NCBI RefSeq assembly: GCF_012027305.1
Contig: NZ_SNUF01000003.1
Span: 1 to 64,000, forward strand
Direction of reading: 5' to 3'
Length of the DNA stretch: 64,000 nt
Source of the DNA: Thermococcus sp. MAR1
GTDB lineage: Archaea > Methanobacteriota_B > Thermococci > Thermococcales > Thermococcaceae
The notes below the pieces were generated by a model. The model worked only from the letters and a program-made list of their open reading frames with translations. It searched no databases and was not told the origin of the DNA. The position numbers were made by a program, and so were the translations under genes. Shown here piece after piece: positions 1 to 64,000 of this stretch. Each line of letters begins with the position of its first letter. The first letter of the stretch is position 1.

Positions 1-65
1 ACCTCCCGCTTAACAATGCATGCAACATCTTCAAGCCCCTCTTGGGCAGTCGGAACTTTTTGGTC

Positions 66-133
66 AAGCTTTGCTTGCGCAAAGCTTGCTGGGGGGCTAA
101 CGCCCCCACACCCCAGAACTTTGCCAAGGCAAA
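66..133. repeat. Cluster of three consecutive perfect hairpins in noncoding DNA
   Basis: Three short inverted repeats follow each other. AAGCTTTGC (66-74) pairs with GCAAAGCTT (79-87). GGGGGC pairs with GCCCCC around a TAAC loop (about 92-107). AACTTTGCC pairs with GGCAAAGTT around a two-base loop (about 117-136). No coding frame is convincing in the first 239 bases. This could be a dispersed intergenic element or the terminator region of a gene lying left of the window. The sequence does not decide. Confidence 0.5.
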
Positions 134-140
134 GTTTCTA

Positions 141-200
141 TCCGCTCAGTGGTGACCGCTCTCCTCACCCTTCGGAAGGGCTTAGCCTCATCATCGCTGG
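141..200 (-). ncRNA. Candidate box C/D guide sRNA
   Basis: Read on the minus strand, this segment has the archaeal C/D sRNA layout: box C ATGATGA (188-194), a 12-nt guide (176-187), box D' CCGA (172-175), a 3-nt spacer, box C' GTGAGGA (162-168), a second 12-nt guide (150-161) and box D CTGA (146-149). Both guides have the usual length. The D' and C' boxes each deviate by one base and the terminal stem is weak. By the N+5 rule the predicted targets are TGGTGACCGCTC and AAGGGCTTAGCC, modified at their fifth base; I could not place these in rRNA from memory. A minus-strand TATA-like GGTTAAAAGG lies near 219-228. Confidence 0.5.
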
Positions 201-239
201 GCTTAAAAACGCCCACGACCTTTTAACCTTGGTGATGTC

Positions 240-989
240 ATGAGGTTCATCCCGCTCATAGTTGCAAGGCCCGAGGTCCAGATGGCCATAGACGAGGCCA
301 TAATGCGCGCCAGAATCGAGGGGAAGGTTCCAGACACCGTTAGGCTATACGCATTCTCGCCGAGCTCGGTAACTATTGGAAGATTCCAGAGCGTCGTCCA
401 CGACGTCAACCTTGAGGAAGCCAGGAGGCTCGGCATTCCTGTCGTGAGGAGAATAACCGGCGGCGGTTCGGTCTTCCACGACGAGTTCGGCGAGATAACC
501 TATTCCGTCGTTGTCGGCGAAGATTTACACCCCATGCTCAAAAACGTCGAGACGAGCTACCTCTATCTGGCCGGCCCTCTCGTCGATGCCTTGAAAGAGC
601 TCGGCATTGAGGCCGGCTTCTCCGGCCTCAACGACATAGTTGCCAACGGAAAGAAGATAAGCGGCTCCGCACAGACGAGGCGGAAGGGAATCATCCTGCA
701 GCACGGCACCTTCATGTACTCCACGCGCGTCGAGGTTCTCGGAAGGGTTCTCCGCGCTTCAAAGGCCAAGCTCGCCGACAAGGGCGTTTCAAGCATCTGG
801 GAGAGGGTAACAACGCTGGAGCGCGAGGGGATAAAGCTCAGCCGCTGGGAGGCCTACGAACTGCTGAAGGACAAGTTCTTTATCGCGTTTGGGCTGGAAG
901 AAGGGGGGCTAACGGACTACGAGCTTGAGCTTGCCGAGAGACTGGTGGAAGAGAGGTACGGGAACCCGGAGTGGAATGAGATGAGGTAA
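240..989 (+). CDS. lplA: Lipoate-protein ligase A, catalytic domain
   Basis: This 249-aa protein matches the catalytic large domain of lipoate-protein ligase, which activates lipoate as lipoyl-AMP and transfers it to a lysine of lipoyl-domain proteins. The hallmark RRITGGGSVFHD lies at residues 70-81, and the NGKKISGSAQ segment with the catalytic lysine at about 135-144. The protein stops after the catalytic domain. Archaeal enzymes of this kind usually need a separate accessory LplB subunit, which I do not see nearby. The ATG follows a GGTGAT ribosome site, and a TATA-like GGCTTAAAAAC sits at about 202-212. A T-rich tract directly follows the stop codon. Candidate substrate: the H-protein that works with the GcvT encoded at 42-43 kb (inference). 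Confidence 0.88.
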   Translation: MRFIPLIVARPEVQMAIDEAIMRARIEGKVPDTVRLYAFSPSSVTIGRFQSVVHDVNLEEARRLGIPVVRRITGGGSVFHDEFGEITYSVVVGEDLHPMLKNVETSYLYLAGPLVDALKELGIEAGFSGLNDIVANGKKISGSAQTRRKGIILQHGTFMYSTRVEVLGRVLRASKAKLADKGVSSIWERVTTLEREGIKLSRWEAYELLKDKFFIAFGLEEGGLTDYELELAERLVEERYGNPEWNEMR

Positions 990-1005
990 CTTTTTTTCTT
1001 TTGCA

Positions 1006-1040
1006 GGCCTCGCCCTTTTAGGGCGGGGAAGAGGTCAGTG
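1006..1040. repeat. GC-rich hairpin resembling an IS200/IS605-type end
   Basis: CCTCGCCCT (1008-1016) pairs with AGGGCGGGG (1020-1028) around a TTT loop and is followed by AAGAGGTCAG. The combination of a CCGCCC/GGGCGG hairpin and a following GAGGTCA-like sequence resembles the right ends of archaeal IS200/IS605 elements. No tnpA or tnpB is present, so if this reading is right it is a solitary remnant. It could equally be a terminator hairpin for the convergent genes on either side. Confidence 0.3.
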
Positions 1041-1073
1041 CGGGATGCCTTTCCATGAAGAGCTACATGAGTC

Positions 1074-1700
1074 TCACCTGGCTTTGATTTCGAACTTCTC
1101 TGCCAGCTCGTAGAACAGCTCGTCTTCGCCGAGTTCTTCCCTCAGCTTTCTGAAGTTTCTCCCCAGGCGCGGCAGTCTCCCCTTACTCCTCATCAGCATG
1201 GAATTGCCGACTTCTAGAGCAAAGCTCAGGTATTCATCGTCGATTAAAACCCTTCCGTCCCTGCCGAGGGGCGCGGTTAGGTACTCTGTGGCGTTTATCT
1301 CAACGAGGTAGCGGGTTGAGATGACCTTGAAGGTGGTGTACTTAAATCCCGATGCCAAACCGAGCTCGTGGAGCTTCTTCGCTTTCTCGATGTCCTCCGC
1401 AACGATGTGGAATATGGGCGGCTGGCTCTTGAGGAAGATCAGTCCCTTTTCTGCCTTTTTGAGCGCTTCTCTTGCTTCTTCAAATGTCATCTCACGGTGT
1501 ACCTTTATGAGCCACCTTGAGAGGGGCTTTGCACCCAAAGCGGGCTCCTCGATGATGCCTATTCGGCCGGAGCAGGAGCTGGTCGTGTAGATTCCATTAA
1601 TTGAGTTGATGAGCAGGAGGAGGTCGATTATATCTTCATCCACTTTCCCTTCTCTCATCGCGGTGAAGAGACTTTGGAGGGCTTCGCGCTTTGCCTTCAT
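1074..1700 (-). CDS. taw3: tRNA(Phe) wybutosine-pathway methyltransferase Taw3 (TYW3 family)
   Basis: The 208-aa product matches the TYW3/Taw3 family, SAM-dependent N4-methyltransferases acting on the modified guanosine-37 of tRNA-Phe during wyosine synthesis. The family's N-terminal TTSSCSGRI segment is present, as are the conserved PLSRWLIKVH and IFHIVAEDIEKA segments. I chose the ATG at 1700 rather than the upstream ATG at 1715. A GGGAGGT ribosome site sits six bases before 1700 and overlaps the codons of the longer version. Other wyosine genes (taw1, taw2) are not in this window. The gene is convergent with lplA and transcribed away from tRNA-His. Confidence 0.88.
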   Translation of the reverse strand: MKAKREALQSLFTAMREGKVDEDIIDLLLLINSINGIYTTSSCSGRIGIIEEPALGAKPLSRWLIKVHREMTFEEAREALKKAEKGLIFLKSQPPIFHIVAEDIEKAKKLHELGLASGFKYTTFKVISTRYLVEINATEYLTAPLGRDGRVLIDDEYLSFALEVGNSMLMRSKGRLPRLGRNFRKLREELGEDELFYELAEKFEIKAR

Positions 1701-1840
1701 ATCTAAACCTCCCATGGCCTTTTGAGAGCTTAAATCTCGCTCCAGCTCTTAGTTATGGTATGTAAAAGGTCTCAGCTCCCTCTTTCAGCCCCTTCCGTCG
1801 AAAACTTTATAAAGCTAACCCAAAAGGTTTAGCTGGAAAT

Positions 1841-1918
1841 GGCCAGGGTGGTGTAGCCTGGTTAGCACAGGGGACTGTGGATCCCCTAGCCCGGGTTCAA
1901 ATCCCGGCCCTGGCCCCA
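1841..1918 (+). tRNA. tRNA-His (anticodon GTG), CCA encoded
   Basis: A complete cloverleaf is visible. The acceptor stem is GCCAGGG (1842-1848) with CCCTGGC (1908-1914), and the extra G at 1841 pairs with C73 at 1915, the G-1:C73 identity pair of tRNA-His. The anticodon stem is GGGGA/TCCCC, with GTG at 1877-1879 in the loop. The T arm is CCGGG-TTCAAAT-CCCGG, and CCA is encoded at 1916-1918. A TATA box CTTTATAAAG lies about 30 bases upstream (1805-1814). No intron is present. Confidence 0.97.
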
Positions 1919-2047
1919 TCACATCAACCCTTTCTGACAAAATCGCTGGCGGAAGGGTTCTTACTGTTTTTAAATGCAAACTTTTTGAAACTTTCATCCA
2001 ACACCCTTTAAAACCCCTGGCGATTATATCCATTCCGGTGAACCCAC

Positions 2048-2575
2048 ATGACATGGAAAGACAAGCTCGGCTTAGTTCACATCTACACCGGCAACGGGAA
2101 GGGGAAGACGACGGCGGCCTTCGGCCTGGCCGTGAGGATGCTCGGCTCCGGCGGAAAGGTCATCATCCTTCAGTTCATGAAGGCGGGAGACGTTTACGGC
2201 GAGCAGAAGAAGATAGCCGAATGTGGCGCGGTCATAGAGTCCTTCGGCCTGCCCAAGTTTGTCCACGGAAAACCTGAACCGGACGACATAGAGGCCGCCA
2301 AAAAGGCCCTTCAGCGGGCTAGGGAGGTCGTCTCAAGCGGTGAGTGGGATCTGGTAATCCTTGATGAAATCTGCGTTGCCTTGGGTTTCAAAATGCTCGA
2401 CGTTGAGGAAGTCAGGGAGCTTGTCAAGAGCAAAGCCCCGCACACGGAGCTCGTCCTGACCGGCCGCTACTGCCCGGAGGAGCTCTTTGAGCTGGCCGAC
2501 TACGTCACCGAGATGAAGGAGGTAAAGCACCCCTATCAGCAGGGAATCCTCGCGAGGAGGGGCGTGGAGTTTTAG
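2048..2575 (+). CDS. cobO: Cob(I)yrinic acid a,c-diamide adenosyltransferase (CobO/CobA type)
   Basis: The 175-aa protein has the P-loop GNGKGKTTAA at residues 15-24 and the VILDEI strand of the CobA/CobO/BtuR family. These enzymes transfer the 5'-deoxyadenosyl group of ATP to the cobalt of corrinoids, making adenosylcobalamin or its precursor. The length is typical of archaeal members. Other family features include ILQFMKAG after the second strand and the C-terminal HPYQQGILARRGVEF tail. No other cobalamin genes are adjacent, so it probably serves salvage. A GGTGA site precedes the ATG at a normal distance. Confidence 0.9.
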   Translation: MTWKDKLGLVHIYTGNGKGKTTAAFGLAVRMLGSGGKVIILQFMKAGDVYGEQKKIAECGAVIESFGLPKFVHGKPEPDDIEAAKKALQRAREVVSSGEWDLVILDEICVALGFKMLDVEEVRELVKSKAPHTELVLTGRYCPEELFELADYVTEMKEVKHPYQQGILARRGVEF

Positions 2576-2685
2576 TTCTGGCCCTCCCCTGGTTTCGACC
2601 TTGACCGAAAAGTTTTTTAGTTAGAAAAGCTTAAGATAACCCGAGGAGATTTTAGTAACAATTCTTTAGAAAAGGGGGTGATAGA

Positions 2686-2937
2686 ATGAGCGAGCTCATC
2701 GGCCAGATCGTGCAGGTTCTCAAGGAGCAGGTCGTCCAGGACACCGTTGTCCCCAGGAACATAAGGCGTGCCGCCGAGCAGGCCATAGAGGCCCTCCTCG
2801 ACGAGAGCAAGGAGCCCGCCGTCAGGGCGGCCGATGCCATAGCAATCCTTGAGGAGATAAGCGAGGACCCGAACATGCCGATGCACACGAGGACGATCAT
2901 CTGGGAAGTCCTCGGTGCCCTTGAGCAGGTCAAGTGA
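2686..2937 (+). CDS. UPF0147 family small protein
   Basis: This 83-aa, all-helical, acidic protein matches the UPF0147 family of conserved small archaeal proteins of unknown function. Visible landmarks are the [17 protein letters not shown] helix and the [17 protein letters not shown] segment. A strong GGGGGTGAT ribosome site precedes the ATG, suggesting high expression. It stands alone and ends in a short hairpin terminator. I do not assign a function. Confidence 0.85.
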
Positions 2938-2957
2938 GCGTTTTCTTTTTACGCTCA
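2935..2957 (+). terminator. Hairpin/T-rich terminator of the UPF0147 gene
   Basis: TGAGCGT (2935-2941, containing the stop codon) pairs with ACGCTCA (2951-2957) around a T-rich loop, and more T residues follow. It lies between the UPF0147 gene and the convergent aldolase gene. Confidence 0.5.
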
Positions 2958-2990
2958 TTTCCCTGCGTTTCTGATGAGTAAAAAGGAGAG

Positions 2991-3548
2991 CTATTTTCTG
3001 CCCAGGTGCCAGAGCTTCGCGCTCTCCTCCACCAGTTCGGCCTTGTAGAAGGCCTCCCTCAGTGTTCTTCCGACGGTAACTATGCCGTGCCGCTCCATTA
3101 TGACTGCATCCGACTGGAGTATGGCGTCTGCCACAACGTCGGCCAGCTCCTGGGTTCCCGCAGGCCTGAACGGGGCTATTGGAATTCTCTTCAGGTATAT
3201 CTCCGCCTCGGGGGTCATTATCGGCAGCTCCCAGTCGATTAGGGATGTTGCGGCTATTGCATAGGGGGGGTGGAGGTGAGCTATGGCTTTGACGTCCGGC
3301 CGGCTCCTGTAAACTGCCAGATGGAGCCTGTACTCCGAGGACGGTCTGACGCCTGAAACCTGCCTTCCGCCCATGTCTATAACTGCCACCTGCTCCCTGG
3401 TCATATCGTCCATCACCGCCCCCGTGGCCTTGATGAAGACGAGGCTTCCCTTCCTGATGCTCAGGTTTCCGCCAAATGCAGCTGTAAGTCCCCTCTCGTG
3501 GGCCAGTCGGGAGTACCTCACCAGTTGGGCTTTGATTGCTCTGCTCAT
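2991..3548 (-). CDS. Class II aldolase/adducin family protein (fuculose-phosphate aldolase-like)
   Basis: The 185-aa protein belongs to the class II aldolase/adducin family, zinc enzymes that cleave or form sugar phosphates. FGGNLSIRKG near residues 25-34 matches the phosphate-binding loop. HLHPP provides two zinc-ligand histidines, and MERHGIVTVG supplies the later conserved histidine. The length is a little under that of bacterial FucA (about 215 aa). Substrate cannot be read from sequence; L-fuculose-1-phosphate aldolase is the usual annotation, and a role in pentose or methylthioribulose metabolism is possible. The gene ends a minus-strand run whose next gene upstream is hicA, 9 bases away, with a GAGGTGG ribosome site before the ATG. 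Confidence 0.8.
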   Translation of the reverse strand: MSRAIKAQLVRYSRLAHERGLTAAFGGNLSIRKGSLVFIKATGAVMDDMTREQVAVIDMGGRQVSGVRPSSEYRLHLAVYRSRPDVKAIAHLHPPYAIAATSLIDWELPIMTPEAEIYLKRIPIAPFRPAGTQELADVVADAILQSDAVIMERHGIVTVGRTLREAFYKAELVEESAKLWHLGRK

Positions 3549-3557
3549 GGTTCCACC

Positions 3558-3806
3558 TCATAGCTTCTTTAGCATGTCAATCAATTCCTCTTTGGGGATT
3601 CCGTTCCAAAGTGAGACTTTGTTCAGAATATCGTTGAGGGTTCCTTTGGCTATTTCGTCATGATACGGAATCGTTATCTTATGCGTTCCCAGCGGGGTTC
3701 CTTTCTCGAGCCTGACGTGGCTTCCGCGCTGTCTTACAACGGTGTATCCAAGCCTTTTGAGGAGTTTTATCAACTTCTCGCCGCTAACTACTGGCAGTTT
3801 GCTCAA
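3558..3806 (-). CDS. hicA: HicA family mRNA interferase toxin (YcfA type)
   Basis: The 82-aa protein is a HicA-type double-stranded-RNA-binding-fold toxin, expected to cleave mRNA. The catalytic GSH motif is at residues 28-30 within a basic RQRGSHVRLEK strand, and the N-terminal SKLPVVSGEKLIKLL is typical of the family. I place the start at a TTG (3806). It follows GAGGTG by seven bases and gives the family-typical N-terminus, whereas the longer TTG at 3821 has no properly spaced ribosome site. It overlaps the end of hicB by 23 bases, so the order is antitoxin first, then toxin. Confidence 0.85.
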   Translation of the reverse strand: MSKLPVVSGEKLIKLLKRLGYTVVRQRGSHVRLEKGTPLGTHKITIPYHDEIAKGTLNDILNKVSLWNGIPKEELIDMLKKL

Positions 3807-4008
3807 CTCTGGACACCTCAAACTCCGAGAGCGTCATGACAATTATTTTCTCTCCTCTCTCGATATCCTCCTCGAAATGAAGCTCTACAGCCTCCTGGAG
3901 GTTTTCCATCAACTCGTCTAGGGTTTTCCCCTGAGTGAAAATGTCCTCGTTAATTCCTCTGGCACACCAGTACTTCCCATCGAAATACACGTCAAACTTT
4001 ACTATCAT
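3784..4008 (-). CDS. hicB: HicB family antitoxin, short form
   Basis: The 74-aa protein is the partial RNase H-fold antitoxin domain of HicB: FDVYFDGKYWCARGINEDIFTQG followed by the helix LDELMENLQEAVELHFEE matches the family. It lacks the C-terminal ribbon-helix-helix or HTH domain found in many bacterial HicB proteins, so autoregulation by direct DNA binding is doubtful. The start is the ATG at 4008, after a GGGGAG site; a GTG at 4011 is the alternative. It is coupled to the downstream toxin by overlap. Confidence 0.83.
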   Translation of the reverse strand: MIVKFDVYFDGKYWCARGINEDIFTQGKTLDELMENLQEAVELHFEEDIERGEKIIVMTLSEFEVSRVEQTASS

Positions 4009-4043
4009 CACACTCCCCTGGGAATGGTTCTTTATCTTGGTAC

Positions 4044-4622
4044 TTAACCTTTTACCCTCACGCCGTAGCCGCAGTCTTGGCAGTAAGCCTTCTCCCCCTT
4101 CCAGACGAGCTCTCCGCCGCAGACGGGGCAGGTGTGAACGTCTCCCCCACTCTTCCAGCGCTCGTAGGTCTCGCGGTCTATAACGAGGAAGAGGCCAGCT
4201 TCATCCTCCTCGAAGTGGCCGAGAACCGGGTTGCTCTCCAGTTCGAGGGTTTTCCCGTCTATGATCATCGGCTCAACGCCTATGTTCCCCTCGTATTCGA
4301 GGTCGTTGGTCGGGAGGATCTCAACGACGAAGGCATCTAGCTTTTTATCGTGGTACGCTATGACCTCCAGCGCGTCGCTGAGCTCGCCGCTGGACGAGAT
4401 GACGTCAACCACCAGCGTCTCTCCCCGTGGGATGACGAGGGCTATGAGGAACCTGCTCCTGTAGAGGGCCAGCCCCCGGTCGAGGCAGCTCTCCTCCATC
4501 CCAAAACCTCTCAGAATCTCACGGATCTCGGCTCCGCCTGGCAGCTTGCCCTCGCGCATTATGAAGTCCCCGATCTCCTTGGCGAGCGGCATGGCGAGTG
4601 TAACGGGTTCGTAGAGCTTCAT
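4044..4622 (-). CDS. Conserved hypothetical protein with C-terminal zinc ribbon
   Basis: I do not recognise a characterised family for this 192-aa protein. The first 150 residues look like a mixed alpha/beta domain with repeated VVDVI/FVVEI strands. The last 30 residues hold CPVC (about 164-167) and CQDC (about 181-184), a rubredoxin-like zinc ribbon. This architecture is common in archaeal RNA- or protein-binding factors, but no function is claimed. It is transcribed on its own, divergently from tRNA-Tyr, with a GGGTGGG ribosome site before the ATG. Confidence 0.75.
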   Translation of the reverse strand: MKLYEPVTLAMPLAKEIGDFIMREGKLPGGAEIREILRGFGMEESCLDRGLALYRSRFLIALVIPRGETLVVDVISSSGELSDALEVIAYHDKKLDAFVVEILPTNDLEYEGNIGVEPMIIDGKTLELESNPVLGHFEEDEAGLFLVIDRETYERWKSGGDVHTCPVCGGELVWKGEKAYCQDCGYGVRVKG

Positions 4623-4698
4623 GTTCCCACCCCAACTACCTCGGGAGAAAAATTTATAAACCTACCCGGGGGATTATGGAACGGGCTGCCTGTAGGGT

Positions 4699-4776
4699 CC
4701 CGCGGTAGCCTAGCCTGGGAGCGGCGGCGGACTGTAGATCCGCAGGTCCCCGGTTCAAATCCGGGCCGCGGGACCA
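4699..4776 (+). tRNA. tRNA-Tyr (anticodon GTA), CCA encoded
   Basis: The acceptor stem is CCCGCGG (4699-4705) with CCGCGGG (4766-4772), giving the C1:G72 pair typical of archaeal tRNA-Tyr; discriminator A is at 4773 and CCA at 4774-4776. The anticodon stem is GCGGA/TCCGC with GTA at 4734-4736. The T arm is CCCGG-TTCAAAT-CCGGG. There is no intron. A TATA box AATTTATAAA lies at 4651-4660. Confidence 0.97.
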
Positions 4777-4932
4777 CCAGAATTCTAACGCCTTTTCTGG
4801 GAACATTGAGCTCTGGGTCTTCCTTGTTCGGGAGTTCTATCTCTGTGGGTACTTTTCCGGCTGACCGGCTTTCAGCCCTTTTGAGAAAAAACTTTTTAAT
4901 CTTCAGCGTCGTGTTAAACTCTGGTGTTTAAA

Positions 4933-5370
4933 ATGCCTGCGAAGAGCTTTCTCACAGACCAGCAGATTAGAATCCTCCGCCTGCGAGCCAAGGGGTTGAA
5001 ACAGAGCGAGATCGCCGAAATGCTGGGCACGAGCAGGGCCAACATCAGTATACTTGAGAGGCGCGCCCTTGAGAAGATAGAGAAGGCCCGGAATACGATC
5101 CTCATCTGGGAGCAGATAAACTCCAAGATAAGCGTTGAAGTGAGAAAGGGGGAAGACATCTTTACCGTTCCTGGGAGGCTCTTCAAGAAGGCCGACGAGC
5201 TGAAAATAAAGGTTCCATACAGCACGGCGGAGATAATAGCCTTTCTCGTGGAGCACGCGCCTGTCGAGGACAGGCTGGCAAAGAGGGACTTCACGCTCTT
5301 CCTCGACGCCAAGGACAGGCTGAGGATAAGCGAGTGCCTACTTGAGGACTTCGATAAGGTAGGGAAGTAG
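4933..5370 (+). CDS. Tfx family HTH transcriptional regulator
   Basis: This 145-aa protein matches the archaeal Tfx family. An N-terminal helix-turn-helix (FLTDQQIRILRLRAKGLKQ... to ISILERRALEKIEKA) resembles sigma factor region 4, and the C-terminal part is Tfx-specific. The founding member binds downstream of the molybdenum formylmethanofuran dehydrogenase promoter in a methanogen; the target here is unknown. I chose the ATG at 4933, six bases after GGTG, over the GTG at 4924. A TATA-like CTTTTTAAT lies at about 4893. Its 3' end overlaps the convergent lrgB gene by 33 bases. Confidence 0.82.
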   Translation: MPAKSFLTDQQIRILRLRAKGLKQSEIAEMLGTSRANISILERRALEKIEKARNTILIWEQINSKISVEVRKGEDIFTVPGRLFKKADELKIKVPYSTAEIIAFLVEHAPVEDRLAKRDFTLFLDAKDRLRISECLLEDFDKVGK

Positions 5371-6012
5371 TAACGATGTGAAGACGCCGTTCAGGGCCAT
5401 TGCCAGGCCGCTCACCGCTCCGGCCAGCTCGTCTTCAAGGATTATTCTTGCCGTCCCGAGACCGTGGGAGCTGACGCCAGTCGCCAGGCCGCGTGCTATT
5501 CTGTCTCTAACCCCGATAAGGTCGAGCAACTCCGGGGCGAAGGCGTTGCCGAGCAGGCCGGTGAGTATTACCAGTACCGCCGTTAAAGCTGGAATACCTC
5601 CTATCTCCTCGCTTATGCCTATCGCTATGGCCGTGGTAACGCTCTTGGGGGCTATGCTCAGGAGAACCTCCTCGCTACCGCCGAGGAGTTGCGCGATGTA
5701 GAACGCGCTCAGTATTGCAATCGTTCCACCGAAGGCTATCCCAAGCGTTATCTCCCTCGCGTAGGCCCTTATGGTTCCCCTACCTTTGTAGACCGGAACC
5801 GCCAGACTCACAACCGCCGGTCCGAGGAGAAACTTGAGTATAACCGCGCTCTCCATGTAGGACTCGTAGGAAAAGCCGCCGAAGTGAAGCACTGTTGCTA
5901 TAGTGAATATCGACAGAAGGACGGGATTGGTGTAGAAGGTTCTCCTCCTGGAGTGGAGCTCCGAGAACAGGTAGAAGACAATGAGGGTGAGCGTTATCCC
6001 GAGGGGATTCAT
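5338..6012 (-). CDS. lrgB: LrgB/CidB family membrane protein
   Basis: This 224-aa polytopic membrane protein matches LrgB/YohK. About six or seven hydrophobic segments are visible, along with the family-typical KFLLGPAVVSLAVPVYKGRG and KSVTTAIAIGISEEIGGIP motifs. In bacteria LrgAB/CidAB act as holin-like or overflow-metabolite (pyruvate, glycolate) carriers, and the plant homologue PLGG1 is a plastid glycolate/glycerate transporter. An archaeon without murein argues for small-acid transport rather than autolysis control (inference). The start overlaps the stop of lrgA by four bases (ATGA). Confidence 0.88.
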   Translation of the reverse strand: MNPLGITLTLIVFYLFSELHSRRRTFYTNPVLLSIFTIATVLHFGGFSYESYMESAVILKFLLGPAVVSLAVPVYKGRGTIRAYAREITLGIAFGGTIAILSAFYIAQLLGGSEEVLLSIAPKSVTTAIAIGISEEIGGIPALTAVLVILTGLLGNAFAPELLDLIGVRDRIARGLATGVSSHGLGTARIILEDELAGAVSGLAMALNGVFTSLLLPYLIEVLK

Positions 6013-6356
6013 TCTTCACCCCTCCTGAGCAGTTCGACCGTCTTCGCCGTCACGACAAGCGTAACCAGGAAGCTCAGAACCAAGGAAACGAATATCGGAG
6101 TGGCCTGGCTCCTTATGAGAGTGATATAAGCAACTATCCCCACCCCGGGCGGAATGAACATGATGCTCATGTTCCTGACGAACAGCTCTGCCTCGCCCTC
6201 CACCCATTCCTCCTTTACATTCCCACTTAGAAGTGCCCCCAATAAGAGGAGCATCCCGAGAACGCTGCCCGGGATTGGAACTTTGAGGTACGAGCTAATC
6301 AGTTCCCCTAGGGCGTAGAAGCCAAAGATTATCGCCAGTCCGCGGTAGGGCCTCAT
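6009..6356 (-). CDS. lrgA: LrgA/CidA family membrane protein
   Basis: The 115-aa protein has four hydrophobic segments and the family motifs LKVPIPGSVLGMLLL and MSIMFIPPGVGIVAY. It is the small partner of LrgB and is translated just ahead of it. No clear ribosome site precedes the ATG, while a TATA-like TTTTTATAC is centred about 28 bases upstream (near 6384). The mRNA is therefore probably leaderless (inference). Confidence 0.86.
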   Translation of the reverse strand: MRPYRGLAIIFGFYALGELISSYLKVPIPGSVLGMLLLLGALLSGNVKEEWVEGEAELFVRNMSIMFIPPGVGIVAYITLIRSQATPIFVSLVLSFLVTLVVTAKTVELLRRGEE

Positions 6357-6439
6357 AGTTTCGTTTAGGATTCCAACGTATAAAAATCCAACTCCCGAAA
6401 GGGAAATAAAACCTTGGGCGTAGTCTCAACGGTGGTATT

Positions 6440-7906
6440 ATGCTCCTGAGGAACTACCGGTTTTCTGGAAGGTACGGTCCCGAGTGGGGCAGCGGCGGAA
6501 TCTTTGGGCTGAGATATCACAATGGAACGCTCTACTTCACGCTGGCCTTCGAGGCCGAGGCGCACTTCATAGACGTGAAGAGTGGTGGGGAAAAGGTTTA
6601 CGACTTCACCCTTCTCGGCGATGCCCCTACGAGCGGCGGAGACACCTACAACGCGGTCGAGACGGTTGACGAGTTCATATACTTCGGCGGCTGGGTTCAC
6701 GCACCGGCCGTTTACAGGAAAGACCGAAGGATACTCTTCAACAATAAGTACTCCCACGTTCACGTGTACGACACAGAGGAGGAAACGGTAAAGCTCCTCT
6801 GGAGGGACTCCATCCATCACGACACCGACTGGGCCGGAGAGGTGAGCGATATACTCTACGACCCCTACAACGACAGTCTATTGCTCGCGAGGGAGGACGG
6901 GCACGCAAATCTCGGCGTCTACGCCTTGGACCGGAGAACCGGGAAGGCCGAACCTTTGATTCACGAACCCTCTGCCAAGGGGACGAGGGTTCACGATGCG
7001 GCCTTCTTCGGGATCGGCAACAACTTCACCGAGGGGCTTAGGGAGATAAAGGCCCTGGACCTGATAGATGGAAAATGGGAGACCTTCAAGCCGGGAGAGA
7101 GCGTCGATGGGAGGCCCTACATACGGCCAGAGTACGGCCCACTGGCGGGCGCCTACAACAGGGCCTTTGCCTTCGTTCGCGGTGGAGTCATAGCAGGAAA
7201 CCCATTCATGGGTGAGGAGTTTACCTTTTTCCGTCTCTTTGACTTCTACACCTTCTACGCCCCCTTCAGGGTAAACGCGATAAACGTCGGAGGGGGCATC
7301 CTCACAGCCTACAACGCCCACCACGATGCGGTTTATAGTGGGAACCCGGCCGATGTCGGCATGGAGTGGGCGGCGACGAACACCATAACCGGACCCAGCG
7401 TTCTCCTCTACCTTGCCCCGCCAATGGTGAAAATAGTGGGAGCCTTTGGCGCCAGGGTGACGAGCATCGAGAAAGTGGACGGGAAGCTCCTCGTGGCGAC
7501 CAACACGGCACCGAACACGGGCTCAACCGAGGCGACGCCCTTTGATACGGGGAGCAGGGATGTGGTGGTTCTCGACGAGAAGATAATCCAGGAAAAGCCC
7601 CCCGCGGTGAGCTTCTCCCTTCCGCTCGCGCTTCCGAGCATGGCGAAGAACCTGGGTGCCGGAACCTTCGGTGGTATCCCACTGGACGGCTACCGCGAGC
7701 CAAGGATGGTTCTCTACCTGAGCACGGACAACAGGCTGACGGTTCACGAGTACGAGCTGGTACTGCCGGCTGGAGGGGCGGTGAGCGAAACCTTCGAAGT
7801 GAGGGCCGGAAAGAACGTGCTCGACCTCAGCTCGTTCAGCGGCATCGTGAGCTTCGAGCTGGAAAAACCGGATATGGGGGGGAAGGTAAGAATAGAGCTC
7901 CGATGA
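6440..7906 (+). CDS. DUF2139 family protein, probable beta-propeller
   Basis: The 488-aa protein resembles the archaeal DUF2139 family, whose function is unknown to me. It is rich in aromatic beta strands with repeating turn segments (for example DEFIYFGGWVHAPAVY, YDPYNDSLLLAREDG and LLVATNTAPNTG), suggesting a seven-bladed propeller followed by a small C-terminal beta sandwich (about 410-488). No signal peptide or membrane segment is visible, so it is probably cytoplasmic. Several conserved-looking His/Asp pairs (SIHHDTDW, VHDAAFFG, YNAHHDAVYSG) could form a metal or sugar site. The start follows GGTGGT, and the gene is monocistronic. Confidence 0.7.
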   Translation: MLLRNYRFSGRYGPEWGSGGIFGLRYHNGTLYFTLAFEAEAHFIDVKSGGEKVYDFTLLGDAPTSGGDTYNAVETVDEFIYFGGWVHAPAVYRKDRRILFNNKYSHVHVYDTEEETVKLLWRDSIHHDTDWAGEVSDILYDPYNDSLLLAREDGHANLGVYALDRRTGKAEPLIHEPSAKGTRVHDAAFFGIGNNFTEGLREIKALDLIDGKWETFKPGESVDGRPYIRPEYGPLAGAYNRAFAFVRGGVIAGNPFMGEEFTFFRLFDFYTFYAPFRVNAINVGGGILTAYNAHHDAVYSGNPADVGMEWAATNTITGPSVLLYLAPPMVKIVGAFGARVTSIEKVDGKLLVATNTAPNTGSTEATPFDTGSRDVVVLDEKIIQEKPPAVSFSLPLALPSMAKNLGAGTFGGIPLDGYREPRMVLYLSTDNRLTVHEYELVLPAGGAVSETFEVRAGKNVLDLSSFSGIVSFELEKPDMGGKVRIELR

Positions 7907-7916
7907 ACCTTCCCCT

Positions 7917-8228
7917 TTACGATTCCATTCTTCCGAGGAGGTTGTTCCACGAGTAGCTGGATTCTATGAGTTCCCCAACGGTTACGGTTTCCTCACCCGT
8001 TATCTCCGGCTCAAGGTCACTGAGCTTTTTGAGGAGCTCCTCCCGCGGAAGGGTCTCCTCATCGAATATTACAAAGCCGTTCTTGGCGTAGCCGTTGAGG
8101 AATATCCTCCACACCCTTTCATCTTTCTCAAGCTCGTACTGCTTGGCCATTGCATTCTCCCAGTTTATCCTTCCAAACCTGAAGACCAGCTTGGTGAGCC
8201 TCTTCCCGGGCTTGACAGTCACTTCCAT
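7917..8228 (-). CDS. Small uncharacterised protein translationally coupled to Tes
   Basis: I do not recognise this 103-aa soluble protein. Its ATG at 8228 overlaps the stop codon of the tetraether synthase gene (TGATG), with a GTG at 8231 as the alternative start, so the two are translationally coupled. The sequence is mixed alpha/beta and charged, with no cysteines. VIFDEETLPREELLKKLSDLEPEI looks like a strand plus an acidic helix. The tight coupling suggests an accessory or stability factor for the radical SAM enzyme (inference). It converges with the DUF2139 gene, 10 bases away. Confidence 0.65.
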   Translation of the reverse strand: MEVTVKPGKRLTKLVFRFGRINWENAMAKQYELEKDERVWRIFLNGYAKNGFVIFDEETLPREELLKKLSDLEPEITGEETVTVGELIESSYSWNNLLGRMES

Positions 8229-9997
8229 CACCCCTTTATGGTTCCGAAGTAGTCTTCAATGTCGATGTAGGTCTTCCTGTAGAGCTCGCTCCCCTTCATC
8301 CTCTCAACGAACTCCTTCGTCCTGATGTACTTGTCCTTCTGGTACTCCCAGTCTGGGTGCATGGCCTTCCACTCCTCCCATGTGTAGCTGAACTGGGCCT
8401 GAACCTTGTCACGGTAGAGTTCTGGAATCACGTTGAAGGTACAGAAGGGCACTATCCTGCCGTCGGGCATTGCGTAGTGGATAACGCAGCGCTCCACACG
8501 CTCAACATCGTAGTTGTACTCGTCCATGAAGTGCATCATCCCGAGGAAGAGGGCGTTGGTGTGGAACTTGCCGAGGGCGTCGTAGTTTCCATGCATGAAG
8601 GCGTTCTTTATGAGTTCGAGTACCCCGAGCCCCTTGGGGGCGTATTTTTCATCGTAGAAGCTCTTGAACTTCATGAATATCTCCGCCCCGAGCTTGAGCT
8701 TCTGGAGCCTTCCGAGGCTCTTCCACTTCTCTATCTCCTCCGCCTTGCTCTCAAGGTACTCAACGAAGCCCTCAACGTCGAGGAACCTGCTTATCGGCAC
8801 AACGCGTTTGTTGTCCCTGTCAAGGAAGACGTAGGTTGCTGCACCACAGCAGTAGTGGCTCGTCATGTAGTAGCGCGAGCCGGTGAAGGCCTCAAAAAAC
8901 CTCGCTATGTGGCCAGCGATAGGAATCGGGTACCAGTCGTCCATCGCTATTGCACCGTTGGTCTGCTCCTCTATCCTCGCTATCGCGCCCGGTATAGTTA
9001 TTCTAAACCTCTGGCGCTCCTTCTTCGGAACCCTTCCGACGAGGGAAATCGGCTGGAAGTTGACACCGCGCACTATATCGAGGTGGTTCAGGCCGAAGTT
9101 TATAATGGCCCCAAGCTCGTGGTCGTTAACGTTCCTTATGGTCGTTGGCACTAAGACTATACCCGGACCCCCTGCCTTCCTCACGTTCTCGAATATGAGC
9201 GGAATCTCCCAGTGGTTCTTCCAGTTTGTCTGGGGGGTCATACCATCGTAGCTGAGGTAGAGGGTATTAACGCCCGCCTCGCGGATTTTCTTAACCAGTT
9301 TGGGCTCAAAGGCGAGCTTTATTCCATCGGTGTTGAGCTGGACGTGATCGTAACCTTCCTCCTTGGCGATCTTAATTATCTCTATGAGGTCCTCACGGAG
9401 GGTTGGCTCTCCGCCGGTCAGCTGGACGGCATTGGCTCCAACCGGATACTCCTTCTTGGCGTTTCTGAGCATCATGCGTATCTGCTCAAGGGTGGGCTCG
9501 TATATCGGCTGGCCCTCCTTGGCGTAGAAGAAGCAGTACCAGCAGCTCAAATTACAGCGGTTGGTGAGAACTATGTTGAGCAAACTGGTGTGTGAGCGGT
9601 GCCTTGCGCAGAGACCGCAATCCAAGGGACAGTTAACACCGCTGTTCTCAACGTTGGCACTCATGAGCTTGAAGTCAAACTTCCACCTCTGGAAGCGGTA
9701 GTACTGCTCAACGCTCTCGTAATAGACATCGGTTATCATACCTTCCGGACAGCGTTTCGTTATCCATACCTTACCATCCTTCTCCCATACGAGGGCCGGA
9801 ACGACCCTTCTAGTTTCGGGACAGAGGGAGTACGTTCTGTGCGGCAGCGGCCCACCGTATGCCCTGCTGGCCTTCCTAATCATCTCCTCGAACTGCTCCT
9901 CACTGATCTCAGGGAACTCGATTATGTCCCTGATCCTCTTTGTAAGCTGGTTGAATTCTTTTTCGCCGCTGGGTACTTCACCAACGCTCTCTGCCAT
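8228..9997 (-). CDS. tes: Tetraether lipid synthase (Tes), radical SAM enzyme
   Basis: The 589-aa protein is a radical SAM enzyme of the Tes type, which joins two archaeol lipids tail to tail to make caldarchaeol (GDGT) membrane lipids. The radical SAM cluster motif CNLSCWYC lies at residues 148-155, with the SAM-binding GGEPT downstream. Ahead of it, CPLDCGLC (123-130) provides a second iron-sulfur cluster site, a known Tes feature. Further cysteines (SHYCCGAAT, VERCVIHY, VPFCTFN) suggest another cluster toward the C-terminus. I chose the ATG at 9997, after GAGGTG, over a GTG at 10006. A TATA box AGTTTTTATACC is at about 10049-10060. A different B12-independent radical SAM role cannot be excluded from sequence alone. 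Confidence 0.85.
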   Translation of the reverse strand: MAESVGEVPSGEKEFNQLTKRIRDIIEFPEISEEQFEEMIRKASRAYGGPLPHRTYSLCPETRRVVPALVWEKDGKVWITKRCPEGMITDVYYESVEQYYRFQRWKFDFKLMSANVENSGVNCPLDCGLCARHRSHTSLLNIVLTNRCNLSCWYCFFYAKEGQPIYEPTLEQIRMMLRNAKKEYPVGANAVQLTGGEPTLREDLIEIIKIAKEEGYDHVQLNTDGIKLAFEPKLVKKIREAGVNTLYLSYDGMTPQTNWKNHWEIPLIFENVRKAGGPGIVLVPTTIRNVNDHELGAIINFGLNHLDIVRGVNFQPISLVGRVPKKERQRFRITIPGAIARIEEQTNGAIAMDDWYPIPIAGHIARFFEAFTGSRYYMTSHYCCGAATYVFLDRDNKRVVPISRFLDVEGFVEYLESKAEEIEKWKSLGRLQKLKLGAEIFMKFKSFYDEKYAPKGLGVLELIKNAFMHGNYDALGKFHTNALFLGMMHFMDEYNYDVERVERCVIHYAMPDGRIVPFCTFNVIPELYRDKVQAQFSYTWEEWKAMHPDWEYQKDKYIRTKEFVERMKGSELYRKTYIDIEDYFGTIKG

Positions 9998-10156
9998 ATC
10001 AGCCACCTCTTCAACTTTTGCCTTTGGTCATTTATCCAATCATCAGGTATAAAAACTTTTGCGTAAATATGAAGATTTTCCTGCATATCTATGGCCCACA
10101 TTTGGGTAAAAGGCTAAGAGTTAAAAGTAGGCCCTCAAAGTTACTCCGGTGGTGAG

Positions 10157-10516
10157 ATGCCGGCGAGAGAAATGAGGATGGAGATGTTCCTCCGCGCCCT
10201 GCTCAGGAGGGACTTCACCAAGGCAAAAGCCCACCTCGAGAAGCTCCAGAAGATGGCTGGAAGTGACGAGTGGGGAAGGGGCTACGGCAAGGCCATAAAC
10301 GGCTTCATAAGCGCCCTCAAGGACAACGACGGTGATGCCCTCATAGTTCAGCTCTTAAACGAACACGACAGGGAGAAAGCCGAGAAGCTCCTGAATCACT
10401 TCAAATCCATTCTCGAACACGAGTTCCGTGACGAGTATGAGAAGGGTTACTACACAGCCTGGGTCGAGTTCCTCAACGCCTACCTCGCCCAGAAAACTCT
10501 TGCACTCAAGAGATGA
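10157..10516 (+). CDS. Conserved helical protein upstream of uracil-DNA glycosylase
   Basis: This 119-aa, strongly charged, all-helical protein has no motif I recognise. Two helical pairs (FLRALLRRDFTKAKAHLEKLQ and the DREKAEKLLNHFKSILEHEF region) give a TPR-like impression. It is followed after nine bases by the family 4 uracil-DNA glycosylase gene, whose ribosome site lies in the gap, so they probably share an mRNA. A GGTGGTGA site precedes the ATG, and TATA-like AGTTAAAAGT lies near 10119. Function unknown. Confidence 0.72.
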   Translation: MPAREMRMEMFLRALLRRDFTKAKAHLEKLQKMAGSDEWGRGYGKAINGFISALKDNDGDALIVQLLNEHDREKAEKLLNHFKSILEHEFRDEYEKGYYTAWVEFLNAYLAQKTLALKR

Positions 10517-10525
10517 GGTGTTTTC

Positions 10526-11113
10526 ATGGGGAAGGAAGAGGCAATGAGAAAGCTCGAGGAACGCATAAGAAACTGCCAGAAATGCCCCCTCGGAAGGCTC
10601 AGAACCAACGCAGTTCCCGGCTCGGGAAGCTACGACGCCAAGGTGATGTTCGTCGGCGAAGCACCGGGCTACTGGGAAGACCAGAAGGGTCTACCTTTCG
10701 TAGGTAGGGCAGGAAGGATACTCGACGAACTTCTCGCTGAAATAGGCCTGAGCAGGGAGGAGGTCTACATAACCAACATAGTCAAGTGCCGCCCTCCGGA
10801 GAACAGGGACCCCACGGAGGAAGAGATACGTGCCTGCTCGCCCTACCTCGACAGACAGATAGACCTAATCAGGCCGAAGGTCATAGTGCCCCTGGGAAGA
10901 CACTCCATGGGGTACATCCTTGAGAAGTTCGGCTTTGAAGTAGAGCCCATAAGCAAGATACACGGAAAAACCTTCGAGGCTCACACGCTCTTCGGAAGAT
11001 TCGTCATAATGCCCACATACCATCCGGCCGTTGCCCTCTACAGACCTCCCCTGAAGGAGGAGTTGAGGAAGGACTTCCAGAGGCTCAGGGAGCTGATAGA
11101 GAGTCAACCATGA
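10526..11113 (+). CDS. udg: Type 4 uracil-DNA glycosylase (Fe-S)
   Basis: The 195-aa protein is a family 4 uracil-DNA glycosylase, which removes uracil arising from cytosine deamination, an important repair at high temperature. The CQKCPLGRLR start gives two [4Fe-4S] ligands and the later CRPPENRDP and CSPYL segments the others. GEAPGYWEDQKGLPFVG is the catalytic motif, and THPAVALYR-like TYHPAVALYR contains the conserved HPA. The length is typical. It is the second gene of a probable two-gene operon, with a GAGGTG site before the ATG. Confidence 0.92.
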   Translation: MGKEEAMRKLEERIRNCQKCPLGRLRTNAVPGSGSYDAKVMFVGEAPGYWEDQKGLPFVGRAGRILDELLAEIGLSREEVYITNIVKCRPPENRDPTEEEIRACSPYLDRQIDLIRPKVIVPLGRHSMGYILEKFGFEVEPISKIHGKTFEAHTLFGRFVIMPTYHPAVALYRPPLKEELRKDFQRLRELIESQP

Positions 11114-11424
11114 AAGGCACTTCATGTCTCAAATACTATTCCGAGTGAATCTTCCTTCCTTAGCGTTTTTTAAGACCAAAAACTAATTTTCTGAATCTTT
11201 TTCTGGGAAAGATTTTTATGGTATTGGTGCGCATTATTGTACCTGAGAGCATGCATTAATGCAGGGGTACACCAGTATTCACCAGAACGCAGGGAATTCG
11301 CTTCAGATGTATGGAACCGGTCCACGGGATTTTCGAAAACATGTCATTGTGTCAAAAACTTTTCAGGAAACCTTATATTGCACCCAAGGATTCCAAGGCA
11401 TGATATTTAGGTGGGGGTGAAACT
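11114..11424. other. Long intergenic region upstream of nhaC with a nested palindrome
   Basis: This 311-base stretch holds no credible gene. It contains the perfect palindrome GCATTAATGC (11253-11262), flanked by GTACC (11239-11243) and GGTAC (11266-11270), and a T-rich run after the uracil-DNA glycosylase gene. A TATA-like AACCTTATATTG near 11371-11382 is well placed for nhaC, whose GTG is preceded by GGGGGTGA. The palindrome, over 100 bases upstream of that TATA, may be a regulator site or belong to a structured transcript. Confidence 0.45.
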
Positions 11425-13020
11425 GTGTCGGATTTCGGAGTACTGTCTCTGCTGCCACCCCTGGTGGCTATTATCCTAGCGATATGGACGAAGAGGGTTA
11501 TACTGGCTCTGTTCGCCGGTGTCTGGATTGGAGGCGTAATGGTCTCCGGCTGGAACCCGGTGACGGGAACGACTCAAACCCTCGACTGGATAGTCGGCAA
11601 CGCCATCGATGACTGGAACGTCAAGATACTGCTCTTCGACTTCCTCATCGGTGCGGGCGTGGGGCTCATATACAAGTCAGGAGGAGCGATGGCGATAGGC
11701 CGCGCCCTGGCGAGCAAGGTCAAAACCAGCCGCGGTGCCTCTCTTATGGGTTGGCTCCTCGGTGTGCTAATCTTCTTCGACGACTACACCAACACCATCA
11801 TCGTAGGTAACACCATGAGGCCCATCACCGACAGGACCCGCGTTTCCCGTGAGATGCTCGCCTACATAGACGACTCAACTGCGGCACCCGTTGCGGGACT
11901 GGCGCTCGTCTCGACCTGGATAGGCTACGAGGTCGGTCTCATCGGCGATGCTTTTAAGGATTTAAACGTCAGCTATGGTGCCTACGTCGCTTGGATGCAC
12001 AGCGTTCCCTTCAGGTTCTACTCGATACTCGCGATAATACTGGTCTTCATCGTGGCCTTCACCCACAGGCACTACGGCCCGATGCTCCACGCTGAGTACC
12101 GCGCTAGGACCGAGGGCAAAGTCCTCCGCGACGGGGCAAAGCCGCTCATGACCACAGAGGTTGACCTCGGCATGCCGAAGGAGGACGGCAGCGTCCACAT
12201 CTTCATCTGGCCGATACTGACGCTCATATTCGTCACCCTCTACGGAATGTGGTACACCGGCGGTGGGGGCGAAGTCTATGCCACCGACGGGCTGATGGGC
12301 GTTCTTGGAAACTCAGACTCTGCACTTGCTCTGCTCTGGGGTTCCTTTGCCATGGTCGTGGTTGCCTTCTTCCTCGTCCTGGCCATGAAGCGCATGACCA
12401 TCGAGGAAGCAGAGGACGCCATCGTCCGCGGTATGAAGCAGATGATCATAGCCAACACCATCCTGCTCCTTGCCTGGAGCATCAAGAGCGCCACCGACGC
12501 CGTCGGAACCGCTCCGTACATCGTCGACCTCGCCAAGAGTGCAGGCGTCACCGGTAGCTGGGTGCCGCTGATAGTGTTCCTCATCTCGATGTTCATCTCC
12601 TTCACGACCGGAACGAGCTGGGGAACCTTCAGCATCATGCTGCCCATCGCCATACCGCTCGCCTACGGAGTCACTGGCTACGTTGGTCCCGAGGTCTTCG
12701 CGGCCATCGGTGCGGTCTTTGCCGGCGGTATCTTCGGCGACCACTGCTCACCGATCAGCGACACAACGATAATGAGTTCGATGTTCTCCGGTTCGGACCA
12801 CATAGACCACGTTACAACGCAGGTGCCGTACGCGGTGACGGCCTCAGGAGTTGGCATAATACTCTATCTCCTCTTCGGCTTCGGCGTCCACAGCTGGGCG
12901 GTACTCCTTCCGCTTGGCCTTGTCCTACTCGTGGGCGCCTGGTACGTGCTCAGCGAGTGGTACGGCAAGAAGTACGGCATACCGCACGGAAAGGTTCCGG
13001 TCTACGTGGCCGAGGAGTGA
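11425..13020 (+). CDS. nhaC: NhaC family Na+/H+ antiporter
   Basis: The 531-aa membrane protein has roughly a dozen hydrophobic segments and the NhaC-family signatures FFDDYTNTIIVGNTMRPI, IDDSTAAPVAGLAL and GGIFGDHCSPISDTTIMS. Family members exchange sodium for protons, or malate and lactate in some cases, in keeping with the sodium-based energetics of Thermococcales. The conserved aspartates of FFDDYTN and IFGDHCSPISDT are likely ion ligands. The start is GTG at 11425, four to five bases after GGGGGTGA. It is monocistronic with a long upstream region. Confidence 0.88.
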   Translation: MSDFGVLSLLPPLVAIILAIWTKRVILALFAGVWIGGVMVSGWNPVTGTTQTLDWIVGNAIDDWNVKILLFDFLIGAGVGLIYKSGGAMAIGRALASKVKTSRGASLMGWLLGVLIFFDDYTNTIIVGNTMRPITDRTRVSREMLAYIDDSTAAPVAGLALVSTWIGYEVGLIGDAFKDLNVSYGAYVAWMHSVPFRFYSILAIILVFIVAFTHRHYGPMLHAEYRARTEGKVLRDGAKPLMTTEVDLGMPKEDGSVHIFIWPILTLIFVTLYGMWYTGGGGEVYATDGLMGVLGNSDSALALLWGSFAMVVVAFFLVLAMKRMTIEEAEDAIVRGMKQMIIANTILLLAWSIKSATDAVGTAPYIVDLAKSAGVTGSWVPLIVFLISMFISFTTGTSWGTFSIMLPIAIPLAYGVTGYVGPEVFAAIGAVFAGGIFGDHCSPISDTTIMSSMFSGSDHIDHVTTQVPYAVTASGVGIILYLLFGFGVHSWAVLLPLGLVLLVGAWYVLSEWYGKKYGIPHGKVPVYVAEE

Positions 13021-13088
13021 GCCTTTCCTTTCCCTTTTCTCACCAATTTTAAAAGGCCAATGAAGCACTTTTTCTCGGAGGTGAGAGG

Positions 13089-13991
13089 TTGCTCGTTAGA
13101 ACCTTCGTTCCAGCCCACATAACGGCATTCTTCGTTCCGGTCTTTCACGATGATCCGCTCAAGGCCGGCTCCCTCGGGGCAGGGATAAACCTCGATAAAG
13201 GAACCAACGTCTTCGCGAGCATAGAAACCGGCACGCTTGAGAGGCACATCCACATAGCCTTCAACGGCGAACCGGTTAGGAAGAAGAGGGCAATCATAAG
13301 CTACTCCGTCGCGGATGAGCTGGTTCCAAACGATTTCGTGGGTGAGGTTGAAATCTGGCAGTACTTCGACTTCCCGAACGGGTACGGCTTCGGCAACAGC
13401 GCGGGAGGAGCTTTGGGAACTGCCTTGGCATTGAGCTACACCTTCGGGGGGACGTGGCTTAAAGCCGCGCAGATAGCGCATAGACACGAGGTACTCAACA
13501 GGGGCGGCCTCGGTGATGTGATAGCCCAGCTGGCCGGCGGGATAGAGGTTCGCGTTAAACCCGGCGGTCCGGGAATAGGTGTGGTGGACAATCTCTTCTT
13601 TGAGGATTACCGCGTTCTCGTCGTCCCCCTGGGCAGGCTCTCGACCAGAGAGGTGCTCGATGGGGATGTCGTTAAAGCGATAGAGCGTGAAGGAAAGCTC
13701 GCCCTCGAAAAGCTCCTCGGGAGTCCAAGTCCGGAAAGGATGATGCTCTTGGCGAGGGAATTCGCGGAGAAAACCGGCCTTCTGAGCGGCGAGCTCCTTG
13801 AGCTGGCGAAGGAACTGGACAAAGTTATTTCCACTCCCAGCTCCATGATAATGCTCGGAAGGGGTCTCTTTGCCCTTCTCCGCGAAGATGAGGTGGAGAA
13901 TGCTATAGGTGTGGTTTCCGACCTCAACCTGCCCTACGACGTGGCCAAAATCCACGAAGGAAAGCCAAAGGTTGGAAGGTGGATTGGCTAA
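13089..13991 (+). CDS. Pantoate kinase (GHMP family)
   Basis: The 300-aa GHMP-fold kinase matches archaeal pantoate kinase, which with phosphopantothenate synthetase replaces the bacterial route to 4'-phosphopantothenate for coenzyme A. The ATP-binding GHMP motif [12 protein letters not shown] is at residues 96-107. AHITAFFVP at the N-terminus and RGGLGD near 141 are family features. It starts with TTG at 13089, six bases after GGAGGT. It sits just upstream of the DNA ligase, the same pairing as TK2141/TK2140 in T. kodakarensis as I recall it. Only 43 bases separate the two, so they are likely co-transcribed. Confidence 0.88.
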
Positions 13992-14034
13992 ACCCTTTTA
14001 TCTCCCTATCCCTAACTCCATTCAGGTGGTGGAG

Positions 14035-15714
14035 ATGAAATACGCCGAACTCGCTGACCTTTACAGGCGCCTGGAAAAAACGACCCTCAAGACCTTAAAG
14101 ACCAAGTTCGTTGCTGACTTTCTCAAGAGAACCCCCGATGAGCTCCTTGAGATAGTACCGTACCTAATTCTCGGAAAGGTCTTCCCCGACTGGGACGAGA
14201 GGGAACTCGGCGTCGGTGAGAAGCTTCTCATAAAGGCCGTCTCCATGGCTACCGGCGTTCCCGAGCGGGAGATAGAGAACTCGGTGAGGGACACCGGCGA
14301 TTTGGGAGAGAGCGTTGCCTTAGCTTTGAAGAAGAAAAAACAGAAGAGCTTCTTCTCCCAGCCGCTGACGATTAAGAGGGTTTACGACACCTTTGTAAAG
14401 ATGGCTGAAGCCCAGGGTCAGGGGAGCCAGGACAGGAAGCTGAAGTATCTCGCGAATCTCTTCATGGACGCCCAACCCGAGGAGGGCAAGTACCTCGCCA
14501 GAACGGTTCTTGGAACGATGAGAACCGGCGTTGCGGAGGGAATCCTTAGGGATGCCATAGCGAGCGCCTTCGGCGTCAAGGCCGAGCTCGTCGAGAGGGC
14601 CTACATGCTCACGAGTGACTTCGGCTACGTCGCGAGGGTGGCCAGGCTCGAGGGCAACGAGGGCCTCTCAAAGGTCAGAATCCAGGTGGGCAAACCCATA
14701 AGGCCGATGCTTGCCCAGAACGCGGCCAACGTGAAGGAGGCTTTGGTGGAGATGGGCGGAAAGGCCGCTTTTGAAATAAAGTACGACGGCGCGCGCGTCC
14801 AGGTTCACAAGGACGGCGATAGGGTCGTTATCTATTCGAGAAGGCTGGAGAACGTGACGAAGTCCATTCCTGAAGTTGTGGACGCCATAAGGGAAAGCGT
14901 AAAGGCCGAAAAGGCCATCGTGGAGGGCGAGCTCGTTGCCGTGGGTGAGGGCGGGAAGCCCAGGCCCTTCCAGTACGTTCTTAGGCGCTTCAGGAGAAAG
15001 TACAACATCGAGGAGATGATAGAGAAAATCCCTCTGGAGCTGAACCTCTTTGATATACTATACGTTGACGGCGATGGGCTGATAGATACACCCTTCTCCG
15101 AGCGCAGGAAGAAGCTGGAGGAGATAATTTCCTTGGGGGAGCGGATAAGGCTGGCGGAGCAGCTGGTAACCACCAGCGCCGAGGAGGCGGAAGAATTCTA
15201 TAAGAACGCCCTTGAGCTCGGCCACGAGGGTCTGATGGCGAAGCGCCTGGATTCGGTTTACGAGCCCGGGAACAGGGGCAAGAAGTGGCTGAAAATAAAA
15301 CCCACGATGGAGGACCTTGATTTGGTCATCATAGGTGCCGAATGGGGTGAAGGCAGGCGCGCACACCTCCTCGGCTCCTTCCTAGTTGCGGCCTTCGACC
15401 CGCACAGCGGCGAGTTCGTCCCGGTCGGAAAGGTCGGGAGCGGCTTCACCGATGAGGACTTAGCAGAGTTCACCAAGATGCTCAAGCCCCTCATAGTCCG
15501 TGAAGAAGGAAAGCTCGTCGAGATAGAGCCAAAGGTCGTTATCCAGGTTACCTACCAGGAGATACAGAAGAGTCCGAAGTACGAGAGCGGCTTTGCCCTC
15601 CGCTTCCCGCGCTACGTGGCCTTGAGGGAGGACAAGAGTCCCGAGGAGGCCGACACTATCGAGCGCATAGCCCAGCTCTACGAGTTCCAGGAGAGGTTCA
15701 AGGCAAAGCGCTGA
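14035..15714 (+). CDS. lig: ATP-dependent DNA ligase
   Basis: The 559-aa enzyme seals DNA nicks during replication and repair. It has the three expected parts: an N-terminal DNA-binding domain (1-215), an adenylation domain with the nucleotidylated lysine in KYDGAR (K249-R254), and an OB-fold domain beginning with [21 protein letters not shown]-type motif III appears as VEGELVA, and motif V as EGLMAKRL followed by KWLKIKP. The ATG at 14035 follows GGTGGTGGAG; upstream in-frame starts lie inside the preceding gene. Its 3' end overlaps the convergent PrsW-like gene by 17 bases. Confidence 0.96.
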
Positions 15715-16435
15715 TTTCCCCGGTTTCTCCGGCGTCTTCCCGTATTTTTTCCGTCTCTTCATCCTTCCTTGGAACCAGTTTTCCGGCCAGTTCGGCGGCT
15801 TTCTTTGCCATGAGCGGTGTCACGAGAAGGAAGCCCGTTGAGAGTCCAGCTAAATACGCCACAACGGTCCCGGAGTAGCCGTCCACCATGGCCAGGGAGG
15901 GAAGGTCGTAGAGGGCATGCGCTATCATCGAGAAGACCAGCCCCGTGAAGCGCTTCCATCCCCTCTCGCCGAGCAGGAAGCCGACCGAGATGGCCGCCCA
16001 TATGGTGTGCAGTCCCATAAGCACTATTCTAACGGCCACTAAGTATGGTTCTTGGTTCAGGGCGAAGATTCCCGCGGTGTACATTATTCCCTCTATAACC
16101 CCGAGGAAGAGGCCTGCACCTATGACGAGCTTCCACTTCTCCCATTCCGGCGAGCGCTCGAAGAACTTTAGGGGCAGGAGCTTCACAGACTCCTCAATTA
16201 TTCCGGCAGCAAAGGCCAGCGCAACCCACGTCTTGAGGAACAGGAGGGGCGCCTCAAGGACGGAGGCTATGACGAGGCCAAGGATGCCGAGGGCGAATCC
16301 CTGAACCTTCCAGCCGCTCTCCGGGAAAGAGCGCCACCTCTGGAGGGTGTACTTGACTGCCAGCAGAACGGAGAGACCGCCGACTACGGTTATGATACCA
16401 AAGTAGTATTCGATGACCTTCTCCGGCGTGAGCAT
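15698..16435 (-). CDS. PrsW-like intramembrane metalloprotease
   Basis: The 245-aa protein has about seven hydrophobic segments and the PrsW/CPBP-type metal-site pattern. [11 protein letters not shown] places the glutamate pair at 81-82, GLHTIWAA places a histidine at 143, and IAHALYDLP places a histidine at 173. PrsW in Bacillus cleaves an anti-sigma factor; an archaeal substrate is unknown. I chose the ATG at 16435, seven bases after GGTGGAGA, over the longer form at 16477. The last 30 residues are charged and probably disordered. It shares an intergenic region with divergent pyrE. Confidence 0.8.
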
Positions 16436-16542
16436 GGTATTTTCTCCACCATTCTCCCTTATTAACGTTGGCCCCAACTTTTTTAAATTTGATGTGGATT
16501 TTTCTCTAGAACTATCAAGAAATTTACACGAGGGTGTCCAAA

Positions 16543-17103
16543 ATGGAGGATATGAAAGGCCAACTCATCGACATGTTCTTCTCCGAGGGAGCCATACTCT
16601 TCGGCCGCTTCGTTCTCACCTCCGGAAAAGAGAGTGACTATTACATCAACGTCAAGAAGCTCTCCACCAACCCGAGAGCACTGAGGATAATCGCGAGGCT
16701 GATGGCAGAGAGGACTAAAGCGTTTGGCATCGAGTTCGACAGGATTGCTGGCCCGGAGCTTGGAGCGGTGCCGATAGCGACGGCCCTGTCCCTGGAAACC
16801 GGAAAGCCCCTAGTCATAGTCCGCAAGAAGCCCAAGGGACACGGCACCGGAAGCCAGATCGAGGGGGAAGTAAAACCGGGCGAGAGGATACTCCTGGTTG
16901 AGGACGTTACGACAACCGGCGGGAGCGTTCTGAAAGCCGCTAAGGTTCTGGAGAAGGCTGGGGCGGAGATAGCAGCTATAAGCGTGGTGGTTGACAGGGA
17001 GGAAGGGGCCGGTGAGAGAATAGGGGGGGAGTACCTGTTTATGCCCCTGGTCACGGTTTCAGAGCTTTTTGCCCGCAGGGACTCTGCCGGAGTGAAGGAA
17101 TGA
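16543..17103 (+). CDS. pyrE: Orotate phosphoribosyltransferase
   Basis: The 186-aa enzyme converts orotate and PRPP to OMP in pyrimidine synthesis. [16 protein letters not shown] is the orotate-binding start, [18 protein letters not shown] is the flexible catalytic loop, and [13 protein letters not shown] is the PRPP-binding motif. The ATG at 16543 lies six bases after GAGGGTG; GTG at 16534 is the alternative. A TATA-like TTTTTTAAATTT lies at about 16479-16490. Its 3' end overlaps the convergent MinD-like gene by 45 bases. Confidence 0.93.
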
Positions 17104-17892
17104 AAGTATCGCCTCGTAAAGCCTGTGGAGAAGGCCGTTTCTTTTCTTCCTTCCGAATATCCACTCGTCAAGAACCGAGCCGGCCTCGCTTATGGCCCTT
17201 GAAGCTGGTGCGTGCGGCGCGTACTCTAGGACCGGCCGACCCATGTTCGTTGCCTCCGGAACCTTGTAGTCGTGGGGTATTATGCCGACGACTGGAACGT
17301 CGACGCTGTACTCGAGGAAGTCCACCACGTCGTCGATGTTGGCCGAGGATTCCCTGACCTTGTTGATGATGACACCCACCTTCAGGCCGTAGGCTTCCCC
17401 AAGGGCCTTTAGCTTGACGACCTCGTTCTCCACCATCTTGTGTACCGAGTGTATTGGACAGCGCTCTATCTCGAGTATGATGAGCTGGTATTGGGCTAGT
17501 CGGAAGGTGGATATCGTGTCGAAGGGTATTCCGACGGGGGAGTCTATTATCGTCAGCCTGTACCTGGCCGAGATCTCCCGCACTATATTCCTGAGGCGCT
17601 TGTTGTCAATGTCAAGAACGTCGTACAGCCGTGAACTCCCTGGAAGAACATCAACTCCCGTGTTCACATCATGATACACAGCGTTGAGAACCCTCATGTC
17701 CGGGTTCTTTAGGAGGGTATGAAGGTTGTAGACAGGGTTGTATATGCCGAAATGAAATGCAAGCTTTGGCAGGTACAGGTCACCGTCTATGACGAGCGTT
17801 CTGTAACCATTCCTGGAGAAGTAGGTGCTTAGATTGGCGGTCATGGTGGTCTTCCCTGCACCGCCTCTTCCAGTTATAACGACTGATACCAC
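17059..17892 (-). CDS. MinD/ParA-like ATPase with altered Walker A and amphipathic C-terminus
   Basis: The 277-aa protein is a MinD/ParA-superfamily ATPase. Its P-loop is GRGGAGKTT (residues 8-16). The superfamily signature lysine (GKGG) is replaced by arginine-9, encoded by AGA, while the catalytic Walker lysine-14 is kept. Later landmarks are [11 protein letters not shown] (switch I region), [10 protein letters not shown] (Walker B) and VIINKVRE. The tail [15 protein letters not shown] looks like an amphipathic membrane-targeting helix similar in kind to that of MinD. The start is GTG at 17892, seven bases after GGAGG; a longer TTG form begins at 17928. The upstream neighbour on the same strand is a small winged-helix gene. 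Confidence 0.8.
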
Positions 17893-17944
17893 CTCTAGCC
17901 CTCCGGAGGTCCTTGTTATTCTCAGCAAAAATTATTGAAAGTAA

Positions 17945-18160
17945 TCAGAGGTAATCCTCTATGGTCTTGGCCTTGACCATTATTGAAGCCTTCTTCTGGC
18001 CGTAGAAGACCTCAACTAAGCCGTCGGATTCAAGCTGCTTAACGGTTTTTAGAACCGCTGGCATTGGAGTCTCAAGCTCGGCACTCAACGTCTGAAGCGC
18101 CACGGCCCTTTTCTTGGTAGCGAGGGTCTTATAAACAACATCCTTACGCCTGCCGAACAT
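17945..18160 (-). CDS. Small winged-helix DNA-binding protein
   Basis: The 71-aa protein reads as a winged helix-turn-helix. VYKTLATKKRAVALQTLSAELETP is followed by the recognition helix MPAVLKTVKQLESDGLV and a basic wing (EVFYGQKKASIMVK). The ATG at 18160 follows GGTG at a reasonable distance; a GTG at 18169 is possible. It is 52 bases upstream of the MinD-like gene on the same strand and probably heads that operon. An 8-bp inverted repeat brackets its promoter. Confidence 0.7.
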   Translation of the reverse strand: MFGRRKDVVYKTLATKKRAVALQTLSAELETPMPAVLKTVKQLESDGLVEVFYGQKKASIMVKAKTIEDYL

Positions 18161-18223
18161 CAAGGGCACCGATATCTAATTACTCTCTCCTACTAAATAA
18201 ACCTTCTGGGGTAGAGTTCGGCA
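18151..18223. promoter_or_regulatory. Inverted repeat TGCCGAAC/GTTCGGCA around the winged-helix promoter
   Basis: TGCCGAAC (18151-18158, just inside the winged-helix gene) and GTTCGGCA (18216-18223) are perfect reverse complements 57 bases apart. They bracket a minus-strand TATA-like GGTTTATTTAG (about 18201-18212). They could be paired operator half-sites for autoregulation, although an 8-base match over this distance can arise by chance. Confidence 0.3.
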
Positions 18224-18269
18224 CACGTACGAAGGGCAGATTTATAAGGTGCCCACTGGATGAAAAACC

Positions 18270-19523
18270 ATGCGGGGAGTTGTCGAGAGGCTTGACATGG
18301 AAGGTTTGGGCGTCGTGGGACTGGGAAAAAAAGAAATTCACATTCCTTTCACCACACCGGGCGATGTTGTGGAAGTCCGGAGATGGAGGCGGAGAAAGAG
18401 AACACTAATAGCCACGGATTTTGAGGTGGTGGAACCCTCTCAAAACAGGGTCGATCCCAAATGCCCCCACTTTGGAACGTGCGGTGGCTGCCTTCTCCAG
18501 CATATCCCCTACGAGGAGCAGGTTAGGTTTAAATCCGACAAATTGTCCAGGATTTTGGGCTTCGATGTCGAAGTCCTTCCATCGTCCGTGATTTATGGTC
18601 ACAGAAACCGCATCGATGTTGTCATTTCGACAAATGGAATTGGGTTCAGAAGGCGCGGTACCTGGTGGGACGCGGTTGACATCGAGTGGTGTCCAGTTTT
18701 CGGCGAATCCAGCAGGAGGGTTCTCCGCTCCCTCAGGGAGTTTGTAGAGGACTTTAGGCTGAGTCTGTACGAGATACGGAAGAATGAAGGCTTTTTGCGC
18801 TACATCGTCATCCGTGAGGGCAAGTTCACGGGCGAGCTGATGGTTAACCTAGTAACCTCCCCGGGGAAGCTCCCCCCGGAGTTCCCGGAATACTTCAACT
18901 ACGCGACTTCCGTCTACTGGAGCGTCAATAGAACGCAGAGCGACGTTTCGTATGGTGAGATAGAGCGCTTCTGGGGAAGCGAGTTCATACGGGAGCGGCT
19001 CGACGACGTTACCTACCTGATCCATCCAAACAGCTTCTTCCAGACGAACAGCTATGCCGCTGTAACGCTGGTTAGGAAGGTGGCCGAACTGGTCGACGGT
19101 GGGAGGGTTCTTGACCTCTACTCCGGCGTTGGGACCTTCGGCATCTACCTGGCCAAGAGGGGCTTCGAGGTGGAGGGAATCGAAGCCAACCCCTTTGCTG
19201 TGGAAATGGCCAACAGGAACGTTGAGCTGAACGGTGTTGATGCGACCTTCAGTGTTGGTGAGGACAAGAACGTCGAAAATCTTTCGGAATACGAGACGAT
19301 AATCGTTGATCCTCCAAGGGCGGGGTTGCATCCCAAACTGATAAAGAAAATCTTAAAAGACAAACCGCAAAGCATCGTTTACGTCTCCTGCAATCCGAAG
19401 ACCCTCAGAGCTAATCTCGATGAACTGGAGGGAGTTTACTCTCCAGAGACTGCAGTGGGAATCGATATGTTCCCGCACACGCCTCACGTGGAGACGGTTG
19501 TCAAACTTAAACTCAAGGTTTAA
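18270..19523 (+). CDS. TrmA/RlmD family RNA (uracil-5-)-methyltransferase
   Basis: The 417-aa SAM-dependent enzyme belongs to the TrmA/RumA family, which makes 5-methyluridine in tRNA (U54) or 23S rRNA. An N-terminal TRAM-like segment is followed by the [4Fe-4S] ligands CPHFGTCGGC (about 62-71). The SAM site is VLDLYSGVGTFGIYLA, and the catalytic block is IIVDPPRAG plus VYVSCNPKTL, containing the nucleophilic cysteine. Thermococcales carry two paralogues with different RNA targets, and I cannot assign this one with certainty. TATA-like GATTTATAAGG at 18239-18249 leaves at most a short leader. Confidence 0.87.
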   Translation: MRGVVERLDMEGLGVVGLGKKEIHIPFTTPGDVVEVRRWRRRKRTLIATDFEVVEPSQNRVDPKCPHFGTCGGCLLQHIPYEEQVRFKSDKLSRILGFDVEVLPSSVIYGHRNRIDVVISTNGIGFRRRGTWWDAVDIEWCPVFGESSRRVLRSLREFVEDFRLSLYEIRKNEGFLRYIVIREGKFTGELMVNLVTSPGKLPPEFPEYFNYATSVYWSVNRTQSDVSYGEIERFWGSEFIRERLDDVTYLIHPNSFFQTNSYAAVTLVRKVAELVDGGRVLDLYSGVGTFGIYLAKRGFEVEGIEANPFAVEMANRNVELNGVDATFSVGEDKNVENLSEYETIIVDPPRAGLHPKLIKKILKDKPQSIVYVSCNPKTLRANLDELEGVYSPETAVGIDMFPHTPHVETVVKLKLKV

Positions 19524-19528
19524 CTTTA

Positions 19529-19556
19529 GAACCAATAGGTTCAAAAACTTAATATA
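19529..19556 (+). promoter_or_regulatory. lrpA promoter with perfect inverted repeat upstream of TATA
   Basis: GAACC-AATA-GGTTC (19529-19542) is a perfect inverted repeat placed immediately before an A-rich BRE and the TATA-like CTTAATATA (about 19548-19556). The ATG of lrpA is at 19593. The placement suits autoregulation by the Lrp-type product, which binds as dimers to such sites. The binding itself is inferred. Confidence 0.5.
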
Positions 19557-19592
19557 CCTAGTCCCCATAACTTTAAACAGAGGTGATGAAAA

Positions 19593-20018
19593 ATGCTTGA
19601 TGAAAGGGACAGGATCATAATCGAAATGCTCACCAAGGACGCCCGCACTCCGTTCACGGAGATAGCCAAGGTTCTTGGCATAAGCGAGACCGCCGTAAGG
19701 AAGAGGGTTAAGGCCCTCGAAGAGGCCGGAGTTATAAAGCAGTACACCGTTGTCGTTGACCCATCGAAGCTCGGCTACAACCTCGTCAGCCTCACTGGCG
19801 TTGACACACTGCCGGAGAAGATATTCGACGTTGCGAGCAAGCTCAAGGAGTTTGAGTTTGTCAGGAGCGTCTACCTCACCAGCGGTGACCACATGATAAT
19901 GACCGAGGTCTGGGCCAAGGACGGGGAGGACCTCTCCGACATAATCTCCAACAAAATAGGCAAGATAGACGGTGTTACCAAGGTCTGCCCGGCAATAATC
20001 CTTGAGAAGCTGAAGTGA
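19593..20018 (+). CDS. lrpA: Lrp/AsnC family transcriptional regulator (LrpA-like)
   Basis: The 141-aa protein closely resembles Pyrococcus LrpA. The N-terminal HTH runs from [19 protein letters not shown] to [19 protein letters not shown]. The C-terminal RAM/ligand-binding domain carries [16 protein letters not shown], the [14 protein letters not shown] strand and the ending [14 protein letters not shown]. Such proteins form octameric dimers; P. furiosus LrpA represses its own gene. A GAGGTGAT site precedes the ATG, and a perfect inverted repeat lies at the promoter. Confidence 0.92.
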
Positions 20019-20125
20019 GCCCTTCTTTCTCTTTTTGGATTTTTACAGTTTTTGGCCTTATATACGAGTATACTAGTTGCTCTAAAAACTGTTGGATCTG
20101 AGAAGAGGTGTCCACGAGAATATTA

Positions 20126-20203
20126 TGGTGCGGTGGCCGGGATTCGAACCCGGGTTACCGGCTTGGGAGGCCGGTGTCCTAGACCAGGCTAGACTACCAC
20201 CGC
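20126..20203 (-). tRNA. tRNA-Gly (anticodon CCC), CCA encoded
   Basis: On the minus strand the acceptor stem is GCGGTGG (20203-20197) with CCACCGC (20036-type partner at 20036+100, that is 20136-20130), discriminator A at 20129 and CCA at 20128-20126. The anticodon stem is CCGGC/GCCGG with CCC at 20167-20165. The T arm contains GGTTCGAATCC. There is no intron. A minus-strand TATA-like ACTTTTAAAGT lies at about 20236-20246, some 35 bases upstream. Confidence 0.96.
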
Positions 20204-20247
20204 TCGGCCCAGCCCGTAATATAGGGCATCCCCTAACTTTAAAAGTT

Positions 20248-20850
20248 TTATCCCTTCTTTCTCCCCACGATGAGACGGACTATTCCCCGGTAGTGGCTCT
20301 CCTCGTGCTCGATTTCGAAGTAATTTCTGGCCAAAAGGTGCGTTTCCCTCAGCGTGTTGTCGTCCAGCAACAGACCAAGGAGAACGTCAAGGGGCTTGAG
20401 GAACAGCCAGTTCAAGAGTCTGCAGTCGCTCTTCGTGTGCTCAAGGAAAATCGCCCTCCCGCCGGGCTTTAGGACGCGGTGGATTTCTCTCATGGCCTTC
20501 TCAGGATTTGGAACCGTACAGAAGACGAAGGAACTCACCACTGTATCGAAGCTTTTACCTGGAAATTCGAGCCTCTCGGCGTCCATGACGTGAAAACTAG
20601 CCTCCAGGCCGAGCTTTTTGGCCCTCTTTCTTGCTATATCAAGCATCTCCGGGACGGCATCCACCACGTGGAGTTCGATGTCCTTGGGATAGTAAGGAAG
20701 CATCTTTCCAACGCCAACGCCGATTTCGAGGACCCTTCCGCGGGCAAAGCTTGCCGCCTTTTTTCTGAGTGGACAGAAAAACCTGTCTAGGGGCTTTTCC
20801 AGGACATCGTAGCGCTCTCCCAGCTTCGCGTACTTCTCCCTGAAGCTCAT
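20248..20850 (-). CDS. Class I SAM-dependent methyltransferase
   Basis: The 200-aa protein has the standard class I methyltransferase core. VLEIGVGVGKMLPYYP is the SAM-binding glycine loop, HVVDAVPEMLDIARKRA is motif II, FHVMDAERLEFPGKSFDTVV is the adenine-contact region, and VLKPGGRAIFLEHTKSD follows. It resembles UbiE and phospholipid N-methyltransferase-like enzymes. The hydrophobic LLNWLFLKPLDVLLGLLL segment after motif VI suggests a lipid or membrane-associated substrate (inference). No ribosome site is evident, and the TATA-like GGTTTTTAATC about 27 bases upstream suggests a leaderless message. Confidence 0.82.
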   Translation of the reverse strand: MSFREKYAKLGERYDVLEKPLDRFFCPLRKKAASFARGRVLEIGVGVGKMLPYYPKDIELHVVDAVPEMLDIARKRAKKLGLEASFHVMDAERLEFPGKSFDTVVSSFVFCTVPNPEKAMREIHRVLKPGGRAIFLEHTKSDCRLLNWLFLKPLDVLLGLLLDDNTLRETHLLARNYFEIEHEESHYRGIVRLIVGRKKG

Positions 20851-20944
20851 ACCAGGTGGTCTGCCGTTGAGATTAAAAACCCTCCCCCGATCCGGGTCGG
20901 CAGGCTTTTAAGGCCCGACCCCAAAGCTCCCCCCGGTGATGCTC

Positions 20945-21580
20945 ATGCCGTATCTGCTGATAGAGCACCTTGAGGAGCTGAGGGAGTGGGTTCTGCTGGA
21001 GTACAAGCACGCGAGCGAGTGGTGGGGGGAAAAGCTGATATTCACCAACGTAGAGCCGCACGAGAGGGAAGAGCTGGCGAAGCTGGGGAGCGTTTTGACC
21101 CAGAGCGTTACCGAGTTCCCATTCAACAGGTCAAAGCTCATAATCCTCGACCCCTTCGCGGAGGAGGAGCTGAAACCTGAGGACATTGAGGAGGACAGCA
21201 TAATCGTCGTGGGTGGAATCCTCGGAGACTTTGAGTTCACCGGAAAAACAAAGAAGTTCATAACCGAGAAGATCGAAGGAGCGAAGGCCAGGCACATCGG
21301 GAGCGTGCAGTTCTCCATAGACGGCTCGGCGATAGTGGCAAAGCTCATCGCCGAAGGGAAGAGGCTGGAGGAGATTGAGTACGAGCTGAACCCGACGATA
21401 AAGCTGGACGAGTTCAGCGAGATAACGCTCCACTACGCGGTGCCAAAGCTGAACGGAAAGCTCTTACTAACGCCTGGCCTGATAGAACTCCAGAAGAGGG
21501 AGCTTGGGTACACCGAGGCTGACGATGAGATAAGCGACGAGGAGCTAATAGAGTTTTTTGAGGGGGAGAGGTATTTTTGA
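20945..21580 (+). CDS. SPOUT-superfamily methyltransferase, Sfm1-like
   Basis: The 211-aa protein matches the family containing yeast Sfm1, a SPOUT-fold arginine methyltransferase of ribosomal protein S3. Shared features are the N-terminal IEHLEELREWVLLEY segment, the ILDPFAEEELKPED strand, and the trefoil-knot glycines GGILGDFEFTGKTK, followed by HIGSVQFSIDGSA. An archaeal member may act on a ribosomal protein or on RNA, and I cannot decide which. I chose the ATG at 20945 because it lies five bases after GGTGA and gives the family N-terminus. The C-terminal tail is very acidic. Confidence 0.75.
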   Translation: MPYLLIEHLEELREWVLLEYKHASEWWGEKLIFTNVEPHEREELAKLGSVLTQSVTEFPFNRSKLIILDPFAEEELKPEDIEEDSIIVVGGILGDFEFTGKTKKFITEKIEGAKARHIGSVQFSIDGSAIVAKLIAEGKRLEEIEYELNPTIKLDEFSEITLHYAVPKLNGKLLLTPGLIELQKRELGYTEADDEISDEELIEFFEGERYF

Positions 21581-21707
21581 GTTTGAATTGTTAATTATTA
21601 TGTGCGTTGTAGCTTAATCAACGGTATAGCAATGTTTTTGATTGCTACATTGTGGTAGGAACAAAAAGTTTTTTAATCTGAACGGTACTAATAAGATGGG
21701 TGGTACT

Positions 21708-22148
21708 ATGGCAAATATGAAAAAACTCTTGATATGGATTGGTGCTGTGATTGGGATTCTACTGATTATATTTTTGGGGTTAATGGCATTTGCCCCGGAA
21801 ACTGTTCAAGAAGCGGTACCCCATGAGAGAATGGTAACTATTGCTAGTGGTACATATGCTGTTGATCCAGGAACCACCCGAAAGTTTAGTTTTAGTATTC
21901 CATATGGTGCCAGTGATGTGAGGATCAATTTAGAGTTTGAAGCTAGAGGTGGTTCAGGAGATGATATTATTGTTAAAATTGTTGATTCTACCGGGAGAGT
22001 TGTATACAATAGTGGTCAAGTCACGAGGGCACATACCACAATTAACCTTTACAAGGAGGGTACATATTATCTGATACTAGATAATACTTTTTCGTTAGTC
22101 TCATCCAAAGAAGTTACTGTGCATGCCAGATTAGTATATATTGGGTAG
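21708..22148 (+). CDS. Membrane-anchored extracytoplasmic protein with GOLD-like beta domain
   Basis: The 146-aa protein has a basic start and one hydrophobic helix (about residues 5-27, LIWIGAVIGILLIIFLGLM). A beta-rich domain follows outside the membrane: YAVDPGTTRKFSFSIPYG, NLEFEARGGSGDDIIVKIVDS, then GTYYLILDNTFSLVSSKEVTV. That order resembles GOLD/emp24-type sandwiches. The gene and its upstream region are much more AT-rich than their neighbours, suggesting recent acquisition. A GGTGGT site precedes the ATG. An inverted repeat TAGCAAT/ATTGCTA lies at 21627-21647. Function unknown. Confidence 0.65.
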   Translation: MANMKKLLIWIGAVIGILLIIFLGLMAFAPETVQEAVPHERMVTIASGTYAVDPGTTRKFSFSIPYGASDVRINLEFEARGGSGDDIIVKIVDSTGRVVYNSGQVTRAHTTINLYKEGTYYLILDNTFSLVSSKEVTVHARLVYIG

Positions 22149-22157
22149 TTTTATTCT

Positions 22158-22442
22158 TTACCTCACTACTCTCTCTATCTCCCTCCAAACCCTCTCCCTG
22201 TCGGCCTTGTCAACCACCAGAAATACCTCTTGGACGCTCCCGTCGCTCTTGGCTATCAGCTTCAGCCCTGTGGTCGTTTCTCGCGAGACCTTTATCTCGA
22301 AGCCCCTCGAATCGCTCGCGTAAATCCTGCCTGGAATGACTTTCTTAACTCCCGGTATGGCTGCTATCCTCTCCAGTGGCTTTTCAAGGCCCTTCAGGAA
22401 GTGGTGCTCCCTCTTGACTCCCCTCTTGAAGTGCTTCGGCAT
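22158..22442 (-). CDS. DUF2103 family protein
   Basis: The 94-aa protein resembles the small archaeal DUF2103 family, sometimes labelled a predicted metal-binding protein. KHFKRGVKREHHFLKGLEKPLERIAAIPGVKKVIPGRI at the N-terminus holds basic residues and two adjacent histidines. The rest is a compact alpha/beta fold of about 60 residues. It lies 31 bases upstream of nothing on its own strand but directly after arcS on the minus strand, so it may be the last gene of the coiled-coil/arcS operon. Function unknown. Confidence 0.65.
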   Translation of the reverse strand: MPKHFKRGVKREHHFLKGLEKPLERIAAIPGVKKVIPGRIYASDSRGFEIKVSRETTTGLKLIAKSDGSVQEVFLVVDKADRERVWREIERVVR

Positions 22443-22473
22443 GTGGGAAGATAGAAAAGCGGGTTTTTAGGAG

Positions 22474-24180
22474 TTACGCCCTCTTCCTGACCTTAACCGC
22501 AACACCCTTCCTGGCTCTAACCATCTCCTCTCCAGCCAAAACCGCCTTCCCGACGCCCGTTACCTTTCCGTCCCTCACTATGCCCACTATGTCGTCCGGC
22601 CTTATTGCCGGATCGGCCTCGTCAACGCCGACCGCGAAGACGTCACCGCGGAGCTCGAAGTCCACCTTCACCCAGTAGGCCTCGAGGGCATCGTATATCC
22701 TCTGCATTCCATAGGGTGTGACGCTTATCACGCCGTCCTTGAAGGTTCCGGTCTGCTGGTTGTCAATGAAGAGGCGGAGCATCTTGGAGCCCTTGACCTT
22801 CCCGCCGTCCGGCAGAACCGCCTCTCCGGCACCAACGCCGAAGTAGAAGTCGAAGACCTTCCTTATGCCCTCGAAGTAGCGGTACGTCCTGTCTTCCTTG
22901 GTTCCCTCAAGCTCGAACTCCCCGAGGGTTTCAGTTAGTGACCTGAGACTCTCCTTGCTCGTGGTCCCGTTCTCAAGGCGGGTGAAGATTATCTCCCTGC
23001 CTGTCATTTCAGCGGCCATCTTGGCTATCTCCACGTAGGCTTCATCCAGGTGCGCTATTATCGGAACGTCCTTCGGGTACTTTTCAAGGGTTTTCGCCAG
23101 AAGCTCGGCCGCCGGTTTAATCTCCTCCTCGTTCCAGTGGCCGGTGACGACTATGTCGTACTTTGCTAACCACTGCCACTCCCGTGGAACGACACCGAAG
23201 GGCGAAGTCAGAATCAGCTCGTGGGCTCTGGCTATTCCTGAGCCAAGGGCCTCCTTAACCGCCTTCCGGTAGAGGGTGTGGGAGCGGGAGAAGGAGTAGG
23301 GCTTCTTGGCAGAGCAGGGGAAGAGGAGAACCAGCTCGGTGTTCTTCGGTGGGACGAAGCGCTCGGCAACTCTTGAATGCCATCTCCTAACTTCCGGCCT
23401 TCTAATCGAGGCGTCGCTTATGAAGTAAACGGTCTCCCTCTGGATCGGCGTGTATTTCTCGAGGTAGTCGTGATGCTCCAAATCGGCTATGCGGAGTATT
23501 CCCGCGTGGTACTGGGTGCTGAAGAAGTTCTCAACGAGGTAGCGGAGCTTCCCTTCCTTCAAGGCTTTCCTCACGTGGAGTATCGTCTCCCTGGCGAAGT
23601 CGAGGGAGTTGGGTTTTTCACTCCAGATGAAGGGGCTATACCCGGTGAACCCCTTACCCTCGAAGTCGTAGAGCTTGAGCGAGCGGGTGTCGAAGGCATC
23701 GACGCCGAGGTAAGCGGCCAGCGGATAGAAGAACGGTTCCAGATCGGCGATTATCATAACGTTGGGGAACCTCTCGCGCAGCTCCCTGATTATCTTCACG
23801 AAGTAGCGGTACTCCCTCACCAGAATCTTTGAGTTGCCCAGATAGACGGCATCGAAGCTGTAGCGCTCGATTATCTTGAAGAACTCGCCCAGGTAGGAGG
23901 TCCTTCTCAAAGCCGGCAGGTAGAAGGCGTTGAAGCCGTCGTAGTTTACGCTCCAGAGCCTCCCGAGGGCCTTCTCTATCACATCGCCCGGCGTGTAGAA
24001 GCCGAGGGGTATGGATGGGGCCAGGTTGAAGTCGTACTCCCCGGGCTCCTTGGGGTAGAAGAAGGAGTTGAAGGGAGAGAGTGTAAAGTCTACCCCTGCC
24101 AGTGCGGGGGTCTTGAACGAGTACTCCCCAAGCCTTACGAGGCCCAGCCTTCCAGGCCCCTCATGCCTGATGACTTCCAT
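22474..24180 (-). CDS. arcS: Archaeosine synthase ArcS (TgtA2)
   Basis: The 568-aa protein matches ArcS. It acts on preQ0 at position 15 of tRNA; in Thermococcus the enzyme attaches lysine, and a radical SAM partner (RaSEA) then releases archaeosine. The N-terminal part is TGT-like but without the transglycosylase active site. The ArcS-specific PCSAKKPYS motif is at residues 288-296. A PUA RNA-binding domain occupies about 495-568 (VDEADPAIRPDDIVGIV and VRARKGVAVKVR). It begins nine bases after a coiled-coil gene. RaSEA is not in this window. Confidence 0.9.
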   Translation of the reverse strand: MEVIRHEGPGRLGLVRLGEYSFKTPALAGVDFTLSPFNSFFYPKEPGEYDFNLAPSIPLGFYTPGDVIEKALGRLWSVNYDGFNAFYLPALRRTSYLGEFFKIIERYSFDAVYLGNSKILVREYRYFVKIIRELRERFPNVMIIADLEPFFYPLAAYLGVDAFDTRSLKLYDFEGKGFTGYSPFIWSEKPNSLDFARETILHVRKALKEGKLRYLVENFFSTQYHAGILRIADLEHHDYLEKYTPIQRETVYFISDASIRRPEVRRWHSRVAERFVPPKNTELVLLFPCSAKKPYSFSRSHTLYRKAVKEALGSGIARAHELILTSPFGVVPREWQWLAKYDIVVTGHWNEEEIKPAAELLAKTLEKYPKDVPIIAHLDEAYVEIAKMAAEMTGREIIFTRLENGTTSKESLRSLTETLGEFELEGTKEDRTYRYFEGIRKVFDFYFGVGAGEAVLPDGGKVKGSKMLRLFIDNQQTGTFKDGVISVTPYGMQRIYDALEAYWVKVDFELRGDVFAVGVDEADPAIRPDDIVGIVRDGKVTGVGKAVLAGEEMVRARKGVAVKVRKRA

Positions 24181-24189
24181 AGCCAGGCC

Positions 24190-25092
24190 TCAGACGAGGT
24201 TGTACCTCTGGAGGAGGAGCAGTTCGTCGAGGGTGAGCTTTTCACCCTTCTTGAACTTCTCAAGGGCCTCGACGGCCTTCTCGAAGCTGGCGTCCTTCTT
24301 GGAGCGCATCCTTGCGACGAGCCTGTAGGCTATGAGCTCCTTGTGCCTCTCGTCGTACTCCCTTATCTTCTTCTCGATCTCGCGGAGCTCCTTCCTGACC
24401 TCCTTGATCTTCTCGCGGAGCTCGACGACCTTGGCATGGTACTCGTCGGCCTCCTTCTTGACCTCGTCCGCCTGGTTGAAGGCCTTTATCATCTGCTCGT
24501 GGAACTGCTGGCTCTGGTTTGCTAACTTCTGTATCTCCATGCTTATTGCCCTCCTGGCCTTCTTGAGCTGGTCCACCTTCTTCCGGGTCTCCTGGAGCTT
24601 GGTGTGGAACCTCTGGGCCTGCTGAAGTATCTCGAGTTCGGTAGCAAGAACCTGAATCTGGTCAACTATCTGCTTCTCCCTCTCAGGAGTTATGTTCGGG
24701 TTGGTCTGGAGCTCCCACTCCAGCTTCTCTATGCGCTCCTGTATCTTCTCGGGCGGCATCTTAAGTCTGCGAAGCTGGTTGTACTCGTCCCTCTTCGTCC
24801 TGTATTCGAGTATCTCCTGGTAGAGTAGGTCAAGCTTCGCGTTTATTTCCTCGCGGTTTTTCTTGAGCTCCTGTATCTGCTGGTTGATTTCATCCCTTTT
24901 GGCTTTGTACTCGCGCCCCTTCTGGCGAAGCGCTTTGACCTCGTTGTTCTTTTCATCTCTCTTCTGAATCCAGATTTGAAGCTCCTTATCAAGCTCCTCC
25001 AGTTTGGCCCTTATCTCGTTTCTCTCCTTTTCAAGGGCCTCTATCTCCCTCTTGATCCTCTTAATTTCCTCTGGGTCCACTTTCGCTTGCAT
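24190..25092 (-). CDS. Archaeal coiled-coil protein (COG1340 type)
   Basis: The 300-aa protein is almost entirely heptad-repeat coiled coil, rich in Lys, Glu and Gln. A short break around PPEKIQERIEKLEWELQTNPNITPE (about 115-140) probably forms a hairpin turn. The last 50 residues ([27 protein letters not shown]) look like a small globular helical end. It matches the conserved archaeal coiled-coil family, sometimes mislabelled phosphoserine phosphatase. Nine bases separate it from arcS, so the two are probably co-transcribed. Function unknown. Confidence 0.8.
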   Translation of the reverse strand: MQAKVDPEEIKRIKREIEALEKERNEIRAKLEELDKELQIWIQKRDEKNNEVKALRQKGREYKAKRDEINQQIQELKKNREEINAKLDLLYQEILEYRTKRDEYNQLRRLKMPPEKIQERIEKLEWELQTNPNITPEREKQIVDQIQVLATELEILQQAQRFHTKLQETRKKVDQLKKARRAISMEIQKLANQSQQFHEQMIKAFNQADEVKKEADEYHAKVVELREKIKEVRKELREIEKKIREYDERHKELIAYRLVARMRSKKDASFEKAVEALEKFKKGEKLTLDELLLLQRYNLV

Positions 25093-25234
25093 CTCTCTTC
25101 CCCTTCCCTCTTTTTAGAACAGCGTTCTTCACTCCAAACATCTGGACTGAAAACGGCAAGAGTAAATAAAAACTTTTTGGCTGAAATTTTGCGAGTCGGC
25201 CAAAATAGGTGGGAGTAAGGGAAAACTTAATCCT

Positions 25235-26077
25235 TCAGGAACTCTCGCCCTTCTGGGTGTACGGCATGAACTCGACGGTGCCCCTCTGCTTCATCGGCTG
25301 CTTGTAGAGCTCCATTAAGGCATAGACCTCCTCGGGAACATCTGTGCTCACGTGGAGACCGAGATCTTTTGCATGGTCGTAGGTTATCGGGTAGTCGTGG
25401 GTCCACCGACCCTCTGTTAGTATCTGAGCCAGCTCCCTGGCCTTCTCGTCTCCATAGCGATCCTTCAGGATACTGTAAACGAAGTCGCGAACCTGTTTGA
25501 TGGCCTTCTCAGCCACGTCCGCTAGGATTAGCGTCTGGTCGTCCACCTTGTCAACGCCCTTCCTCTCGACCGCTCTGACGATGCTTGGTCCGGGGTACTG
25601 GCCAAGCTGCGGGTCAACGGGGCCGAGGACCGCGTGGGGATCCATTATTATCTTGTCGGCGGCGAGGGCTATCAGCGTTCCGCCGCTCATGGCGTAGTGG
25701 GGGACTATAACGCGCGTTTCGGCCGGGTGATCATGGAGGGCCTTCGCTATCTGCGTGGCCGCTAAAACAAGCCCCCCAGGCGTGTGGATTATCAAATCAA
25801 TCGGCTTATCCTTAGGGGCGGAACGGATGGCTCTCAGGACTTCCTCACTGTCCTCGACGCTTATGAACTTGTAGAAGGGTATTCCGAAGAGTCCTATGCT
25901 TTCTTGCCTGTGAATCATTGTTATTACCGTTGATTTTCGCTTTTCCGAGAGTCTTTTGAGGAGCTTGGCTCTAGCCAGTTGCAGGCTCCTGTACTGCATC
26001 TGAGGCCACAGCAAGATGTACATGAAGAACAACCACCACAGCAGCGAACCGAAGAATCCGGTGGCGGCCTCGCTCAT
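25235..26077 (-). CDS. Membrane-anchored Clp-fold serine protease (SDH proteinase family)
   Basis: The 280-aa protein belongs to the SppA/ClpP-like serine dehydrogenase proteinase family. An N-terminal hydrophobic segment (about 8-25) anchors it. IHTPGGLVLAATQIA is the oxyanion-site strand, and the nucleophile is Ser131 in HYAMSGGTLIALAADKI. PHAVLGPVDPQLG follows, as in relatives. The lysine or histidine general base is not obvious from sequence. A GGTGAT site precedes the ATG. It is transcribed alone, between the coiled-coil and carbamate kinase genes. Confidence 0.83.
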   Translation of the reverse strand: MSEAATGFFGSLLWWLFFMYILLWPQMQYRSLQLARAKLLKRLSEKRKSTVITMIHRQESIGLFGIPFYKFISVEDSEEVLRAIRSAPKDKPIDLIIHTPGGLVLAATQIAKALHDHPAETRVIVPHYAMSGGTLIALAADKIIMDPHAVLGPVDPQLGQYPGPSIVRAVERKGVDKVDDQTLILADVAEKAIKQVRDFVYSILKDRYGDEKARELAQILTEGRWTHDYPITYDHAKDLGLHVSTDVPEEVYALMELYKQPMKQRGTVEFMPYTQKGESS

Positions 26078-26124
26078 GTTATCACCGAATAAAGAAGGAA
26101 GGGGAGATATTTATAGGCTTTGGT

Positions 26125-27072
26125 TCAGCCCTTTATGACCTGGGTTCCGGTCTTTCCCTCAAGGGCCTCGACGGCCTTCTCGAGGTGGGCTATAACCGCC
26201 CTTTCCCCGCCCCACTCGACGAAGCGCATGGCAGCTAGAACCTTCGGCCCCATGCTCCCCTTTTTGAAGTGCCCTTCCTCATAGTACTTCTTCAGCTCCT
26301 CGACGGTGACCCTCTCGAGCCACTTCTCGTTGGGTTTGCCGAAGTTTATAGCGGCACCATTCACATCGGTCAGAATCATGAAGATATCAGCGTTTACCTC
26401 TTCCGCCAGTCTTTCTCCTGCCAAGTCCTTGTCTATAACCGCCTCGACGCCCTTGAGCTGGCCGTCCTCCTCGATGACGGGAACCCCACCGCCCCCGCTG
26501 GCTATAACGATGAAGCCCTTCTCCACCAGGTCAACTATCACCGGAGCCTCAACGTGGCCCTTTGGATCGGGGCTCGGCACTACTCTTCTCCAGCCCCTGC
26601 CGGAGTCCTCTATGACGACCCAGCCCTTTTCCTTCGCGAGCTTTTTGGCCGTCTCCTCGTCGTAGAAGGGCCCAACCGGCTTGCTCGGGTGCTGGAATGC
26701 TGGATCGTCCTTGTCAACGATGGTCTGGGTTACTATCGTCGCCACGGGCTTGTCTACCCCCCGCCTCTTCAGCTCGTTCCTTATCGCCTGCTGTATCATG
26801 TACCCTATCTGGCCCTGGGTCATTGCTCCAGCCACATCCATCGGCTGGGCAGGAATGCCGTGAGTAGCCTGACCGGCGTCCATGTGGAGGAGTAAAGCAC
26901 CGACCTGGGGACCGTTACCGTGGGTGATTACAACCTCGTAGTCACCGTCAAGTATTATATCCACTATCTGCTTGGCCGTCTTCATGACGTTGGCCATCTG
27001 CTCCTCGTAGGTTCCCCTCTGGCCTCGCTGGAGAATAGCGTTACCGCCCAAGGCTATAACAACCCTCTTCAT
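26125..27072 (-). CDS. arcC: Carbamate kinase
   Basis: The 315-aa amino acid kinase-fold enzyme interconverts carbamate and ATP with carbamoyl phosphate. In Pyrococcus this enzyme was first described as a carbamoyl phosphate synthetase and feeds citrulline and pyrimidine synthesis. Landmarks are [51 protein letters not shown] and [14 protein letters not shown]. The ATG at 27072 follows GGAGGTGA by five bases. It is monocistronic. Confidence 0.94.
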
Positions 27073-27201
27073 GAGCATCACCTCCGGGGTGTATAGATAC
27101 GCGGGGGAGGATAAAAACGTTCGTTAGGAGCCAGCCCTGTTCACTGGAAAAAGGTTCGGGAGGAGGGAAGATAAGTTGGCAAAGGTAAAGCTAACGGGCC
27201 C

Positions 27202-29361
27202 TCATTCCTCCGAGAGGTGGCGGAGCAGCTCCCCCACGGTCACCTCCGAGGGCACGTCAATGAAACCCCACGGAACGAATTGAGGCCTCGCCGTCCAGTG
27301 TGAAGACGGTGGCCAGGAGCGCATGACGTAGACGTGCCAGGCACCTTCGTCCTTTGATATCCATCCGTACATGTGGTAAACGTCCCAGTACTCCAGACGA
27401 ACCTCAAAGCCCAGCCTCTGGAGGACCCTCCTGAGATAGTTCCCAACCTCTAGAGTGTGGGGCTCCCGGTAGCGGGGATTCCTTTCCTCCACAGCGAGGA
27501 TTATCTCGACCTTCCTTCCGTCGAAGTACCAGGTTCCGTTGATTCTCTCAAGGGTGTGGTTCGTGCCGTTGAGCATGAGTTTCGCCTTCTCCATTCCCTC
27601 CTCAAAAAGGGCCATGCCGTAGTCGGAGTTCCCTCCCTGAGTTAGGTTGAAGGCCCCGTAGAGGTTCTCCACGATGCCTTCCCCCGGATGAAACGGGCCA
27701 AGCCTGTCGAATGCCGGAAGTGCCCCGGGAATCCCCGAAGCGAGCTCGCTCCTGTTGATGAGGTAGTTGAGGGCGAGCCTCACCTCCCTGATGGCGAACG
27801 GGTTGAAGTGGGGCTTTCCATACTCGTCCGTTATCACTGGAAGACCGTTCTCCCCGTAGGGATTCAAAACTGCACCGTACACACCATCGGAGGCACGGTA
27901 GAGTTTGATCTTTCCCTCCTTGGCGTACTCCTGCAGTTTCTGGTAGTAATCGGTCGAGTAACCCTTCAAGAAGACGTCGTATTCACCGGCGGCAACTTTC
28001 TCTATGAGTCTGTCCGCGTAAGATGTTCCCACGCAGTATATCGTCTTGGCGCTCCCCTCCGTGGGCAGGATCTCTCCAACAACGTCCCGCCATCCCTTGA
28101 AGCGCTCCATCCTGTAGGAGATCTTCTCCGGCGCCGCCTCGACGAAGACGTAGGGACCGTTCCCGATGAGGAAGTGGCCGTAGATGCTGTGGAAGGTTCT
28201 GTCGAGGATGAGCCTGACGAAGGCCTTTCCCCAGTCTATCCCGGGGATATCCGGCCCTTTTCCTGTCATCAGCTTAACGATGACTCTATCGAGGTCCTCC
28301 AGAGACTTGTTGTCGAAGAGGTCTACCGGATAATCGTCCTCTGGATAGCCCCAGCTTGAGAGCTCCTCAGGGATGAAAACGTAGTTGGTGCCGTATATCC
28401 CATAGCGTTCCTCATTCGCCACCAGCTCACCCATGGCCCAGTAGAGCTCCCATGGGAGCTGCGGGTAGAACAGGTATTTACTGGCTAGGAGATCGTCCAC
28501 CAGTGGCTCCCTTGCCCTCAGATAGACCGTGTACGAGTTCCCATTGAAGGAAAATCCCACGATGTTTGACAGGTTCTCCGCGAGTTCCAGCTTCGGTTCG
28601 TAGTAGGGGTCGCCCTGGAAGTCTTCGTAGGCCCAGGTGTAGAGGAACGCAATGTAGTTCTTGATGTCCTCTCCAGTCATCCACGCCCCGTTCTGCCACT
28701 GGCCGAGGCCACAGCGGTAGGTTATCGAGACGCTGTAATCCTCGCTTCCATTAACACTCACCCATCCCAAAGTCTGGTTGTAGAGAACCACCCCCGATGG
28801 AACGGTTCCGGATTTTTTGCTTATCTCCCAGGTGCACCTGTACGGGACGTACGTGCCGTTGAATAGATAGGTACCCCTGTCGAATGCCCTGCTGAGAAAC
28901 TGCGCAGGATAATGGTCGAGACCCGCTACTGGGTTGAAGGGCCTATGGACGCCGCAGGTGTATACCATGAACGCAGCCCTTAAAAGCCCGTCAGCTGTTT
29001 TGGCAGTCATCGGAGTCCATCTGACGTCGAAGCCCCTGTAAGGACTGTAGAAGGGGCTTTCCACACGACTGCCGGCTATGTAAAACCTTCCTGCATCGAT
29101 GAGCGCTATCCTCGTGCTTTCGTAGGCCTGTAGGGCCGCTATGAGTCTCATCACGTCCCGGTACTGAGACTCGTCGCTCACGTTGTTCCTGGCGAACTCT
29201 ATGAGACCGTGCATCGTGAGGTTCGAAATCTCCCCAACGGAGCCCCAGTCACGGTAGTACTCAAGGCCGAGGAGCTTGAAGGGGTCACTCCTGTCCGCAT
29301 GCATCGTGGGAAGAGCCGTCAGAAGGAGTATAACGACTGTAACAGCGGCCGCCCTCCTCAT
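27202..29361 (-). CDS. Secreted family 5 ABC substrate-binding protein (OppA-like), orphan
   Basis: The 719-aa protein has a signal peptide (RRAAAVTVVILLLTALPTMHA) and the extended OppA/DppA fold. Segments such as RWTPMTAKTADGLLRAAF, GEDIKNYIAFLYTWAY, NGPYVFVEAAPEKISYRMERF and FAIREVRLALNYLINRSELA match peptide- and sugar-binding family 5 proteins. Many Thermococcales paralogues carry a Thr-rich linker and C-terminal membrane anchor; here the protein ends directly after the lobe, and no lipobox cysteine is visible. No permease or ATPase gene is adjacent. The ligand is unknown. A GGTGAG site precedes the ATG. Confidence 0.83.
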   Translation of the reverse strand: MRRAAAVTVVILLLTALPTMHADRSDPFKLLGLEYYRDWGSVGEISNLTMHGLIEFARNNVSDESQYRDVMRLIAALQAYESTRIALIDAGRFYIAGSRVESPFYSPYRGFDVRWTPMTAKTADGLLRAAFMVYTCGVHRPFNPVAGLDHYPAQFLSRAFDRGTYLFNGTYVPYRCTWEISKKSGTVPSGVVLYNQTLGWVSVNGSEDYSVSITYRCGLGQWQNGAWMTGEDIKNYIAFLYTWAYEDFQGDPYYEPKLELAENLSNIVGFSFNGNSYTVYLRAREPLVDDLLASKYLFYPQLPWELYWAMGELVANEERYGIYGTNYVFIPEELSSWGYPEDDYPVDLFDNKSLEDLDRVIVKLMTGKGPDIPGIDWGKAFVRLILDRTFHSIYGHFLIGNGPYVFVEAAPEKISYRMERFKGWRDVVGEILPTEGSAKTIYCVGTSYADRLIEKVAAGEYDVFLKGYSTDYYQKLQEYAKEGKIKLYRASDGVYGAVLNPYGENGLPVITDEYGKPHFNPFAIREVRLALNYLINRSELASGIPGALPAFDRLGPFHPGEGIVENLYGAFNLTQGGNSDYGMALFEEGMEKAKLMLNGTNHTLERINGTWYFDGRKVEIILAVEERNPRYREPHTLEVGNYLRRVLQRLGFEVRLEYWDVYHMYGWISKDEGAWHVYVMRSWPPSSHWTARPQFVPWGFIDVPSEVTVGELLRHLSEE

Positions 29362-29423
29362 CTCTCACCACGTTCCATGGTACGAACTTATGATAAAAAA
29401 GAGTTTCGGTATGGGGTGGAACT

Positions 29424-30686
29424 TCAGAGGTACCACTCTGAAAAGTTACCGAGGCCGAGCCTCTCAAGGGTTTTCATGACCCCCAGGGCTATGCCCTCAA
29501 CCTCGATTCCCCCCGGCGGCTTGTATGCATCGCCTACGATGTAAACGTCCTCCACTGGGAAGTCCTCAACGGTCTGGCCGCTGGCGACCCTGTTAACGGG
29601 ATTCCCATCGAGGTAGGTCTGTACCAGCAGGAGTTCTCCCTCGCTATCGAGGTTCGGGAAGATTCTGTAGATGTCTTCGATGCCCTTTCTCTGTTCTGCC
29701 TTGACGTTCCTGCCCTGCAAAGCGTGGTGGAGCATTACCAGGGTATAACCTTCCTTGGCCAGCTCGGGAGAAAGGCTTGAAGGCTCGTTGTAACCATTTA
29801 TCCTCTCGGTGTCGAGGGTGAAGACGACGGTGTTCCCTATCCTTGGCCCACCCTTCAGTGCCACGTTGTACTTTATCCCCTCGCTCGGCTTGAGGGAATC
29901 AACGCGCTTGAGGTAATTTTTCTCGAAGTTCTCCCTTCCGATAAGCTCAACGGTTTCTTTTATTCCGATGTTGGAGATGAGAACATCGTAGGCGAACTCC
30001 TCACCGTCTGCCGTGATGACCCTCTTCGCCTCGGGGTCAACTTCGACGGCCCTTTTCCTAGTGAGGATTTTTCCGCCTTTGGATTCAGTTATCCTTGCCA
30101 GCTCCCCGGTTATCGCCCTACACCCGCCCTTGACCAGTCCGGGCCCGCCCCACCTCAGGGCAGCCTTTATCTCCCTCGCCAGCTCACCAGCAGGAACTTC
30201 TAGGACGCTGTCGGCCCAGCCGAGGAAGCTCTTGATGAAGAGGTCAACGAACTCGTTGTCGCCTATCCTTTCCCTTATCCATTCTCTCCCGCTCGTCTCG
30301 GCCTCTTCTCCCTTCGGCAGTTTGTTCCTCTTGATGTCGAGCAGGAGCTTTGTAGCCCTTGCCTTCTCGGTAAAGCTCAGGTACTTCCAGCCATCGCGAT
30401 AGTGGAAGGTTCTCCCGTTGTAGAAAATCATGCCCTTTGGATTTGAATTGACGATTTGAACGTTTGCGTTGAGGAGCTTAAGGAGGTGAGCCAGAGGTCC
30501 GTCCTCACCGTGGGGAAGCATGTGGAACGCTCCAGTAGAGAGGCCGAAGCCTTTGTAGTCAAGGTTGGTGAAGCGACCGCCAGTGTAGGGGGCTTTTTCA
30601 AGGACGGTAACTTGGTAGCCGTTTTTGGCCAGGAACGAGGCCGTCAGAAGGCCGCCGATTCCGGAGCCTATTACAATACTTTGCAT
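29424..30686 (-). CDS. CrtI/phytoene desaturase-like FAD-dependent oxidoreductase
   Basis: The 420-aa flavoprotein has the dinucleotide-binding motif VIGSGIGGLLTASFLAKNG at its very start, the CrtI-type YTGGRF loop, GAFHMLPHG, and the C-terminal FAD contact DVYIVGDAYKPPGGIEVEGIA. Family members desaturate, saturate or isomerise isoprenoids. A role in archaeal lipid or polyprenol reduction is possible but not shown. I chose the ATG at 30686, four bases after AGGTGAT; the longer frame to 30800 runs into low-GC intergenic DNA. It converges on the peptide-binding protein gene only by strand order, not by overlap. Confidence 0.82.
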   Translation of the reverse strand: MQSIVIGSGIGGLLTASFLAKNGYQVTVLEKAPYTGGRFTNLDYKGFGLSTGAFHMLPHGEDGPLAHLLKLLNANVQIVNSNPKGMIFYNGRTFHYRDGWKYLSFTEKARATKLLLDIKRNKLPKGEEAETSGREWIRERIGDNEFVDLFIKSFLGWADSVLEVPAGELAREIKAALRWGGPGLVKGGCRAITGELARITESKGGKILTRKRAVEVDPEAKRVITADGEEFAYDVLISNIGIKETVELIGRENFEKNYLKRVDSLKPSEGIKYNVALKGGPRIGNTVVFTLDTERINGYNEPSSLSPELAKEGYTLVMLHHALQGRNVKAEQRKGIEDIYRIFPNLDSEGELLLVQTYLDGNPVNRVASGQTVEDFPVEDVYIVGDAYKPPGGIEVEGIALGVMKTLERLGLGNFSEWYL

Positions 30687-30768
30687 AGTTATCACCTGTG
30701 AAACTTCAGGGTCCTTAGATGCCTTTGTATGAGACATTACAGAGCTTGTTAGAATTATACGGCTATCG

Positions 30769-31779
30769 TTAGTCTTCCTTTGGTGATAATTGAATCTCAA
30801 GTTCTAATTGTTCTCCAACAAACAATCTAGGGTTTCTTTTTATTTGTATCTCAAGTCTCTTTCCATCGTCTTTAAGTCTATACTTGTACTTAAGAGGACT
30901 TCTATGACTACTCCGGATTTTTACCCATCCTCTATCCTGCTTATATATTGCCCCTCTTGGCCATAGATTATGTTCTTCTGTAAGCTCAGAGAAATCTATT
31001 GAAAATGTTATCTTTTCTGTTGGGACTACTATTAAATATCCAAACTTAAATGTCGGTAGTTTTCCGTTTTCGATGTATAGGATGTAACCTTCCTTAGACT
31101 TTCTTATAACTTTTGTAGTTATATCCCTGCCAATCTTAATATTTTGGAGCATTTCTTCGTCATTGTCCATTTTTATTTCTATATCTAGCCTAATCCACTT
31201 AGGTGAGATTGATATGAATTTGCATCTGTCGTTATCAATGCCATTCTTGTCTATTAGTGTAAAAACTTTATTCCCAATAGAAACTGATACACTTTCGAAG
31301 TTAGTTTTATCGCACTTTCCATAAAGAACGTCAAAATGATATACATCAAAAAAGTCCTTCAAATCATCTCGTATAATTTGCCCCTCTCGTATCTCTTCAA
31401 TTTTGAGTCCATATGTGTATCTGGTTTCGGTGGTGTTATCAGTCCCTGTCTCTTTCTTAATTCCCAGTAGCTTGAGATTAAGCTTAATGTTTTCTGCGAT
31501 ATAGGGATATCCTTCGTATCTCTCTTCGATTTCAATATAAGATACTACCGTGGCTAGAAAATACCCAGCTCCATAACTTGCGATGAATCCAGTGAACGTT
31601 GCAAGAGGTAATTGCGTAGCATATAACTCATTATTAATATAGTGCCCATAGAACATTAAAACTAAGGTCATGATTAAAAGTGTCAATAAAATCACTTGGG
31701 CATGTTTAAATGAGAAAATGAAAAAATTATGAACTTTTTGTGATCGTATTAGTTCATCCCTACTAAGAATTCTGGGCAT
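30769..31779 (-). CDS. Uncharacterised low-GC membrane protein
   Basis: I do not recognise this 336-aa protein. Two hydrophobic helices lie near residues 25-45 (AQVILLTLLIMTLVLMFYG) and 58-82. A soluble domain of about 250 residues follows, rich in Lys, Ile and beta strands (IKIGRDITTKVIRKSKEGYILYIENG). Base composition is far more AT-rich than the neighbours, pointing to recent transfer. It is encoded 12 bases after a 72-aa gene with the same composition, so the two form a unit. GGGGA precedes the ATG. A sensor or defence-type membrane effector is conceivable, but nothing in the sequence proves it. Confidence 0.65.
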   Translation of the reverse strand: MPRILSRDELIRSQKVHNFFIFSFKHAQVILLTLLIMTLVLMFYGHYINNELYATQLPLATFTGFIASYGAGYFLATVVSYIEIEERYEGYPYIAENIKLNLKLLGIKKETGTDNTTETRYTYGLKIEEIREGQIIRDDLKDFFDVYHFDVLYGKCDKTNFESVSVSIGNKVFTLIDKNGIDNDRCKFISISPKWIRLDIEIKMDNDEEMLQNIKIGRDITTKVIRKSKEGYILYIENGKLPTFKFGYLIVVPTEKITFSIDFSELTEEHNLWPRGAIYKQDRGWVKIRSSHRSPLKYKYRLKDDGKRLEIQIKRNPRLFVGEQLELEIQLSPKED

Positions 31780-31791
31780 TTTTGTTCCCCA

Positions 31792-32010
31792 TTACTGCTG
31801 GTGTATAGCATTCTTGAGAAGCTCTTCTATATATTCTTTTGGAATAGTTATCTTAATTCCGTCTTTAGTGGACTCTATCTTCACTTTCCCAAGGTCGTCG
31901 TATAGTATTATTTGTCCTTGGTTAAATTCAAAATATGGGCATGCTCCAACTCCACATAGATATATCCTACCGGAATGAGGAAGTGTTAACTTCTTCACAG
32001 TAAATCTCAT
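31792..32010 (-). CDS. Small low-GC protein, first gene of the AT-rich pair
   Basis: The 72-aa protein has an N-terminal beta-rich half with two cysteines five residues apart (LCGVGACPYF) and a C-terminal helix (PKEYIEELLKNAIHQ). It matches nothing I know. A strong GGGGGGTGA site precedes the ATG, and TATA-like TTTTTAAATAGG lies at about 32042-32053, giving a normal promoter for the pair. The low GC content matches its downstream partner. Confidence 0.6.
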   Translation of the reverse strand: MRFTVKKLTLPHSGRIYLCGVGACPYFEFNQGQIILYDDLGKVKIESTKDGIKITIPKEYIEELLKNAIHQQ

Positions 32011-32169
32011 CTAGTCACCCCCCAACAATATTACTCTTAACCTATTTAAAAATTATGGTCGAAGATTTTTATTAGGTGCGGATTTTATAAAAATTTTCGA
32101 CTTAGACCGGTTATTTAAGAATATTTTTAGAATAATCACCGTTAATTTCCTGGATTTTATATAAAAACT

Positions 32170-34128
32170 TCAAAACCTCCACTCCACCCCAAGAATCTCG
32201 CTGTAAGCCTCCAGAACCCTCTCAAGGTATTCCTTTGCCGTGCCTACTTTGTCGAGCCTGAACTTTTCGGCCCAGCGCTCGTTTCCGAACTCCTCGCTTC
32301 CTGCTGAGACGAGGTCTATGACGCGCATGCTGTCCCAGAAGACTGGGGTGTAGCCGGCCTTTCTGGCGTACTCTATCAGCCTCTTAATCTGCTTCCTGGC
32401 GTGCTCCTCCATGTCAACGTTCTCGCCGTAGGCGTCCATGAAGAGGGCCTTAAGGACGGGCTTCATCCAGCCTCTATGAAATCTGCACCAGCCGACGTTG
32501 TCGTACCAGAACTCCCAGAGGGCGCTCGCGATTATCTTGCTCGCCAGCTCCTCCGGCTCAAGAAAGACGCCGAACTGGTAGAAGGTCCAGTACCTTCCCT
32601 GAATCGGGAGTGGTATGTAGTTGCCTATCGCCCAGTACATCGTCGGCGTCATCTCTCCGTTCTCGCCGAGCGGAACGAAGACGCCGTAGTCTTTGAAGCT
32701 CTCTCCATAGCTGAGCCTGTCCTTGAAGCGCTCGTCGAAGATGACGCTCGCCTTCCTCTTTCCGAGGCCGATTATCCTCGCTATCTCGTTCTCGGCGAAG
32801 GCAACGCGGTGGGCCAGCTCGGCGACGAGCTTGGCGTTGATTTCACTCGCCTCGACCGGCCTCTCAAGAAGGGCCTCTTTGGTGAACTCCGGCTTTCCGC
32901 TTATGCCCACTTCCTCCGGCTTGAGCAGACCGCGGTGGATTAATTCCAACACCCAGGCGGCCGTTCCGCCGAACTCTATCGCGTCAAATCCCATGGCATC
33001 TGCCGCGTGGACGCTTATGTCGCTTGCCCTTAGAGAGATGCTTCCGCTCAGCGGCCCGTTGGCCTCGTAGGGCTCGTACTCGACGTGGTGCCCCCTGCGG
33101 TGCTTCTTACACACGACCGGACAGGGCTCGCCACACGTCGTCCAGTTCTTGGGCTTTATGGCTTCTTCGTTGAAGGGCTCCCAGTAGTGCTTCATTATGT
33201 TCTCGTGGATTTTTATGCGCTCTTCCTTTTTGATGTACGGCATCTGCCAGTTCAGTATCGGAACGAAGTCGCCCTCGGCAGGGTAGTTACCGCCGAAGGT
33301 TCCGCCAGTGTTGAGCTTGGGGTTGAAGCGGTACTTGGTGGTCTTCTCGCTTATAATCTCGTTGTAGGGCTTCTTGTGCACGCCCTCGACGATGCCCTTG
33401 GAAGTTCTGAAGTTGCCGATGTCCTCTCCCGGGAAGGCTCTCTTCCTCGGCTTCCCGCCGAAGATTATTCCGACGACGTTGTGGGCTCTAAGCAAAACGC
33501 TTCCCGAACCACCCCTCGCGGCCCAGTCCTCGCTGCCTACAAGCCGTTCCCCCTTCCGCAGAGCCTGGGAGAATATCGCCCCGTAGTTGGTGTTTAGAGC
33601 GGCGGGCCCTACAACGGCTATGCGGTATTCGAAGTCGAACTTATCTCCAAAGGTATCGATGAGGTACTGAGTGAGGGCATAGACTCCTTCCTCATCCTTG
33701 TAGCCCCTCCAGATTTCAACGACCTTCTCAAGCTCGATCTCGTGGAGTTCAACCCTCACGCTCTCTCCATCGTTGTAGAGCAGAACAACGACGGGTTTCT
33801 CGGCCTTACCCTCAAAGGTAACGAAATCCACGCCAACGTTCTTGAAGGCGTAGGCGGCTCCGCCCATTGCCGATGGAAAGAGCGTTCCGTATAGCGGTGA
33901 GCGGAAGAAGAACATGAGCCTGTGCGCCCCGGGCAGGGTCGAGCCTGAGAAGGGCCCCATTCCCATTACCATGATGTTCTGGGGGTCGTATGGTTCAAGG
34001 CTGTGGGTTTCCAGGCTCTCGTGAACTTCTATTCCGTAGTCTATAACCCCGTATATTCCATCCCTCTCCAGCTCCTCGCTTTCGACCTTTCCTTCGTTCA
34101 GGTTGATCCTGAGAACCGTGAACCTCAT
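32170..34128 (-). CDS. gor: Glyceraldehyde-3-phosphate:ferredoxin oxidoreductase (GAPOR)
   Basis: The 652-aa tungsten enzyme oxidises glyceraldehyde-3-phosphate directly to 3-phosphoglycerate with ferredoxin as acceptor, replacing two steps of glycolysis in Thermococcales. It matches GAPOR rather than AOR or FOR: RLMFFFRSPLYGTLFPS, GSEDWAARGG, WTTCGEPCPVVCK (iron-sulfur cysteines) and GENGEMTPTMYWAIGN agree with the Pyrococcus enzyme as I recall it. The ATG at 34128 follows GGGGTGA. The promoter carries a Thermococcales glycolytic motif at the predicted start site, consistent with repression on gluconeogenic substrates. In T. kodakarensis gor and fbp are adjacent as I recall; here about 5 kb of glycerol genes separate them. 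Confidence 0.93.
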   Translation of the reverse strand: MRFTVLRINLNEGKVESEELERDGIYGVIDYGIEVHESLETHSLEPYDPQNIMVMGMGPFSGSTLPGAHRLMFFFRSPLYGTLFPSAMGGAAYAFKNVGVDFVTFEGKAEKPVVVLLYNDGESVRVELHEIELEKVVEIWRGYKDEEGVYALTQYLIDTFGDKFDFEYRIAVVGPAALNTNYGAIFSQALRKGERLVGSEDWAARGGSGSVLLRAHNVVGIIFGGKPRKRAFPGEDIGNFRTSKGIVEGVHKKPYNEIISEKTTKYRFNPKLNTGGTFGGNYPAEGDFVPILNWQMPYIKKEERIKIHENIMKHYWEPFNEEAIKPKNWTTCGEPCPVVCKKHRRGHHVEYEPYEANGPLSGSISLRASDISVHAADAMGFDAIEFGGTAAWVLELIHRGLLKPEEVGISGKPEFTKEALLERPVEASEINAKLVAELAHRVAFAENEIARIIGLGKRKASVIFDERFKDRLSYGESFKDYGVFVPLGENGEMTPTMYWAIGNYIPLPIQGRYWTFYQFGVFLEPEELASKIIASALWEFWYDNVGWCRFHRGWMKPVLKALFMDAYGENVDMEEHARKQIKRLIEYARKAGYTPVFWDSMRVIDLVSAGSEEFGNERWAEKFRLDKVGTAKEYLERVLEAYSEILGVEWRF

Positions 34129-34141
34129 ATCCCTCACCCCG

Positions 34142-34179
34142 TATCACTCCCAGTGTTATTTACAATCAATGTATTTAAG
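34142..34179 (-). promoter_or_regulatory. gor promoter: TATA box and Thermococcales glycolytic motif
   Basis: TATCAC-N5-GTGTTA (34142-34158) differs by one base from the Thermococcales glycolytic motif TATCAC-N5-GTGATA recognised by the TrmB-family regulator Tgr/TrmBL1. The TATA box CTTAAATAC (read on the minus strand, 34171-34179) lies upstream of it. The motif therefore covers the predicted transcription start, the position associated with repression of glycolytic genes. Confidence 0.75.
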
Positions 34180-34205
34180 AGTTTTGAGGATTGAAAAACG
34201 AGAGG

Positions 34206-34550
34206 CTAAGCCCCCCTCGTGGCCACTATTTTTATTCCGTTCCACTCGGCAACTGTTTCCCCAACCTCAACCGGGGCTTTGAGCTTCAACTCCGCCAGGA
34301 ATTCCATCAGCTCCGGAATCAGCTCCTTCGGCACCGGCTCCACGGTTTTAACGCTCACCGTCGGCAACGCTCCGCCTTCAACCGGCACGACGCTCATGAC
34401 GACCCTCTTGGGGTTCGTAACTTCCCCAATTGCCCACTCCTCACCGCGCGGGCATGTGCACCCTCTGACCTCTTTGACCTTTCCGTTCTCCACTTCCACC
34501 TCAATCGAACAGCCAAGCGGGCACACTATACAGGTGAAGCGGTAAATCAT
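34206..34550 (-). CDS. DUF1667 family cysteine-rich protein of the glycerol-3-phosphate oxidation module
   Basis: The 114-aa protein matches DUF1667. CIVCPLGC near residues 8-15 and CTCPRG near 31-36 suggest a metal or iron-sulfur site. In many anaerobes this family is encoded next to a GlpA-like dehydrogenase and an FAD/NAD oxidoreductase, as here. It is the last of three coupled genes: its ATG overlaps the preceding stop by four bases. It probably works as an electron-transfer or assembly subunit (inference). Confidence 0.82.
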   Translation of the reverse strand: MIYRFTCIVCPLGCSIEVEVENGKVKEVRGCTCPRGEEWAIGEVTNPKRVVMSVVPVEGGALPTVSVKTVEPVPKELIPELMEFLAELKLKAPVEVGETVAEWNGIKIVATRGA

Positions 34551-35803
34551 CCCTTAACCACCTCCACGGTGAGCTTCTCTACCTCCCTGATTTCCTCGGC
34601 CTTCAGCTTTACCCTGAGCATCTCCGCTGGCTTGACCACCGGGAGCTTTATCTTCCTGCTGATTTCGGGGATTCTAAGCTCCACTTCTTCCATCGGCTTC
34701 GTAACCCTGAGGTAGAGGTAAACGTCCCTCTCACCGCTGAGGTGGTGTGGGGCGAGAAGGCGGACGTTTTGGTCCTTCTCAACCTTAATCCATTTCCTGC
34801 TCTCTATTCCGCCCTTCTCGATGAACTCCTTGGCTCCTTCTGCCGCTAACTCACCCTGCTCGGCAACGTAGTCAACGAGGTCGTTGATGAGGAGCGAGTT
34901 TCCGGCAACGAAAATCCCCGGAACGCTCGTCTCGAGTCTGTCGTTGACAACTGGCCCACCTGTTGCGGGATCAATCTCAACGCCTATTGCCTTTAGCTTC
35001 TTTACGGCAGGCACGAGCCCGGCGGAGATAATCAACGTGTCACAGCTTATCCAGGACTCGCTCCCAGGGATTTCCCTGAGGTTCTCGTCAACCTTAACTA
35101 CTTTCACCCTCTCGACCCTTCCTTTACCACGAACTTCCACCACCTTGTGGCTCAGGTAGAGAGGAATATCAAAGTCCCTCAGAATCATGACGTTCCTTGC
35201 CAAACCACCCGGATAGGGCATCAGCTCGATTACGGCCTTGACCTTGGCCCCCTCAAGGGCAAACCTGCGAGCCATTATCAGGCCGACATCCCCTGAACCG
35301 ACGATGACGACTTCCTTCCCAGGCAGAACCCCGTAGATGTCCATCAGCGTTTGGGCCTCTCCGGCGGTGTAGATTCCCGCAACCCTGTCGCCCACTATAC
35401 CTACCTCGAAGGCGTGCCTCTCGCGAGCGCCGGCGGCGTAGATAATAGCTTTAGTCCAGACCCCGTAGGCACCGCTCGGGGATGTGAAGATTACGACCTT
35501 CTCTAAGTCGGAGTAGTTTTTAATCTCCAAAACCCTCGCGGCCGTTCTGTACTCCACCCCGAGCTCCACCAGCCTCTTCGCGAGCCTCGACGCGAACTCC
35601 GGGCCGGTCAGCTCTTCCTTGAAGTAGTGAAGCCCGAAGCCCGGGTGAATGCACTGCGGGAGGATTCCGCCGAGGTAGTCGTTCTCGTCGAGGAGCAAAA
35701 CCCTCAATCCAAGCTCCTTCGCCCTTATCGCTGCCGCCATTCCAGCCGGCCCACCCCCGATGACGACGACGTCGTAGTTCAGCATCGGAATCCTTGGGAA
35801 CAT
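34547..35803 (-). CDS. FAD/NAD(P)-dependent oxidoreductase of the glycerol-3-phosphate module
   Basis: The 418-aa flavoprotein has two dinucleotide folds: YDVVVIGGGPAGMAAAIRAKELG near the start and GKEVVIVGSGDVGLIMARR in the middle. The C-terminal FAD contact is TSVPGIFVAGNSLLINDL. It resembles the NADH oxidase-like or sarcosine oxidase alpha-like proteins found beside GlpA and DUF1667. It probably passes electrons between the glycerol-3-phosphate dehydrogenase subunit and a soluble acceptor. Its ATG overlaps the stop of the GlpA-like gene by one base. Confidence 0.83.
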   Translation of the reverse strand: MFPRIPMLNYDVVVIGGGPAGMAAAIRAKELGLRVLLLDENDYLGGILPQCIHPGFGLHYFKEELTGPEFASRLAKRLVELGVEYRTAARVLEIKNYSDLEKVVIFTSPSGAYGVWTKAIIYAAGARERHAFEVGIVGDRVAGIYTAGEAQTLMDIYGVLPGKEVVIVGSGDVGLIMARRFALEGAKVKAVIELMPYPGGLARNVMILRDFDIPLYLSHKVVEVRGKGRVERVKVVKVDENLREIPGSESWISCDTLIISAGLVPAVKKLKAIGVEIDPATGGPVVNDRLETSVPGIFVAGNSLLINDLVDYVAEQGELAAEGAKEFIEKGGIESRKWIKVEKDQNVRLLAPHHLSGERDVYLYLRVTKPMEEVELRIPEISRKIKLPVVKPAEMLRVKLKAEEIREVEKLTVEVVKG

Positions 35804-37290
35804 CAGGCATCCCCCCTGAGGAGAACCTTAACGTCGCCTATTCCAATCTCGCTTCCCTCACCCTTCAGCGTGACCTTCCATGGCTCAACGCCGTACTCCC
35901 TCGCCAAAAGCTGGACTATCTTCGGCCTGCAGAAGCTTCCCTGGCATGTGCCTGTTGTGGCCTTCGTCCTGAATTTGACGGAGTCAACGCTCGGCGTTTT
36001 GACGCCTATGAACTTCATTCTCTCGATGGCCTCTAAGATGTCTCCCTCGCTCACGTTGTTACACCTGCAGATTATCTTTCCATAGGAGGGGTTCTTCTTG
36101 ACCGCTTCGTTAATCTCCTCGGGACTCATCATGAAGAAGTGGCTTATCTCCTTCCTGTAGGGGTTCCACTTGGACTTCTCCTTGAGTTCTATCCCGAGGT
36201 CTCTCTGAATTATCCCCGCCACTTCGTAAGCTATTGCAGGGGCGCTCGTCAGCCCGGGCGAGCGAATGCCCGCTACGTTGATGAAGCCCCAGACTTCTTC
36301 TTCAGCCTTAATTATGAAGTCCCCTCCCGTTGGTTCAGGCCTTAAGCCGGCGAAGGTTCTGATGACTTTGCTCCTCGGCGGTAGCTGCGGCCAGAGCTTC
36401 TTGGCCCCTTCCCAGACCTGCTCAAGCCCCTCCCTGGTGGTGGCGAGGTTTTCCTTCTCCTCAGGTGGCAGATCCTGGGCGTTCGGTCCTATCATCAAGT
36501 GTCCAGAAATCTCCGTGGTGACCACTATCCCCTTGCTTATTGGAGTTGGAGTCGGGAAGAGGACCCTCCTCGGACCCAGAACGTCGTCGTCAAAAATCCA
36601 GTACTCGCCTTTCCTCGGGTGTATCTCGAAGTAGTCTATCCCGGCCATTCTCGCTATTTTGTCAGCATAGAGACCGGCGGCGTTGATTACTATGTCAGCT
36701 TCGATGAAGCCGTTGTTTGTCTCAACTCCTTTTACCTCTCCGTTCTCAACCTTTATACCTCTAACCTCGGTCTCGAGGTGGGTTTTGACGCCGTTCGCTA
36801 CCGCGTTCTCGGTTATCGCTATAACCGCCGGAATCGGCCCAATCTGCCCGACTATGGGAACCCACAGCGCTCCAATAGCCTCTCGCGTCAGGCCCGGCTC
36901 GAGGTGGAAAAGCTCCTCTCTATCGACAATCCTCATCTCGGGGACGCCGTTCTTTCTTCCGCGCTCCAAAAGTTTTTCAAGCTCGTCGAAGTCCTCCTCC
37001 TTGGTTGCAACTATCAGAGCACCATTCCAGACGTGGGGAATCTCAAGCTCTTTCACCCACCGGTGCCAGAGTCTGTTTCCCCTTATGCACAGCCTGGCCC
37101 TCGTCGGGTACCTGTCAGGATCGTCGTCGTAACCGCCGTGGATCAAAGCCGTGTTGGCCTTGCTGACGCCCCAGCCAACGTCAGGGGCCTTCTCTATTAG
37201 ATGAACCTCGAGGTTCTCGTACCTGCTCAGGACGCGTGCTATGCTGGCCCCGCTTATGCCCGCTCCAATTATGGCAACTTTGGTTTTCAT
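35803..37290 (-). CDS. glpA: Glycerol-3-phosphate dehydrogenase, GlpA-like with BFD-type [2Fe-2S] domain
   Basis: The 495-aa flavoprotein has the DAO fold (VAIIGAGISGASIARVLSRY at the N-terminus, AGIRSPGLTSAPAIAYEVAG near 370). A C-terminal bacterioferritin-associated-ferredoxin-like domain carries ICRCNNVSEGD and TGTCQGSFCRP. This arrangement is typical of anaerobic GlpA subunits, which oxidise sn-glycerol-3-phosphate to dihydroxyacetone phosphate. It leads a tightly coupled three-gene unit. A GGAGGGAGG site precedes the ATG. With the upstream kinase gene broken, its natural substrate may now come from lipid turnover or uptake of glycerol-3-phosphate. Confidence 0.87.
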   Translation of the reverse strand: MKTKVAIIGAGISGASIARVLSRYENLEVHLIEKAPDVGWGVSKANTALIHGGYDDDPDRYPTRARLCIRGNRLWHRWVKELEIPHVWNGALIVATKEEDFDELEKLLERGRKNGVPEMRIVDREELFHLEPGLTREAIGALWVPIVGQIGPIPAVIAITENAVANGVKTHLETEVRGIKVENGEVKGVETNNGFIEADIVINAAGLYADKIARMAGIDYFEIHPRKGEYWIFDDDVLGPRRVLFPTPTPISKGIVVTTEISGHLMIGPNAQDLPPEEKENLATTREGLEQVWEGAKKLWPQLPPRSKVIRTFAGLRPEPTGGDFIIKAEEEVWGFINVAGIRSPGLTSAPAIAYEVAGIIQRDLGIELKEKSKWNPYRKEISHFFMMSPEEINEAVKKNPSYGKIICRCNNVSEGDILEAIERMKFIGVKTPSVDSVKFRTKATTGTCQGSFCRPKIVQLLAREYGVEPWKVTLKGEGSEIGIGDVKVLLRGDA

Positions 37291-37328
37291 AGTCCTCCCT
37301 CCAGCTGATTTGAGAATGGTTTTAACAT

Positions 37329-37352
37329 TTTAAAGCTTTCCTAAACCTTAGG
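37329..37352 (-). promoter_or_regulatory. Candidate operator at the glpA promoter
   Basis: CCTAA-ACC-TTAGG (37340-37352) is a perfect 5-bp inverted repeat directly upstream of a minus-strand TATA-like CTTTAAAAT (about 37329-37337). It sits in the 159-base gap between glpK and glpA, suggesting glpA has its own promoter. The regulator is unknown. Confidence 0.4.
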
Positions 37353-37449
37353 TTTTCTAAATGAGGCTGGAAAGAACCGTTTGGGACATTAAAAGAAAGG
37401 ACAGGGGGGAACATTGATATAATGGATAAATTAGTGCAGCGGGTGGTGC

Positions 37450-38926
<1,477 letters not shown>

Positions 38927-39048
38927 TTCAACCACCGATGTACATTGCTCTCCTTCCTGGCTGGAGGATGTATATTGAGGGCTATGGTGCTCACGGGTTA
39001 TAAGATTTTATGGGGAGAATAGTGGAGGCAAGGAAATAAAGAGGGAGA

Positions 39049-40176
39049 TCACTCCACGGGCTCGAACCTGTCCTTGAGCTTCTCCAGAATCCCCGGGAGG
39101 GTGGTGTACTCCATGTCCTCCATCGGGAGCCTGTGGGGCTCGAACGGGCCGTGCCTGCGCATGTACTCGGCGATCTCGACGGCCTTCTGCCTGGCGCCGT
39201 CGAAGGCCGGGTCATCGAAGAGATCAACCGGACCGACGAGCTTCCCTTCTGGGCTTATCTGCCAGCCGAGGGCGACGACGCGCGGCGGGCCGTCGAACCT
39301 CGTCGGGTTGGCCTGGTGCATCGGGACCGGCATGACCGGGCCGTTGTGGGAACCCCTCATCCACCCGCTGACGAGGTGCGGGAATGCGAAGGGCTCAAGA
39401 ACTTCTCCAAGGGCAGGCAGTCCGCTCTGGGCTCTGACGATAGCTACCGGGTCGTCTTTTCCGACGTACTCGCCGGCTACCTCGTAGAGCTTTTCCGTGC
39501 TTATGACGGCGACCGGCTCATCCTTCGGTATCTTGTGTCCCTCCTTCGGGAAGACTCGCTTGATGACGTAGCGGCTCTTGGCTCCGATGAGGGCGAGGAG
39601 GTCGTAGAGCTCCTCTGGGGTGTTGAGGATAACGCGCTTGTGCTCCTTTATGTCCCATACCTCGAATCGGAAGCCCATGTGCATGTTGGGATCAATGACA
39701 AGGCCGGCCGTGTTGAACGGGTCGGCGAACATCCTGAATATGGGCAGGTTAAAAGCGCCAGGCTCGGTCTTGTCCATGTGGAAGGTGACTATCGGCTCGC
39801 TCTTCCTCAGGGTGATCTCCATTTCCGCAACTCCTGGCCCCATTCCGCGGACGTTTCCGCTGAATGCATCTTTGAGGAGATCCTGACCGGCCCCGTAGAG
39901 GCCGAGCTCCTTGGCGACCTTGGTGGCCTCCTCAAAGGTTCTCCATGCGAGGCCGTGTATCTCGGAGCTGTCGACACCTTTCTTGTGAGTCATGATGAGT
40001 TGCAGGTCATCGCCGCAGGTGGCAACGTAGAAGTCTATTATGGTACCCTCCTCCTGGGCCTTGGCAAGAACCTCTTCGGCAGTCTCGACGAGCTGGGGGT
40101 GAACCCTTGAATGACCCGGCCAGCCGCCGATGTCTGCCTTTATAACGCTGATCGTTATCTTCTCTCCAACTGCCAT
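39049..40176 (-). CDS. fbp: Fructose-1,6-bisphosphate aldolase/phosphatase (class V FBPase)
   Basis: The 375-aa enzyme is the archaeal gluconeogenic FBP aldolase/phosphatase, which condenses triose phosphates and dephosphorylates the product to fructose-6-phosphate. SVIKADIGGWPGHSRVHP at the N-terminus contains the substrate and Mg-binding residues. YVATCGDDLQLIMTHKKG and VIDPNMHMGFRFEVWD follow as in homologues. The ATG at 40176 follows GAGGTGAT by four bases. The promoter carries a Thermococcales glycolytic motif upstream of TATA, as expected for activation under gluconeogenic conditions. Confidence 0.95.
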   Translation of the reverse strand: MAVGEKITISVIKADIGGWPGHSRVHPQLVETAEEVLAKAQEEGTIIDFYVATCGDDLQLIMTHKKGVDSSEIHGLAWRTFEEATKVAKELGLYGAGQDLLKDAFSGNVRGMGPGVAEMEITLRKSEPIVTFHMDKTEPGAFNLPIFRMFADPFNTAGLVIDPNMHMGFRFEVWDIKEHKRVILNTPEELYDLLALIGAKSRYVIKRVFPKEGHKIPKDEPVAVISTEKLYEVAGEYVGKDDPVAIVRAQSGLPALGEVLEPFAFPHLVSGWMRGSHNGPVMPVPMHQANPTRFDGPPRVVALGWQISPEGKLVGPVDLFDDPAFDGARQKAVEIAEYMRRHGPFEPHRLPMEDMEYTTLPGILEKLKDRFEPVE

Positions 40177-40210
40177 GGCAATCACCTCGATGGCTTTTAA
40201 GCACTTTTAT

Positions 40211-40243
40211 GCTTATAAAACGTTAATATCACCGCCGATGATA
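40211..40243 (-). promoter_or_regulatory. fbp promoter: TATA box with upstream Thermococcales glycolytic motif
   Basis: TATCAC-N5-ATGATA (40227-40243) matches the Thermococcales glycolytic motif with one mismatch. The TATA box GTTTTATAAGC (minus strand, 40211-40221) lies between it and the gene. A site upstream of TATA is the activating arrangement described for gluconeogenic genes, the mirror image of the gor promoter in this window. Confidence 0.75.
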
Positions 40244-40284
40244 CCAGGCGGGCGGCAAATTCTCCACAGAAATGGAAAGAGGAT

Positions 40285-40521
40285 TCATTCGCAGATGTCG
40301 GTCCAGCCAAACTCTTCCTTGGCGACCTTTATGAGGTTCTTGAGTTCCTCCTTCTTGATGTTGACGCTTGAGCTCGCACCGACTAGGGCGATGATGCCGT
40401 GAACCTCCTCCTGAACCTGAATCACGTCGTCACTGACCTTGACCACTCGAAGCTCCCTCTTGGCGGTCTCCCCCTCCCCTATGTAAAACTTGTCGTGGCC
40501 TATCCTTACGGGCTCCTCCAT
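40285..40521 (-). CDS. Small conserved hypothetical protein
   Basis: The 78-aa protein has an N-terminal beta-rich half (KFYIGEGETAKRELRVVKVSDDVIQVQEEV), a small hydrophobic turn, and a C-terminal helix ending in GWTDICE. No motif is recognised. It sits just upstream of fbp on the same strand but has its own ribosome site (GAGGTGAT), and the fbp promoter lies between them. Function unknown. Confidence 0.65.
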   Translation of the reverse strand: MEEPVRIGHDKFYIGEGETAKRELRVVKVSDDVIQVQEEVHGIIALVGASSSVNIKKEELKNLIKVAKEEFGWTDICE

Positions 40522-40878
40522 GGTATCACCTCGTAAACTTTTTGTAAGTCAAAGTTAATAAAACTTCCGCCGGCACTGATGCTTTTGGAAAAAGCTTCAC
40601 CAAAAGTTTGTGATTCATCTGCAGGACTTCCCTAAATTGGATTCCAAACTCAATTTTGGCCACTTAGAAAGGGAATCATTCGAATAAGGCTTTTTCACGC
40701 GGGTTCCACTATAACCGCGCTCCAAGGGAGCGCTAAAAAACTTGAACCCATTAAGAAGCGCCTTTGGAGCAAATCCCAATATCAAAAAACAACCATTGAA
40801 GAAAATCCACTCCAAAAGCAGCCATTCAATAAAGAATCACAAGCTTTTGATCAAACTTTTCGCCAGAAAAGTTTGTAC
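40522..40878. other. Noncoding stretch with nested hairpins downstream of tRNA-Trp
   Basis: This 357-base, AT-rich stretch has no supported gene. A 66-codon minus-strand frame at 40615-40815 has no ribosome site and an odd composition. Two structures stand out. GGGTTC (40701-40706) pairs with GAACCC (40744-40749) around the perfect hairpin GCGCTCC-AAG-GGAGCGC (40717-40733). CAAACTTTTC (40852-40861) pairs with GAAAAGTTTG (40866-40875) just after the tRNA-Trp 3' end. The second may be the tRNA terminator; the first may be a structured RNA or a decayed repeat element. Confidence 0.45.
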
Positions 40879-41019
40879 TGGTGGGGGCGCGGGGATTTGA
40901 ACCCCGGTCCGCGGGTTTCTCCGGGTCAGAGCTCCAAAGGCTCATCCCCAAATCAGCAAACCCGCAAGTCCTCATACCTCTGGAGCCCGCGATGATGGAC
41001 CAGGCTACACCACGCCCCC
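40879..41019 (-). tRNA. tRNA-Trp (anticodon CCA) with a box C/D guide intron, CCA encoded
   Basis: On the minus strand the acceptor stem is GGGGGCG (41019-41013) with CGCCCCC (40889-40883), discriminator A at 40882 and CCA at 40881-40879. The anticodon CCA is at 40983-40981. An intron of about 63 bases (roughly 40917-40979) follows position 37. It contains a C-like box ATGAGGA, D' CTGA, a C'-like GATGAG and D CTGA. The D guide TTTGGAGCT pairs with GGCTCCA so that the fifth base upstream of D faces C34. The D' guide GCGGGTTT pairs with AAACCCGC so that its fifth base faces C39. This matches the known self-guiding tRNA-Trp intron of Pyrococcus. TATA-like CTTATAAAC is at about 41045-41053. Confidence 0.93.
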
Positions 41020-41058
41020 ATCCGGCTTAACCTACCCAAGCCGAGTTTATAAGTTTTG

Positions 41059-41886
41059 CTATCTCTTCCCGATGATGATGCCACCCACTATCATGGCCAG
41101 CCCCACTACCGTTGCCGGGGCTATGCTCTCCCCAACAAAGAGGGAGATGAAGAACAGGCTGAGAAACGGCACCAGGTAGGCCAGGTTGGATGCAAACGCC
41201 ATATCCCCCTCAACGGCCCGGTACCAGAGGAGGAAGGTAACTCCCATCTCGAAGAGACCGACGTAGACCGCTCCGGCGAGCCCTTCCAGGGGAGGCACTG
41301 AGAAGTTGCCGGTTGCAACCACAACGATGGAGATGTAAAGGAATCCAAAAAGGAAGTTCCAGAACATCTTTTCGATGAGTGGCCTATCATCGCGCAGGTT
41401 GAGGAGCCAGTAGCTTGCCCAGACCACCGCGCTTCCAAGGCCGAGGGCCACTCCTAGGGGGTCCCTGAAGTTCAGGTCGGCAACGTTTCCTTTCGTGGCC
41501 ACCACCAAAGCTCCGAGGAATCCGAGGAACAGGCCGAAGGCTGTCCCCGCCCCGGGTCTCTTTCCGAGGAGGGGAATAGAGAGAAGGACGAGGATCAGCG
41601 GCCAGGTGTAGTTGAGTGCCTGCGCTTCTTGGGCCGGCAGTCTGTCGTAGGCCGAGAAGAGGACGGTGTAGTAGAGGAGGGGGTTTATAAGGCCGAGGTA
41701 GGCCGAGCGGAGGTTTTCCTTTCTGGGGGTGAACTCCCTCGCGTAGATGACTCCAAAGAGCACGAGCGAGGTTAGGGACGCGTAGAAGAGGAGCTGGAGA
41801 GGACTCATGTAGCGGAGTGAGAGCTTGAAGGCACTTGCGACGGTTGACCACAGGAGAACTGCACCGACGGCGTGTTTTTTGGACAT
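41059..41886 (-). CDS. EamA/DMT family transporter
   Basis: The 275-aa protein has ten hydrophobic segments in two EamA repeats of about 130 residues, the usual drug/metabolite transporter design. It begins with LLWSTVASAFKLSLRYMSPLQLLFY and ends with FVGESIAPATVVGLAMIVGGIII. The substrate cannot be read; amino acids or nucleosides are common in the family. No ribosome site precedes the ATG, and TATA-like AATTTATATG lies 23-32 bases upstream, pointing to a leaderless message. Confidence 0.86.
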   Translation of the reverse strand: MSKKHAVGAVLLWSTVASAFKLSLRYMSPLQLLFYASLTSLVLFGVIYAREFTPRKENLRSAYLGLINPLLYYTVLFSAYDRLPAQEAQALNYTWPLILVLLSIPLLGKRPGAGTAFGLFLGFLGALVVATKGNVADLNFRDPLGVALGLGSAVVWASYWLLNLRDDRPLIEKMFWNFLFGFLYISIVVVATGNFSVPPLEGLAGAVYVGLFEMGVTFLLWYRAVEGDMAFASNLAYLVPFLSLFFISLFVGESIAPATVVGLAMIVGGIIIGKR

Positions 41887-41952
41887 GGGTTCAATTCATT
41901 CTCGGGACATATAAATTCAGCGATTTTGACTCTCCGAACAAAATTTGGTTCT

Positions 41953-41983
41953 GCCCCCGTTACCAGGTAACGCCCCCATTACC
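41953..41983. repeat. Direct and inverted repeats between gcvT and the EamA gene
   Basis: GCCCCCGTTACC (41953-41964) is repeated as GCCCCCATTACC (41972-41983). CGTTACC (41958-41964) also pairs with GGTAACG (41966-41972) around one base. The block lies after the gcvT stop and 35 or more bases upstream of the EamA TATA box. It could be an operator for the transporter, or a structure at the 3' end of the gcvT mRNA, where the minus strand would contain two G5 runs. Confidence 0.4.
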
Positions 41984-42015
41984 TAAAAGGTTTTTGGAGA
42001 AAAGAAGAGGAGGGA

Positions 42016-43212
42016 TCACTCCTCCCTGAAGGCCCCGTACTTCTTGGGGTCGTAGAAGGGCGGAGCAACGGTTACGGCTTTCTTGGGCTTGCCCCTTATC
42101 TCTATCTCCAGCTCAACGCCCGGCTTGGCGTAATCCTCCTTGACGAAGGCTATTCCAATGCCCATTCCGAGGAGAGGTGAAGAGGTTCCGCTGGTTACCT
42201 CACCTATGACCTCGCCGTTGGCCAGAACCTTGTAGCCCTCCCTCGGGATGCCCTTTTCAAGCATCTTGAAGTGCACCATCTTCCTGCCGAGGCCGCGCTC
42301 TTTCTGCTTGAGGAGCGCTTCCTTGCCAATGAACTCCTTGTCCCAGAAGATGGCGAAGTCGAGGTTGGCCTGGAGGGGGGTAACCTCATCCACGTCAGTG
42401 CTGAGGAGTTGCAGTTCTTTCGTCTCGTTGCCGTAGAGGGTGTAACCTGCCTCAAGCCTGAGGGTGTCCCTCGCCCCGAGTCCGGCCGGCTTTATGCCGT
42501 ACTTCTCTCCGGCCTCAAGGATGGTCTTCCAGACGTGTAAAGCTTTCTCCGGCTCTCCGCGCTTGCTCTCGTCCGGGTGGTACGGGTTGGCGTCCTCAAA
42601 GTAGACCTCAAAGCCGTTCTCGCCGGTGTAGCCGCTCCTTGAGAGGAGCATCTTGATTCCGTCGAGTTCCACCTCCTTCGCCTGGAACCACCAGAGCTCG
42701 TTGATGTCGATGCCGAAGAGGTCCTTTGCGAGGTCTCTAGCTTTAGGACCCTGGATTGAGAACATGACCATGTCGTAGGTCTTGTTCTCGATTTCGAGGT
42801 CGAGCTGGCCGAACTTCTCGATTCCCCTCTTTATGGTGTTAAACCAGGCGTCGAGCTTCTCGAAGGCATCGCTGTCGCAGACCATCATGTAGGTGTCGTT
42901 TCCCATGTTGAAGACAAGGGTCTCGTCCTTTACTGCTCCGCGCTCGTTGAGAACGAGGGTGTAGGTTCCGCTTATGGCCGGGGGCTTTGAGATGTCGTTG
43001 GTTGTCACGTACTGGAGGAACTCAAGGGCGTCCTTTCCGCGGAAGATGAACTCGCCCATATGGGAGACATCGAAGATTCCAACGCCGTTTCTAACCGCCA
43101 AGTGCTCCTCCTTTATGCTTGAGTACCAGATGGGCATCTCCCAGCCGGCAAAAACTTCAACCTTCCTGGCGTGCTCCTTATGCCAGTCAAAGATGTGAAC
43201 CCTCTTAACCAT
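42016..43212 (-). CDS. gcvT: Glycine cleavage system aminomethyltransferase (T-protein)
   Basis: The 398-aa protein matches GcvT, which moves the aminomethyl carbon of glycine from lipoylated H-protein to a tetrahydropterin carrier. [36 protein letters not shown] at the N-terminus, [15 protein letters not shown] in the middle and the C-terminal [21 protein letters not shown] are family signatures. The ATG at 43212 follows GGTGAT. The H- and P-protein genes are elsewhere. Lipoate ligase at the start of the window would be needed to load the H-protein (inference). Confidence 0.94.
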
Positions 43213-43314
43213 AGCAATCACCGTTGAGAGTTGGCCGTGGGCATTATAACCCTTTCCAATGCATGGGCAACGATAATAAGCATCAACGTCCAAATTAATA
43301 CCGGGGTGTCCAAG

Positions 43315-44151
43315 ATGTTTGAGAAGGTTTTATATCCAACCGACTTTTCGGACGTTTCCCTGCACGCCCTTCGCACATGCATTCCCGAACTCGTCTCCAT
43401 GGGGGTTAGGGAACTCCACCTCATTCACGTCGTTGACATAACCATTGCCGAGTTCGAGGCTTTCGAGCTCGAGGATATCTACCGGGAGAAGCTTGAGAAG
43501 CTCGCCGAGGAGCTCAAAACCGATGGTGTAACCGTAAACGCGATAGTCAGGATAGGCATCCCATCAATTGAGATTGCCGAGGTGGCGGAGGAGAGGAACA
43601 TAGACCTCGTCGTTATCCCAAGCGTCGGCGAGAACATCTGGAGAACCATGTTCCTGGGCAGCACCGCCTCCAACCTCGCCAGGGCCACCAGGCGGCCGGT
43701 TCTCCTCTTGAAGTACCAGAAGAAAGATGACGGTTTCGAGCCCTCGGTGGACTGCTCGGCGATATTCAAGCGCCCTCTGGTCACGCTGGACTTCTCGAAG
43801 TGCTCGATAAAGATAATCAAGACCGTGAGGGAATTCGAGGAGCTCATAGAGAAGGGAATCCTCGTTCACTCCGTGGACTACGGCAAGATGGACGAGCTTG
43901 AGCGCAACATAGAGGTGGCGAAGCTCAACCTGAGGAAATCCGCCAAGGGCGTGAAGGCACAGTTTGATGTTGAGGTTCTCGTGGGTAGCGCAAGTCAGGC
44001 GATAATAGGAACCGCACTGGCAAAGAACGTTACGCTCATAGTCATCGGTAAGAAGGGTAGAAACTTCCTGAAGGACCTGCTCCTAGGGAGCACCGCTGAG
44101 AGGGTTATGAGGGACTCAAAAGTCCCGGTGCTGCTGGTACCGTGTGATTGA
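43315..44151 (+). CDS. Tandem universal stress protein
   Basis: The 278-aa protein contains two Usp domains. The first (1-145) starts [14 protein letters not shown] and has [25 protein letters not shown]. The second (about 155-278) starts [12 protein letters not shown] and has [22 protein letters not shown], the ATP-binding G-x2-G-x9-GS pattern; the first domain keeps it less completely. The ATG at 43315 follows GGGGTG by six bases. The stop codon overlaps the candidate guide RNA on the other strand. A stress or nucleotide-sensing role is likely, with no target known. Confidence 0.87.
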
Positions 44152-44212
44152 CCTCAGACTGGAACGGCTTCCACATCAAGATTCGGTAGCTACCCTGTTG
44201 CCATCATCGGCC
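44150..44212 (-). ncRNA. Candidate box C/D guide sRNA with its own promoter
   Basis: Read on the minus strand, GGCC (44212-44209) can pair with GGTC (44153-44150). Between them are box C ATGATGG (44207-44201), a 14-nt guide (44200-44187), D' CCGA (44186-44183), a 3-nt spacer, C' TTGATGT (44179-44173), a 15-nt guide (44172-44158) and box D CTGA (44157-44154). A TATA box GGTTTATAAG (44244-44235) places transcription start close to 44212. The C and C' boxes deviate by one or two bases. Predicted target sequences are ACTGGAACGG and TAGCTACCCTG, methylated at their fifth base; I could not map them. Confidence 0.5.
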
Positions 44213-44243
44213 GTTTCTTTCTTTCCAGGGGCATCTTATAAAC

Positions 44244-44831
44244 CTACTCCCTCGTGCTTTCTCCCCTCATGACGGCGCTGGCTATCATGTGTGCCAGCCT
44301 TAGGGGCTCCGGAATCAGGCCCGTTTTGGTGGTCACCTGGACTATCTCGGCGGCTCTATCGGCTTCGAGGCCCAGGGCTTGAATGTAGAGCCTCTCCGGG
44401 ACGAGCTCCACTATGGATGGGGCTTTCCTCAGAAGGCTTATCCTCTCCTCGGCATCGCTGAAGTGCTTTCTCAGCGCCCCTTCCATGGCCGCCAGGTCTG
44501 GCCTCTTCCTCACCACGACAACGACAGGCAGGCCCGTCTCGGAGTGGAGCCTTTCAAGGTCAACGATGTTGAAGCCAGCGTAGGTTATTCCCTTCAGCAT
44601 TATCACGCGCAAGTCTTTGAATCTGGAGGAGTTGACGGCGTCTATCATTGCCTCGGTGGCGTCGTTTCCGTCGACGGTTATCCAGCGCGAGAGAACGCCA
44701 ACAACCTCCTGGGAGCCCTTCATAACGACGCCTATCAGAATCGTCTTCTCCCGTTCGAGTTTGGAGGAGAAAGAGAACGTCCCATCGTCAAACCCAACGA
44801 CGCGTATCTGGGGCTTGACTTTCCTTATCAT
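44244..44831 (-). CDS. DUF99 family protein
   Basis: The 195-aa protein matches DUF99, which is related in fold to endonuclease V. The start [13 protein letters not shown] carries the conserved Asp pair, [20 protein letters not shown] follows, and [22 protein letters not shown] is a family feature. Whether it is catalytic is unknown. The ATG at 44831 overlaps the cutA stop codon by four bases, so the two are translated in series. Confidence 0.82.
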
Positions 44832-45139
44832 GACAGCACCTTCTCGAGCCACTCCGCGTATTCACTGTTCACCTTGTCTACCTCTATCCTGGCTATCAAG
44901 GGAACCTCGTAAGGGTGCATCTCCCTTATGGCCTCCCTCAGCTCTTTCCACTTTTCCACGGTCGTCTTGAGAAGTGCTCCCACCTCTGTGTCCTCCTCCA
45001 CCTGTCCGTTCCACCAGTAGAACGCCCTGTGCTCCCTGAGGTTTGCGCAGGCGATGAGCTTCTTCTCAAGGAGTGCCTTAACCACCTTCTTGGCGCTCTC
45101 CCAGTCGGGGAAGGTTGTGTAAACCATTACCATCTCCAT
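44828..45139 (-). CDS. cutA: CutA1 divalent cation tolerance protein
   Basis: The 103-aa protein closely resembles the very stable trimeric CutA1 of Pyrococcus horikoshii. [43 protein letters not shown] and [14 protein letters not shown] are its signatures. It is linked to copper and other metal tolerance in bacteria; its role in archaea is unclear. The ATG at 45139 follows GGTGGGG; other nearby ATG codons are possible. It is coupled to DUF99. Confidence 0.92.
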
Positions 45140-45209
45140 CTTCCCCACCGGATTAAGCTCGACGGATAAGCTTAAATCGGTTGTGGGAGTACCATCGAGG
45201 GGATGGTGT

Positions 45210-45485
45210 ATGAGGAGGGTAAGGGCTCACCTTAGAATCTACGGGCGCGTTCAGGGGGTTGGATTCAGGTGGAGCATGCAGAGGGAGGCGAGAAAGCTCG
45301 GCGTTAGCGGCTGGGTGAGGAATCTGCCCGACGGAACCGTCGAGGCTGTCATAGAAGGTGACCCCGAGAGGGTTGAGGCGCTGATCGGCTGGGCTCACCA
45401 GGGCCCGCTCCTGGCGAGGGTCACGAGGGTTGATGTAAAATGGGAAGAACCGGAGGGGCTTGAGGGGTTCAGGGTCACGGGGTAG
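45210..45485 (+). CDS. acyP: Acylphosphatase
   Basis: The 91-aa protein is an acylphosphatase, hydrolysing carboxyl-phosphate bonds such as those of acetyl or carbamoyl phosphate. [19 protein letters not shown] contains the catalytic arginine (in GVGFR), and GWVRNLPDG contains the catalytic asparagine. The length and sequence are nearly those of the T. kodakarensis and P. horikoshii proteins. I chose the ATG at 45210 to match their N-terminus, after GGGATGG. It overlaps the convergent HTH-ACT gene by 11 bases. Confidence 0.94.
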
Positions 45486-46068
45486 CCTCTAGCCTCTCGA
45501 TTAGGATCCTTTTCGGGCAGTATTTGACCTCGCAGTAGTTGCAGACGAACTTCTCCTTGTCTTTCTCCGGGGTATGGAGGATTAGCTTTCTGAACCCCTC
45601 CATTTCCTTTACCCTCATGAAGACCTCGACCGGCAGAGTGCCGTCTATGACTATGTACAGCTTTGTGGGCTCCTCCCTGAGGTTCCTGCTGAATACCTCC
45701 ATAACCGGGACACCGCTCTCTGACAGCAGGCGAAGCACCTCCGAAAAACCCCTGAGGTAGCCCTCTTTCTCCAGTTCTATCTCCAGGACCTCCCATCCCA
45801 TCAGGGGTGCGACGTCTATGAGGCTCGGAAGGGGGTTGAGCCTCTCGAAGATAAGCTTAAGGGGGTATGTCTTTTCGATGTACTCTATGGTGTGATAGAC
45901 TATCTTTCTGTTGACTCCGATTACCCTGGCGAGCTCGCTTATCGGAACTTCCACGTTCCTGAGGTATATTTTCCCGTTCTTCACGCTAAGGCCGTTCTCA
46001 AAGAGGAACTCCGCCACCTTCCTCCTGGCGGGATAGTTCTTGAAGTACGCCTCCAGTATGAGCATCAT
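45475..46068 (-). CDS. HTH regulator with ACT-like domain and C-terminal cysteine cluster
   Basis: The 197-aa protein has an N-terminal HTH ([16 protein letters not shown], then [26 protein letters not shown]). An ACT-like domain follows ([39 protein letters not shown]). It ends in a cysteine cluster [12 protein letters not shown] that could bind metal. It resembles archaeal regulators of amino acid metabolism with ACT domains. The ligand and target are unknown. A GAGGTGA site precedes the ATG, and the gene is divergent from the PfkB kinase. Confidence 0.78.
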
Positions 46069-46184
46069 TTTTGTTCACCTCTTACTCATATGTGGGTAGG
46101 AATGGATATTTAAATCTTTCCCCGGATTCCTCCGCAAGTTTATTAACAATGCCCGGCCCATCTCTCTATTCAGAGGTGAGGGTC

Positions 46185-47075
46185 ATGGCAAGGTTCGACG
46201 TTGTGGGTGTGGGCAACCTCAACTACGATATCATACTGCTCGTAGAGCGCTTTCCTAAGTTCCACGAGAAGGTCAACGCCGAAAACGCGTTTTTCGGTCT
46301 GGGCGGTGCCGCCGCAAACACTATAAGCTGGCTGGCCACGTTTGGACTGAGAACTGGCTATATAGGGGCCGTTGGAAGGGACGAGATTGGAGAGGCTCAC
46401 ATCTCGTACTTTAGAAGACTGGGCGTTGATACTGGAGGCATCAGGACAGTGGACGCGCCCTCGGGGGTTGCCGTTGCCATAATACATGGAGAGGACAAGA
46501 GGATAGTGAAGTATCCCGGTGCCAACCTCATGAAGGAGATAGACTTCGATTACCTCTCGGGGGCGAGGCACGTCCACCTCTCTTCGAACCCTCCGGAGAC
46601 CATAGTTGAGGTCGTGAACTTCGCAAGTGCCAGAGACGTAACGGTCTCCCTTGACATAGGTGAGGCCCGGTTACCCAGGGAAATAGAGGAAAAAGTTGAT
46701 TACCTCATGATGAACGAGGACGAGTATAGGAGAAAGTTCGGTTCCCTCGATTTATCGCTCTGCTCGGCTAAGAACCTCGTGGTCACCCTCAACGGCGGCG
46801 GTGCCCTTGTGAGGGATGAGAACGGAAGTGTCCGCGAGGTTCGCGGGCTCAGCGCGGAAGTCATCGATTCGACCGGAGCTGGAGACGCTTTCGACGCGGG
46901 GGTTATATATGGAGTCCTCAAAGGCTGGTCGCTGGAAGAGGCAGCGAGACTTGGCATGGTGCTCGCTTATCTCACCGTTCAGAAGGTCGGTGCGAGAAGT
47001 GCAATAGTTCCGCTGGAGAGAGTCATAGAAGTCGCGGAAGAGACGGGCATCGAGCTGCCCTTCAATAGGCCTTAA
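46185..47075 (+). CDS. PfkB family sugar or nucleoside kinase
   Basis: The 296-aa protein has both PfkB signatures: [27 protein letters not shown] near residues 35-61 and [16 protein letters not shown] near 225-240, with the catalytic aspartate in GAGDAF. The family includes ribokinase, nucleoside kinases and ATP-dependent phosphofructokinase-like enzymes. The substrate is not evident, and the neighbours do not help. The ATG at 46185 follows GAGGTGA. It overlaps the convergent ABC permease gene by 14 bases. Confidence 0.85.
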
Positions 47076-47880
47076 GGCCGACGATTTTTGCCTGTTTTTC
47101 ACTCCATTTATATGCCAAGTAGCCGAGAAGGCCGTATGCTGCCGAGAGAACCGAAAGATACGCTATCTCCATAGCAGCTGCCCCATAACCGTGGGCAACG
47201 ACGCTTCTCACGGCCTCAGTTGTGGGTGCATATGGCAGTATTCTGGCCAGGAACTGCAGTCCGCCGGGGAGTATCGAGATGGGGTACATCGCACCGCTCA
47301 GCGCGAACACCAGCATCTCCAGTATGCTTATGAACGGCCCTGGATCCCTCAGATAGAGCACTATCCCGGCTGTGGCCATTCCCATTCCCACCATTCCGAT
47401 GGTCCCTATCAGGAGCACCGGAATAGCTCTGGAGAACGCCACGATGTCGAAGTTCAGCCCGAACAGGAGTACGAACAGGGGGACGTAGAGCGACATGTAC
47501 GCGAATGAAAGGAGCAGTCTCGTGAGGACGTTGCCGAGGAAGAAGGTTATTCTCCTCATCGGGGCGGCGAAGGAGTACTCAAGGGTTCCGGCGTAGAGTT
47601 CATCGACGACACTCCAGACGAAACCGCTGAGAAACGTCAGCCCGAACCCCAGAACCATGAAGCCGAGGACGGCGAATGTTACGTAGTCCGAGTAGCCGGT
47701 CAGCTCGCGGAGGGCCTCCGAGTTTCTCTCCCCTGTGAGGCCTATCCCTATGAGGAGGGCCTGTCCAACGAAGAAGAAGCCGAGGGCTATATCGCTGACG
47801 AACCAGAGCTTGTAGCTCAGGAAGATGCGCCAGCTTTTAACGGCCACCCCCCAGAGGGCCCTGAGCTCAGTAGCCACCAT
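47062..47880 (-). CDS. ABC-2 type transporter permease
   Basis: The 272-aa protein has six hydrophobic segments and the ABC-2 pattern: a basic cytoplasmic start ([16 protein letters not shown]), the [17 protein letters not shown] loop that contacts the ATPase, and the [30 protein letters not shown] segment before the last helix. It is the third gene of an ATPase-permease-permease operon and overlaps the second by 14 bases. The export substrate is unknown. Confidence 0.87.
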
Positions 47881-48667
47881 ACCCGATCACCCTCGTCGTT
47901 CTCTCCGCCCACCGGAAGAGCAGGTAGCCAATGGCCCAGTAGGCGGGTATCAGGAGCATCAGCCACGCCACGGAACCTGAGACTGCGGGGTACCCCTCGC
48001 CTGCAAAGAGCGTCCTGACGATTTGTGCCGAATGGGTCAGCGGGAACAGGTTGGAGAGGGCCTGAATAGGCGCTGGCATTACAGTGAGGGGGAAGAAGAC
48101 GCCTGACAGGAACAGCATTGCGAACTCGAATATCTGGGCGAAGGGCCCGATGTTCTTCAGGAGCATAACTAAGCCGGCAAATACAAAGCCGAAGCCCAAA
48201 AACGCCAGGAGTGAGGCCGCTATAGCCGGCAGGGACTTCAGGACGATGACCGCGGTTATGGGGATTTTGAAGATTATTACCCCCATGACAAAGACTATCG
48301 CCATGAGGATGGAATCCATGAGGAGCCAGCTCAGCGAGAGCCCGAAGAGCAGGCTGATAAGCCTCGCCGGAGACAGGACGTTGGTTTCAAATGTCCCCCT
48401 CTGGAGCTCCCTCCTGACGCCCCAGACGTAAGCCTCCATTGGCGAGACGGAGACCCACCAGAGGACATAGCCTATGAGGGCGTAGGTGGGATAGTCTCCC
48501 ATTCCCGTGGAGGCCTCAAGCAGGGCCGAGTATCTGCCTCCGAGAACGGCCTGCCCGAAGTAAACGAACTGGAGGAGGAAGACTATCCCCACGAGGATCG
48601 AGCTTATGACCCTAAGAGGGTAGCGGAAGAACATCCGGAACTCCTTCTCTACAACGGCCAGTATCAA
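47867..48667 (-). CDS. ABC-2 type transporter permease
   Basis: The 266-aa protein is the paralogous partner of the next permease: six hydrophobic segments, VRRELQRGTFETNVLSPAR as the coupling loop, and GVFFPLTVMPAPIQALSNLFPLTHSAQIVRTL before the final helix. The two permeases probably form a heterodimer with two copies of the ATPase. Its start overlaps the ATPase stop by four bases. Confidence 0.87.
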   Translation of the reverse strand: MILAVVEKEFRMFFRYPLRVISSILVGIVFLLQFVYFGQAVLGGRYSALLEASTGMGDYPTYALIGYVLWWVSVSPMEAYVWGVRRELQRGTFETNVLSPARLISLLFGLSLSWLLMDSILMAIVFVMGVIIFKIPITAVIVLKSLPAIAASLLAFLGFGFVFAGLVMLLKNIGPFAQIFEFAMLFLSGVFFPLTVMPAPIQALSNLFPLTHSAQIVRTLFAGEGYPAVSGSVAWLMLLIPAYWAIGYLLFRWAERTTRVIGYGGY

Positions 48668-49638
48668 TCCCTCAGCCCCCTTCCGGTGAGCTTTATGAAG
48701 ACGTCCTCAAGGGTTGGCTCCATTCTCTCGACCGAAAGCACCTTGGCGCCCCGTTTTACGAGCCATTCCACGAGCCGGGGCAGGTCTTCCTCGTCAACCT
48801 GGGCCCTGAGCCTTACTGTTCCGGCCGAGGCGTCCTCCTCAACCACCGCCATACTGAAGGGGCTCTCCTTGAGACTTTTGGGGTTTAGCTCCCTTACCCT
48901 GATCTCGACGGTCTCTTCGTCCTTAACGAGCCTCTTCAGGCCCCCAGGAGTGTCCATGGCTATTATCCTCCCGTGGTCGATGATCGCTATCCTGTCGCAC
49001 AGCTCCTCCGCCTCGGCCATGTAGTGGGTCGTTAGAAGAACAGTCTTGCCTTCCTCCTTCACGAGCCTCTTCACGAACTCCCTCACGAATATCGCACTCT
49101 GCACGTCGAGGCCGAGAGTTGGCTCGTCCAGAAAGAGAACCTCGGGGTCGTTTATGAGCGCCTTGGCTATGGCCAAGCGCTGTTTCATGCCGCGGGAAAA
49201 GTTCATCACCAGGTCGTTCCGCCTCTCCCAGAGGCCTACAAGCTTAAGGAGGCTTTCTATTCTTTCCTTTTCCTCACTTTTGGGGACGTAATATATTCTG
49301 GCGAAGTACTTGAGGTTCTCATAGGCGGACAGGCGCCAGTAGAGGGTTCTCTCGCCCTCGGCCACGAGGTTTATCCTCCTCCTGATTTCCCTGGCGTCTC
49401 TCCTTATGTCCAGCCCCAAAACCCTTGCAGTCCCCCCGCTGGGCTCCAGAAGGGTCGTCAGCATCTTTATCGTGGTGGTTTTCCCCGCACCGTTGGGTCC
49501 GAGGAGTCCGAAGAGCTCCCCCTTCTTGACTTTGAAGCTGACACCCTTTACGGCCTCCACCCACTCTACCTTCCTGAAGGGGAGGGGAATCTTCTTTGGA
49601 TAACTCTTTCTAAGCCCCTCGGTCTCTATCGCCCACAT
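48664..49638 (-). CDS. ABC-2 type transporter ATP-binding protein
   Basis: The 324-aa ATPase has Walker A GPNGAGKTT, Walker B VLFLDEPTLGLD and the switch histidine in LTTHYM. The signature motif is FSRGMKQR, a variant of LSGGQ common in the DrrA/NatA-like export group. About 90 C-terminal residues form the regulatory extension of that group. It leads the operon. The divergent region upstream holds an inverted repeat. Confidence 0.9.
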   Translation of the reverse strand: MWAIETEGLRKSYPKKIPLPFRKVEWVEAVKGVSFKVKKGELFGLLGPNGAGKTTTIKMLTTLLEPSGGTARVLGLDIRRDAREIRRRINLVAEGERTLYWRLSAYENLKYFARIYYVPKSEEKERIESLLKLVGLWERRNDLVMNFSRGMKQRLAIAKALINDPEVLFLDEPTLGLDVQSAIFVREFVKRLVKEEGKTVLLTTHYMAEAEELCDRIAIIDHGRIIAMDTPGGLKRLVKDEETVEIRVRELNPKSLKESPFSMAVVEEDASAGTVRLRAQVDEEDLPRLVEWLVKRGAKVLSVERMEPTLEDVFIKLTGRGLRD

Positions 49639-49698
49639 AACACAGCCCCTATCGAGTTAGTGAACTTCAAACTTCAATAAAAATATTGCCTCATAACG

Positions 49699-49730
49699 TT
49701 TAAATAATGGTCGATATCATTGTTATTTAA
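49699..49730. promoter_or_regulatory. Inverted repeat in the divergent promoter region of the ABC-2 operon
   Basis: TTAAATAATG (49700-49709) pairs with CATT and TTATTTAA (49718-49730, one bulged G). The arms themselves read as TATA boxes for each direction (TTTAAATAA and CTTAAATAA). A regulator bound here could control both the ABC operon and the short gene at 49812. Confidence 0.4.
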
Positions 49731-49811
49731 GGGGCCTTAGGAAACCCTTAAAAATCCGCTACCTAAAAGCCCTAGAGAGACCAAAAAGTCTTTGGGCTGG
49801 AGGTGGAGCAC

Positions 49812-50096
49812 TTGGAAATCATAATCGACAACTTCAAGCCGAAGATTACCCGTCCCTTCAAAAGGAAGAACGAGTACTGGGTCAAGCTCATCACTCAGGA
49901 TGGGGAGTATATAATGAAGTTTAAAACTCCCCTTGAGGCGGAAGATGCCATCTACGGCATGTTAGACGACCTTCAGGTTTACGGGGGCAAGGTCAAGCTC
50001 AAACTCAGGGAAGGTAACGTTATTGAGGACATAGAGGTTCTCGAACTCTACAAGCCCTCCGCGAAGGAATTGCTTAACGAGTACTTCACCGATTAG
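49812..50096 (+). CDS. Small conserved hypothetical protein
   Basis: The 94-aa protein is mostly beta strand followed by a C-terminal helix (SAKELLNEYFTD). I do not recognise it. I chose TTG at 49812, seven bases after GGAGGT, giving the start EIIIDNFKPKITRP; GTG at 49803 is poorly placed. It is upstream of tfe, but the two are separated by the tfe promoter. Confidence 0.65.
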   Translation: MEIIIDNFKPKITRPFKRKNEYWVKLITQDGEYIMKFKTPLEAEDAIYGMLDDLQVYGGKVKLKLREGNVIEDIEVLELYKPSAKELLNEYFTD

Positions 50097-50235
50097 CCCA
50101 TTCAACGTTCTTTTCTGTTCACTGGCGTTGTAAATATGACAAAAACCTATATATACCCCAGCTCACATAGTTTGTTATTGGACAGTATTTATGTGCTAAA
50201 ATCCAGCATGGTTGAATATTCTCTGGAGGTCGTTA

Positions 50236-50772
50236 ATGGTGGCGAGGAGAAAAAACAAGGAGCTCCTTGAGCTTGCGATGGACATGGGCGGTGAGGAGGC
50301 CGTTGAGGTAATCAAGGCTCTCGAAAAGAAGAAGGAATCCACTGACGAAGAGCTCGCCGAAATAACTGGCATTAGGGTCAACACTGTCAGAAAGGTCCTC
50401 TACATGCTCTACGATCAGGGGCTGGCTGAGTTCAAGCGCATAAGGGACAAGGAAACTGGCTGGTATTACTACTACTGGAGACTTGAAACCAAGAGGCTGC
50501 CAGAGATAATCAGGGCTAAGAAGATGGCAGAGCTGAAGAAGCTCCGGGAAATGCTGGAGGAAGAGACCAGCGAGATTTACTACCACTGCGGTACGCCGGG
50601 GCATCCGAAGCTGACCTTTGACGAGGCCATGGAGTACGAGTTCCAGTGCCCGATATGTGGCCAGATGCTCATGCAGTACGACAACACTGCGGTGGTTGAG
50701 GAGCTCAAGAGGCGCATCGAGGAGCTCGAGATAGAGCTTGGCCTCAGGAAGAAGCCCAAAAAGAAGAAGTGA
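50236..50772 (+). CDS. tfe: Transcription initiation factor TFE, alpha subunit
   Basis: The 178-aa protein is archaeal TFE, which stabilises the open promoter complex with RNA polymerase, TBP and TFB. An N-terminal winged helix spans about 1-90 ([44 protein letters not shown]). A zinc ribbon follows: CGTPGH near 119-124 and CPIC near 141-144, then a basic C-terminal coil. The first half of the ribbon has one cysteine and a histidine instead of CxxC. The ATG at 50236 follows GGAGGT. A strong TATA (CTATATATA) lies at about 50147-50155, leaving a leader of roughly 60 bases. Confidence 0.93.
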
Positions 50773-50815
50773 TGCCTGTTTGAACGGTTGGTGATGAACT
50801 TCGGGGATGGTGAGT

Positions 50816-51550
50816 ATGCAGGAAGTAGTTATTCTTGAAAAGGTTTACGGGGATAGGAGTGGCTTTCTTAAGCTTGACAAGAAGTTGAAGGCTCTCCTTG
50901 GAGATTTGGAAGTCGAATGGAAACTTTCAGCGGTTAAGAAGAACTGGATTAAGGTGTCTCTGAGCGGCGAGGACGAGGAGATAAGCGCGAACCTCGTTCG
51001 CGAGGAGTTCGGTGAGGTTCCCTACAAGCTGAGCGCGGTTAAAGAGGGGGAGACCTACCGCGGTCGTTTCGTGGACCTTGGCAAGGTTGGCTACGGCGCC
51101 TATGTGGACATCGGAATCTTCACGCCCAGGCCGAAGGATGCACTGTTGCCCCTCTACTACCTCAAAGAGACCTTCGGTGAGATGCCGGTAAGGCAAATGA
51201 TAAGGGACTTCGGCTGGGTGGACAACCTGCCCGTGGAGGTCGTCGTTACCAAGGTTGAATTCGGTGCCAGGGAAGTCGAGCTGGCCTTCAGCGACGCTCA
51301 GTTAAAACGCATAAAGACCTGGCTCAGCGACGGCTACGACAAACTCTTCATAGCCGGCACCGTGAGTGAGAACATTGAAAAAGCCCTCATCAAAACGGGC
51401 CACGGACGGGACGTGAAGCGCATAGAGGAGTTGGGTCTCATGGAAACTCTCCTGATACTCAAGAAGGGCACCCAGGCCCCTGGAATAATCAAGGAAATCG
51501 GTCCGCACCTCAGGGGGACCCTCATAGGGGCCGTCAAGTTCCGGGAGTGA
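50816..51550 (+). CDS. DUF2110 family protein
   Basis: The 244-aa protein matches DUF2110, an archaeal family commonly encoded right after tfe, as here (43 bases away). The middle part, YRGRFVDLGKVGYGAYVDIGIFTP, resembles an S1/OB-type nucleic-acid-binding strand set. A role in transcription or RNA metabolism is plausible but unproven. The ATG at 50816 follows GGTGAG. Its end overlaps a convergent membrane protein gene by 17 bases. Confidence 0.82.
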   Translation: MQEVVILEKVYGDRSGFLKLDKKLKALLGDLEVEWKLSAVKKNWIKVSLSGEDEEISANLVREEFGEVPYKLSAVKEGETYRGRFVDLGKVGYGAYVDIGIFTPRPKDALLPLYYLKETFGEMPVRQMIRDFGWVDNLPVEVVVTKVEFGAREVELAFSDAQLKRIKTWLSDGYDKLFIAGTVSENIEKALIKTGHGRDVKRIEELGLMETLLILKKGTQAPGIIKEIGPHLRGTLIGAVKFRE

Positions 51551-52901
51551 GTCCGTGGATTAGCCTCACGGTTAGGGCTGAGATAAGGATGAAGCAGTAG
51601 GGGAACAGTGAGGGCACGAACAGCGACACCGGAAGGTACAGGATCGTCATCAGGAGCAGGAAAGCACTCTGGCCCTTCATCTTTATTCCCCTTTCTCCCT
51701 TGGTCATCGTGTAGGCCATCGTCACCAGGGCTAGGGCGCTGTTGAACAGGAACCTCTCCAGATACCCCCATCCGTGCGGGTCCATTCCTTTCGGAAGGCC
51801 AACGGGAACTCCGAACTGGAGGTACATGGTAAGAATCCCCGCGCCTGTTATCAGCAGGTACGCGTAGTTTCTCAGGTGCCTCTTCGGGAACGTGATGACG
51901 AAGGCTATTGGTATGAAGGCCAGATATGGGTTTATAGCCACCGTAAGCAGTGTGAACACCGAGAGAACGAAGGTCTGGAGCAGGGCCTTCCATTTCTCCG
52001 GGGAGAATGTCACATTGCTTATTATCGCGAGGGTTATCGCGAGACCCGCCAGTCCGAGGGCGCTACCGTTGATGTGATACAGGTTTTCCCTGAACATGGG
52101 GGCAACGAACGTAAGCCCGAATATCATAAAGCCGAGCTCACGAGCCCTCTTGGGTGCCAGGTAGAAGGAGAACGATGCTATCAGTAGGATGAGAATCCAG
52201 TGGACGAAGATTACGTTCTCCTCGATGGGGGGCACGAACCTGAAGATGAACCCCATTATCATGCTGAGGGGAGACTCGGGAGAACCGCCCACGGCGAATG
52301 TTACCGCTTGGAGGAGGTAGCGCAGGAACCGCTCCGTCAGGACGGGTCTCTGGGCGGTCAGGTACCATAAGATGAAGAGCGATGCGGTTAGGATATAGAA
52401 GCTGCCCGCGTGGCTGTTGTCGCGCCTCAGGGCGAGCAGGAACGTCAGGATGATGATGGATAGGAGCGCTAAAAAAGCCACCACCGAGCCGCGAGGGGGA
52501 TTCCAAAGCCCTTCGAAGGCCCTCTCGGTTATGTAGATGTTGTCCTCGGAGCCGGTTATGAGGACTGTGCCGTTGAGGACGACGATCGAGGGGAGAAGGG
52601 AAGCGTTGGCGGGGAGCCCCGTGAGGTTCCAAATCTTTGCCATCGCGGGATTGTTGTAGACGTTTCCGACCAGAACCAAGGTATCATTGCCGTGGGGTTT
52701 TATCGTGTAGAGCCTCTCGTCCACGTAGTACGCCCATCCCCTTGCCCAATCATCGTTACCCGCTATGACAGTGTAGGTTGAGCTTGAGTTTAGAAATGCC
52801 TGAAACGTATCCTGGCTGGGATAGTAACTTAACCTCTCCGCGGAGACCAGTGGAAGGGCGGTTAGGATGATTAGAGTTACCAGAACGAGGGCCCGTTTCA
52901 T
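51534..52901 (-). CDS. Uncharacterised polytopic membrane protein with signal peptide
   Basis: The 455-aa protein starts with a signal sequence (RALVLVTLIILTALPLVSA). An exported domain of about 120 residues follows with several N-x-S/T sites (NSSSTYTVIAG, NDTLVLVGN). About nine or ten hydrophobic helices follow. Nothing identifies a substrate. The design resembles archaeal surface or glycan-related membrane proteins, but no glycosyltransferase motif is visible. A GGGAGGGA site precedes the ATG. Confidence 0.68.
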   Translation of the reverse strand: MKRALVLVTLIILTALPLVSAERLSYYPSQDTFQAFLNSSSTYTVIAGNDDWARGWAYYVDERLYTIKPHGNDTLVLVGNVYNNPAMAKIWNLTGLPANASLLPSIVVLNGTVLITGSEDNIYITERAFEGLWNPPRGSVVAFLALLSIIILTFLLALRRDNSHAGSFYILTASLFILWYLTAQRPVLTERFLRYLLQAVTFAVGGSPESPLSMIMGFIFRFVPPIEENVIFVHWILILLIASFSFYLAPKRARELGFMIFGLTFVAPMFRENLYHINGSALGLAGLAITLAIISNVTFSPEKWKALLQTFVLSVFTLLTVAINPYLAFIPIAFVITFPKRHLRNYAYLLITGAGILTMYLQFGVPVGLPKGMDPHGWGYLERFLFNSALALVTMAYTMTKGERGIKMKGQSAFLLLMTILYLPVSLFVPSLFPYCFILISALTVRLIHGLTPGT

Positions 52902-52988
52902 CGTATCCCTCCCAGTGAGATACCCAGAAGTGGTTAAAAAGTTAATGCAGAGGAAGTCGATAAAGAAGGAAAAGGATTCGTTAGAGGA

Positions 52989-53894
52989 TTACTCCCCCTT
53001 GGATTCATCGGGGGCTTCCTTCTCGCCTTTCATAGCTTCAAGCTTCTCCACGAGCTTGTCAACTATCTCCATGAAGGCCTTCGCCGCCACGGTGTCCTCG
53101 TAGAGAACTATTGGAATCCCCGCGTCGCTGGCCTCTCTGGCCCTGAGGTCTATCGGAATCTCTCCGAGGAAGTCAACACCTTCCTTCTCGGCGAGCTTCT
53201 TTCCGCCACCCTTGCCGAAGATGTCTATCTCGTTGCCGCAGTGCGGGCAGATGAGGTAACTCATGTTCTCGATGACAGCGACGTAGGGCACCTCCATCTT
53301 CTTCATCATGTTGACGGCCTTGCCTGTGTCGAGCAAAGCGACCTCCTGAGGGGTAGTGACTATCACAGCGGCGTCGAGCTTGAGGGTCTGGGTAACGGTG
53401 AGTATCTCGTCGCCGGTTCCCGGGGGGAAGTCGATTATCATGAAGTCCAGCGAACCCCACTTGACGTCGCCGAGGAGCTGCTTGATGGCTTTGGTGACGA
53501 GCGAACCGCGCCAGATTATCGGCTGATCCTCCGGGACGAGGAAGCCCATGCTCATGACCTTGATCGGGGTTGTCTGGCCAAGGAAGTCGTTCATCGGGGG
53601 TATCATCTCAAACCTGCCGTCTTCCATCTTCTCGGCCAGAACCTCGGCCTTGTCGACGCCGAGCATCTTGGCGACGTTCGGTCCGTGTATGTCGGCGTCG
53701 AGTATTCCGACGAAGTAGCCCTTCTTTGCCAGAGCGGCGGCGATGTTAACCGCAACGGTGCTCTTTCCAACGCCCCCCTTACCGCTCAGGACGGCTATCT
53801 TGTACGTCCACTTTTCCTGCTTCTCGTTTATCCTCTGGGTGAGGGGATCAGCGCCCAGTCCGCCTATGTTGAGTGTGGGAGCTTTGATGGTCAT
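52989..53894 (-). CDS. Mrp/NBP35-type iron-sulfur carrier ATPase
   Basis: The 301-aa ATPase belongs to the ApbC/Mrp/NBP35 family, which binds and transfers [4Fe-4S] clusters to apoproteins. The deviant Walker A is SGKGGVGKST near residues 37-46, and DADIHGPN and IIDFPPGTGDE follow. CPHC near 216-219 is the cluster-binding motif. The window is rich in Fe-S enzymes (CODH, POR, GAPOR, Tes, UDG) that would need such a carrier. The ATG follows GGAGGTGA. Two inverted repeats cover its promoter. Confidence 0.9.
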   Translation of the reverse strand: MTIKAPTLNIGGLGADPLTQRINEKQEKWTYKIAVLSGKGGVGKSTVAVNIAAALAKKGYFVGILDADIHGPNVAKMLGVDKAEVLAEKMEDGRFEMIPPMNDFLGQTTPIKVMSMGFLVPEDQPIIWRGSLVTKAIKQLLGDVKWGSLDFMIIDFPPGTGDEILTVTQTLKLDAAVIVTTPQEVALLDTGKAVNMMKKMEVPYVAVIENMSYLICPHCGNEIDIFGKGGGKKLAEKEGVDFLGEIPIDLRAREASDAGIPIVLYEDTVAAKAFMEIVDKLVEKLEAMKGEKEAPDESKGE

Positions 53895-53909
53895 CTAATT
53901 CACCTCCGG

Positions 53910-53954
53910 CTTAGGTTGGCCTAAGGTGCTTAAAAGTTTTGTCCAAAACTTTTA
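53910..53954 (-). promoter_or_regulatory. Promoter of the Mrp gene with two adjoining inverted repeats
   Basis: CTTAGG-TTGG-CCTAAG (53910-53925) lies where transcription should begin. TAAAAGTTTTG (53931-53941) pairs perfectly with CAAAACTTTTA (53944-53954), covering the minus-strand TATA-like ACTTTTAAGC (53926-53935). The pair suggests controlled expression, for example in response to iron or oxidants, but no regulator is identified. Confidence 0.45.
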
Positions 53955-54025
53955 CAGTATTATACATATATGGGTATCAGGCTGTGAGATGAAAGTTGAA
54001 AGAAACAGAGAGAGCAGCGTGTTAA

Positions 54026-54931
54026 CTACTCCGCGTACTTCAGGAGGATATCTTTCAGCTCTAGGGCTTTCACGTAGGTCGGTGACTCGGGATTGGCGAG
54101 TATTGCCTCTATCTCCGGGTCGTACTCCTCCACCATCTCATCGTAGGGGATCACCGTCTTCGTGGTGAAGTCGTTGAAGCCGAGCTCGTTCAGGATTCTC
54201 TCGACCTTTTCCACGTGAGTACTCTTCTTCACTTTGTTGATTACCAAGTGGATGTGCTCTATGCCCAACTGCTTCGCCAGTTTCGCCGCATCAACCGCCA
54301 CCTGAACGGAGTTGTAGGTTGGCTCTGTGAGTATAACCGCCTGCTTGAAGCCCTTAGCTAGGGCCCTTCCAAAGTGCTCCAGCCCGGCCTGCGTGTCCAT
54401 CAGGATTATCTCGCCCTTCCGGAGGTTTATGTACTTGATGACGGCATCGAGAAGAGCATTTTCGGGGCAGAGACAGCCGGCCGCGGCCTGAACTACACTT
54501 CCCATGACGAGGAGCATGACGCCATCAGGTCCAACGACACCGAAGCGGTCAACGACGTCCCTGACGTCGGGGGTAAGCGAAAAGTAGAGCCCCCAGTTGG
54601 TACCGGGTCTTGCTCCGGTCTTCTCCTCTATGTAATCCAAGTTTCTGTTGAGGGGGACTATCTTATCGCGCACTTCCTTTGGAACGCCGAGGGCGTGTGC
54701 GAGATTCATCTGAGGATCCTCATCAACGGCCAGAACACGGTAGCCATCCCTGGCTAGGAGCCTCGCGAGAATAGCCGTCATTGTGGTTTTTCCAACTCCA
54801 CCCTTGCCCGTTATCACGACCCTGAAGCCCTCCTCAGGGCCCTGTTTTTTGGTTCGTTCCCTTAACTCATCGGCGATTTCAAACAGCTTCTTTCTCCTTT
54901 TCTCATCCTCTGGATTCAGAGGTTTTGTCAT
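54026..54931 (-). CDS. cooC: CooC-type CODH nickel-insertion ATPase
   Basis: The 301-aa MinD-fold ATPase matches CooC, which helps load nickel into carbon monoxide dehydrogenase. The deviant Walker A GKGGVGKTT is near residues 42-50 with the signature lysine kept. VDEDPQMNLAHALG is the switch I segment. CLCPENALL contains the CxC that binds metal at the dimer interface. A 35-residue charged N-terminal extension precedes the fold. It is divergent from cooF-cooS across 336 bases. TATA-like CATTTATATC (54962-54971) and a GAGGTG site serve it. Confidence 0.9.
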   Translation of the reverse strand: MTKPLNPEDEKRRKKLFEIADELRERTKKQGPEEGFRVVITGKGGVGKTTMTAILARLLARDGYRVLAVDEDPQMNLAHALGVPKEVRDKIVPLNRNLDYIEEKTGARPGTNWGLYFSLTPDVRDVVDRFGVVGPDGVMLLVMGSVVQAAAGCLCPENALLDAVIKYINLRKGEIILMDTQAGLEHFGRALAKGFKQAVILTEPTYNSVQVAVDAAKLAKQLGIEHIHLVINKVKKSTHVEKVERILNELGFNDFTTKTVIPYDEMVEEYDPEIEAILANPESPTYVKALELKDILLKYAE

Positions 54932-55267
54932 AATCGAGCACCTCTAATGATTGAAATACGGCGATATAAATGCTTTTAGGTTCGACATACGAACTCAATG
55001 ATTCTACAAATTTGGGTAATTAATGCCATTTTTCTGGAACTTATGTACATTCTTTTATAGATGACCTTTGATGGACAGAAATGTATAACCTTTGGTTTCA
55101 CACTTTTGGGTAGTTATCTCGCGGGAGGGCCTATGTGACCCTGATTCATTGCATTGTTGTATTTTTTAACGATTTTTGTTACAATTTTAAAGACTATCCC
55201 CGGGTTGTATGTTAAAACGGAAAGGGATTTATAAAGTATACGTCAAAAAGAACAACGGTGATTTCCT
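54932..55267. promoter_or_regulatory. Divergent control region between cooC and cooF
   Basis: This 336-base gap holds promoters for both directions: CATTTATATC for cooC (54962-54971, minus) and ATTTATAAAG for cooF (55227-55236, plus). A near-identical 12-mer occurs twice, TTTGGGTAATTA (55011-55022) and TTTGGGTAGTTA (55105-55116), 94 bases apart in direct orientation. These could be sites for a CO- or redox-responsive activator. No gene is visible in the gap and no CO regulator gene is adjacent. Confidence 0.5.
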
Positions 55268-55873
55268 ATGCCCACCGATTCAAAGCCTACTATTTTCATA
55301 AATCCAGCGAAGTGCATTGGCTGTCGGCAGTGTGAGATAGCGTGTGCAGTGGAACACTCCCAGAGCAAGGACCTCTTCTCGGCGATCTTTGAGGATCCGC
55401 TGCCCCTGCCGAGGATACACATTCTCCCCATGGGGGCCTACAACGTACCCATGAACTGCCGGCACTGCGATGGCGCACCCTGTGTTGAGGTATGTCCCAC
55501 CGGTGCGCTCTATCACGACGAAGACGGCGCGGTTATGATAACCCCTGAAAAGTGCATCGGCTGCAAGATGTGTGCCATCGTCTGTCCGTTTGGTATTCCC
55601 GAGTTCGAAGCCCTCAACGGTGTGATGTTCAAGTGCGACCTGTGTCCCGACAGAAGGGTCGAAGGAAAACTTCCAGCGTGCGTTGAGGCGTGCAAGACCG
55701 GGGCGCTCCAGTTCGGCACTATTGATGAGATAGTCTCCAACGTCAGGAAAGAAACGGCCGAGAGGATAATCAGGCTGAAAGAAGGCACATATGAGGAGGA
55801 ATACAACGGTTGGGACCTTTTCAGGTCCATGTACGCCGAAATTATTCGTATTAATGAGGGGGAGTCGAAATGA
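55268..55873 (+). CDS. cooF: CooF-like ferredoxin subunit of carbon monoxide dehydrogenase
   Basis: The 201-aa protein carries cysteine sets for four [4Fe-4S] clusters: CIGCRQCEIAC, CRHCDGAPCVEVC, CIGCKMCAIVC and CDLCPDR...CVEAC. This is the CooF/HycB electron-transfer type. It takes electrons from CooS and passes them to ferredoxin, a flavoprotein or a hydrogenase. The ATG follows GGTGAT, with TATA about 32-41 bases upstream. Its stop overlaps the cooS start by four bases, implying paired synthesis. Confidence 0.92.
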   Translation: MPTDSKPTIFINPAKCIGCRQCEIACAVEHSQSKDLFSAIFEDPLPLPRIHILPMGAYNVPMNCRHCDGAPCVEVCPTGALYHDEDGAVMITPEKCIGCKMCAIVCPFGIPEFEALNGVMFKCDLCPDRRVEGKLPACVEACKTGALQFGTIDEIVSNVRKETAERIIRLKEGTYEEEYNGWDLFRSMYAEIIRINEGESK

Positions 55874-57840
55874 AGAAGTATAAAGAAGTCTCCATCGATA
55901 GTACCACCCAGCGGATGTACGAACGGGCCCAGGAGATGGGCATCGAAACTGTGTGGGAGCGGCTTGAGAAGCAACAGCCGCAGTGCGGTTACGGCCTCCT
56001 TGGAGTCTGCTGCAGGAACTGTATGATGGGACCGTGCAGGATCAACCCCTTTGGAGGTGAGCCAAGGAGGGGCGTCTGCGGTGCCGATGCCGACACTATA
56101 GTCGCCAGGAACCTCCTCAGGATGATAGCAGCCGGTGCTGCTGCCCACAGCGACCACGGGCGGCACGTGGCTTTAACCCTGCTCATAGCGGCCGAGATGG
56201 CCGAGAAGTTCAAGAAGGAAGGGAAGCCCGTCCTTGAGCTGGATAACATGGCCTCGAACGTTCTGCCTTATCAGGTTAGGGACGTTGAGAAGCTTAAAGC
56301 GGTTGCCAAGAGACTCGGAATCGAGACCGAGGGCAAGACTATAAGGGAGCTTGCCAGGGAAGTTGCCGAAGTGGCGCTCCACGATTTCGGAAAGCAGGAT
56401 GAGGAGGCGCTGGCCTTCCTCAAGGCCTATCTCAACCCCAAGACCTACGAGATATTCGAGAAGGCCCCCGAAAAGGCCGGCATGCCCTGGTTCGAGAACG
56501 GCATCCTGCCGAGGGGAATCGACAGGGAGATAGTGGAGAGCCTCCACAGGACACACATAGGAACAGATCACGACCCGGTTAGCATACTCCTCCACGGTCT
56601 GAAGACTTCCCTCGGCGATGCTTGGGGTGGTTCTTTAATAGCGACTGAGCTCCAGGACATACTCTTCGGAACGCCACAGGTTATAAAGGCCGAGGCCAAC
56701 CTTGGGGTTCTGAAGGAGGACTACGTCAACATAGTCGTCCACGGCCACGAGCCGGTTTTGTCTGAGAAGATAGTCGAGGCGGCACAGGATCCTGAATTGC
56801 TCGAACTCGCCGAGAAACTCGGCGCCAAAGGAATAAATGTCGTCGGAATGTGCTGTACCGGTCTTGAGGTTCTCATGAGGCACGGCATACCCATAGCCGG
56901 CAACTTCCTCCAGCAGGAGATGGCCATAGTTACCGGCGCAGTTGAGGCCATGGTCGTTGACGTGCAGTGTATAATGCCCGCGACGGTTGACGTGGCCAGG
57001 TGCTTCCACACCAAGATAATAGATACCAGTCCGCTGGCAACGTTCCCTGGAGCCATACACATCAAGTTCGACGAAAGGAGAGCGGATGAGATAGCCAGGG
57101 AGATAGTCAGGACCGCTGTTGAGAACTTCCCGAACCGGTCGAAGCAGAGGGTAGAGATACCCAAGGAGAAGATGGCAGGATACGTTGGCTTCAGCGTCGA
57201 GGCAATACTCAAACACTTCGGAGGCTCCCTCAAGCCCCTGGAGGAGGCGATAGTCGAGGGCAAGATAAAGGGCGTCGCCGGCTTGGTCGGATGCAACAAT
57301 CCCAAGATAAAGCAGGACCACAACCACATAAAGATAGCCAACGAGCTGATGAAGAGGGACGTTCTCCTCATAGGAACCGGTTGCTGGGCAACAGCGGCGA
57401 TGAAGTACGGTATTTTCCTGCCCGAGTACGTTGACACCGAGAACGTCGGGCCCGGCCTGAGGGAGTTCGCCAAGGAGTGGGGCATTCCTCCCGCCCTCAA
57501 CATGGGTTCGTGCGTTGACTGCACGAGGATGCTGGTTTTAGCTGACCTCATAGCGAGGGATCTGAACGTCCCCATCTCGGCATTACCAGTGGTGGGCTCC
57601 GCCCCCGAGGCCATGACCGAGAAGGCGGTCTCAATCGGAACCTACTTCGTGGCCAGCGGAATCACCACTCACCTCGGCATAGTTCCGCCGGTTCTCGGCG
57701 GTCCAAAGGTGGTGAAGATCCTCACGCAGGATCTCTACGACATCGTTGGAGCGGCCTTCATAGTGGAGCCCGACCCGTACAAGGCAGCGAAGCTGATGTA
57801 CGACCACATAATGAAGAAGAGGAAGGAGCTCGGCATCTGA
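55870..57840 (+). CDS. cooS: Carbon monoxide dehydrogenase, catalytic subunit (Ni-Fe)
   Basis: The 656-aa enzyme oxidises CO with water to CO2, two protons and two electrons. Near the N-terminus, CGYGLLGVCCRNCMMGPC (39-56) supplies the B- and D-cluster cysteines. C-cluster ligands are provided by the GHEPVL histidine and by cysteines in GMCCTG, VQCIMP, GCNNPK, GTGCWAT and GSCVDCTR. The length suits monofunctional CODH rather than the acetyl-CoA synthase-linked form. Its neighbours supply nickel loading (CooC), an electron outlet (CooF) and a likely NAD(P) link. Known Thermococcus CODH loci often include a Mbh-like hydrogenase and Mrp antiporter; neither follows here. Confidence 0.95.
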   Translation: MKKYKEVSIDSTTQRMYERAQEMGIETVWERLEKQQPQCGYGLLGVCCRNCMMGPCRINPFGGEPRRGVCGADADTIVARNLLRMIAAGAAAHSDHGRHVALTLLIAAEMAEKFKKEGKPVLELDNMASNVLPYQVRDVEKLKAVAKRLGIETEGKTIRELAREVAEVALHDFGKQDEEALAFLKAYLNPKTYEIFEKAPEKAGMPWFENGILPRGIDREIVESLHRTHIGTDHDPVSILLHGLKTSLGDAWGGSLIATELQDILFGTPQVIKAEANLGVLKEDYVNIVVHGHEPVLSEKIVEAAQDPELLELAEKLGAKGINVVGMCCTGLEVLMRHGIPIAGNFLQQEMAIVTGAVEAMVVDVQCIMPATVDVARCFHTKIIDTSPLATFPGAIHIKFDERRADEIAREIVRTAVENFPNRSKQRVEIPKEKMAGYVGFSVEAILKHFGGSLKPLEEAIVEGKIKGVAGLVGCNNPKIKQDHNHIKIANELMKRDVLLIGTGCWATAAMKYGIFLPEYVDTENVGPGLREFAKEWGIPPALNMGSCVDCTRMLVLADLIARDLNVPISALPVVGSAPEAMTEKAVSIGTYFVASGITTHLGIVPPVLGGPKVVKILTQDLYDIVGAAFIVEPDPYKAAKLMYDHIMKKRKELGI

Positions 57841-57873
57841 GCTCCCTCTTTTATTCCCTTTTGAGGTGGGACG

Positions 57874-58344
57874 ATGTTCAAGCGCATCAAGGGATTATTC
57901 GGGAGGGAAGAGAAGGCCTCCCTTTCACCCCCGGCCGAGACTCCGGAAAAGGAAGGCTTAAACGCTGACGCCTGCATAGGCTGCGCCCTCTGTGCCCAGG
58001 TGTGTCCACACAACGCGATATTCGTTATAGATAACGGTAAGAAGGTCATCTCCTTCCATCCTGAGCTCTGCAGGGAGTGTAATTACGAGTGCAACGAGAT
58101 ATGTCCGACGAAGGCTATCCAAGGTCACCCTGACAGGCTCGACCTCGAGTTCGAGTACGCCCACTGCCAGGTCTGTGGTAGGAAGCTGGACTACACCGTT
58201 AAAACCGCGGAGTTCCTCTACCACAAGCTCGAAAAGTTCTACGATCATCCTGAGGTCGTCTTCATGTGTGACAGATGCAAGCACGATCGCGTCAAGGAGT
58301 TCCCGAGCGAGTACCTGAGGTTCTTCGGGGGGACCGTTAAATGA
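57874..58344 (+). CDS. Ferredoxin-like protein with two [4Fe-4S] clusters and a zinc-ribbon-like tail
   Basis: The 156-aa protein has CIGCALCAQVCP and CRECNYECNEICP, two ferredoxin-type clusters (the second slightly irregular). A tail with CQVCGRKL and CDRCKHD can bind zinc or another cluster. It resembles HycF/NuoI-like polyferredoxin subunits seen in formate hydrogenlyase and NADPH-oxidoreductase operons. It lies 33 bases after cooS and is coupled by ATGA to the next gene, suggesting it delivers electrons to the flavoprotein. Confidence 0.83.
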   Translation: MFKRIKGLFGREEKASLSPPAETPEKEGLNADACIGCALCAQVCPHNAIFVIDNGKKVISFHPELCRECNYECNEICPTKAIQGHPDRLDLEFEYAHCQVCGRKLDYTVKTAEFLYHKLEKFYDHPEVVFMCDRCKHDRVKEFPSEYLRFFGGTVK

Positions 58345-59393
58345 GGGGCATAAAGTTCTCCTTTCTCTGCAGAGAGAAGCCCAATCCGACGGGGAAAAGA
58401 GTAGCAATAATCGGCGCCGGACCTGCTGGACTCACGGCTGCCGGCTACCTCGTCTGCAGGGGACACGACGTTGACATCTACGACAAAATGCCCGAGCCCG
58501 GCGGCTTGATGCTCTTCGTCATCCCGGAGTTCAGGATTCCAGTCGAGAGGGTTCGCCTCGGCGCGAAGGAACTTGAGGAGGAGTTTGAGGTAACCTACTA
58601 CCCGAGGACGAAGGTCATGGAGGATGAGCGGGAGGACGAGGGCGACGAGTTCTACGAGAGGGTCGTTAGGCTCAGTGAGCTCAGGGAGAACTACGACGCG
58701 GTTCTAATAGCCACCGGAATCTGGAACGTGAGGAGGATTGGAATTCCTGGGGACGACCTGGAGGGCATACTCTCACCGCTGGAGCTCCTCTTCTGGATAA
58801 AAGGTTACGAACTCGGCTACGTTCCGAGGGATAAGGTCCCCAAGCTGGAGGGCAAGAAGGTCGGGATAATAGGGGCGGGCCTCACGGCCGTTGACGTTGC
58901 CTTTGAGTGCAACCGCCTCGGTGCGGAGGTTGAGATATTCTACCGCAGGACGATAAGGGAAGCCCCCGCCGGAGCCTACGAGATAAACATCCTGCGGAAC
59001 AGGGGGGTCAAGTGGTTCGAGCTCGTCACTCCAAAGCGCGTGATAGGTGAGAACGGCCGCGTTAGGGCCATAGAACTCCTTAGAACCCGTCTTGGAGAGC
59101 CCGATGAAACCGGAAGGAGGAGGCCTATACCCATTGAAGGCTCGGAGTTCCAGGTTGAGCTCGACTACCTGGTCTTCGCCATAGGCATGGTCTCCACCCC
59201 ACCGGTTAACGGCTCCTACATCGTCACCGACAGGAGGGGCAGGATCGTAGTTGATTCCAGGCACATGACCAGCGTCGAGGGAATTTTCGCCGCCGGGGAT
59301 GTCGTCAACGGCCCGACGAAGGTCGGCAGGGCGATAAAGGACGGCCTCTATGCGGCAGTCTCAATCGACGGGTGGCTCAGGGGGGAGCCCTGA
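58341..59393 (+). CDS. GltD/NfnB-like FAD-NAD(P) oxidoreductase
   Basis: The 350-aa flavoprotein matches the NAD(P)H-dehydrogenase half of glutamate synthase small subunit, sulfide dehydrogenase and NfnB. VAIIGAGPAGLTAAGYLVCRG binds FAD, KVGIIGAGLTAVDVAFECNRLG binds NAD(P), and GIFAAGDVVNGPTKVGRAIKDG closes the FAD site. The N-terminal cluster domain of GltD is absent; the two ferredoxins on either side probably replace it. It would connect CO oxidation to NAD(P)H formation, or run in reverse. It overlaps both neighbours. Confidence 0.88.
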   Translation: MRGIKFSFLCREKPNPTGKRVAIIGAGPAGLTAAGYLVCRGHDVDIYDKMPEPGGLMLFVIPEFRIPVERVRLGAKELEEEFEVTYYPRTKVMEDEREDEGDEFYERVVRLSELRENYDAVLIATGIWNVRRIGIPGDDLEGILSPLELLFWIKGYELGYVPRDKVPKLEGKKVGIIGAGLTAVDVAFECNRLGAEVEIFYRRTIREAPAGAYEINILRNRGVKWFELVTPKRVIGENGRVRAIELLRTRLGEPDETGRRRPIPIEGSEFQVELDYLVFAIGMVSTPPVNGSYIVTDRRGRIVVDSRHMTSVEGIFAAGDVVNGPTKVGRAIKDGLYAAVSIDGWLRGEP

Positions 59394-59917
59394 TGGAGAG
59401 GAAGTACCTCTACCTCGACCACCTCACGTGCATTGGTTGTGAAACCTGTGAGACCGTCTGCGACTTTATCCATGATGGGAGCCCGCACATAAGAATTTAC
59501 GTGACGGAGAACAAGCAGTACCTCCCGATAAACTGCAAGCACTGCGACGACGCTCCCTGCGTGAGGGTCTGCCCAACCGATGCCATCTACCGGGACGAGG
59601 ATGGAGCCGTGAGGATAGCCGAGAACAGGTGCATCGGCTGTCTCGCCTGTCTCCAGGTGTGTCCCTACGGCGTTCCCTTCTACAGCCTTAAGGTCAGGGC
59701 AATAACCAAATGCGACATGTGTGCAGACAGACGTGAGGTGGGTCTCGAACCGGCCTGCGCCCTCATGTGCCCGGCGGAGGCCATCCAGTACGGCCCGCTG
59801 GAGATGGTCCTTGAACTCGTCAACGAGAGGCGCGCCAGGAACATACCCGAGCACAGGAGGGAGCTGAGTGAGGAAGAGCTCAGGAAGAGCGTGAGTTCCG
59901 GCTACGTTCTTCTCTGA
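59393..59917 (+). CDS. Four-cluster ferredoxin (HycB/CooF type)
   Basis: The 174-aa protein carries CIGCETCETVC, CKHCDDAPCVRVC, CIGCLACLQVC and CDMCADR...CALMC, cysteine sets for four [4Fe-4S] clusters, and is a paralogue of the CooF in the same operon. The ATG at 59393 shares a base with the preceding stop (TGATG) and follows GGGGGAG. Its presence downstream of the flavoprotein suggests a second electron path, perhaps to a hydrogenase encoded elsewhere. Confidence 0.87.
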   Translation: MERKYLYLDHLTCIGCETCETVCDFIHDGSPHIRIYVTENKQYLPINCKHCDDAPCVRVCPTDAIYRDEDGAVRIAENRCIGCLACLQVCPYGVPFYSLKVRAITKCDMCADRREVGLEPACALMCPAEAIQYGPLEMVLELVNERRARNIPEHRRELSEEELRKSVSSGYVLL

Positions 59918-59938
59918 TATCTTTTTGGAGGTTTCACC

Positions 59939-60400
59939 GTGAGGATCGACGAGATAATCGGAGATGCGCGCAGGATAGTCCTCTGTGGCGTGGGCAACGA
60001 GAAACGCGGTGATTATGGATTTGGGGCCTATCTGGCCGAGGCCCTTTCTCTGGCGGTGGAGAATCCCAACTTCCTTCCGATCAACTGCCACGACGTTCCT
60101 GAGAGCCAGGCGGGGGCCATAATACGCTTTCGTCCGGAGCTGGTGATAGTTGCGGTCCCCCTTGAATTCGGGAGTGGGCCCGGTAAAGTGGTCGCTGCCG
60201 ACCCCTGGGAGGCTATTGGAGATGTTCCCGAGGACTTCCGCTTCCAGCTCAGGGTGACGCTCGACCATCTGGCCGAGATGCTTCCGGAGACCCGGTTCCT
60301 GCTCCTCGGCTGTCAGCCCGGGGACTGGATGGAAGTGAGCGAGGAAATTAAAAACTGCGTTAGGGCCCTCGCGCTGGCCTTCAAGGATGCGGTGGATTAA
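59939..60400 (+). CDS. Hydrogenase maturation-type endopeptidase (HycI/HyaD family)
   Basis: The 153-aa protein matches the peptidases that trim the C-terminus of NiFe hydrogenase large subunits after nickel loading. IVLCGVGNEKRGDYGFGAYLAEAL holds the metal-binding acidic residue region, and LLGCQPGDWMEVSEEIKNCV matches the C-terminal part of HycI-like members. No hydrogenase large subunit lies in the window, so its client is elsewhere or non-canonical. It starts with GTG, six bases after GGAGGT, and is the last gene of the CODH operon. Confidence 0.85.
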   Translation: MRIDEIIGDARRIVLCGVGNEKRGDYGFGAYLAEALSLAVENPNFLPINCHDVPESQAGAIIRFRPELVIVAVPLEFGSGPGKVVAADPWEAIGDVPEDFRFQLRVTLDHLAEMLPETRFLLLGCQPGDWMEVSEEIKNCVRALALAFKDAVD

Positions 60401-60429
60401 CGCCAAAAAAGCCAGGAAAAAGGAAAGGC

Positions 60430-61425
60430 TCACTCCTCCGGCTTCGGGAGGGTGACGTCAACGCCAAGAACCTTCCACATAGCCTTGATCTGCTCGCGCA
60501 TGACGTCTATCGCTTCCGGCTGCTTGAAGAGGTGCTTGAACCTGCCCTGGAGCTTAAGGTACTCCTCGATGGGCTTCTTGAACTCGATGGCTACCACGCG
60601 ACCTCCCTCGCGCTTGACCTTGGCGCCCCCTCCTGGGGACTGTATCTTGATGTTCCAGAGGTCGCCGTTCTCGATTTCGAAGAGCGGCCAGACGCCGGTC
60701 TCGATGGCAAGGCGAGCTATCTCAACGCCCTTCTCGAGCGGGCTCTTCCAGCCGGTCGGGCAGGTACACTGAACCTGGACGAAAGCCGGGCCGTCCACCT
60801 TGGCGGCCTTCTTCATCTTCTTGACGAAGTCGAAGGGGTTGCCTATGCTGGCGGTTGCGACGTAGGGAACCTGGTGGGCGGCAGCTATGAGGGCGACCCA
60901 CTTCTTGGGCTTGTCCTCACCGATGGAGTACTTGCCCGGCGGGCTGGTGGTGGTCCAGGCACCGTAGGGGGTTGAGCTTGACCTCTGGATTCCGGTGTTC
61001 ATGTAGGCCTCGTTGTCGTACATCAGGTAAACGACGTTGTGCCAGCGCTCGAGCATACCGCTTAACGCTTGCATACCGATGTCCGCGGTACCGCCGTCAC
61101 CGCCTATGGCGAGTATCTTGCCCTTCCTTCCGAGCTTCTTCCAGGCGGCCTCGACACCGCTAGCAGCTGCAGCTGCGTTCTCAAAGGCGACGTGTATCCA
61201 GGGGGCCTTCCAGGCGGTGTACGGGAAGACGGCACTAACGACTTCCATACATCCGGTGGCCTGAGCTATCGCGAAGGCGTTAGGATCACCGTACTTCTCC
61301 TCCATGGCCTCACTGAAGGCCTTGGTGGCGAGCCTGAGAGCGGTGGCACAGCCACAGCCGGCACAGGCGGCGTGACCGGGTGCCCAGTACTCGCGAGTTG
61401 TGATCGGGGGCTTTCTAACTGCCAT
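60430..61425 (-). CDS. porB: Pyruvate:ferredoxin oxidoreductase, beta subunit
   Basis: The 331-aa thiamine-pyrophosphate-binding subunit carries [11 protein letters not shown] (cluster ligands) and [37 protein letters not shown] (TPP and Mg site). A further cysteine in VQCTCPTGW follows. With PorA, PorD and the shared PorG it converts pyruvate and CoA to acetyl-CoA, CO2 and reduced ferredoxin. The ATG at 61425 follows GAGGTGAT. It is the last gene of the porDAB transcript, and its end lies 29 bases from the convergent CODH operon end. Confidence 0.95.
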
Positions 61426-61435
61426 CTTCATCACC

Positions 61436-62620
61436 TCACAGAATCTCCTTCCTCAGGCCGATCCAGTTGACCTCATCAAACTCCTCTCCAGCCAGAGCCT
61501 TCTGTGCTATGGCCAGGGCCTCGTCTAGGTCCTTGAAGGTGACGTCCCTGCCACCGAGGCCGAGGATGAAGTCAACGATCTTCGGCTTCTCGCTCTCGTT
61601 TATCAAAGCTCTGCTGAAGTCCTGGAAGAGTGCCCCACCGATGCTGAAGGTGACGTTCTTCTCGAGGAGAGCTATGACTTTCGCCTTCTTGGCGAGAGCG
61701 CGGACTTCTTCAGTCGGGAACGGCCTGTAAACTGTCATCTTTGCGGCACCGGCCTTTATGCCCTTCTCCCTGAGGTGGTCAACGTACTCCTTGACGGTTC
61801 CAGCTAAGGAGCCCATGGTAACGAAGATTATCTCAGCGTCGTCCGTCCTGTACTCTTCTATCTTCTGGTACTTTCTTCCAAACTTCTTCTCGAACTCGGC
61901 GAAAACCTCATCGATGACCTTCTTGGCGTTCTCGTTGGCCTCCCAGACAGTATAGCGGGCCTCCATGTAATGGGCCGGGAAGGCGAGGGTACCCTGGGTT
62001 ATCGGCCTGGCCGGGTCGAGGTATGCGTACTTCGGCTCGTACTCGCCGAGGAACTCGTCCACAACCTCTTGATCGGGTATCTCGACCGGCTCAACGGTGT
62101 GGGTCAGGATGAAGGCGTCGAAGCCGACCATCGCCGGGAGAAGGACCTTCTCGTTCTCGGCGACCTTGTAGGCTATCAGAATGAGGTCAAGTGCCTCCTG
62201 GTTGTTCTCGGCGTAGAACTGCATCCAGCCGGTGTCGCGCTCGCTGATGGTGTCCTGCCAGTCGTTCCATATATTGATGGGTGCGCTCAGGGAGCGGTTT
62301 CCGACGGCGATGACTATCGGAAGGCGCATTCCTGCTGCAATGAAGAGTATCTCGTGCATGAGTGCAAGACCCTGAGAGGCCGTTGCTGTGAAGACTCTAA
62401 CACCCGCTGCTGAAGCCCCAACACAGGCTGAAATCGCCGAGTGCTCGCTCTCGACCTTGATGAACTCAGCGTCGAGCTCTCCGTCGGCAACGAATTCACT
62501 AATCTTCTCTGGAACGAGCGTTGATGGTGTAATCGGGAACGCCGCTATGACCTTCGGCTTGGCGAGCTTGGCCGCCCAGGCAGCGGCTTCATTGGCCTTC
62601 ATAACCTTTCTCATCGGCAT
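61436..62620 (-). CDS. porA: Pyruvate:ferredoxin oxidoreductase, alpha subunit
   Basis: The 394-aa protein is the pyrimidine-binding and CoA-domain subunit of [61 protein letters not shown] and [19 protein letters not shown] are hallmarks. The active-site glutamate lies in VESEHS. The gap to porB is ten bases. The ATG at 62620 follows GAGGTGG. Confidence 0.95.
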
Positions 62621-62631
62621 CTTTCACCACC

Positions 62632-62949
62632 TCACTTGGTCTCCCTAACCATTATTATTGCATCCGTCGGGCACTCGTTCGCGCAGATTCCGCAACCCTT
62701 ACAGTAGTCGTAGTCAAAGACCGGGTAGTTCTCCTCGTCGAGATAGATAGCCGGCTCCGGGCAGTATATGTAGCAGAGGTAGCAGCGGACGCACTTGTCC
62801 CGGTTGAACTCTGGCATGAAAACACGCCAGGAACCGGTCTTGTTTATGACGCTGCTCCCAGGAATCGTGGCTATCGCCCCTGGGGTCATCTTTTCGCTAT
62901 ACTCCTTCTGAACCCTCTCAATGTCGGCCTTAAACGGACTCTCGGCCAT
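62632..62949 (-). CDS. porD: Pyruvate:ferredoxin oxidoreductase, delta (ferredoxin-like) subunit
   Basis: The 105-aa subunit has two [4Fe-4S] motifs, CVRCYLCYIYCP and CKGCGICANECP, which carry electrons from the TPP site to external ferredoxin. The ATG at 62949 follows GAGGTGAT. A TATA-like GGTTTAAGT lies about 35 bases upstream (near 62981-62989), so porDAB has its own promoter, separate from vor. Confidence 0.94.
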   Translation of the reverse strand: MAESPFKADIERVQKEYSEKMTPGAIATIPGSSVINKTGSWRVFMPEFNRDKCVRCYLCYIYCPEPAIYLDEENYPVFDYDYCKGCGICANECPTDAIIMVRETK

Positions 62950-63015
62950 GTTTATCACCTCAGGTGAATTATCATATTGGAACTTAAACCTTGCGAGGAA
63001 TTAAAGATGGAAAGC

Positions 63016-63951
63016 TCAGCCGAATACCTCGGCGAGCTTCTTGAGCTTCTCCCACTCGTGGTTGACCCACTCCTGGAGGATCTCTATGTCCTCCTTGGTC
63101 ATGTACTTGAACCTGCCCTGGAGCTTGAGGAACTCCTCTATTGGTTTGGGCTCCTTCTTAGTTGAGGGCATGTTGATCTTGTACTTTCCGTTCTCGTACT
63201 CAAAGAGCGGGAAGTAGGCGGTCTGGACTGCTAAGCGGGCAAGCTCGATGCTCTTGTCGGTCGGTGAGCGCCAGCCTGTCGGGCACGGGGCGAAGAGCTG
63301 TATGAAGCTCGGACCCGGTATTTTTCTGGCCTTCTTGAGCTTCCTTATGAAGTCCTCTGGGAAGGCTATGCTGGCAGTTGCCGCGTAGGGTATCTCGTGG
63401 GCGATGACTATGTCGATGACCTTCTTCTTGTGCCTCCTCTCGAGGAAGTGCTTCTTTCCGCCGGGGGTGTTGGTGGTCCAGGCTCCGTAGGGGGTCGAGC
63501 CGGACCTCTGGATTCCGGTGTTCATGTAGGCCTCGTTGTCGTACATTATGTAAACTGCATCGTGTCCCCTTTCGAGGAAGCCTGAGAGTGCCTGCAGGCC
63601 TATATCGGCAGTTCCACCGTCGCCGGCCCACCCGACGACCATTATTCCGTCCTCGCCCTTGACCTTGTACCCCATAGCCTTCAGAGCGGCCTCAATGCCA
63701 CCCATCACGGCACCGGTGGTCTCAAATGCCGTGTGGAACAGGTTGGCATCAAGGGTGTTGTAAGGCCACGCACCGGCTATGATGGTCGAACAGCACGCCG
63801 GGATTGTGAATATGGTCTTCCTTCCGTACGCCTTCAGCACGTAGCGAATACCGAGCGAGGCACCACACCCTTGGCAGGCTGTATGGCCAGCGTAAAAGTG
63901 CTCCTCAGCGGGAATGCTCAACCTCTTCTTAACGTTCTCGGGAATCTCCAT
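63016..63951 (-). CDS. vorB: 2-Ketoisovalerate:ferredoxin oxidoreductase, beta subunit
   Basis: The 311-aa TPP-binding subunit is a paralogue of PorB but differs consistently: CQGCGASLGIRYVLKAYGRKTIFTIPACCSTI at the start, then [40 protein letters not shown] oxidises branched-chain 2-oxoacids from amino acid breakdown to acyl-CoA with ferredoxin. The ATG at 63951 follows GAGGTGA. Gene order (vorA, vorB, porD, porA, porB) is that of other Thermococcales. Confidence 0.94.
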   Translation of the reverse strand: MEIPENVKKRLSIPAEEHFYAGHTACQGCGASLGIRYVLKAYGRKTIFTIPACCSTIIAGAWPYNTLDANLFHTAFETTGAVMGGIEAALKAMGYKVKGEDGIMVVGWAGDGGTADIGLQALSGFLERGHDAVYIMYDNEAYMNTGIQRSGSTPYGAWTTNTPGGKKHFLERRHKKKVIDIVIAHEIPYAATASIAFPEDFIRKLKKARKIPGPSFIQLFAPCPTGWRSPTDKSIELARLAVQTAYFPLFEYENGKYKINMPSTKKEPKPIEEFLKLQGRFKYMTKEDIEILQEWVNHEWEKLKKLAEVFG

Positions 63952-63956
63952 CGTTC

Positions 63957-64000
63957 TCACCTCTTAAGGTGGTACCAGTCCACCTCTACATCAAGCTCTC
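63957..64000 (-). CDS. vorA: 2-Ketoisovalerate:ferredoxin oxidoreductase, alpha subunit (C-terminal end only)
   Basis: The last 44 bases encode ELDVEVDWYHLKR followed by TGA (63959-63957) on the minus strand, five bases before the vorB start. Position and sequence fit the C-terminus of VorA; the rest lies beyond the window edge. Confidence 0.8.
   Translation of the reverse strand, partial: ELDVEVDWYHLKR

Follow-up and report, generated by a model that had tools for sequence, protein, structure and literature searches.

A Thermococcaceae MinD-like subfamily with arginine at the signature lysine position and its accessory member in Thermococcus sp. MAR1

Thermococcaceae probably possess a MinD-type ATP switch of their own, in which arginine takes the role of the signature lysine, and the gene described here, as judged by sequence comparison, is the accessory member of that subfamily. 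It lies in the window, that is, the whole stretch of 64,000 nucleotides of Thermococcus sp. MAR1 DNA that was analysed. The name R-MinD is coined here for the Thermococcaceae MinD-type subfamily with an arginine signature residue. The comparison of family members supports the view that this arginine is old and conserved, an ancestral trait of a MinD-like group separate from canonical MinD. According to the excerpt of PMC6328274, possession of the signature lysine often serves as the defining mark of ParA/MinD ATPases.

The accessory R-MinD gene (17059–17892, minus strand, GTG start at 17892–17890) encodes a MinD-fold P-loop ATPase of 277 aa. The first-pass annotation had claimed an arginine at the signature lysine position, and this is confirmed, for the open reading frame has Arg as residue 9 (17866–17868), within a deviant Walker A motif (residues 8–16; 17845–17871, minus strand) that contains RGGAGKTT and so departs from the canonical KGGxxGK[ST] with its signature lysine. 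The protein passes the cut-off of PF01656 (CbiA; CobQ/CobB/MinD/ParA) with 64.2 bits against 25.4, and homology over the domain together with the predicted MinD fold places it in the ParA/MinD superfamily. To the NCBIfam model of archaeal MinD, TIGR01969, it scores 128.4 bits (E 2.5e-37), which is under the curated cut-off of 201.75. The solved structures nearest to it by sequence are the MinD proteins of P. furiosus and P. horikoshii, while its ten nearest named relatives come from Thermococcus and from Thermococcaceae MAGs. The AlphaFold model has a mean pLDDT of 84.3; when it was used as a Foldseek query, the ten best matches were MinD entries (1hyq, E 3.7e-18), and FlhG, FleN and Soj were also returned; archaeal and bacterial MinD structures are thus the closest. 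The protein has a predicted MinD fold, and its ATP-site residues are intact. The gene is under purifying selection, with dN/dS between 0.048 and 0.109 in six close pairs of accessory copies. Elsewhere in the window, at 53655–54820 on the minus strand, there are two further P-loop ATPases of the ParA/MinD superfamily, with the motifs GKGGVGKTT and GKGGVGKST.

R-MinD family matches were found in all 94 Thermococcaceae genomes, that of the window included, and they fall into two old paralogues of the subfamily, as their sequences show. The core copy has about 247 residues and mostly ends near EEWIFG, and the accessory copy carries a C-terminal extension. Core loci were found in 91 genomes but not in G045, G088 and G091, each of which is less than 81% complete. 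In 89 of the 91 loci, from six genera, the gene immediately downstream of the core copy encodes HMG-CoA reductase, and the remaining two loci reach a contig end. Between the two genes the gap spans -4 to 38 nt, with a median of 17, over 88 of these loci, and comes to 16 nt in the 89th. The upstream side of the core copy is variable, with a tdh-like gene in some genera and none in others. In the genome of the window the core R-MinD is locus L002 (G000:C1:600436-601170), which adjoins the HMG-CoA reductase gene (PF00368, 483.6 bits) like the 88 further loci. The accessory copy is patchily present and decaying: it occurs in 54 genomes, is intact in 49 and broken in five, through the N-terminus in G068 and G060, through frameshifts in G069 and G029, and through loss of the first part in G072. 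Since five of the 54 copies are broken, the accessory copy is dispensable.

Some genomes carry additional members. Tandem R-MinD pairs occur at L049:3998-5576 (G090), L056:4001-5520 (G001) and L057:4001-5534 (G002). In their second copies the signature position holds no arginine, being Ala in G090 and Pro in G001 and G002; moreover, Asp37 is replaced by Asn in G090, and the second copy of G002 is split over two frames. After the G001 pair comes a gene for a PilJ-type methyl-accepting chemotaxis protein (L056:5771-7534). The genome of the window also contains a further MinD-like paralogue, with GFEGSGKT and no basic signature residue (L003:1492-2214; G000:C1:1034198-1034860), which sits downstream of an MscS-type channel gene, and a similar paralogue with GLEGTGKT is found in G026 (L271).

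The arginine is nearly invariant within R-MinD. It was read in 90 of 90 readable core P-loops and in 50 of 51 readable accessory ones, i.e., 140 of 141 in sum, although one of the 50 accessory rows, that of G029, is a pseudogene reading GRGRAGKT. The lone lysine among the readable accessory rows is that of G045 (row L074). Outside Thermococcaceae, lysine is present in 12 of 12 MinD-type P-loops from eight genomes of the same class, and the three further MinD-type matches in the Thermococcaceae genome G093 also have lysine at the signature position. Among 40 distant matches outside Thermococcales, all 39 readable P-loops have lysine and the remaining match lacks the motif; the query patterns for these did not extend to the signature residue, but one of them, GKTTMTAN, favours P-loops of the R-MinD kind. 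In the 138 aligned rows, the residues of the nucleotide site are kept almost throughout (Lys13 in 138, Thr14 in 137, Asp35 in 138, Asp37 in 137, Asp116 in 138 and Asn176 in 138; these are numbered without the start Met, and Arg9 with it). Because the remaining nucleotide-site residues are kept, the arginine is not a product of decay.

A branch with 99/94 support sets the 48 grouped accessory rows apart in the tree, and the lysine row L074 falls inside this clade. The simplest history would therefore be that arginine was fixed early and returned to lysine once, and the lysine of G045 looks like a derived exception, an apparent reversion. Orthologues with the normal lysine, which the first-pass annotation had taken to count against its reading, are thus represented by this single case, yet it is a derived one and arginine is conserved elsewhere. 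The tree contains 92 rows. The broken or partial rows L041, L047, L050, L077, L183, L198, L263, L269 and L270 were omitted, as were the duplicate L158, two pieces of the L057 second copy and the core rows L058 and L061, and only 13 of one batch of fetched core rows were kept. Long branches lead to the second copies of the tandem pairs, to the L003 type and to the lysine row L074, so that their places in the tree, that of L074 included, are less sure.

Among known systems, archaeal MinD (P. furiosus 1g3q, P. horikoshii 1ion and A. fulgidus 1hyq) resembles R-MinD in predicted fold, P-loop and size, while R-MinD differs in having arginine for the signature lysine, in an identity of 26–27% over the structural match, and in falling under the TIGR01969 cut-off. 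Changed signature residues are given in a table (Table 1) of a review, in the excerpt of PMC9178275, for BcsQ (RGGVGTT) and McdA (SGGQGKT). By that account BcsQ, a regulator of cellulose secretion, is MinD-like with arginine at the signature position, as R-MinD is, but has T in place of the catalytic lysine, whereas R-MinD keeps Lys13 in 138 of 138 rows. McdA of type 1, which positions carboxysomes, is a ParA/MinD protein that lacks the signature lysine like R-MinD, and the Synechococcus protein is active with an unusually high ATPase activity, as far as the excerpts of PMC6328274 and PMC8262871 go; it has Ser, shifts DNA and has the partner McdB, in contrast to the arginine of R-MinD. Haloferax MinD2 and MinD4, which the excerpt of PMC11588486 describes, are extra archaeal MinD-like paralogues as R-MinD is, in a different lineage. 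Among the matches listed from the open literature, judged by titles and the beginnings of abstracts, none was a paper on the arginine subfamily or on its biochemistry.

The flanks of the accessory gene are conserved. On the convergent side is a pyrE-like gene (16534–17103, plus strand) with a phosphoribosyltransferase domain (PF00156, 71.2 bits), whose product we take to be orotate phosphoribosyltransferase, and on the divergent side a tRNA (uracil-54, C5)-methyltransferase-like gene, called trmA here (18270–19523, plus strand), with PF05958 and PF21579 over their cut-offs. R-MinD and pyrE overlap tail to tail by 45 nt (17059–17103), where PAGKKL and the stop codon are antisense to SELFAR of PyrE. 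All 47 loci in which the two genes were located show such an overlap, of 4–69 nt with a median of 45; this count omits the broken or relocated loci L047, L056, L057, L077 and L183, and pyrE was not found near L029 and L049. The overlap calls for caution whenever the C-terminus is interpreted. Since the last 14 codons of R-MinD are antisense to pyrE, the fact that they are conserved does not count as evidence for the tail. PAGKKL was also considered as a functional C-terminal tag and rejected, as it is antisense to SELFAR where present.

The remainder of the accessory tail, basic for the most part, could fold as an amphipathic helix. A segment of 15 residues in the tail of the protein described here has a hydrophobic moment of 0.55, but when this tail was shuffled 500 times, 132 of the shuffles reached that value, and in most rows the tail helix is no better than shuffled tails. 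AlphaFold places a tail helix at residues 253–266 at low confidence (block means 55 and 49), with residues 249–253 and 266–276 below 50. Because the conserved PAGKKL is antisense to SELFAR of PyrE, the evidence that the accessory C-terminus is a membrane-targeting tail is weak. Moreover, the core paralogue mostly has no tail, so tail-based membrane binding cannot be general to the subfamily.

Upstream of the gene pair, the TATA-like element GAAGGTTTATTTAG (18193–18206, minus strand) is unchanged in 14 of the 15 upstream regions aligned, the window's own among them, and carries one substitution in the other; it is the probable promoter of the winged-helix gene, going by this conservation; GGTGCC ahead of the start is also conserved upstream. 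The sequence TGCCGAAC, put forward earlier as a possible operator, did not hold up. There are three copies in the window against 1.72 expected, and at least three were obtained in 23 of 100 shuffles. The upstream copy (18216–18223) has the same place in three of 15 aligned upstream regions, the window included, and the second copy (18151–18158) lies inside the codons M-F-G-R of the winged-helix gene. As an operator it is rejected on these counts, that is, the chance-level number, one local copy being coding and the other occurring in three of 15 upstream regions, and its copies are best explained as chance occurrence.

The gene preceding the accessory copy encodes a winged-helix-like protein (17945–18160, minus strand; 71 aa if it starts at ATG, 74 aa if it starts at the GTG at 18169). 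None of its Pfam matches, TrmB and HTH_20 among them, reaches the curated cut-off, the best E values of a profile search against solved structures are 0.064–0.084, and the AlphaFold model is of low confidence, with a pLDDT of 59.6. It is a core gene, with one match per genome in 91 of 94 genomes and in 74 of the 74 good genomes; it was not matched in G053, G085 and G088, whose completeness is 53–75%.

The first-pass annotation proposed that the two genes form a membrane-to-DNA positioning or regulatory system, in which the winged-helix protein would bind an operator or centromere and R-MinD would link it to the membrane. In its favour, 46 of the 49 genomes whose accessory copy is intact have the winged-helix gene immediately ahead of R-MinD in the same orientation, and in most of those 46 pyrE follows; the exceptions are G001 and G002, where the accessory ATPase is present as tandem copies elsewhere, and G041, where it is also away from the winged-helix gene. 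The conservation of the two as neighbours thus stands, but obligate pairing does not, and is ruled out: the winged-helix gene occurs, independently of the ATPase, in each of the 49 genomes where the accessory ATPase is intact and in 42 of the other 45. Twenty winged-helix loci were compared, 17 of which belong to genomes that lack an intact accessory copy. Of the 20, 13 have the gene adjoining pyrE with no R-MinD between, two of which, in G001 and G002, carry R-MinD elsewhere; a broken R-MinD lies between the two in one locus, and in six pyrE is elsewhere or the locus is otherwise arranged or out of range. Since the winged-helix gene is present and adjacent to pyrE without R-MinD, it is a core gene beside R-MinD rather than a dedicated partner, and the adjacency would be inherited synteny, with a shared transcript at most. 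The ParABS type of organisation, i.e., a dedicated DNA-binding partner together with centromere repeats, does not apply, because the winged-helix gene is independent of the ATPase; a conserved repeat was sought at 17889–18290 and none was found. With TGCCGAAC not conserved in addition, the proposed system is not supported, and we regard it as highly improbable.

The remaining alternatives concern the arginine itself and the cargo. That R-MinD is simply a canonical archaeal MinD with neutral drift from lysine to arginine is unlikely: the exchange is a conservative one and G045 appears to have reverted, but arginine is kept in 140 of 141 readable P-loops across two paralogues, and the genome of the window holds two MinD proteins with GKGGTGKT that are both over the TIGR01969 cut-off, at 387.9 and 332.7 bits, while the accessory R-MinD is under it. 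That the core copy and the HMG-CoA reductase gene are neighbours in six genera would suit a role of R-MinD in the membrane-lipid branch, with HMG-CoA reductase controlled or placed by the core copy and the accessory copy as a duplicate that has specialised; this reading, whose basis is gene order alone, is rather improbable, as the accessory copy has no link to HMG-CoA reductase and the upstream neighbours of the core copy vary. Haloferax MinD4 acts in polar positioning of the chemotaxis and archaellum machinery, and by analogy R-MinD might do the same, which we consider very doubtful. The chemoreceptor gene after the tandem pair in G001 would fit, and within the good Thermococcus genomes a strong CheW match is found in 16 of 35 with and two of 14 without an intact accessory copy, a weak excess with P 0.052 when kinship is ignored. 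Across the 74 good genomes, however, CheW occurs in 18 of 41 with and 12 of 33 without the copy (P 0.63), and archaellin in 32 of 41 with and 29 of 33 without (P 0.36). Weak CheW matches (E >1e-20, in G019, G021, G033, G050, G055, G067 and G088) were not scored as CheW. The genome of the window itself has no CheW match, yet shows three archaellin-family matches. Over the 74 good genomes, the presence of strong CheW or archaellin matches therefore shows no association with that of the accessory copy, and the link finds no support.

The preferred reading, that of a Thermococcaceae ATP switch of the MinD type whose arginine stands in for the signature lysine, can be put as a mechanism as follows. 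The signature residue would have been fixed as arginine before the Thermococcaceae radiated. Arg9 may preserve the positive charge that extends over the dimer interface to the phosphates of ATP. If so, R-MinD would still alternate between a dimer with bound ATP and a monomer that is either apo or bound to ADP, with hydrolysis perhaps altered. The ATP dimer may then dock on a partner or on the membrane, in the latter case possibly via its basic tail, and through this docking would position or regulate a cargo. A more far-reaching version, to which we attach only a slim chance, takes the arginine signature, the core copy coupled to HMG-CoA reductase, the accessory copy and heterodimers with the degenerate tandem partners together as an unrecognised ATPase subfamily with its own chemistry. 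If true, asymmetric R-MinD heterodimers would couple an ATP switch to the patterning of the membrane or to the synthesis of its lipids.

An organism family with arginine in two paralogues and with the catalytic lysine kept amounts to a natural experiment on the role of the signature residue, and Thermococcus is a genus with genetic tools. For the family as a whole, the fixed link between the core copy and HMG-CoA reductase, as seen in gene order, offers a lead on what R-MinD may do.
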